A stretch of DNA of 64,000 nt from assembly GCA_019044685.2 (NCBI GenBank), contig JAGTXX020000009.1:992001-1056000 (forward strand), given 5' to 3'. Position 1 is the stretch's first letter, and every line of letters begins with the position of its first letter. The notes under the pieces are model-generated. The model saw nothing but the letters and a program-made list of their open reading frames with translations, was not told the DNA's origin and did no database searches. The stretch is from Nannochloris sp. 'desiccata'. Its lineage: Eukaryota > Chlorophyta > Trebouxiophyceae > Chlorellales > Chlorellaceae. Made by a program: the position numbers and the translations under genes. Positions 1 to 64,000 of this stretch are shown in pieces.

Positions 1-1049
1 CATTTACCGAAAACCCAGCCTCAAGTCATCATCCTGTTCCACAACAGGAGCAAGAAAGAGCGAGTATCGTCGATGGTGGTGGTGGTGCTCCTGCTACATT
101 AGAAAACAATAAATTGGATAAAGACCATAGGAACAATAGCAGCAACGACACAGCACCAACTGATCAAGTCCCCGCTGCTTCTCCTGCTCTGAGCGGTGAA
201 CTTGGGAATCATGATAACGAGGAAAAGGCTGAAAAGGCTCCTATTCTAGGTATCACTGGTACAAATTTATCAATGCTAGGCTTATTATCTCCGCGTGCAC
301 TGAGTTCCAGCCTTGCAGGTACCCCTCGTGGCCCCACCCCACCTCCACCGCCGCCCAAAGAAGTCAAAAAAGCCATGAGCAACTATCTCGGCATCGGCGT
401 CGATGCGAAAGTCGCATTAGAGTTTCATGAAATGCGTGAAACGTATCCACAATGGTTTCAATCTCAATTTGGCAATAAATTAGTTTATACAGGGATGGGT
501 GCTCTAGATATAGTTAGTGGCGATGAACTAAATTTGCATAGGAAAGTTATAATTGAATGTGACGGGGTAGAAGTACCATTGCCACGTGGCGCTGAAGGGA
601 TAATTATAGGTAATATTTCTTCCTACATGGGTGGTATTGATCTCTGGGCTTCTGGACAAGGGCCAGGTGCTGTGCAAGGCTCTCAATCCATGTGCGATGG
701 CAAACTGGAAATTGTCGCCGTAGGAGGAAGTTGGCATTTAGGACAGTTGACGGTGGGGTTATCACGAGCAGAGCGGTTGCGTCAAGGTAGGAAGATTGTT
801 GTCCGTACTGCTGAAGCATTACCAATGCAGATTGATGGAGAGCCGTTTGTTCAACCAGCTGGAAAAGTGAGCATGACGTTAAGGGGACAAAGCCGAGTGC
901 TGCGTAGGGTGGAAAATAAGCCAATAGCAAAGTTGATGAGGGCTGTGGAAGATGCTTTAGAATCTGCAGCGGATAAAGGGATTATTTCTGTTGCGCAGCA
1001 TGATGCTTTGGCTGGAGAATTGGCTGCAAAGATTCATCCGCAGTTGTAG
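1..1049 (+). CDS. Diacylglycerol kinase, C-terminal part (5' end outside window)
   Basis: The reading frame is open to the left edge of the window, so this is a 3' fragment. The visible part starts with a low-complexity linker rich in Gly, Pro, Asn and Ser, including a run of prolines. It then enters the accessory domain of eukaryotic diacylglycerol kinases, recognisable by [16 protein letters not shown], the following [19 protein letters not shown] stretch, and a GGIDLW motif. In this family the accessory domain follows the catalytic domain, and the enzyme phosphorylates diacylglycerol to phosphatidic acid in lipid signalling. The catalytic GGDG region must lie upstream of position 1. The first in-frame ATG is internal to the conserved domain region, so no start is assigned. 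Family assignment is firm; subtype is not determinable. Confidence 0.88.
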
Positions 1050-1064
1050 AAAATTTTTCTTCAT

Positions 1065-1100
1065 TTCTTCTTCTTCTTCTTCTTCTTCTTCTTCTTCTTC
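1065..1100. repeat. (TTC)n microsatellite
   Basis: About twelve tandem TTC units lie just downstream of the diacylglycerol kinase stop codon, within its probable 3' UTR. Confidence 0.9.
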
Positions 1101-1274
1101 TGTATTTTTACAATTCTGTACAGTTTATTCTGTTCAACATTAGAATACAATAAGCAATCGTGATTTATGCTTTACGTTTTTGCCAGTAACTTCCAGTAAC
1201 ACTTGAGCAACACTTGAAACTTTGAAAAGAAAGTCCGCTAAAGTGGAAAAGAAGGGAAACTTGTTTAACTGTGT

Positions 1275-1784
1275 TTACTCTACATCTTGGACAGCAGCTT
1301 CATCTGAAGACGTTCCACTGCTGGTTTCTTCATCGCTGGTGTCCAAACTAGTGTCCAAACTAGTGCCCGCATTGCCACCAGCAGCGGTCTGCTCGGCGAT
1401 GTCTTTCATTGAGTAGCCCTGGCCTTCACCATCAGCCGGGGGAGGTTCCAAACCAGCTCCTCCGAGAGGATCGTTGTCGGTTTCTTGAGCCCCAGTATTG
1501 GATTGTTCGCGGCCAATCTCTTTGGCAGCGCTTGCCAAATTTTCACGGGGAGGTCTGTGCAAAAATGAAAAGATAAAAAAAGAAAATTAGCTTCTCGTGT
1601 TGCAATAGAGCCTTGGATTTCTAGATACGTACCTTTCGTCTCTTTCAAACTTCTCTGCACGTGCGATAATTGCTTTTTGAGCAGGCTTGGGTCTCAGGAA
1701 AACAGTTTGAGAGTGCAACGCCGTGCGGGTGGTGGTGAGACCAAGGCCAGTGGCCCCAGGACGTGTGATCTGTTTGACATGCAT
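1275..1784 (-). CDS. Small two-exon protein of unknown function
   Basis: Two exons, 1784..1633 and 1554..1275, join in frame across an intron with a GTACGT donor and a TGCACAG acceptor, giving about 143 residues. The N-terminal third is rich in Thr, Arg and Ala and poor in acidic residues, resembling an organelle-targeting presequence. The C-terminal half is acidic and Ser/Thr/Gly-rich with a tandem SLDT repeat that comes from a 13-nt DNA duplication near 1340-1365. I do not recognise the family. A CAG directly precedes the ATG, so translation might instead begin in an upstream 5' exon that I could not find. The spliced frame is the main support for it being a real gene. Confidence 0.5.
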
Positions 1785-2230
1785 CTGTTATATTTATTTG
1801 ATAGTTAATGAGGCCAAGTCGATCTAGGAGGGGGTTTGGTTGCATCACACAAATTTTAGGTGAATCCGTTGGGAAGCCGCCCTATTTGGATTTTTAACAG
1901 TTAATTTATGTTTTATGTTTAACATTGAGATCTCAATGCAGATTTTTAGGATTGTAATATGTGATTTTTCAGCCGGATTCATGCTTCAGAGTGTGATAAG
2001 CAAAGGTTTGATTATTTTTTGAATTTTCTCACATGGATCGAAATTCGCACAAGGGGAATGCGGTGGCTGTAGGTTGTCAGAGATGACGTTTTGTGATTAT
2101 GCAAGCATCTAATTGTCATCACAAACGTCATATACGGCTAAATTAAACGTAAAAAGCGCAAAAAATTCCGGCGAAGGGTCTCGAAAAATGCTGTTTTAGT
2201 ATATATATTCAAAAAATTGTTCCCTGATAT
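1785..2230. other. Intergenic; upstream region of the 5S gene
   Basis: No credible coding frame is seen. The only feature noted is a TATATATA stretch at about 2201-2208, placed roughly 25-30 nt before the 5S rRNA gene, where plant-type 5S genes often carry a TATA-like box. Confidence 0.4.
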
Positions 2231-2346
2231 GATTCGTTCATACCATCGTGAATACATCAGTTCCCGTCTGATCACTGAAATTAAGCACGATTGGGCAGCA
2301 ACAGTAGTACCAACAGAGATGGGGTGCGAAGTCGCTGTGACGAATC
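2231..2346 (+). rRNA. 5S ribosomal RNA gene
   Basis: The 116-nt segment follows the eukaryotic 5S layout. The ends pair as helix I (GATTCGT with ACGAATC). CATCGTG near the 5' end pairs with CACGATTG as a bulged helix II. Helix III is TCAG/CTGA enclosing the familiar CCCGTCTGATC loop, followed by TTAAGC. CAGC..AC pairs with GT.GCTG as helix V. The internal control region is recognisable: a box A-like TTAAGCACGATTGGG, AGTAGTAC as intermediate element, and a divergent box C around GAGATGGGGTGCG. A TTTT pol III terminator follows immediately at 2347-2350, and a TATATATA lies about 25-30 nt upstream. The 3' arm is several bases shorter than usual, so a divergent copy or pseudogene remains possible. 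An open frame across it (2217-2684) is spurious. Confidence 0.72.
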
Positions 2347-3028
2347 TTTTGCTCTTCTCCGCCTCAAATTCTACAAGCAGTTGCTTTTTGGCCATCTTTT
2401 GTCGACTTTCCGACCCAAAATCCAACAATTTGCGTGCCCAAGCCTTAGTCCATTATGCTAATGATAATGACGTGTACCATTTCAGCGCCGAAGATGGCGT
2501 TGACGGCGTTTTACGTCGATGTGTTGGTGGCCGCCCGCCCGCCCGCCCGCCTTGCACCATAGGCCGTCATTCTGCGAACGCATTCAATTTCAGCAGTCTC
2601 CATCCCAATATACCTGCATTTGCGCAAGTGAATCTGCGTATCTTTCGCGTCCAATATTCTTTCACAAAATTTTTTTTATCGTAATTTTATATGGCCGTAT
2701 CCGATGATCATATGTCTCAAATTACCGGTCCTTTCCTGGAAGAATTGGCGAACGTAAAGGCCACGTAATCGGTTAAATCTCCCACAATTCGCTACCATAT
2801 GGTAGTTTCTCTTACCTGTGATTTCAAACACAGGCTGTTTCCAAAAACTAATCTGCAAAGCACTTGAAGGTGAGTATAAGAACCATTTGACTATTTTTAA
2901 TAATTTTTAAAAAAATAAAAAAAAACTTAAGAGTAAAGCCACATGTGATAGGCATTCATTCCTTACCATTAAGCCAAATTTTTGTTCATTTATAGGACCT
3001 TTTCCTCCAAGGCGAGGCTAAAGTACCA
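2347..3028. other. Intergenic spacer with GCCC tandem repeat
   Basis: No convincing gene was found. A short (GCCC)n repeat of about five units occurs at roughly 2527-2550. The stretch just before 3029 presumably holds the promoter and 5' UTR of the secreted protein gene. Confidence 0.4.
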
Positions 3029-5439
3029 ATGCAGCTGCCCCTTGGGATTATTTTAATCTTCCTGGTGTTCAGCAGTATCGAGTATGGAGGTAAGTTTGCT
3101 GCACCTATATTTAAATAATAATCGACCATTTATGAATGTGATAGCGTTTTTCCTTGCAGCTTGTGGCCTGATTGACTCCGCCACTTATAAGATCACTTAC
3201 GTCGGGGCGAAGGGGGGGTGCCGAGGTAAGCTTACTTTGCAGTTCTTTCCTAAGTTATCAAAATAAGAACTGTATTTTTGCCAGACATTTTTTGATAATC
3301 GCATTATTTCCTCTGAACACGTATGCAGGCTTATCTTTATCCTACGAATTAAATGGAAAAACTGATGCAACGTTTCTAAGCCCTGCCAGCCGGGTCCCTG
3401 GTATATGGCAAGTGCGCACCAAAGGAACCCAAAAGATATCATTAAAAGCAGTGTCAATTCCAGGTTGCTGCCCTCCAAAGCTTGGATACTCTTCCCAGTG
3501 CTCTTCGACTTCTGTAAAGCTCAACCTCGGGGTCTTCCTGAATACACGCTGGAAGGCTGTTCCGGTCAATGAAACATCAGATATCTATACAATTACGCCA
3601 AATGAGCTTTCTAACTGCAAATCGGTGTCGTACTTACTTGGGATAACGCCTGGAAGCGGCGGAACTGCCTCTGCTTGCAGACACAGAGTCGCCCTTGTTC
3701 AAGATGGTTCCAAGAGGAACCCCACCCAAGGTCCAACGACTCCTAAAATGCTTTGGAAGTTTACTCGCGTTAAAGCCCCAACAGCACCACCACCAGAACG
3801 ATCACCGCCAAGACAGCCACCTCCAAGACAGCCGCCGCCTGTGGCGCTTGAAGAAACCAGGGTGGTGAGTATTACTCTTGTCACTCTCCCCGGTGGCCAA
3901 GCGTGCAGCTCTCTGTCCCAAGCAGCGCTGGAAAATATAACGGAAAACTTGTGCAGCCAGCAAATGGAGTTTACGTTTAGCGACGGGTGGCCTAAAAACC
4001 AAACTACCTGTGGGGGCATTGCCCGCTGCCTTGGTGTAAGGCAAAATGCCGGCAATGGTGCCTCTGAGCACACCACGGACTTGAGTTTGGTTCACACACC
4101 TCAGCAGAATCAAACTGCTGGAAATGTAGCTAATAATTTACTTCAAGCAGTAAATCAAACTCAGAGTTTTTATGAAAGTAATCTTCCTCCCGGCACTCAA
4201 GTGACCTCGTCTGGATCAGTCGTAATTCCTCCTGGTGGAGGAGCCAGCCCATCTCCTAGCCCAACCCCTTCTCCAAGCCCAACACCTACTCTTTCTCCTG
4301 AATTTAATGTCATTCCAGACAATGTGTTTGAAGTCTCTCCTACTCCCACCCTTCCCGACCCTTTCCCCGTACCAAACCCGACACCAAACCCGTCTCCAAG
4401 CCCTCCACCAAACCCACCTCCAAGCCCTCCACCACCGCCTGGACCACCAACAGACGTTACTAGTGTTACAACCACAGATACTTCTTGGACTGCTTCATGG
4501 ACTCTTGCAAGCCCTGCAGCGCAGAGTTATAAAATCAACTGCGTTCCGTACCCTCTCGGGCGTAGAAAATTACTCGTCCCTGATACTGCTCCTGCTTGTG
4601 ACTCTGTTGGGTCGCAATATGGAACTGTTGTGGGACCGACTGCTACGACAGCAGCCATCACTGGTCTGGAGCCGAACAGGCCGTATGCATGCTATGTGAT
4701 CTCCTATGCAAATACTGCTGGTACGGATGGTCCCGTGTGCTCTACAGATACATCACTGTGGACGATGCCTGCAGTAGTGACGGGGATGACTGGTACAGCT
4801 ATAACAGATACTACCTGGACTGCTGCATGGACTCCTCCAACGGGAGATACTCCGGCAATGGGTTACCAAATAAACTGTAATCCGTATAGTTCATCCGATG
4901 CTCCTCCTACTTGTCAATCCGATTGTTCAGTTGATGGGACCGTTATTACGGACTTGCAAGCTACAGGAGGGACTGTCAGTGGCCTCCAATCAGGCGCTTA
5001 CTATGCCTGCTACGTGATATCCTATCCGTCTTATGATACAGGTCAAACTGCCTGTTCTAGTCCTGTCGTTTCAATTCAAACTCTGCCTGGGGTGGCAACG
5101 TGTGTTGCGCTTTCCACAGAATCTTATACTTCTGCAAGTGGCACATGGACTCTAGCGCCTGCTGGGGCCAAAAGTTACCAGTTAAATTGTTTCTACACAT
5201 CTCCTTGCTTAACCAGAAGAAAATTACTTGCACCTGCGGTGCCTGCATGTAAATCTGAGGGTGGTTATTACGGCACGGTTGTGGACGCACCTGCCACGGC
5301 AGGAACGATCATGGATCTTCCTGCTGGCGGTGGTATATATGTGTGCTACGTCATATCCTATGCAAATTTGGTGGGCGGAGGTACTTCTTCTTGTAGTGAT
5401 TCTGCACCAGAGCTGAATACTTGCAATGTCCCACCCTGA
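3029..5439 (+). CDS. Secreted proline-rich protein with FN3-like repeats
   Basis: Three exons (3029..3089, 3160..3225, 3329..5439) join in frame to give 745 residues. Exon 1 encodes a classic signal peptide (MQLPLGIILIFLVFSSIEYG). A Cys-containing N-terminal domain (residues about 20-200) follows, then a PPP-rich linker, a second Cys domain, a long PSPSPTP/PPPSPPPPPG linker, and three repeats of about 100 residues. Each repeat carries W.A.WT, Y.I.C/Y.L.C and YACYVISY-type strands, like fibronectin type III modules with added cysteines. Repeats 1 and 3 contain RRKLL followed by an AC(D/K)S-GYYGTVV-type segment. Pro/Ser linkers of this type are hydroxyproline-glycosylated in green-algal wall proteins, so extracellular matrix is inferred. 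It is not a clear pherophorin: the diagnostic pherophorin motifs were not found. Confidence 0.75.
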
Positions 5440-5792
5440 TTGAGGCTGTGAGAACAGTGGACCTGATACTACAACAAACTGCAGGTCTTTGCATGAAAGG
5501 ATGATTTCTCAGGTATCTCAGCCTACCATCAATAAATCTTACATTTTGACCATCACTTTAAAACCGTACGTTGCTTCCATGACATGTCGAGATACAAAGA
5601 AAAAACAATCAAGCTCTCGATGGTTCTAACAAGACATTCTTAAAACCTACATAGCAAGCGATTTCTTCCTAAACTGGTGTTCCTCTGTTTGTTAAAATTG
5701 AAAAATTGAAAGCTTGCCCTTTTGTATTATGTTTATATTAATAAATTCCATCCAACGTCCAGTTTATCCCATGTTAAATAACTACTAAATTT
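5440..5792. other. Convergent 3' region
   Basis: This lies between two converging genes. TTACA at 5539-5543 is a TGTAA polyadenylation element on the minus strand, about 250 nt past the RCL1 stop. No coding frame was recognised. Confidence 0.45.
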
Positions 5793-6887
5793 TCAAGTTA
5801 TTTTCTTGCTAAGATTTTTCACCGCCGCACCAATACAAGACAAAAATATCGTTTGACTCTCTCTTTCGGGTTTAACACTAAACTGCACCCCAAAGAACTC
5901 TCTCAAATGCCTCATTGTCCGAACTGCATACGGGGTCAACGGCCCCAATCGTACCTCATTTACCTCCTCTGGCCCTAAAGCACACATCGTTAGTACAAGC
6001 CCTTGATGCGCTCCATCAACAACACCCCCTCGCTGCACCTCTTCAAGCAAAGCATGCGCAGCGCGTACACCTATATCTTCTGGTACTATCTCCTCTGCAT
6101 TTGCTGCACTAGGATCTCCTACAGAGGCTTCTGCACTTATCATTCTACCAGTTGTTGTTTCTGCTACTAAAGTAATACCATAGCCAGGAGAATTTCCAGC
6201 TTCTCTGCCATTCATGTGATCTGTAAAGATGAATACATCTGCTAATAATGCATTCAGAACACAACGACTACCATCTACCATTCTATTTGTATTTTGAGGT
6301 GAGACTCTCATTGAATAGGCGACACCTCTCACACGTTTAACCATTCCTTCTTCTAATAAAGCTACAGGAGGGAGGGTTTTAGCTACAGGGACGCGCAATG
6401 CGACTTCTCCACCGCCGCCAGGAGGGGCTCCTCGTCGGATAACGCGTAGTTCAAAGCCATCGTCAATGCCGCTAAGGTGCCGAAGTAAAGGAAGCGTAAC
6501 AGTGCGCCACGTGTCGATTCCTGGGTCAGTGGTGTCGTTTGTAATACCACGTAGATTGATAGACAAAGGGCGGCGACCGAAAAGGGCTAATACAATGAGA
6601 GGTTCTAGGAAATAGCCAACAGCACGGGAGGTGCCGCAGTCATGATCAAGGCCGCCACCGCCCGAAACAAAACCTGGCTTGTAGCGGAGACTTGTACCAG
6701 TTTCATTAATTTCTATGACACATCCGTTTGTTACCTTTTCCACGAGGCGAAGTAGAGAGGCTTCATAATCTCTTAGGCCCGGATTCTCGTCATGTGCACG
6801 GATGTCATCAATTCTAATTGGCTTGCCTGATAAAGTGGAGAAGAGCAGTCGCTGCCTAAATTGTTCACTTCCTTTGAAGCGCAACAT
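5793..6887 (-). CDS. RCL1: RNA 3'-terminal phosphate cyclase-like protein (RCL1)
   Basis: A single exon encodes 364 residues, close to the human protein. The start reads FKGSEQFRQRLLFSTLSGKP followed by IRIDDIR and DENPGL, the standard opening of the Rcl1 branch rather than the catalytic RtcA cyclases. GGGLDHDCGTSRAVGYFLEPL matches the Rcl1 version of the region where RtcA has its conserved GG motif. In the family, Rcl1 has no cyclase activity. It binds the GTPase Bms1 and the U3 snoRNP in the nucleolus and is needed for early pre-18S rRNA cleavage. It is divergent from SHMT, sharing a 300-bp intergenic region. A TGTAA element sits downstream on its strand. Confidence 0.93.
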   Translation of the reverse strand: MLRFKGSEQFRQRLLFSTLSGKPIRIDDIRAHDENPGLRDYEASLLRLVEKVTNGCVIEINETGTSLRYKPGFVSGGGGLDHDCGTSRAVGYFLEPLIVLALFGRRPLSINLRGITNDTTDPGIDTWRTVTLPLLRHLSGIDDGFELRVIRRGAPPGGGGEVALRVPVAKTLPPVALLEEGMVKRVRGVAYSMRVSPQNTNRMVDGSRCVLNALLADVFIFTDHMNGREAGNSPGYGITLVAETTTGRMISAEASVGDPSAANAEEIVPEDIGVRAAHALLEEVQRGGVVDGAHQGLVLTMCALGPEEVNEVRLGPLTPYAVRTMRHLREFFGVQFSVKPERESQTIFLSCIGAAVKNLSKKIT

Positions 6888-7187
6888 CGTAGAATGTTTA
6901 ATTAATTTTCAAAAGACTCAATAAATTTTTAGACATGCATTAGTGTTGAGGTCGATCAACTTGAAGGTCTAAAAAGAAGCATGTTTTGGGTTATTCTTGG
7001 ATGGGGTATTCTTGAATATTTGCATATGCTTCCATCCAAAATCCCTGCTGATATGCCAAAATAGCGATGGCAATGGGCAGGGAAGAAAAAAAAAATAGCA
7101 GCCACTTAAAATCAAATCAAAGGAGTTTAGACGCACCTAAGGTTGTTTTAAAAATATATAGTGCGTGACACTGTGAACATTGCAAAA
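6888..7187. promoter_or_regulatory. Divergent promoter region, RCL1 / SHMT
   Basis: A 300-bp gap separates two genes read outward. AAATATATAG near 7151-7161 is the best TATA-like candidate for SHMT, about 30 nt before the ATG, which would leave a very short 5' UTR. No other motif stands out. Confidence 0.35.
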
Positions 7188-8852
7188 ATGACCGTCAATG
7201 GCACCACAAACGGCCACCTGAGCGATATGGAACGCGTTTTCCCCGAGTCTCACATTGCTTTGGCAGAGGCTGACCCTGAGGTGCACGCCATCATCCAAGA
7301 TGAGAAGAAGAGGCAGTGGTGAGTATAAACCAAAGAGCCTTAGGGTAAAAGAGGCATGATCAGCATCCCTAATGAAGGTTGCTAACCTTAACTAACATCG
7401 TTTTTGAAAAGTGATGACTTCTTATTGCTGAAAACAAAGCACTCTGAGTCGCCATGTAAATCTTACTACACTTAATCGAGACATGTGATATCATTTCTTA
7501 CCTTGCTGTATGATTTATTTCCCTCTTGCAGGCGTGGCATTGAGTTGATCGCTTCTGAAAATTTCACTAGCCGCCCCGTTATGGAGGCTCTAGGCTCTTG
7601 TTTAACAAACAAGTACAGCGAAGGCCAGCCCGGTGCTCGTTACTATGGTGGTAATGAAAACATTGACAAGATAGAAAACTTGTGCAAAGCACGCGCTCTT
7701 GAAGCCTACCGCCTTAATCCCGAGTCATGGGGCGTGAACGTCCAGCCCTATTCTGGCTCTCCTGCCAATTTCGCCGTCTATACTGCTCTCCTGCAACCCC
7801 ACGACCGTATCATGGGTCTTGACTTACCTTCCGGTGGCCATCTCACCCACGGATATTACACAGCTGGCGGCAAGAAGATCTCTGCCACTTCAATCTTTTT
7901 CGAATCTCTTCCCTATAAACTCAACCCAGCGACCGGGTACATTGATTACGAAAAGCTTGAAGAGAAGGCATCTGACTACCGCCCTAAATTAATCATCTGC
8001 GGTGGGTCGGCATATCCTAGAGAATGGGATTATGCCCGATTACGCCAAATCGCTGACAAAGTCGGTGCACTGTTGATGATGGATATGGCTCATATTTCTG
8101 GCCTTGTAGCATCAGAGACTGCCGCACAGCCCTTTGAACACTGTGATATTGTCACTACCACCACCCACAAGTCCTTGCGAGGACCCAGAGCGGGTATGAT
8201 CTTCTTCAGAAGAGGGCCCAAGCCTGCCGACAGGCTCGCCCGCGGTGAGGCAGATGGTTCTCTGTACGACTTTGAAGATAAAATCAATTTTGCAGTGTTC
8301 CCTTCTCTTCAAGGCGGTCCTCACAACCACCAAATTGGTGCTTTGGCTGTTGCTTTGAAATACGCCAATACTTCTGCCTTTAAAATTTATCAAAAACAAG
8401 TAATCGCCAATTCTCAAGCACTTGCAGCAGCACTGACTGAACGTGGTTACCGCCTTGTCACTGGCGGTACTGACAACCATTTGGTGCTATGGGATTTGCG
8501 CCCTGAAGGTATTACTGGCAGTAAAATGGAAAAGGCATGTGATTTATGCCATATTACTTTGAATAAAAACGCTGTTGTTGGTGATGTCTCAGCAATGACA
8601 CCTGGCGGTGTCCGCATCGGCGCCCCGGCGATGACCTCTCGTGGCTTGAAAGAAGTTGACTTTGAAGCTATTGCTGGATTCCTTCATGAGTCGCTTGAAG
8701 AGTGTAAGCGTGTGCAGTCTACCAGTGGTAAAATGTTGAAAGAGTTTACTATTGGGCTTGAGAGTAGCAAAGTGATCGCTGACATTCGCAAAAGGGTTGA
8801 AGAGTGGTCGGGTAGTTTCCCCATGCCTGGCTTTGATGTCAGTGGACTTTAG
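7188..8852 (+). CDS. SHMT: Serine hydroxymethyltransferase, cytosolic type
   Basis: Two exons (7188..7318 and 7532..8852) join through a split Trp codon to give 483 residues. The enzyme interconverts serine plus tetrahydrofolate with glycine plus 5,10-methylene-THF using PLP. Visible hallmarks are [13 protein letters not shown], the [17 protein letters not shown] substrate/cofactor loop, [10 protein letters not shown], and the PLP-lysine segment [14 protein letters not shown] (Schiff-base Lys). The C-terminal [14 protein letters not shown] motif is intact. The N terminus ([20 protein letters not shown]) shows no transit peptide, which suggests the cytosolic isoform. TGTAA occurs at 9056-9060, about 200 nt after the stop. 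Confidence 0.95.
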
Positions 8853-9095
8853 AAAGGATAGATAGACATAGTTGAATTCAAGATTAACTAGAAGGGTGTG
8901 TAGAAGCAGTAAAGAATAGTTATTGATTGCTAATAGTTATAACTATCAATTAAACTTGATATATAGATAATCAGGTAGCTTATCCGGTTGTTTTTTGTTG
9001 GAAAGGAAAGGCAAGGAATCGTTGTTTTGCACTATTGATACACGTAACAAAAGTTTGTAATAACCCCCAATCAATCAAAAAGTTTTTCTTTCTCT

Positions 9096-11979
9096 TTACT
9101 GATTAACCCATTTCTGTTCAGCCCCTCGAGCGACTAACAACTCCCTTCCAGCCACCTTCCCTTGCTGTGCTTCATGCTCCAACTTCTTTTGCGGTTTCAA
9201 CATACTCACTTGACTAAAATCAGTTCCAAGCACATCACATTTAGGACAGCGAGACATAGGGTATCTCACTCCAACGGTGTGGAAACGACCTTTACACCCA
9301 CCACACTGCCACCACCGCTTGATGGCCTGCAGTTTACTCAGCGCATGTGGATGGGATTCTCCACATGCTTTCGGACGGTATTCAGTAATAGAAGAGCAAA
9401 CGGCACATTTCCAAGCAGCAACATTTAAAGTTTTTATTGAATCCATTTTAGCGGCCAAGTTGTCTTTCTTTTCTAATACACCCATAAGGTTGAAAAGTTG
9501 TTCTGTGTCTTGCTGTTCAACAATATCTTGGTACAAACTACCTCCTTTAAAGTGGTTGTTTCCAACAGGATTTGTAACTTCTTCTCGTTCCATTTCTGCG
9601 ATGACTGAGCCAAACGCAGCAGCAAAACCGGTGGCAGCAGGGGGGCCCCCACCTCCGGTTGACCTTCCTTTCCCACGAATATTCGTGGTGGCAGTATTAG
9701 GTAAAAAGGATTTTCCTGGTTTTGTGGAATTCGCTGGTTTCGTAGAGGCCTTGCCAAGACCAGGGATTATACCAGAAGTCGGTTTCGTAGTAGTAGTAGG
9801 GGGAGGTCGTCGGTTTGTACTACCGGGGGCACCAAAGAACTTCGTACCTGCAACTGTTGTATTTGAACTTTTTAAAATACGGCCACTATTACTACCATCG
9901 TTAACAGCAGCACCACCACCATGGCGATGTTGTGAGGTAGAAGCTATATGAGTCCCGCCACCAGTCAAGCCGTTGTGTTTTGCAGCAATGGTAAAGTCGT
10001 TACCATCTTGCTCCTCATCAAGCTCTATTTCTCTTTCTTCTTCTTGCTCTTGATCTTGTAGTTGTTCTCGTTCCGCTCGCTCTTCCTGTTGCTGCAACAA
10101 CGCATCCCTTAAGAACCCTGGGGTGTTACTTGGCAAATGTAGGGTTGTGCCGACCGTGTTGGTATTTGATATTTTAGATTTTAATCTCTCTATTGCGCGT
10201 TGTTTGGCCCCATCTACGACAACGGGAGGCTTTGTTGATGTTAATGGAGCTTGTGTTGCTCTTACTGGGACACCACGAGGTCCATCACTTTCACTAGTGC
10301 TGCCAGTACCGCCGACTCTACCGAGACCACTGCCAACTACGGTTACCGTAGCACGTTGAAGCTGGGGTGCTGGTGGTTGAGGTGGCTGCATCTCTTCAAA
10401 AAATATATCATCATCTTCTAATTCAATCATCTCATGATCATGATCATCATCATTATCTTTCTTAGCAGCTTTATCTTCAGTACGGGGCCGCTTACTCTCT
10501 GCAGCAGCAGTTGCCGGCGTCACCCTGACCCCACCACCGCCTCGCTTTTTGAACCTATTGGCTGGTAAAGGATTTTGCATCACTATTTTAGGGGCTCTAG
10601 CTAAAGGGATAGGAGCAGCCTTTGGATCCAGAGTATTATTTCTAAGACGGGATGTTTCAATTTCCTGGGCAGCGTTACGAGCTCCCTCCGGATCAGCAAC
10701 TGTGCTGATGTACCTCACTCCCGAGCTGGTACCGCCGCGCCCTGCAGCTACAATCGCGGCTTCTTTTAGCTGCGCTGCCGTCATAGCAGGCAATTTCGGG
10801 CGTGCTACTGCATTTAAAGGTTGGAATTTCCCTGGATTCCAGACTAATTTATGTTTCATTCCTGGTTGAAAAGCACTTTTTAGAGAATTTCCTTGAAGTT
10901 CGTGGCGTTTTGATTGGAGTTGATTATATTCCTTTTGGACGTGGATTGAGCAATACTGGCAGATTCTGGTATTCACAGGCGTACGACAAGGTTGTCCATT
11001 CTGTAAAAATTGATGAAAAAGGAAGGATAGAAATGGAAATAGAGGGTTACTTTCACTTTAATTTATCATAATGCGGCTTTCAAAAAAAAAAAAAAAAGGA
11101 AATCTCAAAAAGAGAAATAAAAATATGATATGCTTAGCTTACCTTAGTTTTTGATTTGCAGAATCCAAATTCAGAAGCAGATCCTAATTCAAGCATGTCG
11201 TCTCCCCTACTAATACTAAGAGAAAACTGCCCTCCTTCTGATCTGACTTTAGGAGAAAACAGGGCAACCACCGCTCCGGGCCTGCCATCTTTGTGATGGT
11301 CATGATATGCATTGCCAAATAAGAATAAAGTAATCATTGAATCATTCAAATCTGTAAGTTTCCAAATAGAAAACGGCTTGCCGTGTGCATCTTCCTTCCG
11401 GACAGATACCTCTCCTACTGCAGCCAACGTAGCCCAGGCCTTTGGCAGACCCACAGAGTGGTTGCGGTTCACAACGTCCGATAGTTTGACAACACTCTGG
11501 GCGTCTAATCGAGCCTCTAATTGTGAGCTTGATACCAAAGGATTCTTCACATTTAGTCCAGAGAACTTTTTGATTAAAGAACCCTGGCCGAGGTCTTTAT
11601 ACCAGCGAGAAGTAGACGGTAAAGCCATTGCGGCGCCACTGCCATATTTTGAATTAGCATTTGCATTTGCAGCGCCAGGGGGGAAAAGGGTGTTTTTATT
11701 GCGATGAGAAACGGGAGGGGGAAGTGGACGGACTGGGCGTTGGTCGCTATATGCAGCAGGAGCTGCTGCTGGTGTGTTTTGAAGATCGCTCTGTGAGACA
11801 GGGATCATGCCTGGGGTTGGGCGAAAAGTAGGCCCCCGAGCTGCAGGGGCAGATTTATCTCCAGCATTAAATTGTTTAGATCCTTCTGGACGTCTTACCG
11901 CGCCGGAAGGCTTCAGTGGTGGAAGGTCCGATGATAATGCTTCTAATCGAGCAAGTTCTAACAAAGGGTCTTCTTCCAT
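9096..11979 (-). CDS. MCM10: Minichromosome maintenance protein 10 (MCM10)
   Basis: Exons 11979..11143 and 11000..9096 join in phase 0 to give 913 residues. The protein is a replication-origin factor that activates the CMG helicase and tethers DNA polymerase alpha. After a Pro/Ala-rich N terminus, the OB-fold occupies about residues 165-275 (KAWATLAAVGEV...FSIWKLTDLND...FLFGNAYHDH). The CCCH zinc finger is split by the intron: FGFCKSKTK in exon 1, then GQPCRTPVNTRICQYCSIH in exon 2. A long acidic, Gln/Glu and Gly/Thr-rich middle region follows. The C-terminal zinc ribbon is present (CAVC, ...WWQCGGC..RFHT, SRCPKCDV). Without the splice, the first in-frame codon of exon 2 would hide four finger residues. 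All metal ligands appear intact. Confidence 0.92.
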
Positions 11980-12852
11980 CGCTGTTAATCCTAGTAATAA
12001 ATTGAGTGAAGTCTAACTGTTCATGAAAATAGAAATACAAGAGCTATTGTCGAGTAAAATTTTAAACTTTCAAGCAAAAAGAACTAACCCAGTTCAAACT
12101 TTTAAATTGAAGAACGAGACTCTCGGAGAGGTCGAAAGCTTCATCTTGCATCTGCTGTTGGTGAGAGCGCCATGGGTGGTTTTAGTTTGCAACAGGTAGG
12201 GAAAAGGACGTGAAAGTAGTATGTACAAATATAAGGCTGTGTCAAATTGTAATAGAAGTAAAACTTGTGTATCTTGTAAGGCCACACCTTTTGACTTTCT
12301 TCATTCCAACTTTACGTTAGTAGGAAGGGTGAGCTGAGCAACACGCCACGCCGTCAAGTGCACAACTCAAAGTCCTGATATAGCTTCTTACCGGATAAAT
12401 CTAATTAAATTCATCTAAATCAGTTTGTGAGTGTTTTTTGAATATACATTGTAAAGTTTGGCCTCGTTTGAGCTCAAATAGTTCAGGAATAAGCTTTGCT
12501 CTGATGCTGTCCCTTTTCCGCTCACAGTGGTTCCCAAATATGAAGTTAGGACGTATTGCATGCCAATTTATTAGTCTACCTTCAAACACCCAGAACGAAA
12601 TTATGTGTGGCAACAGAGAGAGGGCTTTATGCTCCCAATGAACTAATGTTTTGTTCTTATCTGGACCGATGCCAATTTAAGAGCGTATATCGACTTGTTA
12701 CATTCTTTCAGCCCGAGAGAAGTTATCGAAATAAAAGAAAGCATGGGATTTGAAAATTAACGAATGAGACCCAGGGGCGAGTGTTAGCCTGAAGATCCTG
12801 TAATCGAGAATGTCTGACCTAAGGTAATTTACTTATTCGATAAAAACACTTT
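11980..12852. other. Intergenic, MCM10 upstream region
   Basis: About 870 bp without a recognised gene. TTACA at 12698-12702 is a candidate polyadenylation element for the kinase gene on the minus strand (about 150 nt past its stop). The MCM10 promoter must lie in the left part, but I saw no clear TATA or E2F site. Confidence 0.4.
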
Positions 12853-15384
12853 TTATTTTGTACCGCCACCATCAATCAGAGCATCCAATTCCGTACATAG
12901 CTCTTCAAAAGTCGGTCTTTCACTCGCCTCGGTCGCCATACACTTCTCTAAAATCGCCACAACCTCTTTTGACACCCCCTCAAAAGACGGCATCTCCAAT
13001 TTCTGCTCACGACAGCTCACAGCGAAAACGACTTGCGTCGTACTCAGACCTCTCCAAGCTCTTTTCCCATGCACCATCTCCCAAAAGATCACTCCAAACG
13101 CGTATACATCACCCGCTTTACTCACTACTCCCTCTAACAAGACTTCAGGCGGCATATAGTTGACAGTACCATAAGATTCCGTCACATGGGAGCTAGTTCC
13201 TAGCTTGGACAATCCAAAATCAGTGACTTTGGCTACAAATCCCCGTTGATTGTCTGCACTGGTTAAGAGAACATTATTAGAAGAAAGGTCTGCGTGTACT
13301 TCACCTACAGCATGCAAATATCGCATCCCGCGTGCGACTTCCCGCATCGTTTCTAGAATAATCGGCAAGTCTGGCACTGATTGAGGATTCTTATTTTTAT
13401 CTTCTTTTTTATTTAAAGAGCCAGATTCGATCGCTTGAGACAAGGAACCACCATCACATCGTTCTTGAATTATCCAAACTTGCCATCCACGTGGTTCTTC
13501 TATTCTACTCCAATCATACGTCGTAATCACGTTTGGGTGTTTGACGTCTACTGCTAGCAGTGCTTCGTAGTGAGCACCCCAGTCTTTCTTTTGTTTTCTA
13601 GTATCAGGGATCTCTATAACTTTAATAGCAACAGGTCTGCTGCCTAAATAGCCGCTGTACACGTCAGCGTAGCTCCCTGAACCGAGTATTTCACCAAATC
13701 GAAGAGTATTCAAACGAGGCGGGATCCCAGATAAGATGTCGCGGGCAATCGATAAAGAAAGCGCTTTGCTTGGTACTTTTGACATATAATCAGATGAGGG
13801 ACCTCTATACGTACTTTCTGTTGAATTGCTACTCCCACGGACAATTAAACCTCCGAGTTCTTGGTGGCCAAGATATCCTTGGTTGAAAGAACCAGAAGAT
13901 CCAAGGCTTCCACCGCTTCCAGCACTTTGCCAAGAAAGACGCACGGACTCCGGAGCATCTGCTGGGCACTTTGAAGGGTCATGCGTATCTGCTTGTACAC
14001 GGACATGGACCTCTACCATCCACATATCACATTCAGATTTAAAATCGCTAGTAGTAGGAGATAGTATAGGAGGAGGGGATGTTGCTTTTATCAATGCCAC
14101 TCCATATTGGAGAGAAGACCCGGCAGGAGATCGAGGTGATAAAATGGCCGGTATCGAACATTCTGGTGAGATTTCAGCAGCAGCAGCTCGTATAGCATGA
14201 CGTAATTCCGAAGTTGGAGATCCATCTGCTGGGCCCATGATATCTAACAGCCCAGCATGCTCAGCAGCAGCAGCAGCAGCAGATTGATTTACAATTGTTT
14301 CTAATGTCACGCTGGTGAGCATTTCCCATTGTTTGTTTATTCCGAGAATTTTCCAGGCATTCGTGTTTAAATCAACCCATACAGCAGGGAGCTCTACTAT
14401 TTTAGTAGTACTTTCTAAATTTCTCCCGTCTTTTGGTTGTTCTACATCATCCTCTGCACCATCGCAAGCAATTGCTTCTTTTAAACTTTTTTGGAGCACC
14501 GTCACGGCCTGAACTGCCAGCTCTTCGAAACGCGAGATTTGCTGCGGTGAAAGCTCTTTCCCTGGTTTCGAATCCCAGACAAACAGGTACCCCAGAGGAT
14601 GAGGCTGTTTTGCAAGCTTGGAGATAAGTAAAATTCCAGATCTAAACGTCATATGTGGTCGATGTTTGACAGCAGGGCGGTCGGCAAACTCTGTCAGCCG
14701 CATATCCGTGTAGGTTAAAACTGAATTATCTCGAATTTTTTGAAATCTATCGTACTGTAGCTTCGGTACAGACGCCTCCATAAAATTCCCAGGTGAAAAT
14801 GCCCCAGTGGTGGTTGGAAACCAGCCTTTTTTAGTATCAAAAATTGAAATTCTGCCCTTTAGTATGCTGTTTTGGGGACTGAGCTCAGAGCATGCTGTTT
14901 CTTTTATTCCTTCTAGAGTGCTGTACGTATGCTGTGTGGCGATCTCTTCCTCATCCAGGTTCCAAATAATGTCTTCTTTGATATGTATAGATTCGGAAAA
15001 GTCTACTAGTAGCAAAGAAGGGATAGTAGCTAATTGGGTGTGAAGGTTGATATCATCGGTGACGGCGGTCGCTGGTACAGGGTCAAATTTGCCAGAAAGA
15101 TTTGCTGCTGTATGAAAAGGGCTCGTGAGACCAAGTGTATTATCTTCATGCACTACATTGTTTAGTTTCCGGTTCTCTGCGTCGCCAAAGCCCGCCTGAA
15201 AACAATAAAAAAAATGAAGAAGAAGAAAAAAGACATGTTGCGGGATGAGATTCAGATTAAAATAGTTTGTGGAGGTGAGCCTAAACGGCGTAATGAGTGG
15301 TAAACCTCACTTCCACGATACAATTTCAGTAAATACAAATGTAAAATAAGAATTACGCACCTGCTTGCTACATCCGCATCCCAT
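12853..15384 (-). CDS. GAF-PAS TKL (Raf-like) protein kinase with N-terminal acylation motif
   Basis: Exon 1 (15384..15361) encodes only MGCGCSKQ. Exon 2 (15195..12853) follows in phase 0, giving 788 residues. MG..C.S is an N-myristoylation signal with adjacent cysteines for palmitoylation, so plasma-membrane anchoring is inferred. Residues about 60-260 look like a GAF domain (HRPHMTFRSGILLISKLAKQ...GYLFVWD) and about 270-400 like a divergent PAS. The kinase domain spans about 507-785: GSGSYADV glycine loop, VAIKVIE lysine, DFG intact, APE as MPPEV, and GDVYAFGVIFWEM typical of tyrosine-kinase-like Ser/Thr kinases. The catalytic loop reads HADLSSNN, with Ala replacing the usual Arg of HRD. 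The alignment is typical of the plant/algal CTR1/EDR1-like group. Substrates are unknown. Confidence 0.85.
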
Positions 15385-16337
15385 ATTTTCCAAATTTTCC
15401 AAAATTACTCACTGGCAAAATGTTCACCTTGGACCTCACACTTCAACTGTGCGCTAGGATAAAAAATCTGGTAGCATTTTGAGGGATTTAAATCAAAGGG
15501 ATTAGGTGGGAGTTCAGTCTCACGTCCTGAATTTTCTGTGCCTTTTCAAGTGGGCATCTACGCAGAGGGAGCTGCTATGGATTGAATAAATTATCTTGTA
15601 TGACCGAATGAGGAGAAGGCAAAAGCTGCATAGCAGTATTTAAAAGTCATATTTGCCAGTCAAGATCGTTGCTGCGATATCCTTCAGGCTTACAAGGGAC
15701 AGCACCTCCGCTCTTGCTTTGGCCACGGCGGGTGAAGCAAGTGCTTTCCTCAACCTTCCCAGCGTAAGGTATCATAATTTACACATTTTCCTTTTCTAAC
15801 GCAATCGTGCACGCCTTGAACGTCTATTGTGCGACCTGGATCTATAATGGATGTGCAGTTTCCTCTTTCCCAACAAAATTGGTCTGGCGGCGAATGAAGT
15901 TAGTTGAAGTTGAGGCCGAATTGGGAGAAGAATCTGACTTGACGCCTGCACCCTGCTTAATGTACATATTAGATTAAGAATTAAGGCCTTCTAGCCCATT
16001 TTCCCTGTCAAGGAAAAACACAATGATCTGAATTTTGTTTAAACTTTTGCCCCATAGGATCAGCGCGATAAGTGATACGACGCGCAGCCTGGTAGTTGAA
16101 TTCTTATGCAAAATTGATTTTGTGAGATGTATAACACTGGCGCATAGCTCACAGCTCACACAATATTTTAGGACGCGTAGGGTGTATCACCCAAAGAACA
16201 TCTAAAATTCACACAGCACCCTATTTATGAATTCTTTATAAACCTCGTACATAATTTGTTTAAAGGTTTATCCTTCTGCACATCTGCAGTGCTCGAGCAC
16301 ACCTTTTTAATCAACCTGTGTGAATAAATTGGGTGGC
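15385..16337. promoter_or_regulatory. Divergent intergenic region, kinase / glutamate-receptor-like
   Basis: About 950 bp between two outward-reading genes. TTTATAAA at about 16235-16242 is a TATA candidate for the channel gene, roughly 95 nt before its ATG. Nothing else was recognised. Confidence 0.35.
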
Positions 16338-18374
16338 ATGACTGCGTTGTTGAATTTGAAAGGCACAGGCGTAATATTGTTTGCATTGGTATCCTTGTTT
16401 GTCATTAATGTTCAAGGACAAGAGCCGGGGTGGTATGTGGCGATGCCAGATGAAAACGTGCCATATTTTAACAAGACAAAAATCGTCGTCTGCACAACAC
16501 CGTGGACACCCGCTGTGTTTTGTGATCCAGATACAGATCCAGTAACATGGACTGGTTTCGAAATCGAAGTCTTTAGAACCACTACTACTAGAATGGGCCT
16601 GGCGCCTGGAATGCTGGGTAAGTTGAACTTAAAAGATGAAAAATATCAAGAAAGGGTCGGCGGGTCGGCACTTTATAATTCTTGGAGTGAAGTTTTGCTT
16701 CTTATTCGTACATACAATTGATTTGAAGAATTCCAAGTATGCCTTCTTGCAGATTGGAGATGTTATATGGATAAACAGAAGTTTTTTGATGACCTCTACG
16801 ATTCAAAATGCGATATTGCCCCTGCGGGCATGGCGCCGTTTCCGGACCGTATGAAGAAAGGATTGCGTTTCTCTGTACCTTCTATTCAAGCTGGGTTCTC
16901 CATCATGGTGACAAAAGACGTAAGAGACCCTGGGATGTGGTACTTCTTTAGTGCTATGACATGGGAAGTCTGGATGCTCATGATCGTTACAGGTATCGCC
17001 GTCGGTATTATTGTGTGGCTCTTTGAAGTAGGAATGCGCGCTTTAAACACAGATACGCACAATATGAGTAATGTTATGTGGGATACTCTCGGTAGACCTG
17101 TTCAAATGCGTGATTATCGTCTTGCATCGTTCCCCGCAAATTTAACAGCCATCTTATGGTCCTTCCTCGTATATATTTTAATGCTGATTTACGGCGCAAA
17201 CTTGACTGCGAATTTGACCATCAGCCAGTTCAAAAACGACATTCGAGGACTAAAAGACCTTCCAGGAAAAGCTGTGGCTAGTTTTGTGGGCCATCAAGAA
17301 GAGTTGAAAAAATACAACATCGCCTCGATGGGCATGCCTTGGGATGACGAAGAAGACGAGAAAGCTATGATTGCTACACTCAAATCGGGTCTAGTTAGGG
17401 CCCTCGTCTTCGATAGCAGTCTTTTGAAAATTTACGATGCTACAGATTGCGATACCATGCTTGTTGGCGATGAGTTTGACCTTCATAATCAATGTGTAGC
17501 CTTCCCTCCAAATACATGGCAAAACTACCCTGGTTTTGTTGATGCATTCGATGTTGCTATGCTGAGTGTTGTACAAGGTTCAGGCGGCGTGGAAGGACTC
17601 GTTGAAAGGTTTATCAGCGTACCACCTGCGGCATGTAAAAATAGTGATTTGGCATCGGGCTATGCTTCCGTCACAGTTAAAGAAGTAGCTGGCTTATGGG
17701 TGATTTTATCAATTTCGATTCTGATTAGTGCGCTTATAGTCATCTTGTACCGACTGTGGGAATCGAAAATTGGCCCCTGGGCAGCGAGAAAAGGCTACTA
17801 TAACCCTGAACACTCGGAGAAAATCAAAACTTCGTATGCAACTTTCAAGCGATCTGGATTTTCTTCTGAGATGCGGAATCCATACGAAGATGACGATGAG
17901 GATGACGATGCTGATAACGCTGTCAAGCATAGGTATACAGGGGCATCAAAGGGGTATGTTGATGGCTCGACTGATATTTTCCCCAATGGCGTTCATAAAT
18001 CAAAAGCTGGGGCTTTCTCCAAAAGAAGAATGAAATATGGTTCAAAGAAACTAGTGGTCGATAATACACTTCCTGCTGCCTCTGATACTCATCGTAACCC
18101 TAACCAAGAAAATGGTCCAGTGGAAGTAGGCGTCAATGGACGTAAAAGTTCATTGTCTAGCGGAGAGCAATCGACGAAGCAAGTATGGTTTGGATCTTCA
18201 GATGGAACTACTCCTATAACTACCGCTGCTTCTATTCCGGATGTGATTGATAATCGTGTTCTGCTCCCTAGTGATAGTGCTAGAATTGAGGCTTCACGTA
18301 TCTATGCTGATAGAATGGCCACGTTTAAACTTTCAAACGCAGATTACGATATCGATGGTGACAACCAAGTTTAA
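16338..18374 (+). CDS. Ionotropic glutamate-receptor-like channel lacking the amino-terminal domain
   Basis: Exons 16338..16617 and 16753..18374 join through a split Asp codon to give 633 residues. The chosen ATG opens a signal peptide (TGVILFALVSLFVINVQGQ). Ligand-binding lobe S1 covers about residues 45-150: KIVVCTTPW, TGFEIEVF, and the CDIAPAGMAPFPDR segment that parallels the family's TP.R motif. M1 is at about 164-185 (WEVWMLMIVTGIAVGIIVWL). A pore loop and M3 follow (AILWSFLVYILMLIYGANLT, where IYGANLTANLT parallels SYTANLAAF). S2 runs to about 400 and M4 is near 404-430 (LWVILSISILISALIVILYR). The cytosolic tail is acidic then basic. No LIVBP-like N-terminal domain exists, so this resembles prokaryotic GluR0-type size plus an M4. 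TGTAA lies at 18608. Ligand and ion selectivity are unknown. Confidence 0.85.
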
Positions 18375-19549
18375 CATGTATACTATCAAAATATATACAC
18401 CTTACTGGTTTTAAGTGGACGAATACTTTTATTTTTATTTTAATTAATATTTGGGCTATATATTTGGGTTCATATAGTTAAATTCTTTAGTAAATTTCTT
18501 AGAAGTTTGTTTTTTCTTTTCCTTTTTTAATAGGCGGCGGCGGCGGAGCACTGAAACATTTTGTACCTTGGTGGTTCCATTTCCTTCCTAGCCTTGCGGC
18601 ATGCACATGTAAAATGTATTACGGAGTCTAGACCTAAGAACAAAACAAAACAAATTAACCCCAACAGGGTGACTTAAGGGATCGTGAGAAGCCACCAGCG
18701 CGACTTCAGGCCACCCCTATTTAAATGGAAAAGCAACAATCAATGAATTTTAAGCAGATAACAAGTATATTCAAGCACTTATATTCGCCAACACAGGACT
18801 CAAGCCGCAGCCATCGCCAGTTTCACGCCTATTCCTCTCTCCATACACTTGCCCCCGAACACCGAACGTTGCAGATCCTCTGCAAGTATTTTAACAGCTT
18901 CGAGCGCCCTGCGCCCACACTCTATAATGTCATTTGTGCAGTGACATCCGTCCAGTTAGATCAGGCTGGCGGGTCGTTGGCGCCCCATGGACCATACTCC
19001 AACAATTTTAGATCTAAGATCTGACAAGTTTTTCGGCCAGATTCGAGCCAATCGGCCCCACGTTGTTTCTAGTCACCGTGAAGACGCCAGAAATTAAGCG
19101 AGATAAACTCGAACTTTAAATATTTAGTACTAAGACAAAGCGACAACCTTCCATAGTCGAATTCTTCAAACTTCAGCGTCCTGTGATTACAGTTTCTTTT
19201 TTGTGATACGGAAAGGGGAAAATGCAGCATACTGTATTAATAGTATTGAATACTCATAAAATAGCTAGCATAAGAATACAAATCGGGCGAATCTGCTACT
19301 AAGTCTGTCAGCCTTGCAATTATATTCTTCAATTTGAGTGATCCATTAAAGATCGATACTTTCATCTTGGCTGATCAAACCTTAGATTAGATCGACCAAT
19401 AATAATTTTTAGATTTTATTGACGCCGACTTATTCATTTGAGGATGCAAGGACCAAGCAGCACTATGGGCCATTTGACATCCTACAAAATCTACTAGGTA
19501 GCTACACTAGGTAGCTATACTAGCAGCATCCCAAGAAGCTTACGTAAAT
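18375..19549. other. Intergenic, contains hairpin element and NRPS upstream region
   Basis: About 1.2 kb. It holds TGTAA at 18608-18612 (polyadenylation of the channel gene), a GCG-trinucleotide run near 18533-18545, a conserved hairpin element on the minus strand (separate entry), and a direct duplication of CTAGGTAGCTA at about 19493-19517 close to the NRPS start. No other gene was recognised. Confidence 0.4.
18655..18722 (-). ncRNA. Hairpin element copy 1 (putative structured RNA)
   Basis: Read on the minus strand this 65-nt segment matches the plus-strand segment at 36362-36430. Shared blocks are GTGGCCTGAAG, TGGCTTCTC, and CCCTGTTGGGG. It can form GAAGT/GCTTC and ACCC-TGTTG-GGGT hairpins. 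The second copy has GAAGC/GCTTC and GCCC-TGTTG-GGGC at the same places. The A-T to G-C swap at the base of hairpin 2 is a compensatory change. T-rich runs follow on the same strand. Function is unknown; a pol III transcript or a short repeat family are both possible. Confidence 0.45.
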
Positions 19550-22500
19550 ATGAGCTGCAGTGAACAGGAAGAGTATCAATCTGCGGATGAAGGTGAAGAA
19601 TCCTCTAATCAAATGGATATTGAGCTTAGAGCCAGTGGCGTTGCCCCCACCCCCGCCTCCAAGCAAAGTGCAAGTGGAGACTGCTACAATTCTGTCAGTG
19701 GTAGTGGTGAAGCTGGTATTCTAAACCCAATTATTTGTAGGTCGTGGATTGATGATACTCGCCCTCTTTCTGCCAACCAGCAACAGATGTGGTCTGTTCT
19801 ACCCACTGAACCCCAGTCGTCCGCGTACAATATGGTATTTGCTCTACACTTGACTGGAGCACTAGATAATAATGCATTGCGTACGGCAGTTGCTGCCATC
19901 ATGGAACGCCATACTATTCTTAGGTAAAAGCTGTTTATTCTCTAAAAGCTCTTGTTTATGATGCATCTAAACCTTTTTGCACTTTAAAAAAAAAAACTTT
20001 TTTTTAATTTCTTCATTTTCGTTAATCCTGTTTCTTCTCGTAGGATGCGTTTTTTTGAGAGTGATGAGGGCATTGTGCTCGGTAACATTTTAGATACCTC
20101 TTCGATGCCTTCTCCTCTGCACGTTTACCCAGAGTCTATTGCAATTTCAGAAGTTACTGCCGTCCTTGAAAAAGAGAAGAAGCGTGTGCTGGATCTTTCA
20201 AAGGGAACTGTGCTTGCTGCTTGCCTGCATGCAGTGGATGATGGCAGCTCTCTGCTTGTAATAACTCTGCATCATGCTGCTGCAGATTTCTGGTCAATTG
20301 GAGTCTTCAATAGGGAACTCTCTCAATTATACAATGCTGCAATGCAAGGCGGTACTTTTGATCTCATTGCTTTGCCCATCCAATATGGCGATTATGCAGC
20401 TTGGCAACAAGACTATTTGCAAAGTGAAGGTGCAGTGAAAGAGAAGCAGTTCTGGAAATCGACTCTTGCTGGTGTTCCAGCAATGCTGCAGCTCCCAACT
20501 GACAGACCTCGCCCTGAGAGCCCAACGGGCGAAGGACGCAAGTTTTCTGGACGATTAAATGCAGAGCTTGTGCGCCAAGCTGCTCAATTTGCTTCACAAA
20601 ATCATATTAATATGCAAAGTGTTCTTCTTGCAGCTGTACAAGTGCTTCTCATGCGGTATAGTGGCCAAGATGATCTCGTTATCGGTGTACCTACAGCTGG
20701 CCGGGACCATCTTGAGACTCGTGGTTTGATTGGTTACTTTGTCAACACTATGCCTGTACGCTGTGCTGCATCTGAAGACACTACTTTTATAAAACTGGCT
20801 AGGAACGCGTCTCAGGCGACTATTGCAGCACTCGCCCATGCCCACCTCCCTCTTCAGCAAATTGTTGAGCTGACCCATGCAGCTCGCATTCCTGGTGCCA
20901 ACCCTTTGATCCAGGTCATGTGCCAATACATGCCCAAGAATGACATTTCCCAGCCTAAATTTGCCGGATTAAAGATGACTGAGATGCGCACAGGTAGTCT
21001 TACACAGGCTAAATTCGATCTTGCCTTCCATTTTAGCGATGGAGGGGAATTCGCGATTGAATACATGGCCGAGTTGTTTGATGGTGCGACAATAGAAAGA
21101 TTTGCCGAGAGTCTCGCGTGCCTGCTGACTGATGCATTGAACAATCCTGTTCAGTCTGTATTTCGCTTGTCTATGCTTGGTAAAGAAGATTTGAAGTTGT
21201 TGCAGCGCTTTAGTAAGGGTGCAGCACGTCCTGAGTTCTTAGCAGAGCCATTAGTGCATCAGACGTTTGAAGTCATTGTCGCTTCAAGCCCTAGTAAGAC
21301 ATGCCTGGTTTATGGAGAGAACGATTTAAGCTGTCTAGAGGTTAGTTTCGGTATATTATCTATCTAAATTGTTAGTGTTGGTATGGTTCTTAATCACTCA
21401 CTCAACAACGATCTTTGACTACTCTAATTTTTGTGCAGGTCAACCACCGTGCCAATCGGCTCGCTCACTGGCTCATTGAGAATGGTGTCAAGCAGGAGAC
21501 CATCGTTGGTGTCATGGTAGAGAGATCATTTGATTTGATAATATCTATCTTGGCTATCTTAAAGTCTGGAGGTGGCTACCTACCTCTTGATCCAAGCTAC
21601 CCTCCTGAGCGTTTGGCAGTTTATGCAGAGGACGCCAAGGCTGCCATCGTCTTGACGCAATCTCACCTCCTTACAAGCGCAGCTGAGCTTGGTGGTGATG
21701 GCGCTCTAATTAAAGCAATTGATACCCTGGATCTTGATTCTTACCCTGTTATTAATCCAGGTATTCAGATTGATTCAGAAAGCACGTCTCTAATTCTCTT
21801 CACTTCCGGTTCTACTGGCAGACCCAAGGGTGTGCAACACGCCCACCGCCACTTGCGTGATCTTCTCTTAAGTATGAGAGATTACTTTAATATTGGACCT
21901 GACGACGTTATTATGTTGACCAATACTATTTGTTTTGATGTACATGCCTTGCAAATCTTTGCGCCACTCATGTTTGGAGCGAAGTTAGTTTTGGTTGAGC
22001 CCGAGGGCCACGTCAATGGCGAGTTGGTAACTTCACTTTGGTGGCGCCACAAAGTCACTGGTATGATCTTCACTGTGCCATTCCTTGCCAAAGAATACCT
22101 TAATAACCTGCATGAACCCTACCCTCACATGCGTATGTGGGGTATGGGTGGCGATGCTGTTCCTTTGGACATCGTTCGCAAAATGCAAGAGGTGTTCCCG
22201 AACATCGACGGTCCAGTGAATAGTTATGGTCCTACTGAAGGAAATGTGGTAACGCAGTTCCGTTTCTCTAAAAATTCTAGTTCTCCTTTGATTGGTAGAC
22301 CGGATGATAATGTGCATTGCTACATTGTTGATGCTAATATGGCATTGGTGCCCGTCGGTGTGCCTGGTGAGCTGCTGTTGAGTGGTCCTCGTCTCGCAAA
22401 GGGTAAGATTATAAATTCGGCATTTGCTATGTTAAATTATGAAAGTATCACATTACTGTTGTTTCTCTTCTAATAAGATCATCTCTATTGCAGGATACAT

Positions 22501-25500
22501 TGGTCGCCCTGATTTGACCGATGAGAAGTTTGTGCCAAACCCTTGCTACGACATGATGGCCTCCTCTCTACCGACAAAATTACAGGATCATTACCGTATC
22601 GTGTATCGTACAGGAGATTTGGTGCGCTGGAGAACAGATGGAAATCTCGAGTTCCTTGGTAAGTAAAATATTATTGAATAAATCCAAATAGCAGTTTACA
22701 ACTGTATTGTTGGAATGTTTTTACTCATTTTTTTCCTTCCTTCGCGCTGCAGGTCGCATCGATAGGCAGACCAAAGTCAATGGTGTCCGTATTGAGCTTG
22801 GTGAGATAGAATACGCTTTGCGAGGGGCAGCAGGTGTAGAATCTGCTGTTGCTGCAGCTGTAACAGATAGTGAAGGAAAAAAACGGCTGGTGGGATACGT
22901 TACCCCTGCAGGCATTCAACCCACTGATGTGCTTGCCAATTGCCAGGCTACCTTGCTCGCTGCTATGGTGCCCAATGTTATTGTTACGCTTGATAGCTTC
23001 CCTCTGCTTCCTAATGGAAAGGTTGATGTGAGGTCATTGCCTTCTCCTGATTTTACAGTCAAAGAATATGTGGCTGACGATGGTGTACATGGAATTGATG
23101 GCGATGACGATGAGGTCTCTGTGGCTGTGAAATTGGCATGGAGAGGAGTATTTGGTGGATCTATAAGCTTCGCACCGAGTCTCGATTTCTTTTCTCAAGG
23201 TGGCACCTCGCTGGATGTTATGAGAGCAAACGCAGCTATTGCAGATTCTCTTGGGCTAGCAAATTCACCGGCAACGACTCTAGTCTACAAAACACGGACC
23301 TTAGAAGCTACTATTGAGGGTGTTAGGGAGCTTTACCAGTCAAATAAGTGTAAAGCGGGTGCGGGCTCAGCTGCTGGCGAGAGAAAAGAATGGCAGAGCC
23401 CAAGTTTAACTGCTGAAGATTGGCCCGACGCAACACGGCCTTTAAGCGCAGGGCAAGAGCAAATGTGGACATTGGCTACACTAATTGAACCTGAATTTAC
23501 AAGTGCGTACGTCGTAGGTGAAGCCTTCCGTATTGTGGGCTCTCTAGATATTTCAAAACTGCAGCAAGCCCTTACTCTCGTAGCTAGTAGGCACGAAGTG
23601 CTGCGTACGAGATACGCCATGGTGGGTAAAAATAGAGGCCTTTCTGGTATTGTTACGATGGCTGATGTCTATAAAGTCAATTTACGCAGAGTTTATTTAG
23701 AAAAAGATGAACATCGACAACTGCAAGAAGCGCTTCGATCAGAATTTTCGATGCCGTGGGATCTTGAAGCTGGCCCTCTCATGCGTGCAGCGCTGATTCA
23801 GACCCCTAATTCAATTGCTGCAGTTCTCTGTATTTCCTTACACCATGCTGTCAGTGATGATTGGTCTTTGACGGTCTTTTGCCGTGAGCTTTCTGTTTTC
23901 TATAACTTTCTCTCTCAAGAAACGCAGCCAGAAGGGGCACAAGTGCCCCTAGAACCTCTCTCTGTGCAGTATGCTGACTTTGCAGCTTGGCAAAAGAAGA
24001 AATCTTTATCAGTAAAGCATAATCAGCTCGAATATTGGCGTGGTGTTTTAAAAGGGGCTCCTCCCGTTCTACAACTGCCAACAGACCATCCTCGGCCGAT
24101 AGTGCCTTCGTTAAAAGGAAGCACGCTTTCTAATCTTTCTTTGCCACCAGGTTTACTACAAAAGCTCCGTAATCTTGCTTCAGACCTGAAAATTTCTCTT
24201 GCTGCGTTGACGCTCGCTGTGTACCACACTTTGCTTGCTAAAATTTGTGACACAAATGATGTGGTGGTTGGAGTTCCAGTCGCGCAACGAGGTCTCTCTG
24301 CTGTACAACCGCTTGTAGGCTATTTCATTACTCCAGTCGCTGTCCGCGCATCACTTGATCCTAAATCTCCGTTCAAAGATGTAGCAAACGCTGTGCAGAG
24401 TGGCTTAGCAGGTGCTATGGATAATTCTGATATCTCTTTTCAAGATATTGTACAAGGTCTTGGGCTGGGAAGTGTAAAAAGATCGCATACACCTGTGTTC
24501 CAAGTAAGTTAAAAACGATATTGCATATGTTAAAAGAGTGTTTTCTATTTCCCTTTGAATTTCCATGAGAAATTACTACTTTGGTCGATGCCTTAGTAAA
24601 ACATTTGAGAATATTCTCTCACCGGCGATTCTGCTTTTTTTTTTTTTGTCTCTGTGCAGGTGATGTTTAACTTTACTGACGATCCTGAACTGGCTCTCAA
24701 CCTCTCGGACTCTTTGGAAGCTACAAGGCTGCCCCTTCCAGACTTGGGTACTTCTCAATTCGAGCTGACAATGTTGCTTGTAGCTGGAGAAGGCTCTGGC
24801 TCAATTCAAGTGGAATACTCTACTTCAATTTTCAATGCTTCTACCGTCTCTGGGATCGTAGATAACTACATTTCACTGCTTTCCTCCGTCGTTGCATCAC
24901 CTGAAACACCTCTTCGTCAGCTAGAAATGATCTCTGAATCTCAGCGTGCAGAGCTCGCTGCCTTTAGTACAGGACCTGATAGAAAAGACTTTATTTATGG
25001 TCCTTTAGTACATGAACAGTTTGCAACTAGAGCGGCAGCTGCTCCTAAAGCTCCTTGTTTGCTTTTTAAGGGCGAAGTACGTACCTACGGAGACGTGATT
25101 GCGGCAGTAGATCAGCTAGCAGCAAGGTTGATTAAAGCTGGTGTGGTGCCTTTTTCTGTTGTAGGTGTTATGATGCCACGGTCACCAGCGCTGGTCATTG
25201 CCATGCTGGCAACGATGAAGGCTGGAGGAGTGTATCTTCCCCTTGATACGAGTTTGACACCTGGTCGTCTTGCAGCTTATGTAAAGGAAGGTGCTCCAGC
25301 TGTGTTGTTGGTAGCTGAGACCACAAACGTTGAGGCAGTGATGGCAGCGTTGCCACCTCAACTACAGAAGCCTTCAGTCGTGAACGTGGAGGAATATAAT
25401 GATACTTCTATCAAAGCTTTTTTCACTGCGAACCAAGTGCAGCTGAGTGGTGCTGACGTGGCTGCTTTAGTGTTTGCTGCTGGGCCCGCTGGGCGCCCTT

Positions 25501-28500
25501 ATGGTGTGGAAATAACGCATGCTGGGCTTCGAGACCTTGTAGGGTGGACATACAACGAGTCAATTGGTACGTCAATAGAAGATGTCTACGCTTTGACAAT
25601 GGCTGTGTCTTCTTCCACTAATATGGCTACTGTGTTGGCTGCTTTAGCTGCCGGTGCGGCGGTGGCGATACTTCCGCCGGGAGAAGAAACAAATGCTGAT
25701 GCAGTTGCTTCCTTCTGTGTATCTAGTAAAGTGACTATTTTGGAGCAATCTCCAATGGCGCTCGAAATCTACGTGCCACGTCTGAAAGCTGCCTCTTCAA
25801 AACTCGACATAAGGGCAATCATTTTACGAGGTGAGCTTCCAAAAACTACACTAATAGCAGCCCTTAAGGACGCTCTGCCCTTTGCAAATGAGAATATTTT
25901 AAGTATGTACGGAATGAATGAGTTTTCTACCTCTGCAATTACATCTAATTATGGGTATATGCATACGAAAATAGTACTTGGTCTACCAGACCCAAACGTG
26001 CAAGTGTACGTCGTTCACCCCGAAGACGTCTCTCGGCTTCAACCCGTTGGAATGCGAGGTGAGCTACTATTGACTGGAGTGCGTCTGGCACGAGGATATT
26101 GGAAAAATCATGAAATGACGAGTGAGCGTTTCCTTCCAAACCCTTTCCTCAAGCAAAACGCGAGCAAAACAGAGCATGAGCTTTTTGGTCGAGTATATCG
26201 CACTGGAGATCTCGTTTCTTGGGATCGCGAAGGGCAGCTGTGTTACCATGGCCTTGTAAATCCGAATGCAAATAAGATTGGAGTCCGTTTTGGAGAAGGG
26301 CAGGATGGCAAGAGCCTTTCTGCTGAAGATAAGGCAGAGGTAGCAAGATTTGCTCTTGGTGAGGAGAGACGAAATTTCTTTACCCACCCTCTCGTGCACG
26401 AAGCTTTTGAAGCAATAGCTACCTCTTCTCCCACCCAAAAATGTCTCTACTATGAAGGGAAGTGGCTGACGTACAGAGATGTAGCGCTACGATCAGCAGC
26501 TCTGGCTCTGAAACTAAATGCTCTCGGGGTCGGTCCAGGGGTGCCGGTAGGCATCATGCTGGATCGCTCTTTTGATTTGATGATCTCTATACTGGCCGCT
26601 TTTAGAGCAGGTGGTTGCTACGTTCCTTGTGATCCTTCTTTTCCTGATGGGCGTTTGCATAACTACCTTGAAGATAGCAAAGCAACAGTGGTTTTGACTC
26701 ACACAAAAGATACCGAGAGAGCACGGGGTATAGTGAATAGTGAAACAGTACAGGTGGTCAACCTAGCTGATTATGACTTAGAAAAGACAAATGATAAATC
26801 TTTAGCTGCATTAGATGGTTTAAAACGTGCTGGCCCTGAAGACCCTGCCTATATTATTTTCACCTCTGGCTCCACTGGTAATCCAAAAGGCGTCGTTATT
26901 CCCCATCGCAGTTTACGCGATCACGCGCTTGGCCTTGTAGATTACTACAATATAACGTCTAATGACACGTGTCTACTGTCTAGTGTTATTAATTTTGACG
27001 CGCACATTATGCAAAGTGTCCCTCCTTTGGTTGTTGGCGCTGGTCTTGTTATCGCTCGTCCTGATGGTCATATTGACCCTGAGTATATGAGCAATCTGAT
27101 AGCTTCTGGGAAGGTGACACACGCCCTCACCACACCATCTCTTGCTTTGGTCCAATTTAGAGGGCATGAAGTAGCAACATGCACGTCCCTGCGTTACATG
27201 TTAATTGGGGGTGAGGCAATGCAGCGGGAAGTAATTAATTTGTTCGCAGCAAAGGTAAGACAGAAGCTGAGGTTTTAGTTTTAGTTTTAAGGAAATAGCG
27301 TCACTTAATTTCGCGATAAAATGAAGGTTTCTCACTGATGTATTGACGTTCTGTTTCTTTATTTATTCTTTGCAGCTGCCATCGTGCCGGGTCTTTAATG
27401 TCTATGGCCCCACCGAGGCTGGAATTAGTGCAGTGGAGTGTCACTGCCCTCCTACAGTGGACCTTATCACCCTTGGCCGACCTGTATACAACATGCACAC
27501 CTACGTGGTGGACTCTGAGCTTCGCCCTGTTGCTCTGGGTGTGCCTGGTGAGCTGTTGTTGAGCGGGCCCCGCCTTGCTTTGCACTACGCTGGCCAGCCT
27601 GAGCTGACTGCGGATAAGTTTATTCCTAACCCTTGCATTGATCTGGTATCTGCTCACATCGACCCTTCTCTCGCATTATACTACCGCAAAGCCTACCGCA
27701 CTGGTGACTTAGTTCGGTGGTGCAGCGATGGTACTTTGGAGTACCTTGGTCGCATTGATCGTCAAGTGAAAGTGATGGGTGTGCGCATTGAACTGGGTGA
27801 AGTAGAAAATTCTTTATCAGATGCACCAGGGATTACTTCAGCTGCTGTCACTGCGATTACACTTGCTGGCAGCAAGACCCTCGTCGGCTTTGTGACCCCA
27901 GACACTGCTGACACAGAAGCTGCCCTGGTCCATTGCCGCAACATGGTCCTGCCTTCAGCAATCCCTTCCAAACTTATCGCATTAAAATCCTTCCCGTTAC
28001 TTCCTTCTGGAAAAGCTGACGTCAAAGCTCTTGAACAAATAGCTCTTGATGCAAATTTAAATGCCAACGGTGATGGTGATGATGACTGGTACGTCCCACC
28101 TTCTACTGATCTGGAAGTCGCTATTGCCCGTGTATGGCATGAAGTTCTTCTTATTCCTGAAGAGGAAATTTCTGTGCAAGCAGATTTCTTTTCTGTTGGT
28201 GGAAATTCTCTTAAAGCCGGAATCCTCACTTCACACCTACGCTCGACCCTCAACATGCCTCGTTTACAAGCAACAACGGTCTACACCGGCAAAAGCGTGC
28301 GTGGTATGGCAGCTTTAATTGAAAAATCGCATGAAGGAGACATTCTTAGGCGTGAAAACGATTTAAAAGGCTCAAATTCCATTCTACAACGTTTGACCAT
28401 TAAAGCGCCATCAAAAGCTACTACAATTGTTCTGCACCCTCATGCAGATGATGTTAGACTAGAGCTTCTATCTGTCGAAAATCCAACACGATTGCCGTAT

Positions 28501-30873
28501 TGGGCTTATCTTATTCTCCAGTGGCTTATGCTGGCGTTGCTTTCCGCTGTCCAGCCAATTCTGTGGGGTTCTTTGCTGGCCATGTTGTTTTCCTCTAAAC
28601 GCATTGTTGGTTGGGGTGGTGTGGTTGGCCTCTGGCCAGTGATGCGTATTCTTTCTTTAGTAATAAATGCGATCCTCCTTCTCGCGCTGAAATGGATCTT
28701 GGTTGGCAGATTAAATCCAGGTGTCTACCCTCTCCATGGCTGGATGTATGCACGATGGGTCACTTTGAGAGCTCTTCAATCTCAAATGTCCACCATGCTG
28801 CTCCCAATTCTCAAGCGCACAACACTGCTGCCGTGGCTATTACGTGGGCTGGGAGCAAAGATTGAAAGCCCTTCCACGACTTTAATTGAATCATTAGATA
28901 TTTCTGATTTTGATTTGATTACTTTGGGGAAAGGATCTTGTATCTACCATGCTGCGGTTGTTACTGGCGCGTTCGTAGCGCCTGCAGGTTACTTGCGTCG
29001 AGACCCTGTCTTAGTGCTTTCTCCTGTTGTTATTGGCAAAGGATGCCATATTGGATGCAATTCGGTTGTCAGTGCTGGTACCACAATTCCAGATTCTCAT
29101 AATTTGAAGCCACATGCCTCTCCAGCGCATCCTGGAGATGCTCCTGTGGCGGGGCCGTTGTCCGACCACCCACACTTTACACCGGAAGAACGACTCCCCA
29201 CGATTGTGAACCTCGCAGGTGGGCTTCTTGTCTTCATTTGGGAAGCGCTCGCACAAGAACCTGCCATAGCATTGTCTCTTTACCTCATCGCTGTGATCGT
29301 AGGCCGTGTGCCCCTACTTGAAGGGTTATTTGCGACGTACCAAGCTTGGCAATTGGTTGCTTTTGGTACATTATTTGCCATATTCTATCGTTTAATTAGC
29401 CCTGTTACGTGTATGGCTGCTCAGGCCTTGGCAGTCTTTGTTTGGAAGTGGTGTTTTGTTGGCCGCTTGACTCCCGGCCGTAACCTTGCTAAATCTAAAC
29501 TCAGTTTGTTCAACTATTCTGTCCTGCGCCGGCTCGTTGAACACCAGCGCTGGGGACAGGTCCAAGAAGTCTTTGCCGGCACTCCTGCTATGGCTGCTAT
29601 TTACCGTAGCTTGGGTGCCAAAATTGGCCGGCAAGTTTTCCTTGGACTTAGCATAGTTGATTTTGATGCAGTGACTATCCACGATAATGCCTGCTCAGGC
29701 TCGTCTTCGCGTATTTTAGCGGCAGATGATGACGGTATTATAGAACAAGTCACCATTCGAAGAGAGGCTACTATTGGCAACACGTCCACTTTATATCCAG
29801 GATGTGATATAGGTGAACGTGCAGTAATAGGGAACGACACACCTATTTGCAAAGACCGCACTGTTCCTTTAGATACCCGCGTTATGGGGAGCATTCAATA
29901 TAGTGTTGGTCGACGTAGAACTCACAATGCAGATTTAGGTTCCGTCGCAGAAAAAGGCGAAGTTGATGGTGAAATAGAGCTGGGTTTACCAACTATTGTG
30001 AAAAATTCAGCCCGTGGAGTTGATGCATTCGATCTTCCCTTGTGGCATAGTGCTCTGGTTGTCGTCGTATTGCTCATAGTGGAACCAATAGCACCCATTG
30101 TCGGATGGATTCCTGTTGCTGCTATCATTACAATGCTCCAAAGTGGTTTTATTTACCTTATAATAGTAGCCTACCCTATTCTTATCACCGTTGGATGGGT
30201 GCTTGCTGTTATAACGTTGCGGTTGATGTTGGAGATTTCAGGAATACGTCGATTATGGGCAGCTGGGTCAGCCTCTTGTTTTAATCTTCGTGCTCTAGTC
30301 ATCCATTCATGGTTTAGTTTGAATCCTTCGGGGTTAAATGCTTTAAATGGAACTCCTTTTATGGTTTGGATTTTTAGAGCGCTTGGGTTTTCAGTGGGCT
30401 CTGGTGCAGTTATTCTAGGGATGATGCCCCTTGAATCCGCTCTTGTCTCTGTCGGAAAAGACTCTGTGCTCGAAGCCCAATCTATGCTGGATGGGCATTA
30501 CTTAGAGTTTGCACGCTTTATTTATAATCCCTTGAAAGTTGGGAAAGCGTGCTGGGTGCAAGAAGGAGCACGCGTGATGCCAGCTACGGAGCTCAAGGAT
30601 GGTTCACGAGTGCTCCCATCGTCTTTAGTTCTCCCTGGTGATACTTTAGAGAAGGATATGATCTGGGGAGGTTTGCCAGCGGAACCGCTGGGGCCAAGGC
30701 CTAACGCAAATGCAAATAATCCTCAAAGAAAATTATTACGCTCTGGTCGTATCGGAGACTCTGCTAACAGGAACTTTGGGCGGAAGTCGTCTAGTAAAAG
30801 ATCAAAGGGGATGTCTGGATTTTTGGGGGCTCTTGCGAGCTCGAATCAAAAAAACTCGGCTGATATGCTCTGA
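19550..30873 (+). CDS. Nonribosomal peptide synthetase with Pls/PosA-type membrane C-terminus
   Basis: Seven exons (19550..19923, 20044..21340, 21439..22402, 22494..22658, 22753..24503, 24660..27254, 27376..30873) join in frame to 3547 residues; every junction restores a conserved motif. Order: condensation C1 (about 68-500, HHAAADFWS); adenylation A1 (about 525-1030, TSGSTGRPKG, YGPTE, YRTGDL, GRIDRQTKVNG); carrier T1 (Ser near 1083 in GGTSL); C2 (about 1159-1590, HHAVSDDWS); degenerate A2 (about 1633-2060, AAGPAGRPYG in place of the phosphate-binding motif); A3 (about 2095-2610, TSGSTGNPKG, YGPTE); T2 (GGNSL near 2659). Three membrane-pair plus hexapeptide beta-helix units follow (about 2757-3490), as in epsilon-poly-lysine synthetase. 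No thioesterase is present. A1 and A3 keep the Asp that binds the alpha-amino group (FDVHA, FDAHI), so amino-acid substrates are likely; their identity cannot be read safely. Codon use matches neighbouring genes, arguing against recent transfer. Confidence 0.93.
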
Positions 30874-31358
30874 ATAATTTCAAATTTTGTATTCCTTTCT
30901 TTTTTGATATAGTTGTTGGGTTTTTACCTCGTTGAATATTTATATTGTTTTTTAAGTTTGACGGATCTGCTCTTCCGTGAGTTATTTTTACTCCGTGCTC
31001 TTCTCAGTTGGTCAACTTTAGTGGTGTCTAATAGTGGCTGCCAACGCACTAGAAATAGTGTATCATTAAGAAGCTAAGTGTGACCACCGGGCGAGCGGCA
31101 GCGCACAGTCACAAGGCAGGCTTTAATTCCTTTATATCTTATATAAATTAGCCAGCAGACGGTAAAAAAATATTAAAATCAAATTACTGGGTTATATTTA
31201 TATCATTGCAGCCGCAGTAACTCCTCAAGAACCCCAAAGTTTTACAGCTTTAGATCGATCATGTTTTGCGTGCGAATTAATTCAGAAGATCTTGGGGTTC
31301 GATATTAAAAGCAGCAGCTCTGCAACTTGCAAACTTTTAAAGAGAGTAACAAGAGAAG
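30874..31358. other. Intergenic, NRPS 3' end / hydrolase upstream
   Basis: No gene was recognised. A short inverted repeat (TGTGAC / GTCACA) around 31079-31114 could form a GC-rich-looped hairpin. No TGTAA element was found within 250 nt of the NRPS stop. Confidence 0.35.
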
Positions 31359-32441
31359 ATGGTGTTGACAAGAATAGTAGACAATATTTCAAGCAAAATA
31401 GCTTTTTTCCCACCGACGCCTCCCTCATACACAATCCAAGCCCATGGCGATGGGAATAGAGAGCTCTACATCCAACCTGCTGACAATAGTTTATTTAAAA
31501 AGGTTCCCAAGGCAGAAATTGCTGAAGTATCTATAGCAAATGGCAGAGGAAAAGGGGAGAAAATCGTTACTGCTTATGTGAAATCTCCGACCCCTGTTTC
31601 GTTTACTCTCCTTCATAGCCATGGCAACGCCGTTGATCTAGGACAGATGCTCCCATTCTATGAACAGCTATCCAAGTATTTACACGTTAATATTTTTGCT
31701 TATGACTACCGTGGCTACGGACAATCATCCGGGACGCCTGCAGTTTCATCTTGCCTCGTAGATATCAGTGCTGCCTTATCGTATTTAATGGAGAAACACA
31801 ACAAGGAGCTAAAAGATATTGTACTTTATGGTCAAAGTATAGGCAGTGGACCGACCTCGTACCTAGCATCCTGTACTCCGGGCCTTGCAGGAATGGTTTT
31901 ACACTCGGCGTTTTTGTCAGGGCTGAGAGTCTTGCGCCCAAATTTAAGTAGATTTTGGCCAAGCGCGTGTGACATCTTTGTGAATTTTAAATATGTGCCG
32001 AAAATTAGTTGTAGAACATTGGTTATTCATGTGAGTAGCAGTAGGTTGGTTGTTCTGGACCTTAGTTGTTATTTGACTGTCGGTCGATCGCAAAAGGAAG
32101 AAAACTGATTTTGTTTTGGATTTTATTCTTTCTTCCAAAATTGCAGGGCACTGAAGATGAAGTGATCCACTGGTCGCATGGGCAGAAGCTGCATTCATTA
32201 TGTGCTAACCCTTCAGGTAAGATGTTCCTTCCAGTCAAGCTGTCGACAAATATTTTGGTTTCGATAATAAAGAAAAAGCGGAATCCAAAATAAGTTTCTT
32301 TTTATTCAACCTGCAGATCCATTTTGGGCAGCAGGATGTACTCACCAGGATGTAGAAGCCCATCCTCTTTACTTAGCAACCATGCGCAGATTCCTTGGTG
32401 AGGCCTTTGGGCATGAATACTCAAAGCAATTTAAGAAATAG
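31359..32441 (+). CDS. ABHD17-like alpha/beta hydrolase (candidate protein depalmitoylase)
   Basis: Exons 31359..32030, 32147..32216 and 32317..32441 join in frame to 288 residues. The fold is clear: LLHSHGNAVDLGQM, IFAYDYRGYGQSSG, nucleophile elbow YGQSIGSGP (Ser), acid in GTEDEVI (Asp), and catalytic His in CTHQDVE. This set matches the ABHD17/FAM108 family, which removes palmitate from membrane proteins in animals; plant relatives are mostly untested. The N-terminal Cys cluster used for palmitoylation in animal ABHD17 is absent; the protein starts MVLTRIVDNISSKIAFFPPTPP, which still carries the family's FFPP motif. Exon 2 is only 70 nt. TGTAA lies at 32665-32669, about 225 nt after the stop. 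Confidence 0.85.
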
Positions 32442-32734
32442 AAAGAGAAAAAAAGAGGCAGGGCAGACCACAGTGGGAGGCGGCACTTGCTGGGCCCAAG
32501 TGGAACCAAACAATTGAAAACCAGAAGCTTAATCATTTTTACCTGCTTTCATAAATACTAAAATTCGATGTATATTTCTTCAATGCCAGTATGGCGCAAG
32601 CAATTTTTGGTGGTCGATCGTGAAGCTCGTTACATTCAATGGAAATTCCTTGATCACCTTTCTCTGTAATTTAATATTATACATCAAGATTTGCATAAAT
32701 CAGCTCTTCTTAATCATCTGGTGAATTTTATTAG

Positions 32735-33536
32735 ATGCATGAGGATGGTGATCTGGTATCGGATCTGTGTCTAGAGTTTTTACAAGCATTCATTCATCAG
32801 GCATTGTATCAACGAGAGATTTACTCTCCCTCGCTCTTTGAAAGACGAAGGCTCTATGGTATAGCAGTAAGAAGAGCTCGACATCCTGAGCTTGTACAAT
32901 ATATCCAAGAAATCGTAGCTAGTCTCGAGGTAAAGAGGAAAATCTCTCTCACACAATCTCCGCTTCCCGCCAGTCAACTTGATCACTTCAATCAACTCAT
33001 TCATTTTTTTCTCTCTGCAGACTCCACTACGGCAGAACATTCTCGCCAAGGTAGCCCTCGTAATATCTGCCCCAGGAAACGAGGGCCACGCTTTAGAGAG
33101 ATTCATAATCGAGCCAAGGTTGCTCCTACCCTCCTCAACTTCAGCAACAGCAGGCCGACCGAGCACTTCAGCCCTTCAAACTAGTAGTAGCAATCTAGAT
33201 ATCCTCGAATTTGAAGCTCAATTACGCGCAATATTACTAAAACTACAATATATAGACGCAGTTTTACCTCCCAAACCGCCTATAGGCTCTACGTTTCAAA
33301 TTCTTGTGTATACTGCCGGTCGAGGTGGCATGGCGGTAGATGCCTGGATAGAGGAACAACAAGGAAAAGGGGGGTCCCTCCTCTCAGAGCAGGGGTTAGA
33401 AATGAAGGAGAGTGAGAATGGTAATGGGAATGTTGGTGCCGAGATTGTGCCGATAAAGTCCTGTAAAATAGATGGAGCTTTGCAAATGCAAGTATATGTT
33501 GAACGCCCGAGCCCTACTTTGAAGCCGACTGAATAA
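32735..33536 (+). CDS. REV7: REV7 / MAD2L2 HORMA-domain protein
   Basis: Exons 32735..32929 and 33021..33536 join in phase 0 to 236 residues. The sequence tracks REV7 throughout: LCLEFLQAFIHQALYQREIY, ERRRLYGIAV, RHPELVQYIQEIV, then VALVIS, ERFIIEPR, FEAQLRAILLKLQYIDAVLP, PPIGSTFQILVYT, and the C-terminal IPIKS...LQMQVYVE. REV7 is the HORMA adaptor of DNA polymerase zeta in translesion synthesis and also part of shieldin in animals. Compared with the human protein there is a Gly/Glu-rich insertion after the VYT strand. The ATG chosen is the first in frame. It directly follows TTTATTAG, so a non-coding or short upstream exon is possible. Confidence 0.88.
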
Positions 33537-33812
33537 TTGACTGTTCTTTTGACTCAATTTGTATGTGGAACAATCTAAACTCAGCATTACAGAGAACAGG
33601 CCAAAATAGGCATGTTGTATCAAATCGAAATGTTTAAGACATCACATAACCAACAGTCAATTAAAAAAACGCAAGTGAGTAAATTTTGCGGGAAAAATTA
33701 ATGTTAAGAGGAAAAGGTAGAAGTTGCTGTGCTTTCATTCGTTTTTTGGTGCACGTACTCCTGACGTACGTCATGAAAAGATAAGAGGAGATGCCATGGG
33801 GTCGTATCTTTC

Positions 33813-34681
33813 TTAGAACAGCAACACTGCAAGAGGGGGAGAAGAAAGAATACAAGGTTTATTTTTTTGTTTTGTTTTGGTTATCATCTTGATTGAAATT
33901 TAGTTATTTTATCCTTCTGAAATAACACTAAATACTTACGGCACATGATAACAAAGGATCCTAGCATAAGTAGCAGCCTAGATAAGAATGCTTGATGCTG
34001 CTGTTCCGGTGTTAGAGGCTCTGCATACCCCCCTTGCCCTTGCAATCCAAATAATGTTGGGAAGATGCCGAGACCTTGCTGTGCCGTCCCCATGGCTGCA
34101 GCATTTTGCTGTAAGAGAGGATTACGCATAACTGGGATAGGACGTTGTCCAGCAGGGCGAGAGGGTACGTGTTCTACTTCGACTATGTCTTTTGTTTTGG
34201 CTCTAGGGTCATCATTGCCACCTCTACCGTAGATTGGAATTACTTTGTCACGGTCGACACCAGCTTTGCAGACAGGGCATGTGCGGCAGTGGTTTTGAAC
34301 TTGAAGCCATCTATAGAGACACGGCCAGCAATAGAGATGGCCGCATAGGGTTACTACAGGCTCAGAAGCAATCTGAAACATGCAAGGCGGAGCATGTGTG
34401 AGGATATAGATTCAACAGGCGCAACTTTTCACCGCCAACGAACAAATTAAGAGACAAACTGATCCTTTACCAACTGGTACATAATAGAACATTATAATAA
34501 CCCCAAAGGTACTTACATCATAGCAAATATTGCAGCTGAACAGGATTTGTTCTTCGTTCTCATCGTCTAGGGGCACACCTTTTGCCAAGGCAGCTTTAGG
34601 GTCGTCTTCAGGGGCTGGATTATCATTTGATACATTTTCTAAAGGTACAAGCCGCGCAGGCACATCTTCTACGGTCGCCAT
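33813..34681 (-). CDS. Tail-anchored RING E3 ubiquitin ligase (RNF5/RNF185/RMA type)
   Basis: Exons 34681..34517, 34372..33940 and a tiny last exon 33826..33813 (14 nt) join to 203 residues. The C3HC4 RING spans about residues 50-95 ([28 protein letters not shown]...CPVCKAG). VIPIYGRG follows, the hallmark of the RNF5/RMA1 family. Splicing to the last exon completes a C-terminal membrane helix ([16 protein letters not shown], then stop), as expected for an ER tail-anchored ligase acting in ER-associated degradation. Without that exon the frame runs into charged intron sequence. The ATG is the first Met before VEDVP; the upstream TATTTATA at 34758-34765 is a TATA-box candidate about 80 nt away. 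Confidence 0.88.
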
Positions 34682-35107
34682 ACTTTTGGGAAAAAGGGGC
34701 AAGGTGGGATGCTGGATTGAAGGAAAGCACGTCCTCTTTAGCCTCTAGGAGGGGCAGTATTTATAACAAAAGAGCTCAACAAACACACTCAATGCAGAAG
34801 AAGGCACGCTTCGGAAGGGTGAACCAGAGAACTCGCACGCACAGGAAATGAAAAGAGCAAGCTGGAATTCCTGCCAGAAACCTATGCGCCACGTTGCTCT
34901 AGCAACCAATTTGCAGGTAAGGAACCTCAACCGGGAAAGTAATAAGTAATTCTAATGAGTGCTCTGCGCAAGTTTACTTATATACTGACGAAAGGGCCCT
35001 GGGCGCTCTGACTAAGATCACCTAAAAGGTACCAGTTATATGCTGAAAAAGGGGGAACTCCCAGCTGATCAGCATACATACATTCCAGTTTGCATTTAAT
35101 ACACATC
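34682..35107. promoter_or_regulatory. Divergent promoter region, RING ligase / SirB
   Basis: About 425 bp between outward-reading genes. TATTTATA at 34758-34765 is a TATA-like box on the minus strand for the RING gene. No other motif was identified. Confidence 0.35.
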
Positions 35108-35829
35108 ATGAGAGCGCATTATGCCACCTTAGATACTCCCACGACATGGGCATTTTTAAAAACAACAACTAGAGTGCTTCCCAGAGGAGCAGTTCAGCGC
35201 AATCATAGCTTGTCAAATACTCTAAGAGATAAACATGCTGATAGCATTACATGGGGCAGCACTATCTTGAAAACTTGCAAATTGCCCTCCGCCTTCACCA
35301 CCGCCATCCCCAAAGCCCACCGCAGCAACGGTGTTGCTGCTTCTGCTGACAGCGAGGATGCTGCTGTAGGTGTTATCATTGTAGACCATGGCTCTAAAAA
35401 GAAGGCTTCAAATGACATGCTCTTAGAATTCGTAGATGTCTACAAGTAAGATTAACTTCTTTCCTATTAACGACATAATCTTCCCCTTAAATAATCTGTA
35501 TTTATCTAGCCTTTTCCCTCCATTTTTCTATTCCGCTGAACAATAGGAAGACAACAGGACGTTTTAATGTCCAGGCAGCTCATATGGAAATTGCTGAGCC
35601 TACTATTTCTCAAGCTGTAGCTGCATGTGTCTCTCAAGGCGCTCGTACTGTCATCATCGCTCCGTACTTTCTTTCTAAAGGTCGTCATATCCAAGAAGAT
35701 ATCCCTGCTCTAGTAAGGGAAGCTCAAGTAGAACATCCCGATGTAGAATGTATAGTTGCAGCGCCTATTGGAGTTGATCCATTGATGGCAGAGCTCATTG
35801 AATCTAGAGTAGCACAGGCGGTGAGGTGA
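35108..35829 (+). CDS. SIRB: Sirohydrochlorin ferrochelatase, plastid type
   Basis: Exons 35108..35445 and 35547..35829 join through a split Lys codon to 206 residues. The enzyme inserts ferrous iron into sirohydrochlorin to make siroheme for nitrite and sulfite reductases. Core motifs: GVIIVDHGSKKKASNDML (first catalytic His), QAAHMEIAEPTISQAV, and APYFLSKGRHIQEDIP (second His). It is one CbiX-short domain, as in plant SirB. The first 70-80 residues are Thr/Arg/Ser-rich with few acids (starting MRAHYATLDTPTTWAFLKTT), consistent with a chloroplast transit peptide. The true ATG is 35108. TGTAA lies at 36056-36060, about 230 nt after the stop. Confidence 0.9.
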
Positions 35830-36480
35830 AGAAGCGCTTCTTTTTAGGGGTTGATACTGAATTCAATTTCCACCTCTAGATTTTAGCAGCTATTCTTTCC
35901 CTTTATCTGTTTTCAATCTTTCCTCCCTGTCTCTCTGAACTGTTATTTAGTACTGGCCTTTTCTAAAAACTATCTGTTCTCGTAACAGTGCCTTGATTTT
36001 ATTTTCTCAAGGGAGCAGCAGCGTTAACCCTAAACCCTTCTGATTTTCTTTTTGCTGTAATTCCTTGATTCTTGCATATAAAAATGGGCGTGCGACAAAT
36101 TAGCCGAAATTAGTTTGTTATATTTATATTCACAGCGGGGAAAAAGGTGAAAAACGAGCAGAAAAATTAGTGCCGAGGTTGGAATAACAAAGAAAAAAAG
36201 CCAGCCACCCCTTCAACAACAGCGGCTGGTTCAAAATAGAGAAAGATAGATACACCGGGGGAGGTGTCAAGGTACCAGTTAGAAAAGAGCTTGAGAAAAA
36301 GTTGAGAGTAGAAAAAGTTAAGATAGCAGGTGGCTTTTGATCTATTCTAATATTAGCAAATGGGAGTGGCCTGAAGCGGCGGTAGTGGCTTCTCGCGACC
36401 CTCAGTTTGCCCTGTTGGGGCTCCTTTATTTTATTTAGTACGTGGGAAAAAAATACATAGATAGATAAAAAGGACCAATC
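35830..36480. other. Convergent intergenic region with hairpin element
   Basis: It contains the TGTAA element for SirB (36056-36060) and hairpin element copy 2 (separate entry). No protein gene was recognised. Confidence 0.4.
36362..36438 (+). ncRNA. Hairpin element copy 2 (putative structured RNA)
   Basis: This matches the minus strand of 18655-18722. Hairpin 1 is GAAGC at 36373-36377 with GCTTC at 36388-36392. Hairpin 2 is GCCC at 36409-36412 with GGGC at 36418-36421 around TGTTG. A T-rich run (TTTATTTTATTT) follows and could end a pol III transcript. No A-box/B-box pair of a tRNA gene was found: TGGCCTGAAG only loosely resembles an A box and no GGTTCGA B box follows. Confidence 0.45.
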
Positions 36481-37190
36481 TCAAGGCCGTTCTGATAGTA
36501 ATGCCACAGCTTGATCTCCAGTTGAGGCTGTATAAGGGCCATCTGCTGCTACATTATGCCCTGCGTTTGCTGTGGGCCCATCAGGTCCTTCTGCACTTGA
36601 TCCCCATGCTTCAGTGTTCGTCTCGACCTCACCACCTTGAGCGGCGGTGATTCCAACGCTGCTGTTGGCGACATATGGAGCATCCTCTTTGTCATCAGCA
36701 TTGCCTTTACGTACGTAGCCTGAAGTTTTAGAAGAAGCCTCAGTTGTTCCAGAGCCAGAAGTAGTGGTGGAGGCTTTGCCGGTGGTTGAAATAGAGTCTT
36801 CCCCGGAGAAAGAGAGTGTTACGCCAGATTCTGTAGAGCCACCAGTGGTGCCAGAGAGTTTAGACGCGGCAGATTGCTCTCCTTCAAGCTGGCTTGCTAG
36901 TAGAGCTCTGTTGAATTTAAGCGCTCTGGCGTTGCTGCAAAAAAAAATATATGAAGAGGGAAAAGAAATATGGGTCACAAGTTCAACCTAGAGTAACGGC
37001 GGAGGTGTCTACATAGCATCTAGGTATTTAATATACTATTCATGCTGGCATTAGCATTGCTAGGTTACTGCAAAAGGCCCAAGATTGAAGCTTTTCGAAA
37101 ATAAAAATAAGGTTTGAAAAGAACTTACCTTGGCACCAAAAGGGATGGTAGAAGCAGCAGCAGCACGAGACTGCATTGGGAAACACTCAT
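36481..37190 (-). CDS. Small secreted Ser/Thr/Gly-rich protein, unknown function
   Basis: Exons 37190..37129 and 36934..36481 join (GTAAG donor, TTTTGCAG acceptor) through a split Ser codon into 171 residues. Exon 1 encodes almost exactly a signal peptide: MSVSQC followed by SLVLLLLLPSLLVP. The mature part begins NARALKFNRALL and then becomes Ser/Thr/Gly/Glu-rich with no cysteines or recognisable domain. Other frames of exon 1 (for example one starting MQSRAAAA) do not connect in frame to exon 2, which supports this start. Secretion is inferred; function is unknown. It lies in tandem downstream of the FANCM-like gene, about 260 bp away. Confidence 0.55.
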
Positions 37191-37450
37191 TATAATAATA
37201 TAGTCGTTAAACAATTAAAATAAGCGTTGATTTTTGGCAACCTTGACCCGTCTGACTTGGAAAATTTGGAAATGGGTCGTCTTAGCCACAGCATTCAATA
37301 CAAGTTGTCCTGCAGATGACACGCTTCTCGATCATTTTTCTTGTTCTGTCCAAAAAATGTCCAATGTGCATTCTGGTTCTGAGTTTTTTTTTTAACAGCG
37401 TTTTTTGAGTATATCTACTTACAGACATTGAAGTAGATACCTAATTTATT

Positions 37451-40400
37451 CTATGCAAAGTCATCATCAGAGTCAGATTCTAGAAGAGGCCGTTTAATTT
37501 TGATATTGTTCTTATTGCCCACTGCCGCCATCGCTGCCAATACCGGCACGAGTGCCCCTGGCCGAGCACCTGCTGCAGGAGGACGAGGGCATGGGACAGG
37601 CTGTTTGGAGGTTGTTGGCTTGTTTATCTTGTTCTTGTTATGACCACCACCACCACCACCAGCAGCACCAGCAGTAGCAGGTCTAGTAATACCGCCGCCG
37701 CTGCCGCCGCCATCATCACCAAGACGAAGAATATTTGAATCTACACATACAGGGCAGAACCAATCCCCAACAGGGCAGGCTGCAAGGCCTACACACCGTA
37801 AGTGAAATGTAGCTGGACAGGCATCACATAACAATAGCTCTCCGACACCACCACAGACACCACAATTGTCAGCATGGCTGCCTCGACCAGCAGGGGTGTC
37901 AAAGCCCTCTTCTTCCTCTTCACTTCCCCCATCATCAATAAAAGAATCTTCTCTATCGTAATCATCACTGCCATACGGTGCACTGAGACCTCCAGCTTGG
38001 CCAAAAGTACTAGGAGTAAAATTACCACCAAGTCTGCCTAACTTGGCTCGTTGCAGTCGACGGAGGAGGGACCCTGGACTGGGGCTATTCCTCTCTTCCA
38101 TTAATCGTCGATGATGGAAGGCTGCAAGTGAAGCGTTATCTCGTGGAGTGGCTAAAGACCCCTCTTCTTGGCTCCTAACACCGCCACCGCCATTACCCTG
38201 AGTACCATCATCTATGAAATCAGATTCATATCCATCGAGATCTCCTTCTTCATTCCCGTCACTATCATCACCAGAAAGCTGTGCTTCTGTATCCAAGAAA
38301 CGACCTGCCCAAAATGGTCCATTGGCGCGTTGGCGAGGACTAGGACGGCGACAGGGGTGCTGAGGTGCTCTTCTAAGACCTCCCTCTTCTGCCTTACTAT
38401 CTTCTAGACCATCTCTCGGTATTTCTCTATCACCATCAGCATTTCCAGCCTTTCTAAGACGGGTAAATCCTCGGTTCTGTTCTTCTCCTTGCCACCGCTG
38501 CTGCTGTTGTCGTTGTTGTTGTTGTCGTTGTTGGCCCATTGCAGAAGGTAGGGAAGAATGATCGGAACTTGTGGGTTGTGTATGTACAGCAGCTATAGCA
38601 AGAGGTTGTGTAGATCCTGGAGATTGACTCGTGATAATATTTCGACGACGAGGGCCACCAGCATTTGCAAGTCTTTGCTGTTCTCGCTCACATCGTTCTT
38701 TTTCTTCTCTTTCTCGTTCTACGTCAGCAGCAGCTGCCACGGCTTCTTCATCTTGCCACTCTTCCCATAACTCATCTTCTTCATAAACACCAGTGTTATA
38801 ATCATCGTAAAAGTAATTACCATCGGGATCATCAAAATTATTGAAATTTTCAACACTGACGGCCGCCGCCGCCGCCGCCGCAGCAGCAGCAGCAGCGCTA
38901 TTTGGATTCAACGAACCATCTTCATCAATAGGAGCAGCAGAAGTGGTGGCACTAGGCGGCAGTGGTTGCTGTATTGAAGGAGGTATTGAAGGTCTAGAAG
39001 GCTCGCTAGCTGGCGCAGATACTGCTGCACCTCCAGAACTTTGAACAACAAGAGGCGCAGCAGAGGGCGAGGGCGGATCTGCAGCGGTATTAGCACCACC
39101 GCCACTGCCCTGTCCGCGTAGCATCCGCATCCTCTTTGCCAAAGGGATATATTCTTCTTCGTCTTCTTCATCATCATCATCCTCTTGTTCAGGTACCCCA
39201 AAATTATTTCCAGTACCAGCGGTACTTGCAGGTACTGGTACAGTGTGGTCGTTTTTTCTAGCTGCAGGTAGTGATGAAGATTCAATTAGATCATCATCTT
39301 CAAATATGTAATCATCTTCTTCATTATCATTCTTGTTCTTGTTCTCACCACCGCCACGGCCATCACCGGCGGCGGCTAGTTGCTCTTCTTCTTCGCTATG
39401 TACGAGATCTATGACGTCAGGCTCCTGTTCTTCTGCGACGTCTGCTGGTGCTGATTCTATTTCCATGGCTTGGTTATCCTCTAAATCATTATTAAGTTCT
39501 ACAGGGAGAATAGTGGGAGGAGCAGCAGCAGGGGGTTCTTCTACTTCTTGAATTATTTTTTGTCCACCGACATTTTCTGCGACATTAGCAAGGTTGAGGA
39601 CAGCAGCAGGGGGAGTCGGTCGATGCAGCGCTGCGGCTTCTGCTGGTGCCTTTCGTCCTTTAGCAGGTTTACGCGTCTTAGAAACTCCAGCACCAAGTGC
39701 ATTAACAGCAGCAGCAGCAGCAGCAGAGACGGCAGGTTGTGGCTTTGGTGGACGAGCGATCGCAGCAGTCAAGAAAGCCCACGCAGGCTGCTGCTGTCCA
39801 TGCTGTTGCAATTTTCTACCACAGGGCAGAATAATACCATTTTCATCATCTATTTCAGGTAAGAACCTTAATCTACGTAGCAGCTGAGGTGTGGGCACCT
39901 TGGTCTCTGCAGTGGCACCGTCACTTCCCTCCTCTCCTGCAGCAGTAGTAGCCGAGAATAATAATTCCAAAGGAGGTGGTGGGGCAATAGCTAACCGTCT
40001 TCCATTTGATCCAGCACGTATAAACGCGCTAGAAGTGGCTGGGAAGAGGAGTTGATGTGGTCCTGCAGGGGAGTCGAATTGAGTTGCACCTGGCTGGGAC
40101 GGTACCGGGGATGTTGGTGCTTGTGGGTAACGAGGGCCTTCTTCTGCTAAGCGTATAGCTCCAGCTTCAAGCATAGCTAATACGGCACCAACAGGTTGAA
40201 CAGTGGTGCCTCGGCCAGCATGAGAAGCACCACCACTACGACCTCTGCCTCTCCCTCCGTTTGCTCCTCCTCTACCTTTACCTTTACGACCACGACCACC
40301 TCCACCATCTACCTCCATGGCATCACCAGCGAGAATACTGACCCTATTATAATCACGAAATCCAGAATCTGCTTCTATTTTCTCAGGATTGTACTGCCTA

Positions 40401-43207
40401 GGTAACATTCGAGGACTAGGCAGTACAAGTTCAAAATACCGCTCAGCCTGTCGGAGCTGACTATGCAATTGCGTGGTAGCTTCTTTTATGCGATGATAAT
40501 GCTCTTCCTCACGCCCAGCACCCAAGAGGTATACGACTCGACCTTCACGATGACGTCCGGTACGGCCACGACGTTGCACTGCACGGGTAGGTGAGGCAGT
40601 CGCGTCGTAACAAATGATCAAATCCACTGCAGGAATGTCGAGGCCCTCTTCCCCGATGCAGGTCGCTACTAAAACGTTATATTGACCATTAGCGAAACCT
40701 TTTATTGCATCTTTTTGTTCTTTCTGATTCATTCCAGGACCACCATTGCTACCACCGCCGCCGCTTTTTGAACGTCCTCCACTAATAGTACTAATGGTAC
40801 TTTTGCCACCAGCCCAACCACTGCCTCCTCCACTACACACGCTGCCTTGGCCAACAAAAGAACGAGCTCGAATTAAAGGTGCATGCTGCTTTAAAGCGTC
40901 AACAATAGACTGGACACCTTCTCTAAGAGAAGCAAAGACAATAACTCCACCGGGGCTGCCATCGCCTTCAAAATGCTTTCTTAATAATCCAACAAGTTGT
41001 GCAAGACGGGGCCCACCGCCGCCGGCAGCAGAACAAGATTCTAATTTTGTGACAAAATGAGCAAACATAGGTTCTTTCGTGTACAATGCTTTGATACACC
41101 GCTCTTCATTTAGTTTCGTACGTACGAGAGCTGCAGTAGGGAGAATCCCATATTTGTCGAGAGAGTCACGAACAGCTGCAAGTACTGTCGCTTGTCGAAA
41201 CCAGTCTTGTGCTTGAACGGACGGAACACCCCCAGATCCAGCAGCAGCAGCTTCTTTCGCTTTATTCTGTGCGTGCAGAAGATTTATTCGAGTTACACGC
41301 TCTGCGTTGGCAGGACCAAAGTAGAATCGCGCTCCAGCCAAGTGACCGACGAGACGTTGCAACACGGCGAGTAAAATGGTTCGAGGACTGCTTTGTTCTG
41401 ACTCTGGCTCGACAATAACAAGCTCGGTATTCTTCTTGTACACGTAAGGAGACACATCTGGATCTTCTTCGTTACGGAAATGCACTGCAGCAGCGCCCAG
41501 GTTCGTCAGCACTTCTTGAACTTGATCGGCAGAGCTGCCTGGAGTGGCCGATAAGCCTAGCACTCTAAATTTAAGTTTATATTTCTGTCTCATAAGACGC
41601 AGAGTTTGTGCTATTTCAGATTGTCCTGTACAGCGGTGACATTCATCTACTACGACACACGATACAGCGTCATAAGGGCAGACACCGAGCTTGACATCAT
41701 TGAAGAAAGTCTGAGGGGTACAAAAGAAAGCCCGTCTCTCAGAATCATGCCAAAGCGCTTTTCTTTCTTCCGCTTTAATCCGGCCAGTCAGCTCAGCAGT
41801 CGCTTCAGACGACAAGCCCATAAATTGACGACAGGCTTCAATTTGTTGAGAAACAAGGGGTTTTGTGGGAGCGACAAAAACGACTTTGCTCTCTGGAAAC
41901 CACCGTGAAAAATTATGCATGACGACTGCTGCTATAAGGGTTTTGCCCAGCCCGGTAGGTAGACAAACCAAGGTGTTTTGTATTAATGCAGTAGAGATTG
42001 CAGAGAGTTGATATTCACGTTCAGGCACGCCGAGGGGGTAGATCCAATGCTGTGCCGCCTCAGGATCAACTTTTAAGCAGCCAGTGGTCGTCTCACATTC
42101 TACCAAATGCCTTGCTGCTGGTGCTGCTGGAGTGGTGACTGCAGCAGCGTTTCTATCTGTATTACTACTAGTATTATTATTAGTATTACTATTCTTATAT
42201 GGAGCGGCAGGCTGTCTAGTACTAGTAGAGTCTCTATTATTACTGAAGTTGCTGTTAGGCAGAGCAGCGGCTTGGTAGTTTTGTCGTTGAACTGCCGGTG
42301 GACGTGTTGCTACAGAAGTCAGGGGCAGGGGGGGAGGCATACTGGAAGCCCGTGTTTGATTTCCAATATTATTATTCTGCTGCTGCTGCTGTTGTTGTTG
42401 TTGTTTAGGTACTCCCCATATACTAAACAGATCTCGCTGAGCTTTCTCAGTCGGAGGACCACCACCTGCTCCAACTCCTTGCTGCGGCTGTCTGTACCTT
42501 CTTTGACCCACTGTAGATGCTCCAGAGTACCCTTGTCCGTCTACTCCATTGGTAGATCTTAATTGCTGCTTCTGTTGTTGCTGCTGGGGATTATAATTAT
42601 TATTGTTAGGAGCAATTTGCGGTAGAGGGTGTGGTTGCCAAACACTAGGTCGCTGTCCAGGTTGCCAGGCATTGCCTTGCTGCTGATGCTGCTGTGGTAC
42701 AGAAGGAGGGTATCCATAGCTCTGAGGAGGAGGACGTGGGTTCCATTGCTGTTGCTGCTGCTGGTTGTGGTAGGCAGGTTGGTTAGACGGGGGCGGAGCT
42801 AATTGTTGTTGTTGTTGCTGCTGCCACCTATACTGTTGCTGAGGTTGATGTTGTTGATTTTGTTGTCCTACATTGTAGGGTATCTGTCCAGGAGTCTGTG
42901 CAGGGTTATACGCATTAAAAGGTTGCTGAGGATGTGAGTGCTGTTGCCCTCCTTGAGAAGCTATTGGCGGTTGCCATTGCTGTTGTTGTTGCCAAGGCAC
43001 TGGCTGGCCGCCTCCATTCCAACCTTGCTGATTTGAAGGTTGATAATAGCCGCTAGTTGATGGATTAGTGGGAGGTTGATAGGCCGGGTAGCTTTGCTGC
43101 GGAGGAGGAGCAAACTGTTGATTAATTTGGCCTCCATTTATTGTTTGTCGCGCAGCTAAAGCATTCTGTTCAAGCCTATCGATGACATCGAAGTCAAAAT
43201 CCTGCAT
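37451..43207 (-). CDS. FANCM: FANCM/Hef/MPH1-type DNA helicase with Q-rich N-terminus and PHD finger
   Basis: One intronless frame of 1918 residues from ATG 43207. Residues about 30-300 are Gln/Pro-rich with poly-Gln runs. The SF2 helicase core follows: PTGLGKT (about 416), VAPTKPLV, VVDECHR (about 521; DECH instead of DEAH), LSATPGSS, then VQEVLTNL...EEDPDVSPY, diagnostic of FANCM. The second lobe has VATCIGEEGLDIP (about 850) and QRRGRTGRHREG (about 880). FANCM/Mph1 remodels stalled forks and D-loops. A long acidic, low-complexity region with poly-Ala contains two FIDD motifs typical of the FANCM C-terminal half. A C4HC3 PHD finger sits near 1780-1826 (CGVCGGVGELLLCDACP...FHLRCVGL...WFCPVC). 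No ERCC4 nuclease domain is seen. Confidence 0.88.
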   Translation of the reverse strand: MQDFDFDVIDRLEQNALAARQTINGGQINQQFAPPPQQSYPAYQPPTNPSTSGYYQPSNQQGWNGGGQPVPWQQQQQWQPPIASQGGQQHSHPQQPFNAYNPAQTPGQIPYNVGQQNQQHQPQQQYRWQQQQQQQLAPPPSNQPAYHNQQQQQQWNPRPPPQSYGYPPSVPQQHQQQGNAWQPGQRPSVWQPHPLPQIAPNNNNYNPQQQQQKQQLRSTNGVDGQGYSGASTVGQRRYRQPQQGVGAGGGPPTEKAQRDLFSIWGVPKQQQQQQQQQNNNIGNQTRASSMPPPLPLTSVATRPPAVQRQNYQAAALPNSNFSNNRDSTSTRQPAAPYKNSNTNNNTSSNTDRNAAAVTTPAAPAARHLVECETTTGCLKVDPEAAQHWIYPLGVPEREYQLSAISTALIQNTLVCLPTGLGKTLIAAVVMHNFSRWFPESKVVFVAPTKPLVSQQIEACRQFMGLSSEATAELTGRIKAEERKALWHDSERRAFFCTPQTFFNDVKLGVCPYDAVSCVVVDECHRCTGQSEIAQTLRLMRQKYKLKFRVLGLSATPGSSADQVQEVLTNLGAAAVHFRNEEDPDVSPYVYKKNTELVIVEPESEQSSPRTILLAVLQRLVGHLAGARFYFGPANAERVTRINLLHAQNKAKEAAAAGSGGVPSVQAQDWFRQATVLAAVRDSLDKYGILPTAALVRTKLNEERCIKALYTKEPMFAHFVTKLESCSAAGGGGPRLAQLVGLLRKHFEGDGSPGGVIVFASLREGVQSIVDALKQHAPLIRARSFVGQGSVCSGGGSGWAGGKSTISTISGGRSKSGGGGSNGGPGMNQKEQKDAIKGFANGQYNVLVATCIGEEGLDIPAVDLIICYDATASPTRAVQRRGRTGRHREGRVVYLLGAGREEEHYHRIKEATTQLHSQLRQAERYFELVLPSPRMLPRQYNPEKIEADSGFRDYNRVSILAGDAMEVDGGGGRGRKGKGRGGANGGRGRGRSGGASHAGRGTTVQPVGAVLAMLEAGAIRLAEEGPRYPQAPTSPVPSQPGATQFDSPAGPHQLLFPATSSAFIRAGSNGRRLAIAPPPPLELLFSATTAAGEEGSDGATAETKVPTPQLLRRLRFLPEIDDENGIILPCGRKLQQHGQQQPAWAFLTAAIARPPKPQPAVSAAAAAAVNALGAGVSKTRKPAKGRKAPAEAAALHRPTPPAAVLNLANVAENVGGQKIIQEVEEPPAAAPPTILPVELNNDLEDNQAMEIESAPADVAEEQEPDVIDLVHSEEEEQLAAAGDGRGGGENKNKNDNEEDDYIFEDDDLIESSSLPAARKNDHTVPVPASTAGTGNNFGVPEQEDDDDEEDEEEYIPLAKRMRMLRGQGSGGGANTAADPPSPSAAPLVVQSSGGAAVSAPASEPSRPSIPPSIQQPLPPSATTSAAPIDEDGSLNPNSAAAAAAAAAAAAVSVENFNNFDDPDGNYFYDDYNTGVYEEDELWEEWQDEEAVAAAADVEREREEKERCEREQQRLANAGGPRRRNIITSQSPGSTQPLAIAAVHTQPTSSDHSSLPSAMGQQRQQQQRQQQQRWQGEEQNRGFTRLRKAGNADGDREIPRDGLEDSKAEEGGLRRAPQHPCRRPSPRQRANGPFWAGRFLDTEAQLSGDDSDGNEEGDLDGYESDFIDDGTQGNGGGGVRSQEEGSLATPRDNASLAAFHHRRLMEERNSPSPGSLLRRLQRAKLGRLGGNFTPSTFGQAGGLSAPYGSDDYDREDSFIDDGGSEEEEEGFDTPAGRGSHADNCGVCGGVGELLLCDACPATFHLRCVGLAACPVGDWFCPVCVDSNILRLGDDGGGSGGGITRPATAGAAGGGGGGHNKNKINKPTTSKQPVPCPRPPAAGARPGALVPVLAAMAAVGNKNNIKIKRPLLESDSDDDFA

Positions 43208-43740
43208 TTTTGTATTGATCAAGCTCAGTTAATATATTTAAAGATGCAGGAAGGTGTTTCAGATGATCATTTTCTTTTTTAAATTCAACTGCTTCCAAAA
43301 TAATATTCACAACGAACCTCGTCATCATCCATCGCGCTAATGATTTCTTAACCATACCCTAGGTTCTCCATATTTATCATTGAAATAGTTGCGTTTAAAG
43401 GAGAAGCTGCAGAAAATACCTTGAAGTTGCTTGAACACCATGCTTTGAATGCTCAGACTCAGCAATATCATAATGATTATGCATAATATATATGCTGCCC
43501 AAAATTGAGTTGGCCTGTTGAAGGAGTTGATTTGTATGTTTTCTGTTACATTCTATCTATTCTTCAAGGTGAGAGCGCAAAATAATGCATGATATATTTA
43601 GAGAAGAAGCTATTTAAATCTACCGAAGCTATCTAGACCTACCGAAAGGGAGGGGAAACAAGCAGGTTATTAATAAAACAGGGGTCTCCGTCGCCCCCGT
43701 CGCCCCCTGCTTCCCCAAAAAGAATAAAAACCCCTTTGTC
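43208..43740. other. Intergenic between RAD50 and FANCM-like gene
   Basis: Both flanking genes read leftwards. TTACA at 43546-43550 is a TGTAA element for RAD50, about 190 nt past its stop. No gene was recognised. Confidence 0.4.
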
Positions 43741-46700
43741 CTACTCCCAAATATCCTCTTTCATAACAGTAGAATGCTGATTCTCATCCTTCACAATCCT
43801 CCACATAAACTCGGCATGCTCACGCGTTCCAATATGCTTAGCAAATGCTTCATCATGAGTAATCACTACCAGCTGGAAATTTTCCTGTTCTCGTCTTGCC
43901 AGCATCAACTGCTTCAAAGCCTCAGCTAAAGATGCGGCGTTTTCAGCATCTAAATTGGTCGTCGGTTCATCTAATGCAAGAATACCACAATTAAGACAAA
44001 ATGTCTCTGCTAACGCTAAACGGATAATTAAACTAGCAAGGACTCGCTGCCCTGCTGAACACCGACCTCTCATATCCAATTCCGCGCCTCCACAGACCAT
44101 AACCACACGATAATTGTACGAACGATTCGCTAAACCACTATCAGTATCAGCTCTAATTTGGATATAATCAATATCAGAATTTCTATACGTCTTTTGCCAC
44201 AGTTCTTTGACTATTTTATTGATCTCAGACATTTTGGTCGTGTGGAAGGAAAGAAGAGCTCGTTCTAGCGCTTTATGAAATTTATCCAAGTCACCAGAAG
44301 CCATTTCAGTGGTGCGCATTTCAATAAGTGCACGACGGTGCTTTAAATCGATGTCATCGTACTCTGGAGCTTCTAATTCCGAAAGTGCCAGCACCGCCGA
44401 CTCTTGAACGACTTCGAGCTGCCCACGAGCTCTATCTGCTTCACTACGAAACTGCCTTTCTTTCGTTTGTAACGCCTGAATCTCATTTTCAAGAGATTCA
44501 CGGTCACCGACGGCAGCTAAAGCAGCACCAGCACGGTCCAAGTCAGTAGCCAAGGTAGCTTCTTCTTTTCTGCTTTTTCGATAGGCGGTAATCTCTAAAA
44601 TTTGACGATTAAAGCTCTCTGTATCTTGGACAGTGGCGCGTTGTTCACCTACTTGTTTTGAAAGGGTTCTCACGTTTTGTTCTTCGGTTGATTGACGGGT
44701 ACGGATGCTACCCAGCTTCTCTTCTGCCTGCGTCAAGGCGGTAGCCCCTCCCCTCTGTTCATATTCTCTGATAGTCCTCTCGCGAGCCTCCAGCTGAGTT
44801 TCCTGGGTCTGTAAACGACGGAGAACCTCTTCTAAATCAGACTCTTCAGACCGGGCTACTGCACGGCCATCATCACGTTCTCTTTGTAAAACTGCACGAC
44901 GTTGCTCAAGAGGGGCTGAAGCTTTCCGAGCGTCGATAAGAGCAGTGGTCATAGCTTCATTCGCAGCAATAATTTCAGTTCTTTGAGCTTCAAGGGAAAC
45001 ACGTTTCTCCACAGCAGAACTAAGCCTCAAAACTTCTTCACGTTCATGATGAACTTCAGATCGCAAAGATGAAATCCCGTCTCTCAGACGGGCCAGTTTT
45101 GAGGTGGCTATTTCTTTCATACGTTCTAATTCAGCACGACGAGCCTCCAAAGCAGCTAATTCAGTATCCACAGTAGTCACAGATCGAGCTGCGTCTGTAA
45201 TGCGTACAGTAGCGCGAAGGCTGTCCACTTCTGATTTCCGCTCGTTAGCTTCCTGAGCCAGACGAGCTAAAGGGACGGCAGCATCCTGTAAAGCATCTTG
45301 AGCATCATGCATTGCTGTTCCTGCAGTGTTTTCTTCACGAGCTGCATCGTCGACTTCATCTTGCAGCGATGCAACCTCTTTTTCAAGCTGTACGATCCTT
45401 TGTTGTACTAGCGGTATTTCGCAATCTCGTAAAGCGTCATGTCGTACAGCTAACGGTTCCAGTACCTTCAGTTCTTGCATCCTCTTTTCTAACTTTTCCA
45501 GCTCTGCACGGACGTTTTCAGCTGACGTATCTTCTAATTCCTTTTCTTTCGAATTAATAAACGCTTGGCACTCAGTAGACGAACTAAAGGGACGCCTGCA
45601 GGTCATGCAGATGCTCTTATCACGGGCAGCTTTGATAAACCCATTTACAAAGTGATTATATACTTTTGTACGACTGGCTTGGATCTCTTTCACCTTGCGG
45701 TCTGCTTCTAAAACCTCCATAGACTTGGCGATCCCTTTGCCTCCAAGAGACGCATCAGAAGCAACAGTCTGCAATCTATGGTTTAACTGAGCAAACTCAG
45801 ACTCGAGCTTGGTTAATTGAGTACGAGTTGCTTGAAGAGTACCATCAGCGGCAGATTTGCGAGATTGCTTCTCTTTTAATGCTGCAGCCGCAGTGTCGTA
45901 TTGGGAACGGCGTTGATCAGCGACTGAGCGAACAGCAGCCACCAAAGCATGGCCAGGTTTTGGCAAATCCTCTGCACGGACGTTTAAAGTCAGCATTAAC
46001 TTTGAACGGTGGCGATCCAAAAGTTCAAACACTTTAGTCGATGCAGTTTGAAGTTCCTGCGCCTTGAAATTCATTCGAGACGTTTCTTCAGCTGCAGCAG
46101 ATAAGATTTTACGTTCTGAACGGAGTGTATCAGCTTTAGATGCTAAACTAAACATTTCTTCAGTAATTTGGCGACTTTCTTGCTCCAAAGATGAGTTTTC
46201 GAGCTCATTTTCGCGTTGTTGCAGCTCTTCAGTTTTGGCAGCAACTCGAGCTCGAGCAGCCTCTAAAGCGTGTATATTCGCACCAGCTTCGGTATCAAGC
46301 TGAATTTGAAGCTCTTTAAGCTTAATTTCATTCTTCCTGACGCTTTCTTGCTTCATTTTTAAGCTTTCAGCCATGGCATTTATTTTCCCGGTCACCTCGT
46401 CGACAGCACGCCCAGCAGCATCGTCAGCAGCACGATGCCTTTGACGAGAAGCATCCATATTTTTACGTGCTGTGTCTATCTGAGTTTGAAATGCAAATAT
46501 AAGGGCTCTAGAAGAGTCAGTAGAAAGTTCACCACCACCGCTGCCAAGTCCCGGAGGCAATTCCACCCCATTCTCTATACAGATTCGCCGCAAAAATCTA
46601 TCACGTTCTTCAATATTACGTGTATGAGCTTCAGATTCGGCTTGTAATCTCCCCAGAGCACGTGATTCTCTATCACCCTGCTCCCGTAAGGCGTCGAGTT

Positions 46701-47934
46701 GTAGCTGCGCCGAATGAAGCTCCCTCTCCAAAGTTTGCAATTGCGCTCTAGACCCAGCCAAATTACTTTCAAAATCGTTAAGACAGCCTTCTAATTCTTC
46801 TTCAGAAAGTTCTAAATCTTCAGGACAGTAACTAGCCACAAGACGGGCATATGTTTCGGCGTTCTTACTCACTAAAAGATCATATCTCGCTTTCATGGAG
46901 ACGATATCATCTCCAAAATCAGCCATAGAAGATAATTTGCCATCTATTCCACTACGAGAAGCCATGCATTCTTTAATTTTGACATCTAGTTGCTCTATAT
47001 CTTTATCAAGTCTTATCGCTTTTTCTTCTGCTTCTGCTATTTGGGTTCTAAGCCTTGCTGCGTGATCTTTCTGCGTTTTCAGTACTTCTAAATCTTTTTT
47101 CTTCAGCTGGGTGTCCATCATCTGCTGTTTACGGATCTTGCGTAAGTCATCCAAGGCCTTTGTGTATTTTGTAGCGCTGAAAATATCATCGAATTTTTTC
47201 TTTAAAATTTGACCTTCTGCTAATGGCCAATTTGACTCTTCCTGATGCACAAAAATAACATTCTCCAAAATAGCTTTACTCACGCCCATGAAGACAGGCA
47301 CCATGGCATTTAATTCAGCACAACGATGAGGAATAGCGTGCATTTGGCCCGTCTCTGGGTCGGAAGTTTGGATAGTACTATCTAGCGCTTTAAAAGTCAT
47401 ATCCGTCTTTTTTTGAGTGAGTTGGAAAGAGCGCACGACGATAAATGGTTGGTGAAGAGCGTTGTAGAAACGGAGTTTAATTTGACCTTTTACTTCGGTC
47501 TCGCCAGCGACCTTGGGGTCATGAATAAAACTCTTGCCCTTGTTAGTGTGAGGAGGGAGTTCACCAGTGCACGACATCTTGAGACACTCGATGACAGTCT
47601 ATATAGGTCAGAGAAGGGGGAGAGAGGAGAAGAATGGGAGTGAGATGGAATTTCAAAAAGTGGTTGAAGGCAACGACGATGGTGAGAGAGCAGAAGAAAA
47701 ACTTACTGTTTTGCCAGCGCCATTATGGCCGACGATAAGGGTCAAGGGCTTGTAGAATTCTATAACGACCTTGTTTTCGGGACTAAACGACCGAATGCCC
47801 TTAATGAGCATCTGCAGGGGAGCGAGAAAAAGAACATATATTCAAGGTTTCGATCTTAGCCCAAAATAAGTGATCACTTGGCAGAACACGTGGCGGTGGA
47901 AAAAGGCAGTGCTTACCTTGTCTATACTACTCAT
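43741..47934 (-). CDS. RAD50: RAD50 DNA double-strand break repair ATPase
   Basis: Three exons (47934..47917, 47811..47707, 47598..43741) join in frame to 1326 residues, near human length. The 18-nt first exon gives MSSIDK. Exon 2 carries the Walker A loop ([13 protein letters not shown], about 34-41). Exon 3 resumes with [16 protein letters not shown] and the Q-loop ([11 protein letters not shown]). Long coiled coils flank the zinc hook CMTC at about residue 702. The C-terminal lobe has the signature ([20 protein letters not shown]), Walker B/D-loop ([11 protein letters not shown]) and VVITHDE. RAD50 forms the MRN complex with MRE11 and NBS1 for break sensing and processing. The longest frame alone (from 47577) would lack the Walker A site, which shows the two short upstream exons are needed. 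Confidence 0.95.
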
Positions 47935-48465
47935 TCTGAGTGCGGTTTGCGTTGAAAAAGCCTCAGGCGAGAATTGTATATTCAAATTAGCTTTGATTTA
48001 AAATTGTTTTGGACTGGCGTCAACATTTTACTCGTCCATCCTTGGCAGAGGGCTGGATATGAGGAAGATCTAGCCCAATTGTAGTCCGAAATTTCAAAAT
48101 AAAGTTGTGAGAGTGAACCTCTGAGGGCTTTATCAGCAGTTGAAGTTGCTCTGCAAACAGTTCTGGGCCCCAACAAAAACGCCTATAAATCTATGCCACA
48201 GGCGCCAGGGCTTTATAATAACTGTTTATAGTGCATTAGCAAGTCCTGAAAAATATTATCAGAGAAGGACTTGTTCCTAAGTTGCCCCATAAACAAAATA
48301 ATTTAGCAACCAACTTTGCTTCGATCGACCGCACAGCGAGCGCTCAGAAACAGCATTGGCCCTATTTGCCAGAGAGAAAACAGCATTAAGACCAATTACT
48401 GCATTGGCGCCATTGAACACTTTCCTTGATCGACCCATCTAATTAAATAAAATTGCACACAAAAT
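47935..48465. promoter_or_regulatory. Divergent promoter region, RAD50 / ADF-like gene
   Basis: About 530 bp. A palindromic TTGGCGCCATTG at 48414-48425 resembles an E2F-type site (one mismatch to the usual TTTSGCGC form) and lies near the ADF-like gene start. CTTTATAATAA near 48210 is AT-rich but not a clear TATA box. Regulation by E2F is only a suggestion. Confidence 0.3.
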
Positions 48466-49493
48466 ATGGCTGATAGTTTACAGTCTTTAGTGAACACCAA
48501 GGCCGCTTTGGATCTAAACCTGGTAACCCAAGCTGATTATGATGCAGTCAAATCTGCCTTCCTGAAAGCACAGCAGCTTCGCACAGCTCTGGATTCAGGT
48601 TTGATCTCACAGGAAGATTTTGACGCCAACAAATCAGAATACCTCACCAACTTGACTTTGCAAGACCCAGCACCCATTCCTCCAGCCCGCGCAGCACCTG
48701 TTCAACGCGTACCTTCTCCTAATGGTGTATCAAGAGCTGCCCCTGAAGCTCCAGCTCCCGTAGCTGCACCACCGCCTCGTGCTCCCGCCCCACCACCTCT
48801 GGCACCTCCTGCCCCACCTGTAGCTGCCGCTGCTGCCATTCCAGCCCTTGTACCCACCTCAGCACCTGTTTCTCGCAGTTCATCTGCTGCATCCATCCCT
48901 TCTAATATCCCTAAACTTGGAGGTGCTAAGGCTCTTAGCAATGGTGTCTCAATGAGCGGCATTGGCGTCAGTGAAGATGCAGTCAATCTCTATTATTTCA
49001 TCCGAGCAAAATCTGCCTATAAATGGGCGTTATGGAATGTAGATGCGAAAGGAACGACTGTAGTTATCGATCAAGTGGGTGAACCTGATTCAAATTTTCA
49101 AGAATTTTTAGCTGCCCTGCCAGCAGACGACTGCCGCTATGGAAGTAAGTTCAAATTTCTATTGTTAGAAAACTAGGATGCATATCCTTAAACAGTTCTA
49201 ATATAGTATTGAATATTTTATTAATGTCTTTTCCCTCAACCAATTATCTAAAATAACACACTGCAGTTTTCGATTATCAGTTCACTGCATTCGACGGCAA
49301 TGTCATGAATAAACTTGTCTTTTTAAATTGGGCACCTGATAACGCCAAAGTCAAAGCCAAAATGATGTATGCTTCTACAAAGGATTTCTTTAAAGGTCAT
49401 TTAGATGGAATCTCTGCTGAATTCCAGGCGTCAGATTTAGATGATGTGAGTGAAGAGATTGTGGAGGAGGCAGTCAGAGCGCTAAAGAGGTAG
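48466..49493 (+). CDS. ADF/cofilin-domain protein with N-terminal SHOCT-like repeats
   Basis: Exons 48466..49144 and 49267..49493 join to 301 residues. Residues about 1-62 hold two tandem helical repeats (ALDLNLVTQADYDAVKSAFL and ALDSGLISQEDFDANKSEYL) that look like SHOCT-type short C-terminal motifs. Residues about 65-155 are a Pro/Ala-rich linker. From about 160 an actin-depolymerising-factor homology domain follows: SGIGVSEDAVNLYYFIRAKS, DDCRYGIFDYQF, KLVFLNWAPDNAKVKAKMMY, and ASTKDFFKGHLDGISAEFQA. The last two blocks contain the actin-binding long helix of ADF. Canonical algal ADF is about 140 residues, so the N-terminal half is an addition. TGTAA is at 49685, about 190 nt after the stop. 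Confidence 0.87.
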
Positions 49494-49812
49494 AAACATA
49501 ATTGGCTGTTTTCGGAAGAAAGAAAGTCAAGGAAACGGAAATGTGGACAAGTAAATATTCATAATTTGGTATTCGTTTTAGGTAGAGGATAGGTCTCGTG
49601 AAAAATTACACCTTGAGTTTGCTTCTACTGCTTTACTTGTTTAATGCTTTGACAAAAGCTGGGAAATAATCAAGCTTGAGAACATGTAAATTATGCCCTT
49701 CTTTTAGAGCAAAGATAAAGGAGAGACACTGTTCTGTAGGTTAAGATAAAGAAGATATAATTAAAACATGTAATTCGAGCACTGCATTCCACTATAACCT
49801 TCTCCCTGTGCT
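49494..49812. other. Convergent 3' region
   Basis: It holds the TGTAA element of the ADF-like gene (49685-49689). No gene was recognised. Confidence 0.4.
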
Positions 49813-50424
49813 TTACTTCCTGCCTCTCCCACCTTTGCCAAACTGAGTTTGGCGCATATTGGTCTTCTTCTTGCCTGCTCCCTTGCTTAACCCCGCCAGG
49901 CACTGTTCTACTGAGCTTTGCATTTTCAAATTCAATTCTTCTAAAATCTCTTCTCCATGTTCACTGCCGTGTAAGCTGCGTTTCGCGCCTTCAAGCTTTC
50001 GCTGAGCACTTTCAGCTTGCCCTAAAAGTTTCTGCAGCGCCAGGCGGGTAGACAAGTTTGAGCGGGAAAGCATCTGCGCCATGCTATCAGCACGTGATTT
50101 TAAATGATAGTGGCGCTGATTATAGCTATAATCAAATTCTGGTTGGTGAAGCATCGCCTGGATGTGTTCAAGCTGCAGTTGTTTAGAGGGAAGTAGGGGA
50201 AAGTGCTGAGCGAGCGAGCTCGAGAAAAATAGGTCTGTGAAATTAAACGAGTATCAAGCGCCTCATTCACGCAGATGCGTCTCTAAAGTCACGCCCATAA
50301 TTTGTTTATTATTCACCTGTTCATTGCAGGAGGTTACAAGCTTATCAAAAGCGTCGCTGCCCTTTTTAGGTGCTGCAGTCTTGGTTTTGTGAAGCTTTGC
50401 TTGAGCTTTTGGTTTCCCGGCCAT
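49813..50424 (-). CDS. Small basic coiled-coil protein, unknown function
   Basis: Exons 50424..50317 and 50172..49813 join in phase 0 to 155 residues. The N terminus is lysine-rich (MAGKPKAQAKLHKTKTAAPK), followed by a predicted helix (SDAFDKLVTSCNEQ-LEHIQAML). Residues about 60-130 are charged and amphipathic, likely coiled coil, and the tail ends in a basic Gly/Arg/Lys stretch (FGKGGRGRK). The composition suggests a nuclear or RNA-associated protein, but I recognise no family. The clean splice and good ATG context (CACCATGG) support a real gene. Confidence 0.65.
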
Positions 50425-50732
50425 GGTGTTTCCTCACCCTTTATTATATCAAATTAATACTTTGTCAAAATGTAAAGAATAAAAAACACTGTTTAAAAAG
50501 ACCCTAGCGTCGAACATAAGCATTTTGTAGCGTTCGAGAAATGCCTGCTGACAATTTTTCGGGAGAGCTTGAAAACCTGCTCTTTCTATTTCAACTATCT
50601 GGAAAGGTGAAACCTCCATTATACTTCATTATTTGTATACTTTGTTACGAAATTGGATAGATCATACTATATACATTTCAATGAAGCACGGAATGAAAGC
50701 AAGTATGTAAAAATGCAGAACAGCTTTCGCTC
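50425..50732. other. Short intergenic region
   Basis: It separates the small basic protein gene from the FtsHi stop codon. Nothing was recognised. Confidence 0.35.
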
Positions 50733-53684
50733 CTAAAGCTGAATAACCGAGCGCTCTTCTTTATCTTTAATCCAATCATTCAGCTCTAACCCCTCATACT
50801 TTGGCACTTCTGGAGCTACAGGGAAATTATCCAACCCAGAAGGACTCTTATTAAACTCAGCGAGAGTTTCCAACCTCTTCCTTTGCTCAGGATTTAAAAG
50901 CTGAGCTCTCGCTTGCTCTGCTTTCTGTTTTGCTATGCTGCCTGGCACGAGATCCCAATCACTGACTCTACCCATAACAACCTCAACCAGCTGACGCATC
51001 TCTTCGCTACCCAATATATCCCCAAGCTCCTCTTGAAGCGCTTCAGAACCTGAAATAGAGGCACCATTGCCAACACTACCAGCACGTGTTTCCAAGCTCG
51101 GGCTTGAAACTTTTAACTTTTCATTTTCTTCCTGCTCTTCAACCGGCACCGTCCCCAAAGGCGTAGTTTCTAACAACTCTACTATCCTGCTTCCAAGCAC
51201 AGTCTCGTCTGTGTTCTCGCACAGCTCTTTCGCTACTTGCTCAATCACCACCTTCCTTTGGAAAACTAACTCTCTTGCTCGGGCATATGCACCCTTTTGC
51301 AAAGCTAAAATTTCTTCATCGTGCAAGGTATCTTTCCAAGCAGTCGTAGGGTCATTTCCACCACCCATACGCATATTTGTCAATACAGGGGTGTCTCTAG
51401 AAACTGGATGAAGCTGAGAATCAATAACGATCCATTTGGCTAGTTCACCCGCTTTGGCAATTTCTTTTGAAGTTAATAATGAAGCACCATCTGAACCATA
51501 AAGAATCTCCTCTGTACAACGTGGGACGTACAATGGAGTCATCAATGCACAGAAGAGCTCGTATGGGCTTAAAGGACGGTCTATCTTCACTGCATTAACC
51601 TTGGAGCCTTCTGCTGCAAGCAAGTGCCAAGTACCGCCATCACTGCGAGGCTCTTGAGGTACGAATAAAATACGGGCTTGAGCTCCACCACGTGGTCGAA
51701 CCGTCACATGTTCTAATGGAGGTAATCCTGGGGTTAAAGCAAAGGCAACAGCGCGTGCTGCTTCGACAGCAGCGTACCTCCTCTTTGCTTCAGAGTCCGG
51801 AAGAGATGTGTGTGGCAAGCCAAGACGGACTTTTTCCATCGCTTCTTTCAAAATTGAAATATCTATTGTAGGAGAATCTCGTCGCACAGCTAAAATCGCA
51901 GCTTCGTTTAACAAATTTGCCAACTCAGCACCGCTATATCCAATCGCCAAGTCAGCTACTTGTTTAAGCAGAGCGTCCTCGTTAGACCGATCAATGGGTT
52001 TATCTTTTGCATGGACTTGCAAAATACGAAGACGGTTTGCAGGTGATGGTAATCCCATGTGAATGGTACGATCAAACCGACCAGGACGTAATAACGCCTC
52101 ATCTAGAGCAGAAGCTAAATTTGTGGCGCCGATAATTAGAACTGCATCGTCTCTAAAGAAACCATCCATCTCAGTAAGAAGCTGAAGTAACCCTTGCTCC
52201 CGTTCTGCAGAACCAGAGTCTCCGCCAGAATCTGAGCGTGATTTGCCAATCGCATCGATCTCATCGATGAAAATAATAGAGGGAGAGGCTTTTCTTGCCG
52301 CTCGGAAGAGTGAGCGGATTCTAGCGGCAGCGACACCTTGAAACATCTCTACAAATTCAGCTCCATTGGCAGAAAAAAATGGGATACCAGCTTCACCAGC
52401 CATGGCCTTTGCTAAAAGAGTTTTTCCAGTACCAGGGGGTCCTTCAAGTAATACCCCTCGTACAGGATGTGCCCCCATACTGCGGAACTTTTCATCTCCT
52501 AGAAGAATGTCTAAAATAATACGAATATCATCTTTGACTGCGTCAATACCAGCCACGTCTTCATACCGTACTCCAGTATCTTTCTTAGACTTTTTCTTTG
52601 ATTTCTTGCCATCTTTGTCGACGGTTTCTTCTTCAACGTTGAACGCTTGTGCTCTGTGGCTTCCTATTTGTTCCGCCATTTCTTCCTCTGCGCTCTTTTT
52701 CTGCTTTCCAAATTTGTTCAAAACCCATTCACCAGCGCCTACGACTAAACGTAAAGCTAATAAACCAACAATAGGTATGAACTGTGTACTATATTGATTC
52801 AGCCAGACATATGCATCGCCTGGGTCAACCACTTGCAACTCTGGTCGTACTTCATTTAACTTCAATAAGTTTTCGTACGGAATACGTAATTGGCCATTCA
52901 TCCAAACTCTACGCTCTTGAGAACGTTTGATTAATTCCATTAGAGTGCCTTCTTCCCAAACATCTCCTGGTAACTCACAATAATATCTATTTTTCTCCAT
53001 TTTCCATTCAGGAACCTCGTCTGCGTATTGGATATTGTAGTCACGGCGATCATAAGTGACTGTGGTGAAATCAGATTCTGTGTTTTCTACAGGGATTTCT
53101 ACAATTGCAGTGCGGCCGTCGGAAAGGAGGACCAAACGTTTTACTTTCTTCTTAGCTAGGAGTTCTAAAAGACGCGCGTAGGATAACTGGAAGGACCCTG
53201 TAGGAGGGAATACGTCGCCGTAGTAGACACGGTCGTAAATTTTCTTGCCTTGCTTCTTTAGAGAGGCGATATAAGCATCTAGGCTGCCTTCTTGAGCGTC
53301 GGCGGCGGGGGATGTGGCAGATGCATTCTTGGTAGTTGCTGCTGCTGCAATCTGGGCCTGCATTGGTAAAGAAGATAAATATATAGAGATTTAGTTAAGA
53401 TCAACTAGAGATATTGGCAGGTAGAATACGGTGTAACTTGAAAAATTTAAGCAAAATGTCCAATCTGCATGTTTGGCAATTCATTCTCCAACACTCACCA
53501 CTTCCACAGTCTTAGAGCGCGCTGTGGGCACATCATCTCCTCGATCATTGCTTTTATAAGATGCTTGGCACACATAGCGTCCACCTGGGATGGGAATACT
53601 TCTAATCGATGCCGCCATCAAACGATTTCTTGGCAAGAGCTCGGTGCTCTTGGCACATTGCAACCTTAAGCCATTTGTGTTCAT
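50733..53684 (-). CDS. FtsHi: plastid FtsH-like AAA protein with inactive protease site
   Basis: Exons 53684..53499 and 53357..50733 join to 936 residues. Exon 1 is a likely chloroplast transit peptide (basic, hydroxylated, few acids). A membrane segment lies in the N-terminal half ([20 protein letters not shown]). The AAA module is complete: [28 protein letters not shown], and the second region of homology with arginine fingers (LLRPGRFDR). Where active FtsH proteases have the zinc motif HEAGH, this protein reads AAVEAARAV: both His are gone while the Glu remains. That defines the FtsHi group, which in plants forms an import-motor/assembly complex rather than a protease. Which FtsHi paralogue it is cannot be decided here. 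ATTTATATAA near 53771-53780 is a TATA candidate. Confidence 0.9.
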
Positions 53685-54074
53685 TGTGATTCAGAACATA
53701 TAAAAGCGTTCTTTGGGAAAATGCGTTACTTAATGAACAACGAGAAAGAGTTGATAGAATTCAAATTGCTATTTATATAAAATGAACTGCCCCGATGCGC
53801 CTGTTCCGTAAATTGTTGTATGCTGAGTTCGATATGCAGCATCGGCATGGCCATATGCCGTTGTATATCGCCAGGATTCAGAGCTAGCCACTTCTTTCTT
53901 TAATTCGTTTCACCACACGACAACACTTCAAAAGCCGCGGTTCTGAACCCTTAGCGACCAGTTGTTAAATTGTATACCGGAGAAAACACTAATGGCATCT
54001 CTTCAAAGCAGCGAGCTCCATATTTCCCGTGTCTAGCTTTCATTTTTTTTTTTGATTAATTCGACGAAACCAAG
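53685..54074. promoter_or_regulatory. Divergent promoter region, FtsHi / TraB-family gene
   Basis: About 390 bp. A TATA-like ATTTATATAAAA at about 53771-53782 lies 88-98 nt upstream of the FtsHi ATG; it is near-palindromic. No motif was recognised for the TraB-family gene. Confidence 0.35.
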
Positions 54075-55139
54075 ATGGTCGTGTCGGGGTCTCGCTCACT
54101 CGCGCTTTTCCAACGTGCAGTAATACATGCTGCTCCAAGACATGCACGCCGATTTCTTATCTCCGGAAAAAGGAAATTCTCCTTCGATGGGAACACAAAC
54201 TTTTCCCGGTGCCAACGCTGCAATGTGTATGCTTGGTCCAATTCAGACCCACAAAGCCCTCCTCCAACCTGTAGATTCTATACATCAACAACATCTTCAC
54301 CAAGTGTTGGTGGCACCGCAATTTTATCCCAGACAACATCTTTCCTTAGGAATTTAGACAATGGAGCTGAAATTTTTCTTGTCGGAACCGCCCATGTCTC
54401 CGAGCAATCCGCCCAAGAGGTCCGAGATATGATAACGTTAATAAAACCAGACGTTGTAATGATAGAATTATGTCCTTCGCGAGCTGAAAGACTGCGTAAA
54501 GGTCAATCCAGTGATGCAGATTTTCTCAAAGATGCTCTGGGGCAGCTTTTCCGGCCCGGCGCTCATTTCGGTCAACAACTGGTCAAACTCTCTTTACAAG
54601 GCATGTACAGAATGCTCCACAATTTAGGTATGGATGTTGGGGGAGAGTTTAAAGCAGCAATGCTTGCTGCTGAAAAACAAGGCGCTAAACTCGTCTACGG
54701 CGATCGAGATGGCAATGAAACCTTGTTAAGATTAAGTAAGGCGGTGAGGATTGAAGATATCTTCAAAATGGTTGCTGGAGGCGGGCCACAGCCACCACAA
54801 GGTATGGTAGACTTCTTCGAAAACAACATAAATAACAACAGTACTGGTAATAGTACAAACAGTAGTACGGTAAAGTCAAGATTAGAGGCACAAGTAGAGG
54901 CTATGAAGACTCGAGCGATGGCTCGGCAAATGAGCACTTGGATGCGTGAAATGAATCCTGCTCTCGCGACAGCGTTAATTGATGAAAGAGATGAATTTAT
55001 GGTACAAAAATTACGTGGATTACAGGGGAGAGTGGTTGGTGTGGTGGGGTTGGCGCATTTAGATGGGATAGAAAGAAGGTGGGAGGCATTGCAGCAGGGC
55101 GCCGGAAGTGTGATTGCAGCACCAAAATTTATTAGTTAG
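54075..55139 (+). CDS. TraB/TIKI-family protein, probably organellar
   Basis: A single exon encodes 354 residues. The TraB domain covers about residues 95-345: IFLVGTAHVSEQSAQEV, DVVMIELCPSRAERL, KLVYGDRDGNETLLRL, DERDEFMVQKL, and VVGVVGLAHLDGI. These are the GTAHVS, E..P.R, YGDRD, RDE and GxxH blocks of the family. Eukaryotic members of this type (TRABD-like) are usually linked to mitochondria or plastid outer membranes; biochemical role is unsettled. The N terminus is Arg/Ser/Phe-rich without acids for about 40 residues, consistent with organelle targeting. An Asn/Ser/Thr-rich insert sits near residue 255-265. TGTAA lies at 55330-55334. Confidence 0.85.
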   Translation: MVVSGSRSLALFQRAVIHAAPRHARRFLISGKRKFSFDGNTNFSRCQRCNVYAWSNSDPQSPPPTCRFYTSTTSSPSVGGTAILSQTTSFLRNLDNGAEIFLVGTAHVSEQSAQEVRDMITLIKPDVVMIELCPSRAERLRKGQSSDADFLKDALGQLFRPGAHFGQQLVKLSLQGMYRMLHNLGMDVGGEFKAAMLAAEKQGAKLVYGDRDGNETLLRLSKAVRIEDIFKMVAGGGPQPPQGMVDFFENNINNNSTGNSTNSSTVKSRLEAQVEAMKTRAMARQMSTWMREMNPALATALIDERDEFMVQKLRGLQGRVVGVVGLAHLDGIERRWEALQQGAGSVIAAPKFIS

Positions 55140-55476
55140 TTATATGAGCTGCCTTAAACTACTAATTGATTGTATATATATATATATATATCTTACACAA
55201 TGGTGTAGTTCCATTTTTACTATAATAGTGTACACGGAAGTGATAACTGATCAGGGAGAGCAAAGAAAACAAGTTTCCTCAATTTTTTATTCTTTCGCTC
55301 TGCCTGCGGAACAAAGAAATGTTGCAAAATGTAAAGAGAAAATGCTAGAAATTTTATACATTTATAGTTCGCTGCGCAATTTCTTTTATTTTATTCAATC
55401 TATTGACTCATAAAGAATATGATGGGGTTCATCTGTTTTATCAGAAAAGCCAAAAAAGAAAGAAGGGAAAAAAAAA

Positions 55477-55493
55477 GGGGGGGGGGGGGGGGG
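55477..55493. repeat. Poly-G tract (17 G) preceded by poly-A
   Basis: An uninterrupted run of G follows a run of nine A. Such tracts can adopt quadruplex structures and are prone to sequencing error, so length is uncertain. Confidence 0.8.
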
Positions 55494-55636
55494 TTGCTTG
55501 CCTGGCAGCCGAGTCCCGAGGGGAGCTGAGAAATCTGGGGGAAAAAACCAATCTTGTAGATAGTATCTATTCTGCAGAAAGAAGCGCTTTGGCTTCATAT
55601 CTAGCTGTCCAAGAATAGACCAGAGAGCGAGAAAGT

Positions 55637-55661
55637 AAATCAAATCAAATCAAATCAAATC
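55637..55661. repeat. (AAATC)5 microsatellite
   Basis: Five perfect tandem AAATC units in the 3' region of the START-domain gene. Confidence 0.9.
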
Positions 55662-55871
55662 AAGTGAGAGACAAGAGACGAGAGAATGACGAAGACGATA
55701 AAGAAGCGACAAGGCCAAAAAGAGACCGAGAAATAGAGAGTTTATCATATATAAGCATCGTATATATTTATTTTTTCCTACTTTATCTACATATTAGTTG
55801 TTAGAGCGGTACGTGTATCCTAAACAAGGACGCAATAAGGCTTTTTTTAAAAAGCTGTAAGCTAGGCTAAG

Positions 55872-57047
55872 CTAAGCGACCACCAACCACAACCCTTTCC
55901 CAAAGTCATCTCCAAAAGCAGAATTCCAAGCACTCTCGAATGCATCATCATCAAGAGGCATATGCTCATCAATCCAGCGACGAGCCGCTCTAAGAGTATC
56001 CTTAGCTGATGTAACAAGTGACGAGGCACGGTCGTAATAACTTAAACTGTTATTTTTATTATGACTGCCAGGGATCGTGTCTTCTTCTTTTTCTTCGTTG
56101 CCAGACCATGCTGCCGGTTTAGAAGCATTCCTCCATTTAAGAGCGTGAGAACTAGGTTCAGAACGACTACTCGATGCCATGCTCGCTCCAGATGATCTAC
56201 TACTTCCACTCCCGTTGTAAGATGAAGATTGCCTTCGATGCAATAACCGATCATCATCATTGGCGCTACAGGAAGCGTTGGAAGCCTCTTCTAAGATTGC
56301 TAAGACAGTATCAGCATCTGGGGAATCTGCATGCCCGTGTTTGTGTCGGTGCGAGTGATGCTGTCCTTCTGCAGCGGGGTCGCTAGAAGTAGGACTAGGG
56401 GGGGAAATTTCCTTCATTGCAGCGGTAGAATACGGGCCGAGGGTCGGGCTGCCAGATTGAATTCGCTGTACTTCCATTAAAACATCTTCAAATGTATTTC
56501 TAATCTGCCCAGCAGTGAATCGAGCGAATAGGTGGAACAAGAAAGGCGGGAGATTGCGGGGAGTGAAGCGTTGATATAAGGTTAATGTGCAGCAAGGACT
56601 GCTGGTTGTGCCGTCGCTCATCATCTGAAGAGGGCCAGCAGGAGCGATTGTCCAACGACCGTAGAGTTCCCGCATCGGCGATGGAGAATCGGGAGCTAGC
56701 GTAAAGTGCATAAGTCCTTTATTAGAATCGACCTCTACTAATAGCTTTGTAGCCAGGGCTCCCTTAATCACCAAGAATGACCAATCACTTTCATTTTCAA
56801 CGACGACGAGTTGATGGTGGCCCTCGCGGGGCCCATTCCAAAGCACCTTTCTATATGTGCATCTTTGGATGTTTCTGAAGACCTCACAATTATCAGGGTG
56901 AGCGATCATATTCCAGCAGGTTTCAGCAGGAATGTTGAACATGGTCGTAGCCTCGACGTGAAGAGTTCCACCTTGTCGTCGTGTAGTGATATTGACATTG
57001 TCTTCTACCCATTGCTGAGCAGCTTCGAGTTCCGGGACTTCGTTCAT
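55872..57047 (-). CDS. START/SRPBCC (polyketide cyclase-like) lipid-binding-fold protein
   Basis: A single exon encodes 391 residues. Residues about 20-200 form an SRPBCC fold as in plant COQ10/DUF220-like proteins: HVEATTMFNIPAETCWNMIA, HPDNCEVFRNI, WSFLVIKGALATKLLVEV, and a C-terminal helix (FTAGQIRNTFEDVLMEVQRI). This fold binds hydrophobic ligands, but no specific ligand can be named. Residues about 205-340 are disordered, Ser/His/Asp-rich. The C-terminal 50 residues (SLVTSAKDTLRAARRWIDEH...GDDFGKGLWLVV) may form an amphipathic helix. The ATG is the first in frame; upstream on this strand TTAAATA near 57080 is AT-rich. Confidence 0.78.
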   Translation of the reverse strand: MNEVPELEAAQQWVEDNVNITTRRQGGTLHVEATTMFNIPAETCWNMIAHPDNCEVFRNIQRCTYRKVLWNGPREGHHQLVVVENESDWSFLVIKGALATKLLVEVDSNKGLMHFTLAPDSPSPMRELYGRWTIAPAGPLQMMSDGTTSSPCCTLTLYQRFTPRNLPPFLFHLFARFTAGQIRNTFEDVLMEVQRIQSGSPTLGPYSTAAMKEISPPSPTSSDPAAEGQHHSHRHKHGHADSPDADTVLAILEEASNASCSANDDDRLLHRRQSSSYNGSGSSRSSGASMASSSRSEPSSHALKWRNASKPAAWSGNEEKEEDTIPGSHNKNNSLSYYDRASSLVTSAKDTLRAARRWIDEHMPLDDDAFESAWNSAFGDDFGKGLWLVVA

Positions 57048-57195
57048 CTAATGAGCGTGCCAGAATGCCAGTTTCAACTGTATTTAAGAAGCAACTGGCG
57101 TTTCTATGCCTTTTCAGAGTATAGCGGCGTGTTCTGATGTATAATGGTACAGTGTATACAATTAAATATGCTGTTTAATCCAGGAATGTCTCAAA

Positions 57196-57950
57196 CAGTG
57201 CTTCGTTTAAGGATTTTGGCCTGGCATTTTTTCCCGGCATTTTTTCGTCCCTGGCCTGTTTTTCGGCATTCTGCCCCGGCATTTTTTCTGGATTCTGCCC
57301 CGGCATTTTTTCCATTTTTTTTCTTGACAGCATCAGGCACTATTTCTGAGCAGCGCAGATGCGCCTTATTGAAACATGGCTGGAATTTCTTTAGATTACA
57401 TCTTTAAAAAAGCAAAAACAAGGAACTACAAATGCGCTCCACGACGCTTTTTCTTCGCCTTCCATACCTTTTTTCCTCTTCTGCAACAAGGAAGAAAATT
57501 CAGATTTGAATTTGGGTGGCTTATTTTAAGAAGTTAAGCATACAGATGACATCACATACCTTCAAAGCAGGTTCTTTGAACGGAGAAGAAGTCAAATCAA
57601 TGGGTTGTTGCAAGTGCTGGACAGCCATGACTCGATCAAAGATCTGGGCAACCAAAGTTCGGACTAAGTCCTGATCATTGGTCTGCCGAGTGGTATCCAT
57701 AGTGATAATGAGAGAATAACCTCTTACAAATGAACTTTTGTTAATTTAGTACTCTAAAACTGGCCTAAATCTCCGGCATTTTTTCAAAATTTTCGAAAAA
57801 AACGGCATTTTCCCCCGGCATTTCTGGCCCGCCGGAGCTCCGCTCCGGCACTTTTTGCACGGCATTTTTTCCTGTTCCTGCGCCTGAAAATGCCGGAAAA
57901 TTGGCATTTTCCGGCATTTTCGGCATATATGCCGGCTAAACGAAGCACTG
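57196..57950. mobile_element. hAT-type transposon (non-autonomous, 755 bp)
   Basis: The ends are perfect 14-bp terminal inverted repeats, CAGTGCTTCGTTTA and TAAACGAAGCACTG. They are flanked by an exact 8-bp target-site duplication, GTCTCAAA (57188-57195 and 57951-57958). An 8-bp duplication and ends starting CAGTG are the signature of the hAT superfamily. Both subterminal regions carry many copies of CCGGCATTTT in varied orientation, including a palindrome CCGGCATATATGCCGG-like core, as expected for transposase-binding subterminal repeats. No transposase is encoded, so movement would need a transposase from elsewhere. The perfect ends suggest a recent insertion. The middle carries a spliced-gene-like passenger (separate entry). 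Confidence 0.88.
57391..57700 (-). CDS. Two-exon passenger ORF inside the hAT element
   Basis: Exons 57700..57560 and 57480..57391 join in phase 0 (GTATGT donor, TTGTTGCAG acceptor, 79-nt intron) to 76 residues. Exon 1 starts MDTTRQTNDQDLVRTLVAQI and continues as an amphipathic helix-like stretch. Exon 2 starts with a basic KRKKG and ends with a hydrophobic tail that may be read-through. The reading frame and splice sites resemble a host gene, so a captured gene fragment is the simplest reading. The family was not recognised. Expression is unknown. Confidence 0.4.
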
Positions 57951-57958
57951 GTCTCAAA

Positions 57959-58312
57959 CCATATTGCGAAAGGCTTTTTCTCCGCTCGGCCCATGTCATG
58001 GCTTTGTCAGACTCGGCGAACAAGGAGCGTAGCACAGCAGGCTGCAGCTGGCCGTCAAATTGGTGGCCTTCTGTCCGCTAAAATTGAGCTCGCTCGGGGA
58101 GACAGTGGGATCAAATGTATGAAGGAGTTGTATATTTTGAACAATCGCCAGCGTTGCCACCTACGCTGGGAGGCTTGGCCCTGCATGGTTCACCGGCACC
58201 AGGGCTGGGCAGCGGTCTTGACGGCAGTGGATGATGAAAATGATGATGATGATGATGAAAATAGCAGTGAATGAAACAGATACATACCTCATTAGTATTA
58301 CAAATCATTTAA
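57959..58312 (-). pseudogene. Possible exon remnant at the hAT insertion site
   Basis: On the minus strand a short exon (58312..58292, MICNTNE, followed by a GTATGT donor) could splice to an acceptor at about 58092 (CAATTTTAG). That gives a frame reading RTEGHQFDGQLQPAVLRSLF then AESDKAMTWAERRKSLSQYG. The frame runs into the transposon at the target duplication. No homologue was recognised. Alternatively this is chance. The rest of the 57951-58523 gap contains a GAT/CAT-rich run near 58240-58260 and TTACA at 58469-58473, a TGTAA element just past the RRP12 stop. Confidence 0.25.
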
Positions 58313-58523
58313 TTTATTGGTTCGAATGATGTTGACTAACAGACACTTAATATCTGAAGTTGCGTAAGAAAATAAGAGGAAAGAATCTACGCTTTTTGAA
58401 ATAAATACTTCGTTATGAGAGTCATGTGTCTTGTTTGCTGTTGTTTTCTCCTATTTTTACTTTCATTCTTACACAAATCTATGTATCTATATAACCTACA
58501 ATTCAAGTACTGCACACAGCGTC

Positions 58524-61500
58524 TTAATTACGAGCACGCTTTGCCTTCTGCCCCTTTGCAGTTCCAGCCTTTGCGGCACTGACCACCCTATCTAGTCCAG
58601 ACTTTGCCGTCTTAGTTTTTTGAACTCTTCTATTCAACATCTTTCTATCCAAAGGCCAATACGCATACGGCTCCACCTTAGAACTACCCTTCACATCACC
58701 ACCAGCGCCACTTTTCTTCGCTTTGAATCTGTCTCCAGAATGTTGCCCACCACGACGATTTTGTTTTCCGTCACTGGCCGCCGTTGCGGAAGTTCTTTGG
58801 GATCTTCCTCCCATAGAGCGTGCCCCCATTGATTTCGCCCCTAAAGACTTTCCACCTAAAGATGCAGCTATACTCTGTGCTTGCGCTACAGATTTAGACC
58901 CCTTGAGAGCCAGCGCTAAACCAGAATATCCTTTAAGGTCTTCAAAATCAGAGTCGCCCGAATCAAATCCTGCGTCGGCAGCATCGTTATTATTGCGTTT
59001 GCGTTTACCAATTAACGGAACCTCTTCACGGATAACCATGCGACCGTCTTTATTCGTCTCAAAATCGATATCTTTGGCAGAAATTTTCTTACTGCCGCTG
59101 CCACCGCCACCACCGCCGATGACTCCACCACGAACCATTTTGCGGGCTATCCCAGCATCTAACAGGTCAACTGGATCGTCTCCAGAGCCAGAGGAAGGTA
59201 ACCTCCGTCCATTAATATTCCCACCAGCTTGGTGAGCTGCACTGCGTACACTACGTGAACCAGTCACACCACTTTTACCACCAACACTTCTCAACGTCTT
59301 TCCACCATCACTACGCCCACCTGCACCACCACCACCACCTCCACCACGAAGGCCGAGATCATCATCATCTTCTTCGTCAGAGAACATTTCACTATTCCAC
59401 GCACTTTTCGCTGCTGTCCGTGCTGTCCGCGCTGTGCCTGCTTTGGATTTCCTACTACGACCATCCTCTTGGTCATTGTCACCATCAACTCCAGCACCGT
59501 TCCAATCCATCTCAGTTGCCCCGCCACTATTCTTTTTTCTTTCTTTTCTATGGTGCTGCTTACGGATGTGAGTCAATAACGCACGGTGTGCTTCAGGAAC
59601 TGCCGTCTCTAAAGCTTCAAATCCACATCTACGAGCTATTCTTTCTAAAATGACCCGTACTTTAAGCCGGAATTTATTTTTGGAATCTTCCGCCCACAAC
59701 AAAATACCTTCACAGATCGCAGGAGTGAATTTTAATAATTCTGCAGTAGGTAAACGCATAACTACTACTTTCACAAAGCCAAGAACTGCCTTTATTACTT
59801 CTCTGGCTTTAGAACGAAGAAGCAACAACACTGACGGCAACAAGGCCGGGACAAGCCCTGCGAGCACAGGTGCGAATTCAAATAACAAACGTGCCAACGC
59901 CATGACACTAGCGGAAATCATGTGCGGAGTAGATCCAATAAGACCACCAAGAACGATAGTCACTAGAGAATGTAAACCACCTCCCTGAGCTGAAGCAGAA
60001 GCGGCAAGCTCTTCATCATCGTTATCATTGACATTGATTGTGGGTGGTTCAGCTTCATGCATGGCGGTAGCTACCTCAATTAAAAGATCAAATGCAGCAG
60101 CACGAGTTCGTTTATTCGCTTCTTTAACGCAAAGAATGATTTCTGTTACCATTGGGGTAATTACAAGACGGGCACCACTGCTCCCACCGGCACCAACACC
60201 ATATTTAAAATTCCCGCCGTCGTTGTGGAGGCCAGGCAAGCTTGAGAGATCTAAAGCCTCTCCTTCCCACGTGACCAACTCCAATATCGAAGCCTTCAAA
60301 CACCGTAATCGATACCTCTTCGCAGCAGATACTGCAGTACCTGTACCTTCTAGTAAAATACGCAATACATCTGCAAAATGAGGTAGTACGAAATCTTGCC
60401 TCGATTCACACAAATAAGCAATAATCTTGTACGATTTTTTCTGTATTGCAGGATCTTTTTCTTTGGTTCCAGGTATAGCAGCCTTCCATAAGACTTGAAT
60501 ACCAGCGACATCCAGGCCTCCTGCTAAGAGTAACGCAGCTTCCATAAAAGTACAAACCCGCTCGGTGTCTGACTCACCGCCTTCAAACACAGCATCTCTA
60601 CCGAGTTCTCCAGAACGCATTTGCTCCTGAACTTTCATTAATTTAATAATAGCAGCACGGAATAAGGTAGCTATAGAGGAAGGGTCGCAAATACATGCAT
60701 AGGCCGCTACAGCAGCACCGATGTGGCCACGTTGGTTTGCAGGGGTAGTCACAAAAGAATTCAAAAGTAAAGGTAACCACGTTTCTGCATCTTTTTGTAA
60801 TACTTGTACTGCGTTTTGTGCGGTTTCAAGTGTAATTGTAGTAGGTACAGTGTCGTGCTCCTCTTCTGCTATAAGATCTTCTTCTAAGGAGGAGGAATGC
60901 TTGGTGTTCTCGCTTTCTTCCATAGTTACGGTAGGATCCGCATGTCCAATGGTTTGACCATGGTACCGCATAGCTTGACGAGATTGAGATGCAAGACGAC
61001 GAAGTGCGTTGCAGATAGGGGTACGGAGGTCAGAGAGTTTTTCGAATGCAGGGGCAATAGCCTTGGAAAGAGACCTGCAAAGGGAAACGAGAGGGGAGAA
61101 AAAAGAGAAAAAAGTGAGTTTAGATCTTATCTTTAAAGACGAGATTTGCGGTGAATTAAGTTGGTTAAATGGCTTATGCAGCAAGTGTGTCTCAGTGGTA
61201 GTGACAATATTGGTTAATCCGCATCACCCGTTTTACTGGGTATCAGTTCTCAACAACGAATTTTTCAATACTTGCTTCGTCATCGACAACACTTTCTTTT
61301 GGCAAATTTTTCCCAATTTTGAATTGAGAAATTTTTGGTTGGTCTTTGTTGACTATTCTTTATTATTATTATTATTATTAGAATCTATACTAGTTAGATT
61401 AGTAAAGTAACTTACGGGAATGCATTTCCAATATCTTCAGCCCAGGAACAGAACGAAGGCAAGGTCGCCCAAATCTGAGCTTCCAATGTTAAACACACTT

Positions 61501-63381
61501 GAGCCTCTTGTTGACGAGCGGACTTCTTACCAGCAGCCGCAGCTCTCGAACCCATCGCTCTGGCCAACGGTAACAGCGCTTTATGCCAGTAATCTACGTT
61601 GGTATTGCGAATGTGTGTTCGTAGTAATGGTAACAACCACGTCCTTGCTTCATCGGTCCCCTCTAGCCCTTCTACTAGCTGAAGCGGCAGAACGTAAAGC
61701 ACCGCCTCGGGACCTAGGGCTCTTAAAGCGACCCCAAGAGTGGTTTGTGCAGCCATAGTCAACCTCGCTTCTTCATCCTGCTGTTCATCTCCGTCTTCAT
61801 CATCATTGTCTACAGCAGTCGCTGCCAGATCGTCAGCACCAGCACACAACTGCCCGATGCGTAAGACGAGCCCAGTGGCAAGCTCCGCTGCCTGTGGAGA
61901 TGTTCCAAGCTTTTCTAGCAACTCCCCTGCAACACTTAACGACCCCTCCCATGCATCTCTATATTGTGGGCCGAGTGCAGATTCAACCGCAGAGACTATA
62001 CGTTGCACAGACGACATTTTATTACGAGTACCCCCTTTTTTGGAGCTACCATTCCCGGCCGCAGCAGCTACAGCAGCCACAGCAGATGCGACCTCACTTT
62101 CTTGCAACCCAGCGTTAATAATATTCTTCAAGGCCATAGTCGTACTTCTCCGTACCCCTTCTTGGTGTGAGGCTAATTGTGGGACCAGTACGTGCACAAT
62201 ACGTGGCAATACCGCAGCACTCAAAGCAGGATCAGCTGCTGCCAGCTTCAACACACCTTCTTCCAACAATCTCGTCATTGCTAGAGAAGAGCTTGCGTCT
62301 CGTTTGTCCCAGGAGTCTTCAGATAAAAGCACTGCAGATAGGAGATCTGACAATGCACGTGGACTCATGTGAGAGGCAGAGGAGGCGCAAAGGGCAGCGA
62401 GGGTGTCGGTGGTGTGGCGGGTGAGAAGAGGTTGGCGTAGAGGGTAGAGACGAAGTAGGAGCTCACAGATACCTTGAGCAGAAGAACCTGAAGGGAGAGG
62501 GAAAATGGCAATAAAATTAAAATAAAAAATAGTGAGTTACAAAGCGGGGAGAGGTGAATTGGGAAATAGCGAAATTTTTTTTTATATTATTTTTTACCAG
62601 ACAAAAGTGAAATGCAATGTTTCAGAGCGCCCATCAAATGCAATGCATCAGCTACAGACGCAGTGATTGCTTCCTCTGCTTGTTGTCTCTTCCTACTAGA
62701 TGCTGCGGCAGCTGCTTGGGCAGCGGCTTGAGGTCCAGGTAGTACCTTTTGACTCAATTTAAGCACCGCCTCACTTGCCGGTGCCAATGCTGTGGGCACT
62801 GTTTGCAAGGCAGCAAGGATATCTACAAGCCCAGATTGCGCTTTTTTCCTAAGTTTTGGTTGGTGATCTAAGCAGGTAGTGATAATAATGCCAAAGCCAC
62901 GAGAAAGGGCCGGCCAGTCGGTGGGACCCATTGCAGCTAAGAGTTGACAGAGACAGGGGACGCCTGCTTTGGCGACGGCGCCCTTTGTTCCGGAATGTTC
63001 TATTACAGAGACGAGGACTTGGCCTGTTTGTACTGCTCTAGAACGAAGGATAGATGTAGGGACACGTCCAAGAATAGCAGAGAGAAGATTGCACATAGCT
63101 GCTGTTACTTCAGGATTCGAAATCGTCTCTGGGCGCTGGAGAGAAGACATTACAGCTGCGAAAAGAGCAGTAGGGGTGGGCTGAAGACCCTCGGCAGAGA
63201 TTACTTCCAGTACCGATGTGAGGATGAGGCGGAGTTGCTGACTTTCAGGCTGGGTGCTATTGCGATGCCTGGCAAAAATCTCGTCGACAACAGAGGGGCC
63301 ATCTGTGTCAGGCTCAACGAAGTCATCTGAAGGGCGTTCATCCCGTACCCCCAGGGTAGCTTGTAGAGAACTGAGATCCAT
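58524..63381 (-). CDS. RRP12: RRP12-like ribosome biogenesis HEAT-repeat protein
   Basis: Three exons (63381..62598, 62487..61416, 61074..58524) join in frame to 1468 residues. The whole N-terminal two-thirds is helical HEAT/ARM repeat sequence. NUC173/RRP12 features appear in order: QPLLTRHTTDTLAALC region, LLPLLRTHIRNTNVDYWHKALLPLA, AQIWATLPSFCSWAEDIGNAF, KSYKIIAYLCESR, VKEANKRTRAAAFDLLIEVA, and LLRSKAREVIKAVLGFVKVVV. RRP12 is a nucleolar factor for pre-40S and pre-60S maturation and export. The C-terminal 450 residues are low complexity (Gly, Ser, Lys, Arg, Asp) with basic segments, ending KAKRARN, consistent with nucleolar location. Exon 2/3 joins through a split Pro codon, restoring NAFPSLSKAIAP. 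Confidence 0.92.
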
Positions 63382-63740
63382 TTTTTTTTGAGATTTAAAC
63401 TCTCTGAAGAATGAAAATATACAAATTGCTAGATGCCAATTATATTTGCATGCTTTTTAAAAGTGACATGAACGCAAAAAAAATGACTTGAAAAAGTTTA
63501 AGCAAGACAATCAACACCCAAATTAATATAAGGAAGGCGATAAATTTGCAGTTCAACTTTAAATCAAGGTTTTCACAGCTCCAATCCATGGCGGCTGCCA
63601 CTGCTGCTCTCACAGCAGTGGTTCGTTACTGCTGATCCAAAGGCATGTATAAAAATGGTTTCTATAGAAAGAATGGGCAGTTTAAGTTACATACACAAGT
63701 TCACGCAAGCAATGGAACGGAATGGGATAAATATATATCA
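63382..63740. other. Intergenic region upstream of RRP12
   Basis: About 360 bp. No gene was seen. The left part should contain the RRP12 promoter and the right part the 3' UTR of the edge gene. Confidence 0.35.
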
Positions 63741-64000
63741 TTACGAGAGTAAATCATCGTAGAAAGGGTTCTCCAGACCCTCGTGCTGCTCCTCCTGTTC
63801 CTTCTGGCGCCTGGAAGCCTCAACCATGGCGTCGTACTCTGCCTGAGCTGCACGACGAGCTAAATCAGCGTGCAGTGACTGAAGTGCAGCCAGCTTGTCC
63901 AGCTCAGCTTGTGCTACAGCACGAGCAGCAAGCTCAGCTTGAAGCTGCTGCTCAGCGACGCAGGCAGCATCACGAGCTGTGACAGCCGCGATCAGCTCCG
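63741..64000 (-). CDS. Coiled-coil protein, C-terminal fragment (5' end outside window)
   Basis: A minus-strand frame is open to the right edge and ends at TAA 63743-63741. The 85 visible residues are Ala/Glu/Gln/Leu-rich with heptad spacing (for example AEQQLQAELAARAVAQAELD), then EYDAMVEASRRQKEQEEQHE, ending NPFYDDLLS. The codons are strongly biased (GCT for Ala, CGT for Arg, CTG/CTT for Leu), as in highly expressed genes. The family is not identifiable from this fragment; a cytoskeletal or scaffold coiled coil is one guess. Confidence 0.7.
   Translation of the reverse strand, partial: ELIAAVTARDAACVAEQQLQAELAARAVAQAELDKLAALQSLHADLARRAAQAEYDAMVEASRRQKEQEEQHEGLENPFYDDLLS

Follow-up and report, generated by a model that had tools for sequence, protein, structure and literature searches.

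The green alga Nannochloris sp. 'desiccata' (Chlorophyta) encodes what appears to be a membrane-bound two-module NRPS whose C-terminal module is related to that of Pls and PosA. This module may be an acyltransferase that frees the peptide by passing it to an amine (or hydroxyl) acceptor, a reading drawn from sequence comparison and predicted models to which we give a probability of about 0.5. The module recurs at each of the four NRPS loci detected in the genome, and in three of them the order is T-[Pls module]-R; both observations are new. A family of modular eukaryotic NRPSs seems to have taken up the Pls-type module, and the second form, with the module in front of a reductase, is unusual.

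A Pls-type module joins a T-bound residue to a free amine acceptor. Previously it was known from single-module homopolymer synthetases, both bacterial and fungal, of the polylysine type. Its presence on modular synthetases hints at a so far unexplored route by which a modular peptide may be completed. The adenylation (A) domain of Pls and PosA activates a diamino acid, and polymerisation depends on their terminal module (PMC10522769).

Gene structure and domain order

The window is the 64,000-nucleotide stretch C9:992001-1056000 of an assembly of 21.55 Mb in 18 contigs; the genome of Nannochloris desiccata UTEX 2526 is given as 21.6 Mb with 45.0% GC (PMC12633428). The gene (19550-30873, plus strand) is predicted from the sequence to have seven exons and six GT-AG introns of 120, 98, 91, 94, 156 and 121 nt, which once joined leave 3547 codons with no internal stop and a protein of 3547 aa (Table 1). 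Pfam and phmmer give the domain order C1-A1-T1-C2-A*-A2-T2 followed by the terminal module, with two condensation (C), three A and two T domains in total. The traits of a modular NRPS (C domains with HHxxxD, A domains, and T domains with the carrier serine) are all present, A* excepted; HHxxxD is kept in both C1 and C2 (motif scan). The middle A domain, A*, has neither the A_C part nor a T domain of its own (Pfam), and its core TSGSTG-PKG is replaced by AAGPAGRPYG. Within the 64-kb window there is no match to the TIGR01746 reductase or the PF00975 thioesterase. The earlier note had described this same order in a nuclear green-algal gene, with three terminal repeats of a membrane-helix pair and a hexapeptide-repeat domain fused to upstream condensation modules and with no thioesterase or reductase. 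The domain searches, the predicted fold, the six introns and NCBI taxonomy (Nannochloris in Chlorellaceae, Trebouxiophyceae, Chlorophyta) all bear this out.

A chance ORF is not credible given the length of the open frame and its ordered domains. Contamination was also rejected, because the gene has introns and the nearby ORFs match an RNA 3'-phosphate cyclase, a protein kinase, a ligand-gated ion channel and an AAA ATPase. A single frame of the last exon encodes half of A2, T2 and the entire terminal module, so the link from T2 to the module needs no splice. A separate transcript for the terminal part, which would have undone the fusion, is disfavoured at this level, as it would need a promoter inside an exon.

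Table 1. Predicted features of the gene (window positions) and the NRPS loci of the genome (contig positions).
Feature	Position	Strand	Basis
Exon 1: start, N-terminal extension, start of C1	19550..19923	+	splice model, Pfam
Exon 2: rest of C1 (HHAAADF), start of A1	20044..21340	+	splice model, Pfam, phmmer, motif scan
Exon 3: A1 core	21439..22402	+	splice model, Pfam
Exon 4: A1	22494..22658	+	splice model, phmmer
Exon 5: end of A1, T1 (GGTSL, about 23103-23342), first part of C2 (HHAVSDD)	22753..24503	+	
Exon 6: end of C2, degenerate A* (about 25074-26498), first half of A2	24660..27254	+	
Exon 7: second half of A2, T2 (GGNSL, about 28150-28404), Pls-type terminal module, tail	27376..30873	+	
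Pls/PosA-type terminal module (CT), 736 aa	28489..30696	+	homology, predicted model
Membrane helix pair 1, CT residues 4-72	28498..28704	+	predicted (hydropathy, AlphaFold2)
Beta-helix domain 1, about CT 121-230, limits by eye	28849..29178	+	predicted
Membrane helix pair 2, CT 238-324	29200..29460	+	predicted
Beta-helix domain 2, about CT 378-475, limits by eye	29620..29913	+	Pfam Hexapep, predicted
Membrane helix pair 3, CT 518-583	30040..30237	+	predicted
Beta-helix domain 3, about CT 634-736	30388..30696	+	predicted model
Conserved His codon, CT 670 = protein His3423, in GHYLE	30496..30498	+	alignments
Basic C-terminal tail (KLLRSGRI...GFLGALAS)	30697..30870	+	sequence
NRPS locus, 6 C domains	C3 403-421 kb	+	motif scan
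NRPS locus, 13 C domains	C3 436-479 kb	-	motif scan
NRPS locus, 3 C domains	C5 354-362 kb	+	motif scan
NRPS locus of window gene, 2 C domains		+	motif scan

The Pls/PosA-type module

For the terminal part, the profile search and alignments indicate homology to the Pls/PosA module along its whole length. The last-exon ORF matches TIGR02353 ('Pls/PosA family NRPS') in three stretches with an E-value of 6.2e-49 and 167 bits, yet below the curated cut-off of 423.1 bits. The relatives found include proteins that NCBI names Pls/PosA family, so the kinship proposed in the earlier note holds and the matches are not confined to unrelated acyltransferases. As in Pls/PosA, three membrane-helix pairs and three beta-helix domains come directly after A-T. 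An AlphaFold2 model of the module alone (pLDDT 85.1, pTM 0.86) predicts this architecture: three beta-helices, and six long helices arranged as three pairs. Simple hydropathy scanning gives broadly the same picture without deciding the matter, since eight stretches pass in the module but seven also in the presumably soluble part. A left-handed beta-helix is indicated by Pfam Hexapep (38.6 bits against a cut-off of 27), and the predicted models agree. With the whole last exon as query, the top 50 Foldseek matches were only NRPSs or related adenylating enzymes; a search of a viral library gave no useful match, and a sequence search found no solved structure of a Pls module. The family's terminal module was described as lacking structural information as of 2023 (PMC10522769).

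The histidine of the third beta-helix domain is present in 28 of 30 alignment rows, including the window gene, and in at least 90% of two further alignments; its near-invariance is a feature derived from these alignments and not taken from a paper. It is shared with Pls/PosA and kept in all eight window-type rows that cover the site (the window gene and seven relatives). The C-terminal tail is recognisable by eye in relatives P0002-P0005 and P0008.

Hexapeptide acyltransferases such as type B CAT, VatD and serine acetyltransferase are soluble and CoA-dependent. The window module has three such domains in one chain, is predicted to be membrane-embedded and is presumably fed by a carrier protein. 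In the mechanism that we propose, C1-A1-T1 and C2-(A*)-A2-T2 would join two residues, A* being a probable relic. The Pls-type module would stand in for a thioesterase: it would accept the peptidyl thioester from T2 and, at the membrane face, pass the acyl chain on to an amine (or hydroxyl) acceptor, His3423 probably serving as the base. The product would be an amide- or ester-capped peptide and not a homopolymer. That the module is catalytic, what its acceptor is, and that each chain is transferred once are all three points that we infer.

Sister loci and the thioester reductase

Condensation domains (PF00668) occur at four places in the genome, two on C3, one on C5 and the window gene, with 24 C domains in total (motif scan), so that a named green alga now has four NRPS loci, one of them with 13 C domains. 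A profile search of the genome put a TIGR02353 match at the 3' end of all four (best E 5.1e-37), using a lax threshold of E 0.01 at which each of 14 control genomes also gave matches. Four weak matches elsewhere (24-38 bits; C6:593173, C15:377130, C15:881686 and C3:266925) are taken for ordinary hexapeptide proteins.

In all three sister loci, the module is followed in frame by a thioester reductase with the motifs TGATGFVG and YxxxK. The TIGR01746 cut-off is passed at each of them, at one together with its neighbours in frame; the sister 3' ends were spliced by hand, and this account covers these ends, not full gene models. One annotated protein, P0048 (NCBI hypothetical protein Ndes2526B_g02216 of Nannochloris sp. 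'desiccata'), confirms this order by matching both profiles, TIGR01746 with 238 bits (above its cut-off of 213.35) and TIGR02353 with 337 bits (below 423.1). It is 99.1% identical over 1476 aa to the hand-spliced C5 sister gene, with the same C terminus; upstream of that stretch, its annotated splicing omits part of an A domain. No thioesterase match was found at any of the four loci. The R domain is absent from the window gene and from P0003 and P0004, which also have the window gene's C-terminal tail. Since a reductase follows in three of the four loci, the module is not necessarily the last domain: the terminal position described in the earlier note is that of the window gene, not of the sisters. 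Neither the recurrence of the module at all four NRPS loci nor the reductase behind it had been noticed there. Thioester-reductase NRPSs (TIGR01746, e.g., MxcG) likewise have a terminal R; the sisters differ from them by the Pls-type module between T and R, and the window gene by having no R.

Why would a synthetase carry both a Pls-type module and a reductase? It is possible that the module is a mere membrane anchor or scaffold, with release by hydrolysis, by a trans-acting enzyme or by the C domain of a partner synthetase. Where a reductase lies behind the module, as in three of four synthetases, release need not be the module's job. Furthermore, the third-domain His is lost in two of the three reductase-bearing sisters (Tyr on the C3 plus strand, Val on the C3 minus strand, His kept in the C5 locus), and the strongly hydrophobic stretches of the module are kept at all four loci (hydropathy scan). 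However, the window gene has no other release domain and keeps the near-invariant residues, and its seven window-type relatives covering the site keep the His as well; we regard the anchor function as rather unlikely. The domain-1 His is present in all three sisters (GHSIERG or AHSIERG) and in bacterial P0026 (SGHWLDG). The association between the presence of a reductase and the loss of the domain-3 His is suggestive, being a correlation among few sequences.

More broadly than in the acyltransferase reading of the window gene, these synthetases may form a eukaryotic class in which the whole line is tied to the membrane and a Pls-type beta-helix module does the finishing, with T-[Pls module]-R as a second form. 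Poly-lysine synthesis would then be only the iterative special case of a general peptidyl-carrier acyltransferase. This wider proposal is tentative, with odds a little short of even. That modular synthetases end in this module, or even have it in front of a reductase, implies that it takes chains beyond cationic monomers. What the module transfers, and to what, can be tested with the natural variants, which differ in the domain-3 His and the reductase.

Substrate, distribution and history

The earlier note had thought of the release or polymerisation of a peptide or isopeptide and had proposed a search for cationic peptides or polymers; a cationic product finds no support in the pocket residues. 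At A-domain pocket position 239 (placed by alignment to P0026, a bacterial row that NCBI names Pls/PosA family), the window gene has Leu in A1 (FDVHALQ) and Met in A2 (FDAHIMQ), whereas P0026 has Glu (FDASCEE). Neither intact A domain therefore has an acidic residue corresponding to Glu221 of PosA, whose pocket is acidic, for a diamino acid, and whose E221A variant had no detectable activity (PMC10522769). This weakens the polymerisation idea for the window gene; with such pockets, ordinary residues, probably hydrophobic, and a single peptidyl transfer to an acceptor would be expected. The module could still polymerise a cationic amino acid or isopeptide in the manner of Pls/PosA, upstream modules priming or capping the chain, as its whole-length homology and the same A-T-module order at the C terminus would allow. 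However, given the pocket residues and the C domains fused upstream, we consider this very unlikely.

The bacterial proteins with the module that were seen here are built differently: they have a single A-T pair, as the earlier note had stated, lack C domains and run to about 1300-1500 aa. The module was present in all 80 bacterial loci taken (the best 80 of 548 relatives), which from their titles we take to be Alphaproteobacteria, two being titled only Proteobacteria. Seven ORFs are cut by the locus end; the 73 complete ones (1344-1516 aa stop to stop) are all single A-T proteins, and no C or R domain was found in the 80 loci at E 1e-10 with C1, C2 and one sister R as queries. A genome-by-genome survey covered 398 genomes of one phylum (that of L105, Magnetospirillum, presumably Pseudomonadota; Actinomycetota and fungi lie outside it), with two candidates scored in each genome listed. 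TIGR02353 at 1e-60 gave 28 matches in 27 genomes. The open frame is 1303-1480 aa long for 27 of these matches and 495 aa for the other, and none is multimodular; the 27 full-length matches are single A-T proteins. A chimeric module query matched 4999 proteins at 1e-8 among 8000 scored (about 1043-3318 aa), and none of the best 120 has a condensation domain among its precomputed Pfam domains. Among 1999 long candidates (about 2044-6505 aa) there was no relative at 1e-10, in a search whose reach is limited by exact five-letter words and in which intron-bearing genes are only partly represented. Outside this algal group, therefore, and as far as these searches reach, the module is rarely or never fused to modules upstream of it.

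Modular NRPSs in algae are not new. They were reported to be rare in 2015, in 7 of 32 species, and with 11 C domains in 6 proteins, Symbiodinium uncounted (PMC4661987); a 2024 survey of 212 algal genomes gives 585 candidates for NRPSs or NRPS-like proteins (PMC10794256). Like the window gene, they have C-A-T modules in nuclear algal genes; unlike it, they show no Pls-type module in the passages found ('hexapeptide' does not occur in PMC4661987, nor 'hexapep' or 'lysine' in PMC10794256). PosA homologues are reported from bacteria including cyanobacteria, fungi, archaea, Metazoa, Alveolata and Amoebozoa, 'algae' being absent from the main text (PMC10522769); among fungi, Epichloe is known to have an epsilon-poly-lysine synthetase (PMC7179176). 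In the literature covered, which leaves out most subscription journals, no paper was found that describes an NRPS, modular or algal, with a Pls-type module.

The gene may have been assembled from copied parts. Over 753 aa, part of module 1 (C1-A1) shares 92.4% identity with a module inside the C3 minus-strand NRPS, with dN 0.039 and dS 0.151 (NG86) or dN 0.042 and dS 0.125 (YN00), hence dN/dS of about 0.26 or 0.34, and the adjoining intron is recognisably common to both. These comparisons thus point to copying of NRPS modules between chromosomes, followed by divergence of the pair under constraint. A2 shares 59.7% identity with the A domain that comes last in the C3 minus-strand NRPS, and A*, among six A domains compared, is closest to that of P0003 (36.7%); on these resemblances, A2 looks inserted beside an older, decayed A domain. 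Could the gene be a decaying recombinant, its assembly line defunct? The degenerate A*, the likely insertion of A2 and the copied module 1 fit such a history. However, 3547 open codons, six clean introns, intact motifs in the C and T domains, A2 and the module, the dN/dS of module 1 and the existence of a 91% relative (P0002) make it highly improbable. The window-type and reductase-type modules may have had one algal origin or two separate ones. In a first tree, the three reductase-type rows group with 17 bacterial or presumed bacterial rows (97/95); in a tree without rows P0015, P0017 and P0010, all 11 algal rows fall on one side of a branch (94/92, not starred).

Copied modules and the A* domain

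The C1-A1 stretch of the window NRPS gene (window 20044-22402) is 92.4% identical to C3:459206-461564, on a different chromosome of the same genome, and the two share a recognisable neighbouring intron. This likeness reflects module copying. Further along the window gene, A* is a dead leftover adenylation domain adjoining A2; its nearest counterpart among the six A domains compared is that of the relative P0003.

Features of the window and of contig C3
Feature	Location	Strand	Remarks
Ligand-gated ion channel gene	window 16722-18374		Lig_chan match; immediately upstream of the NRPS gene
A*, adenylation domain	window 25074-26498		beside A2
Basic C-terminal tail	window 30697-30870		GFLGALAS and a few further residues at end
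NRPS locus, ~50 kb	G000 C3:430-482 kb	minus	13 C domains

The paired loci on C3

The C3 minus-strand locus, probably a single gene, starts with an acyl-CoA-ligase-like AMP-binding domain and a T domain and is closed by T-[Pls module]-R. It is one of two convergent NRPS loci that come within ~2 kb of each other. Upstream of the plus-strand NRPS, matches to ABC_membrane and ABC_tran mark an ABC transporter; together, the three form a candidate biosynthetic cluster (C3:398-482 kb).

Motifs, tails and accessory genes

In a motif scan of the four NRPS loci of the genome, HHAVGDA replaces HHxxxDG in 14 of the 24 C domains, and the first C domain at the C3 plus-strand and C5 loci carries NHCVMDG. The basic C-terminal tail of the window gene is recognisable by eye in its relatives P0002-P0005 and P0008. 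A EukProt protein (P0015) has the inverted order, with a Pls-type module followed by a fatty-acyl-AMP-ligase-like domain in one protein. Two phosphopantetheinyl-transferase-like genes are present in the algal genome (C6:2144744 and C5:27570), which could serve in T-domain activation.
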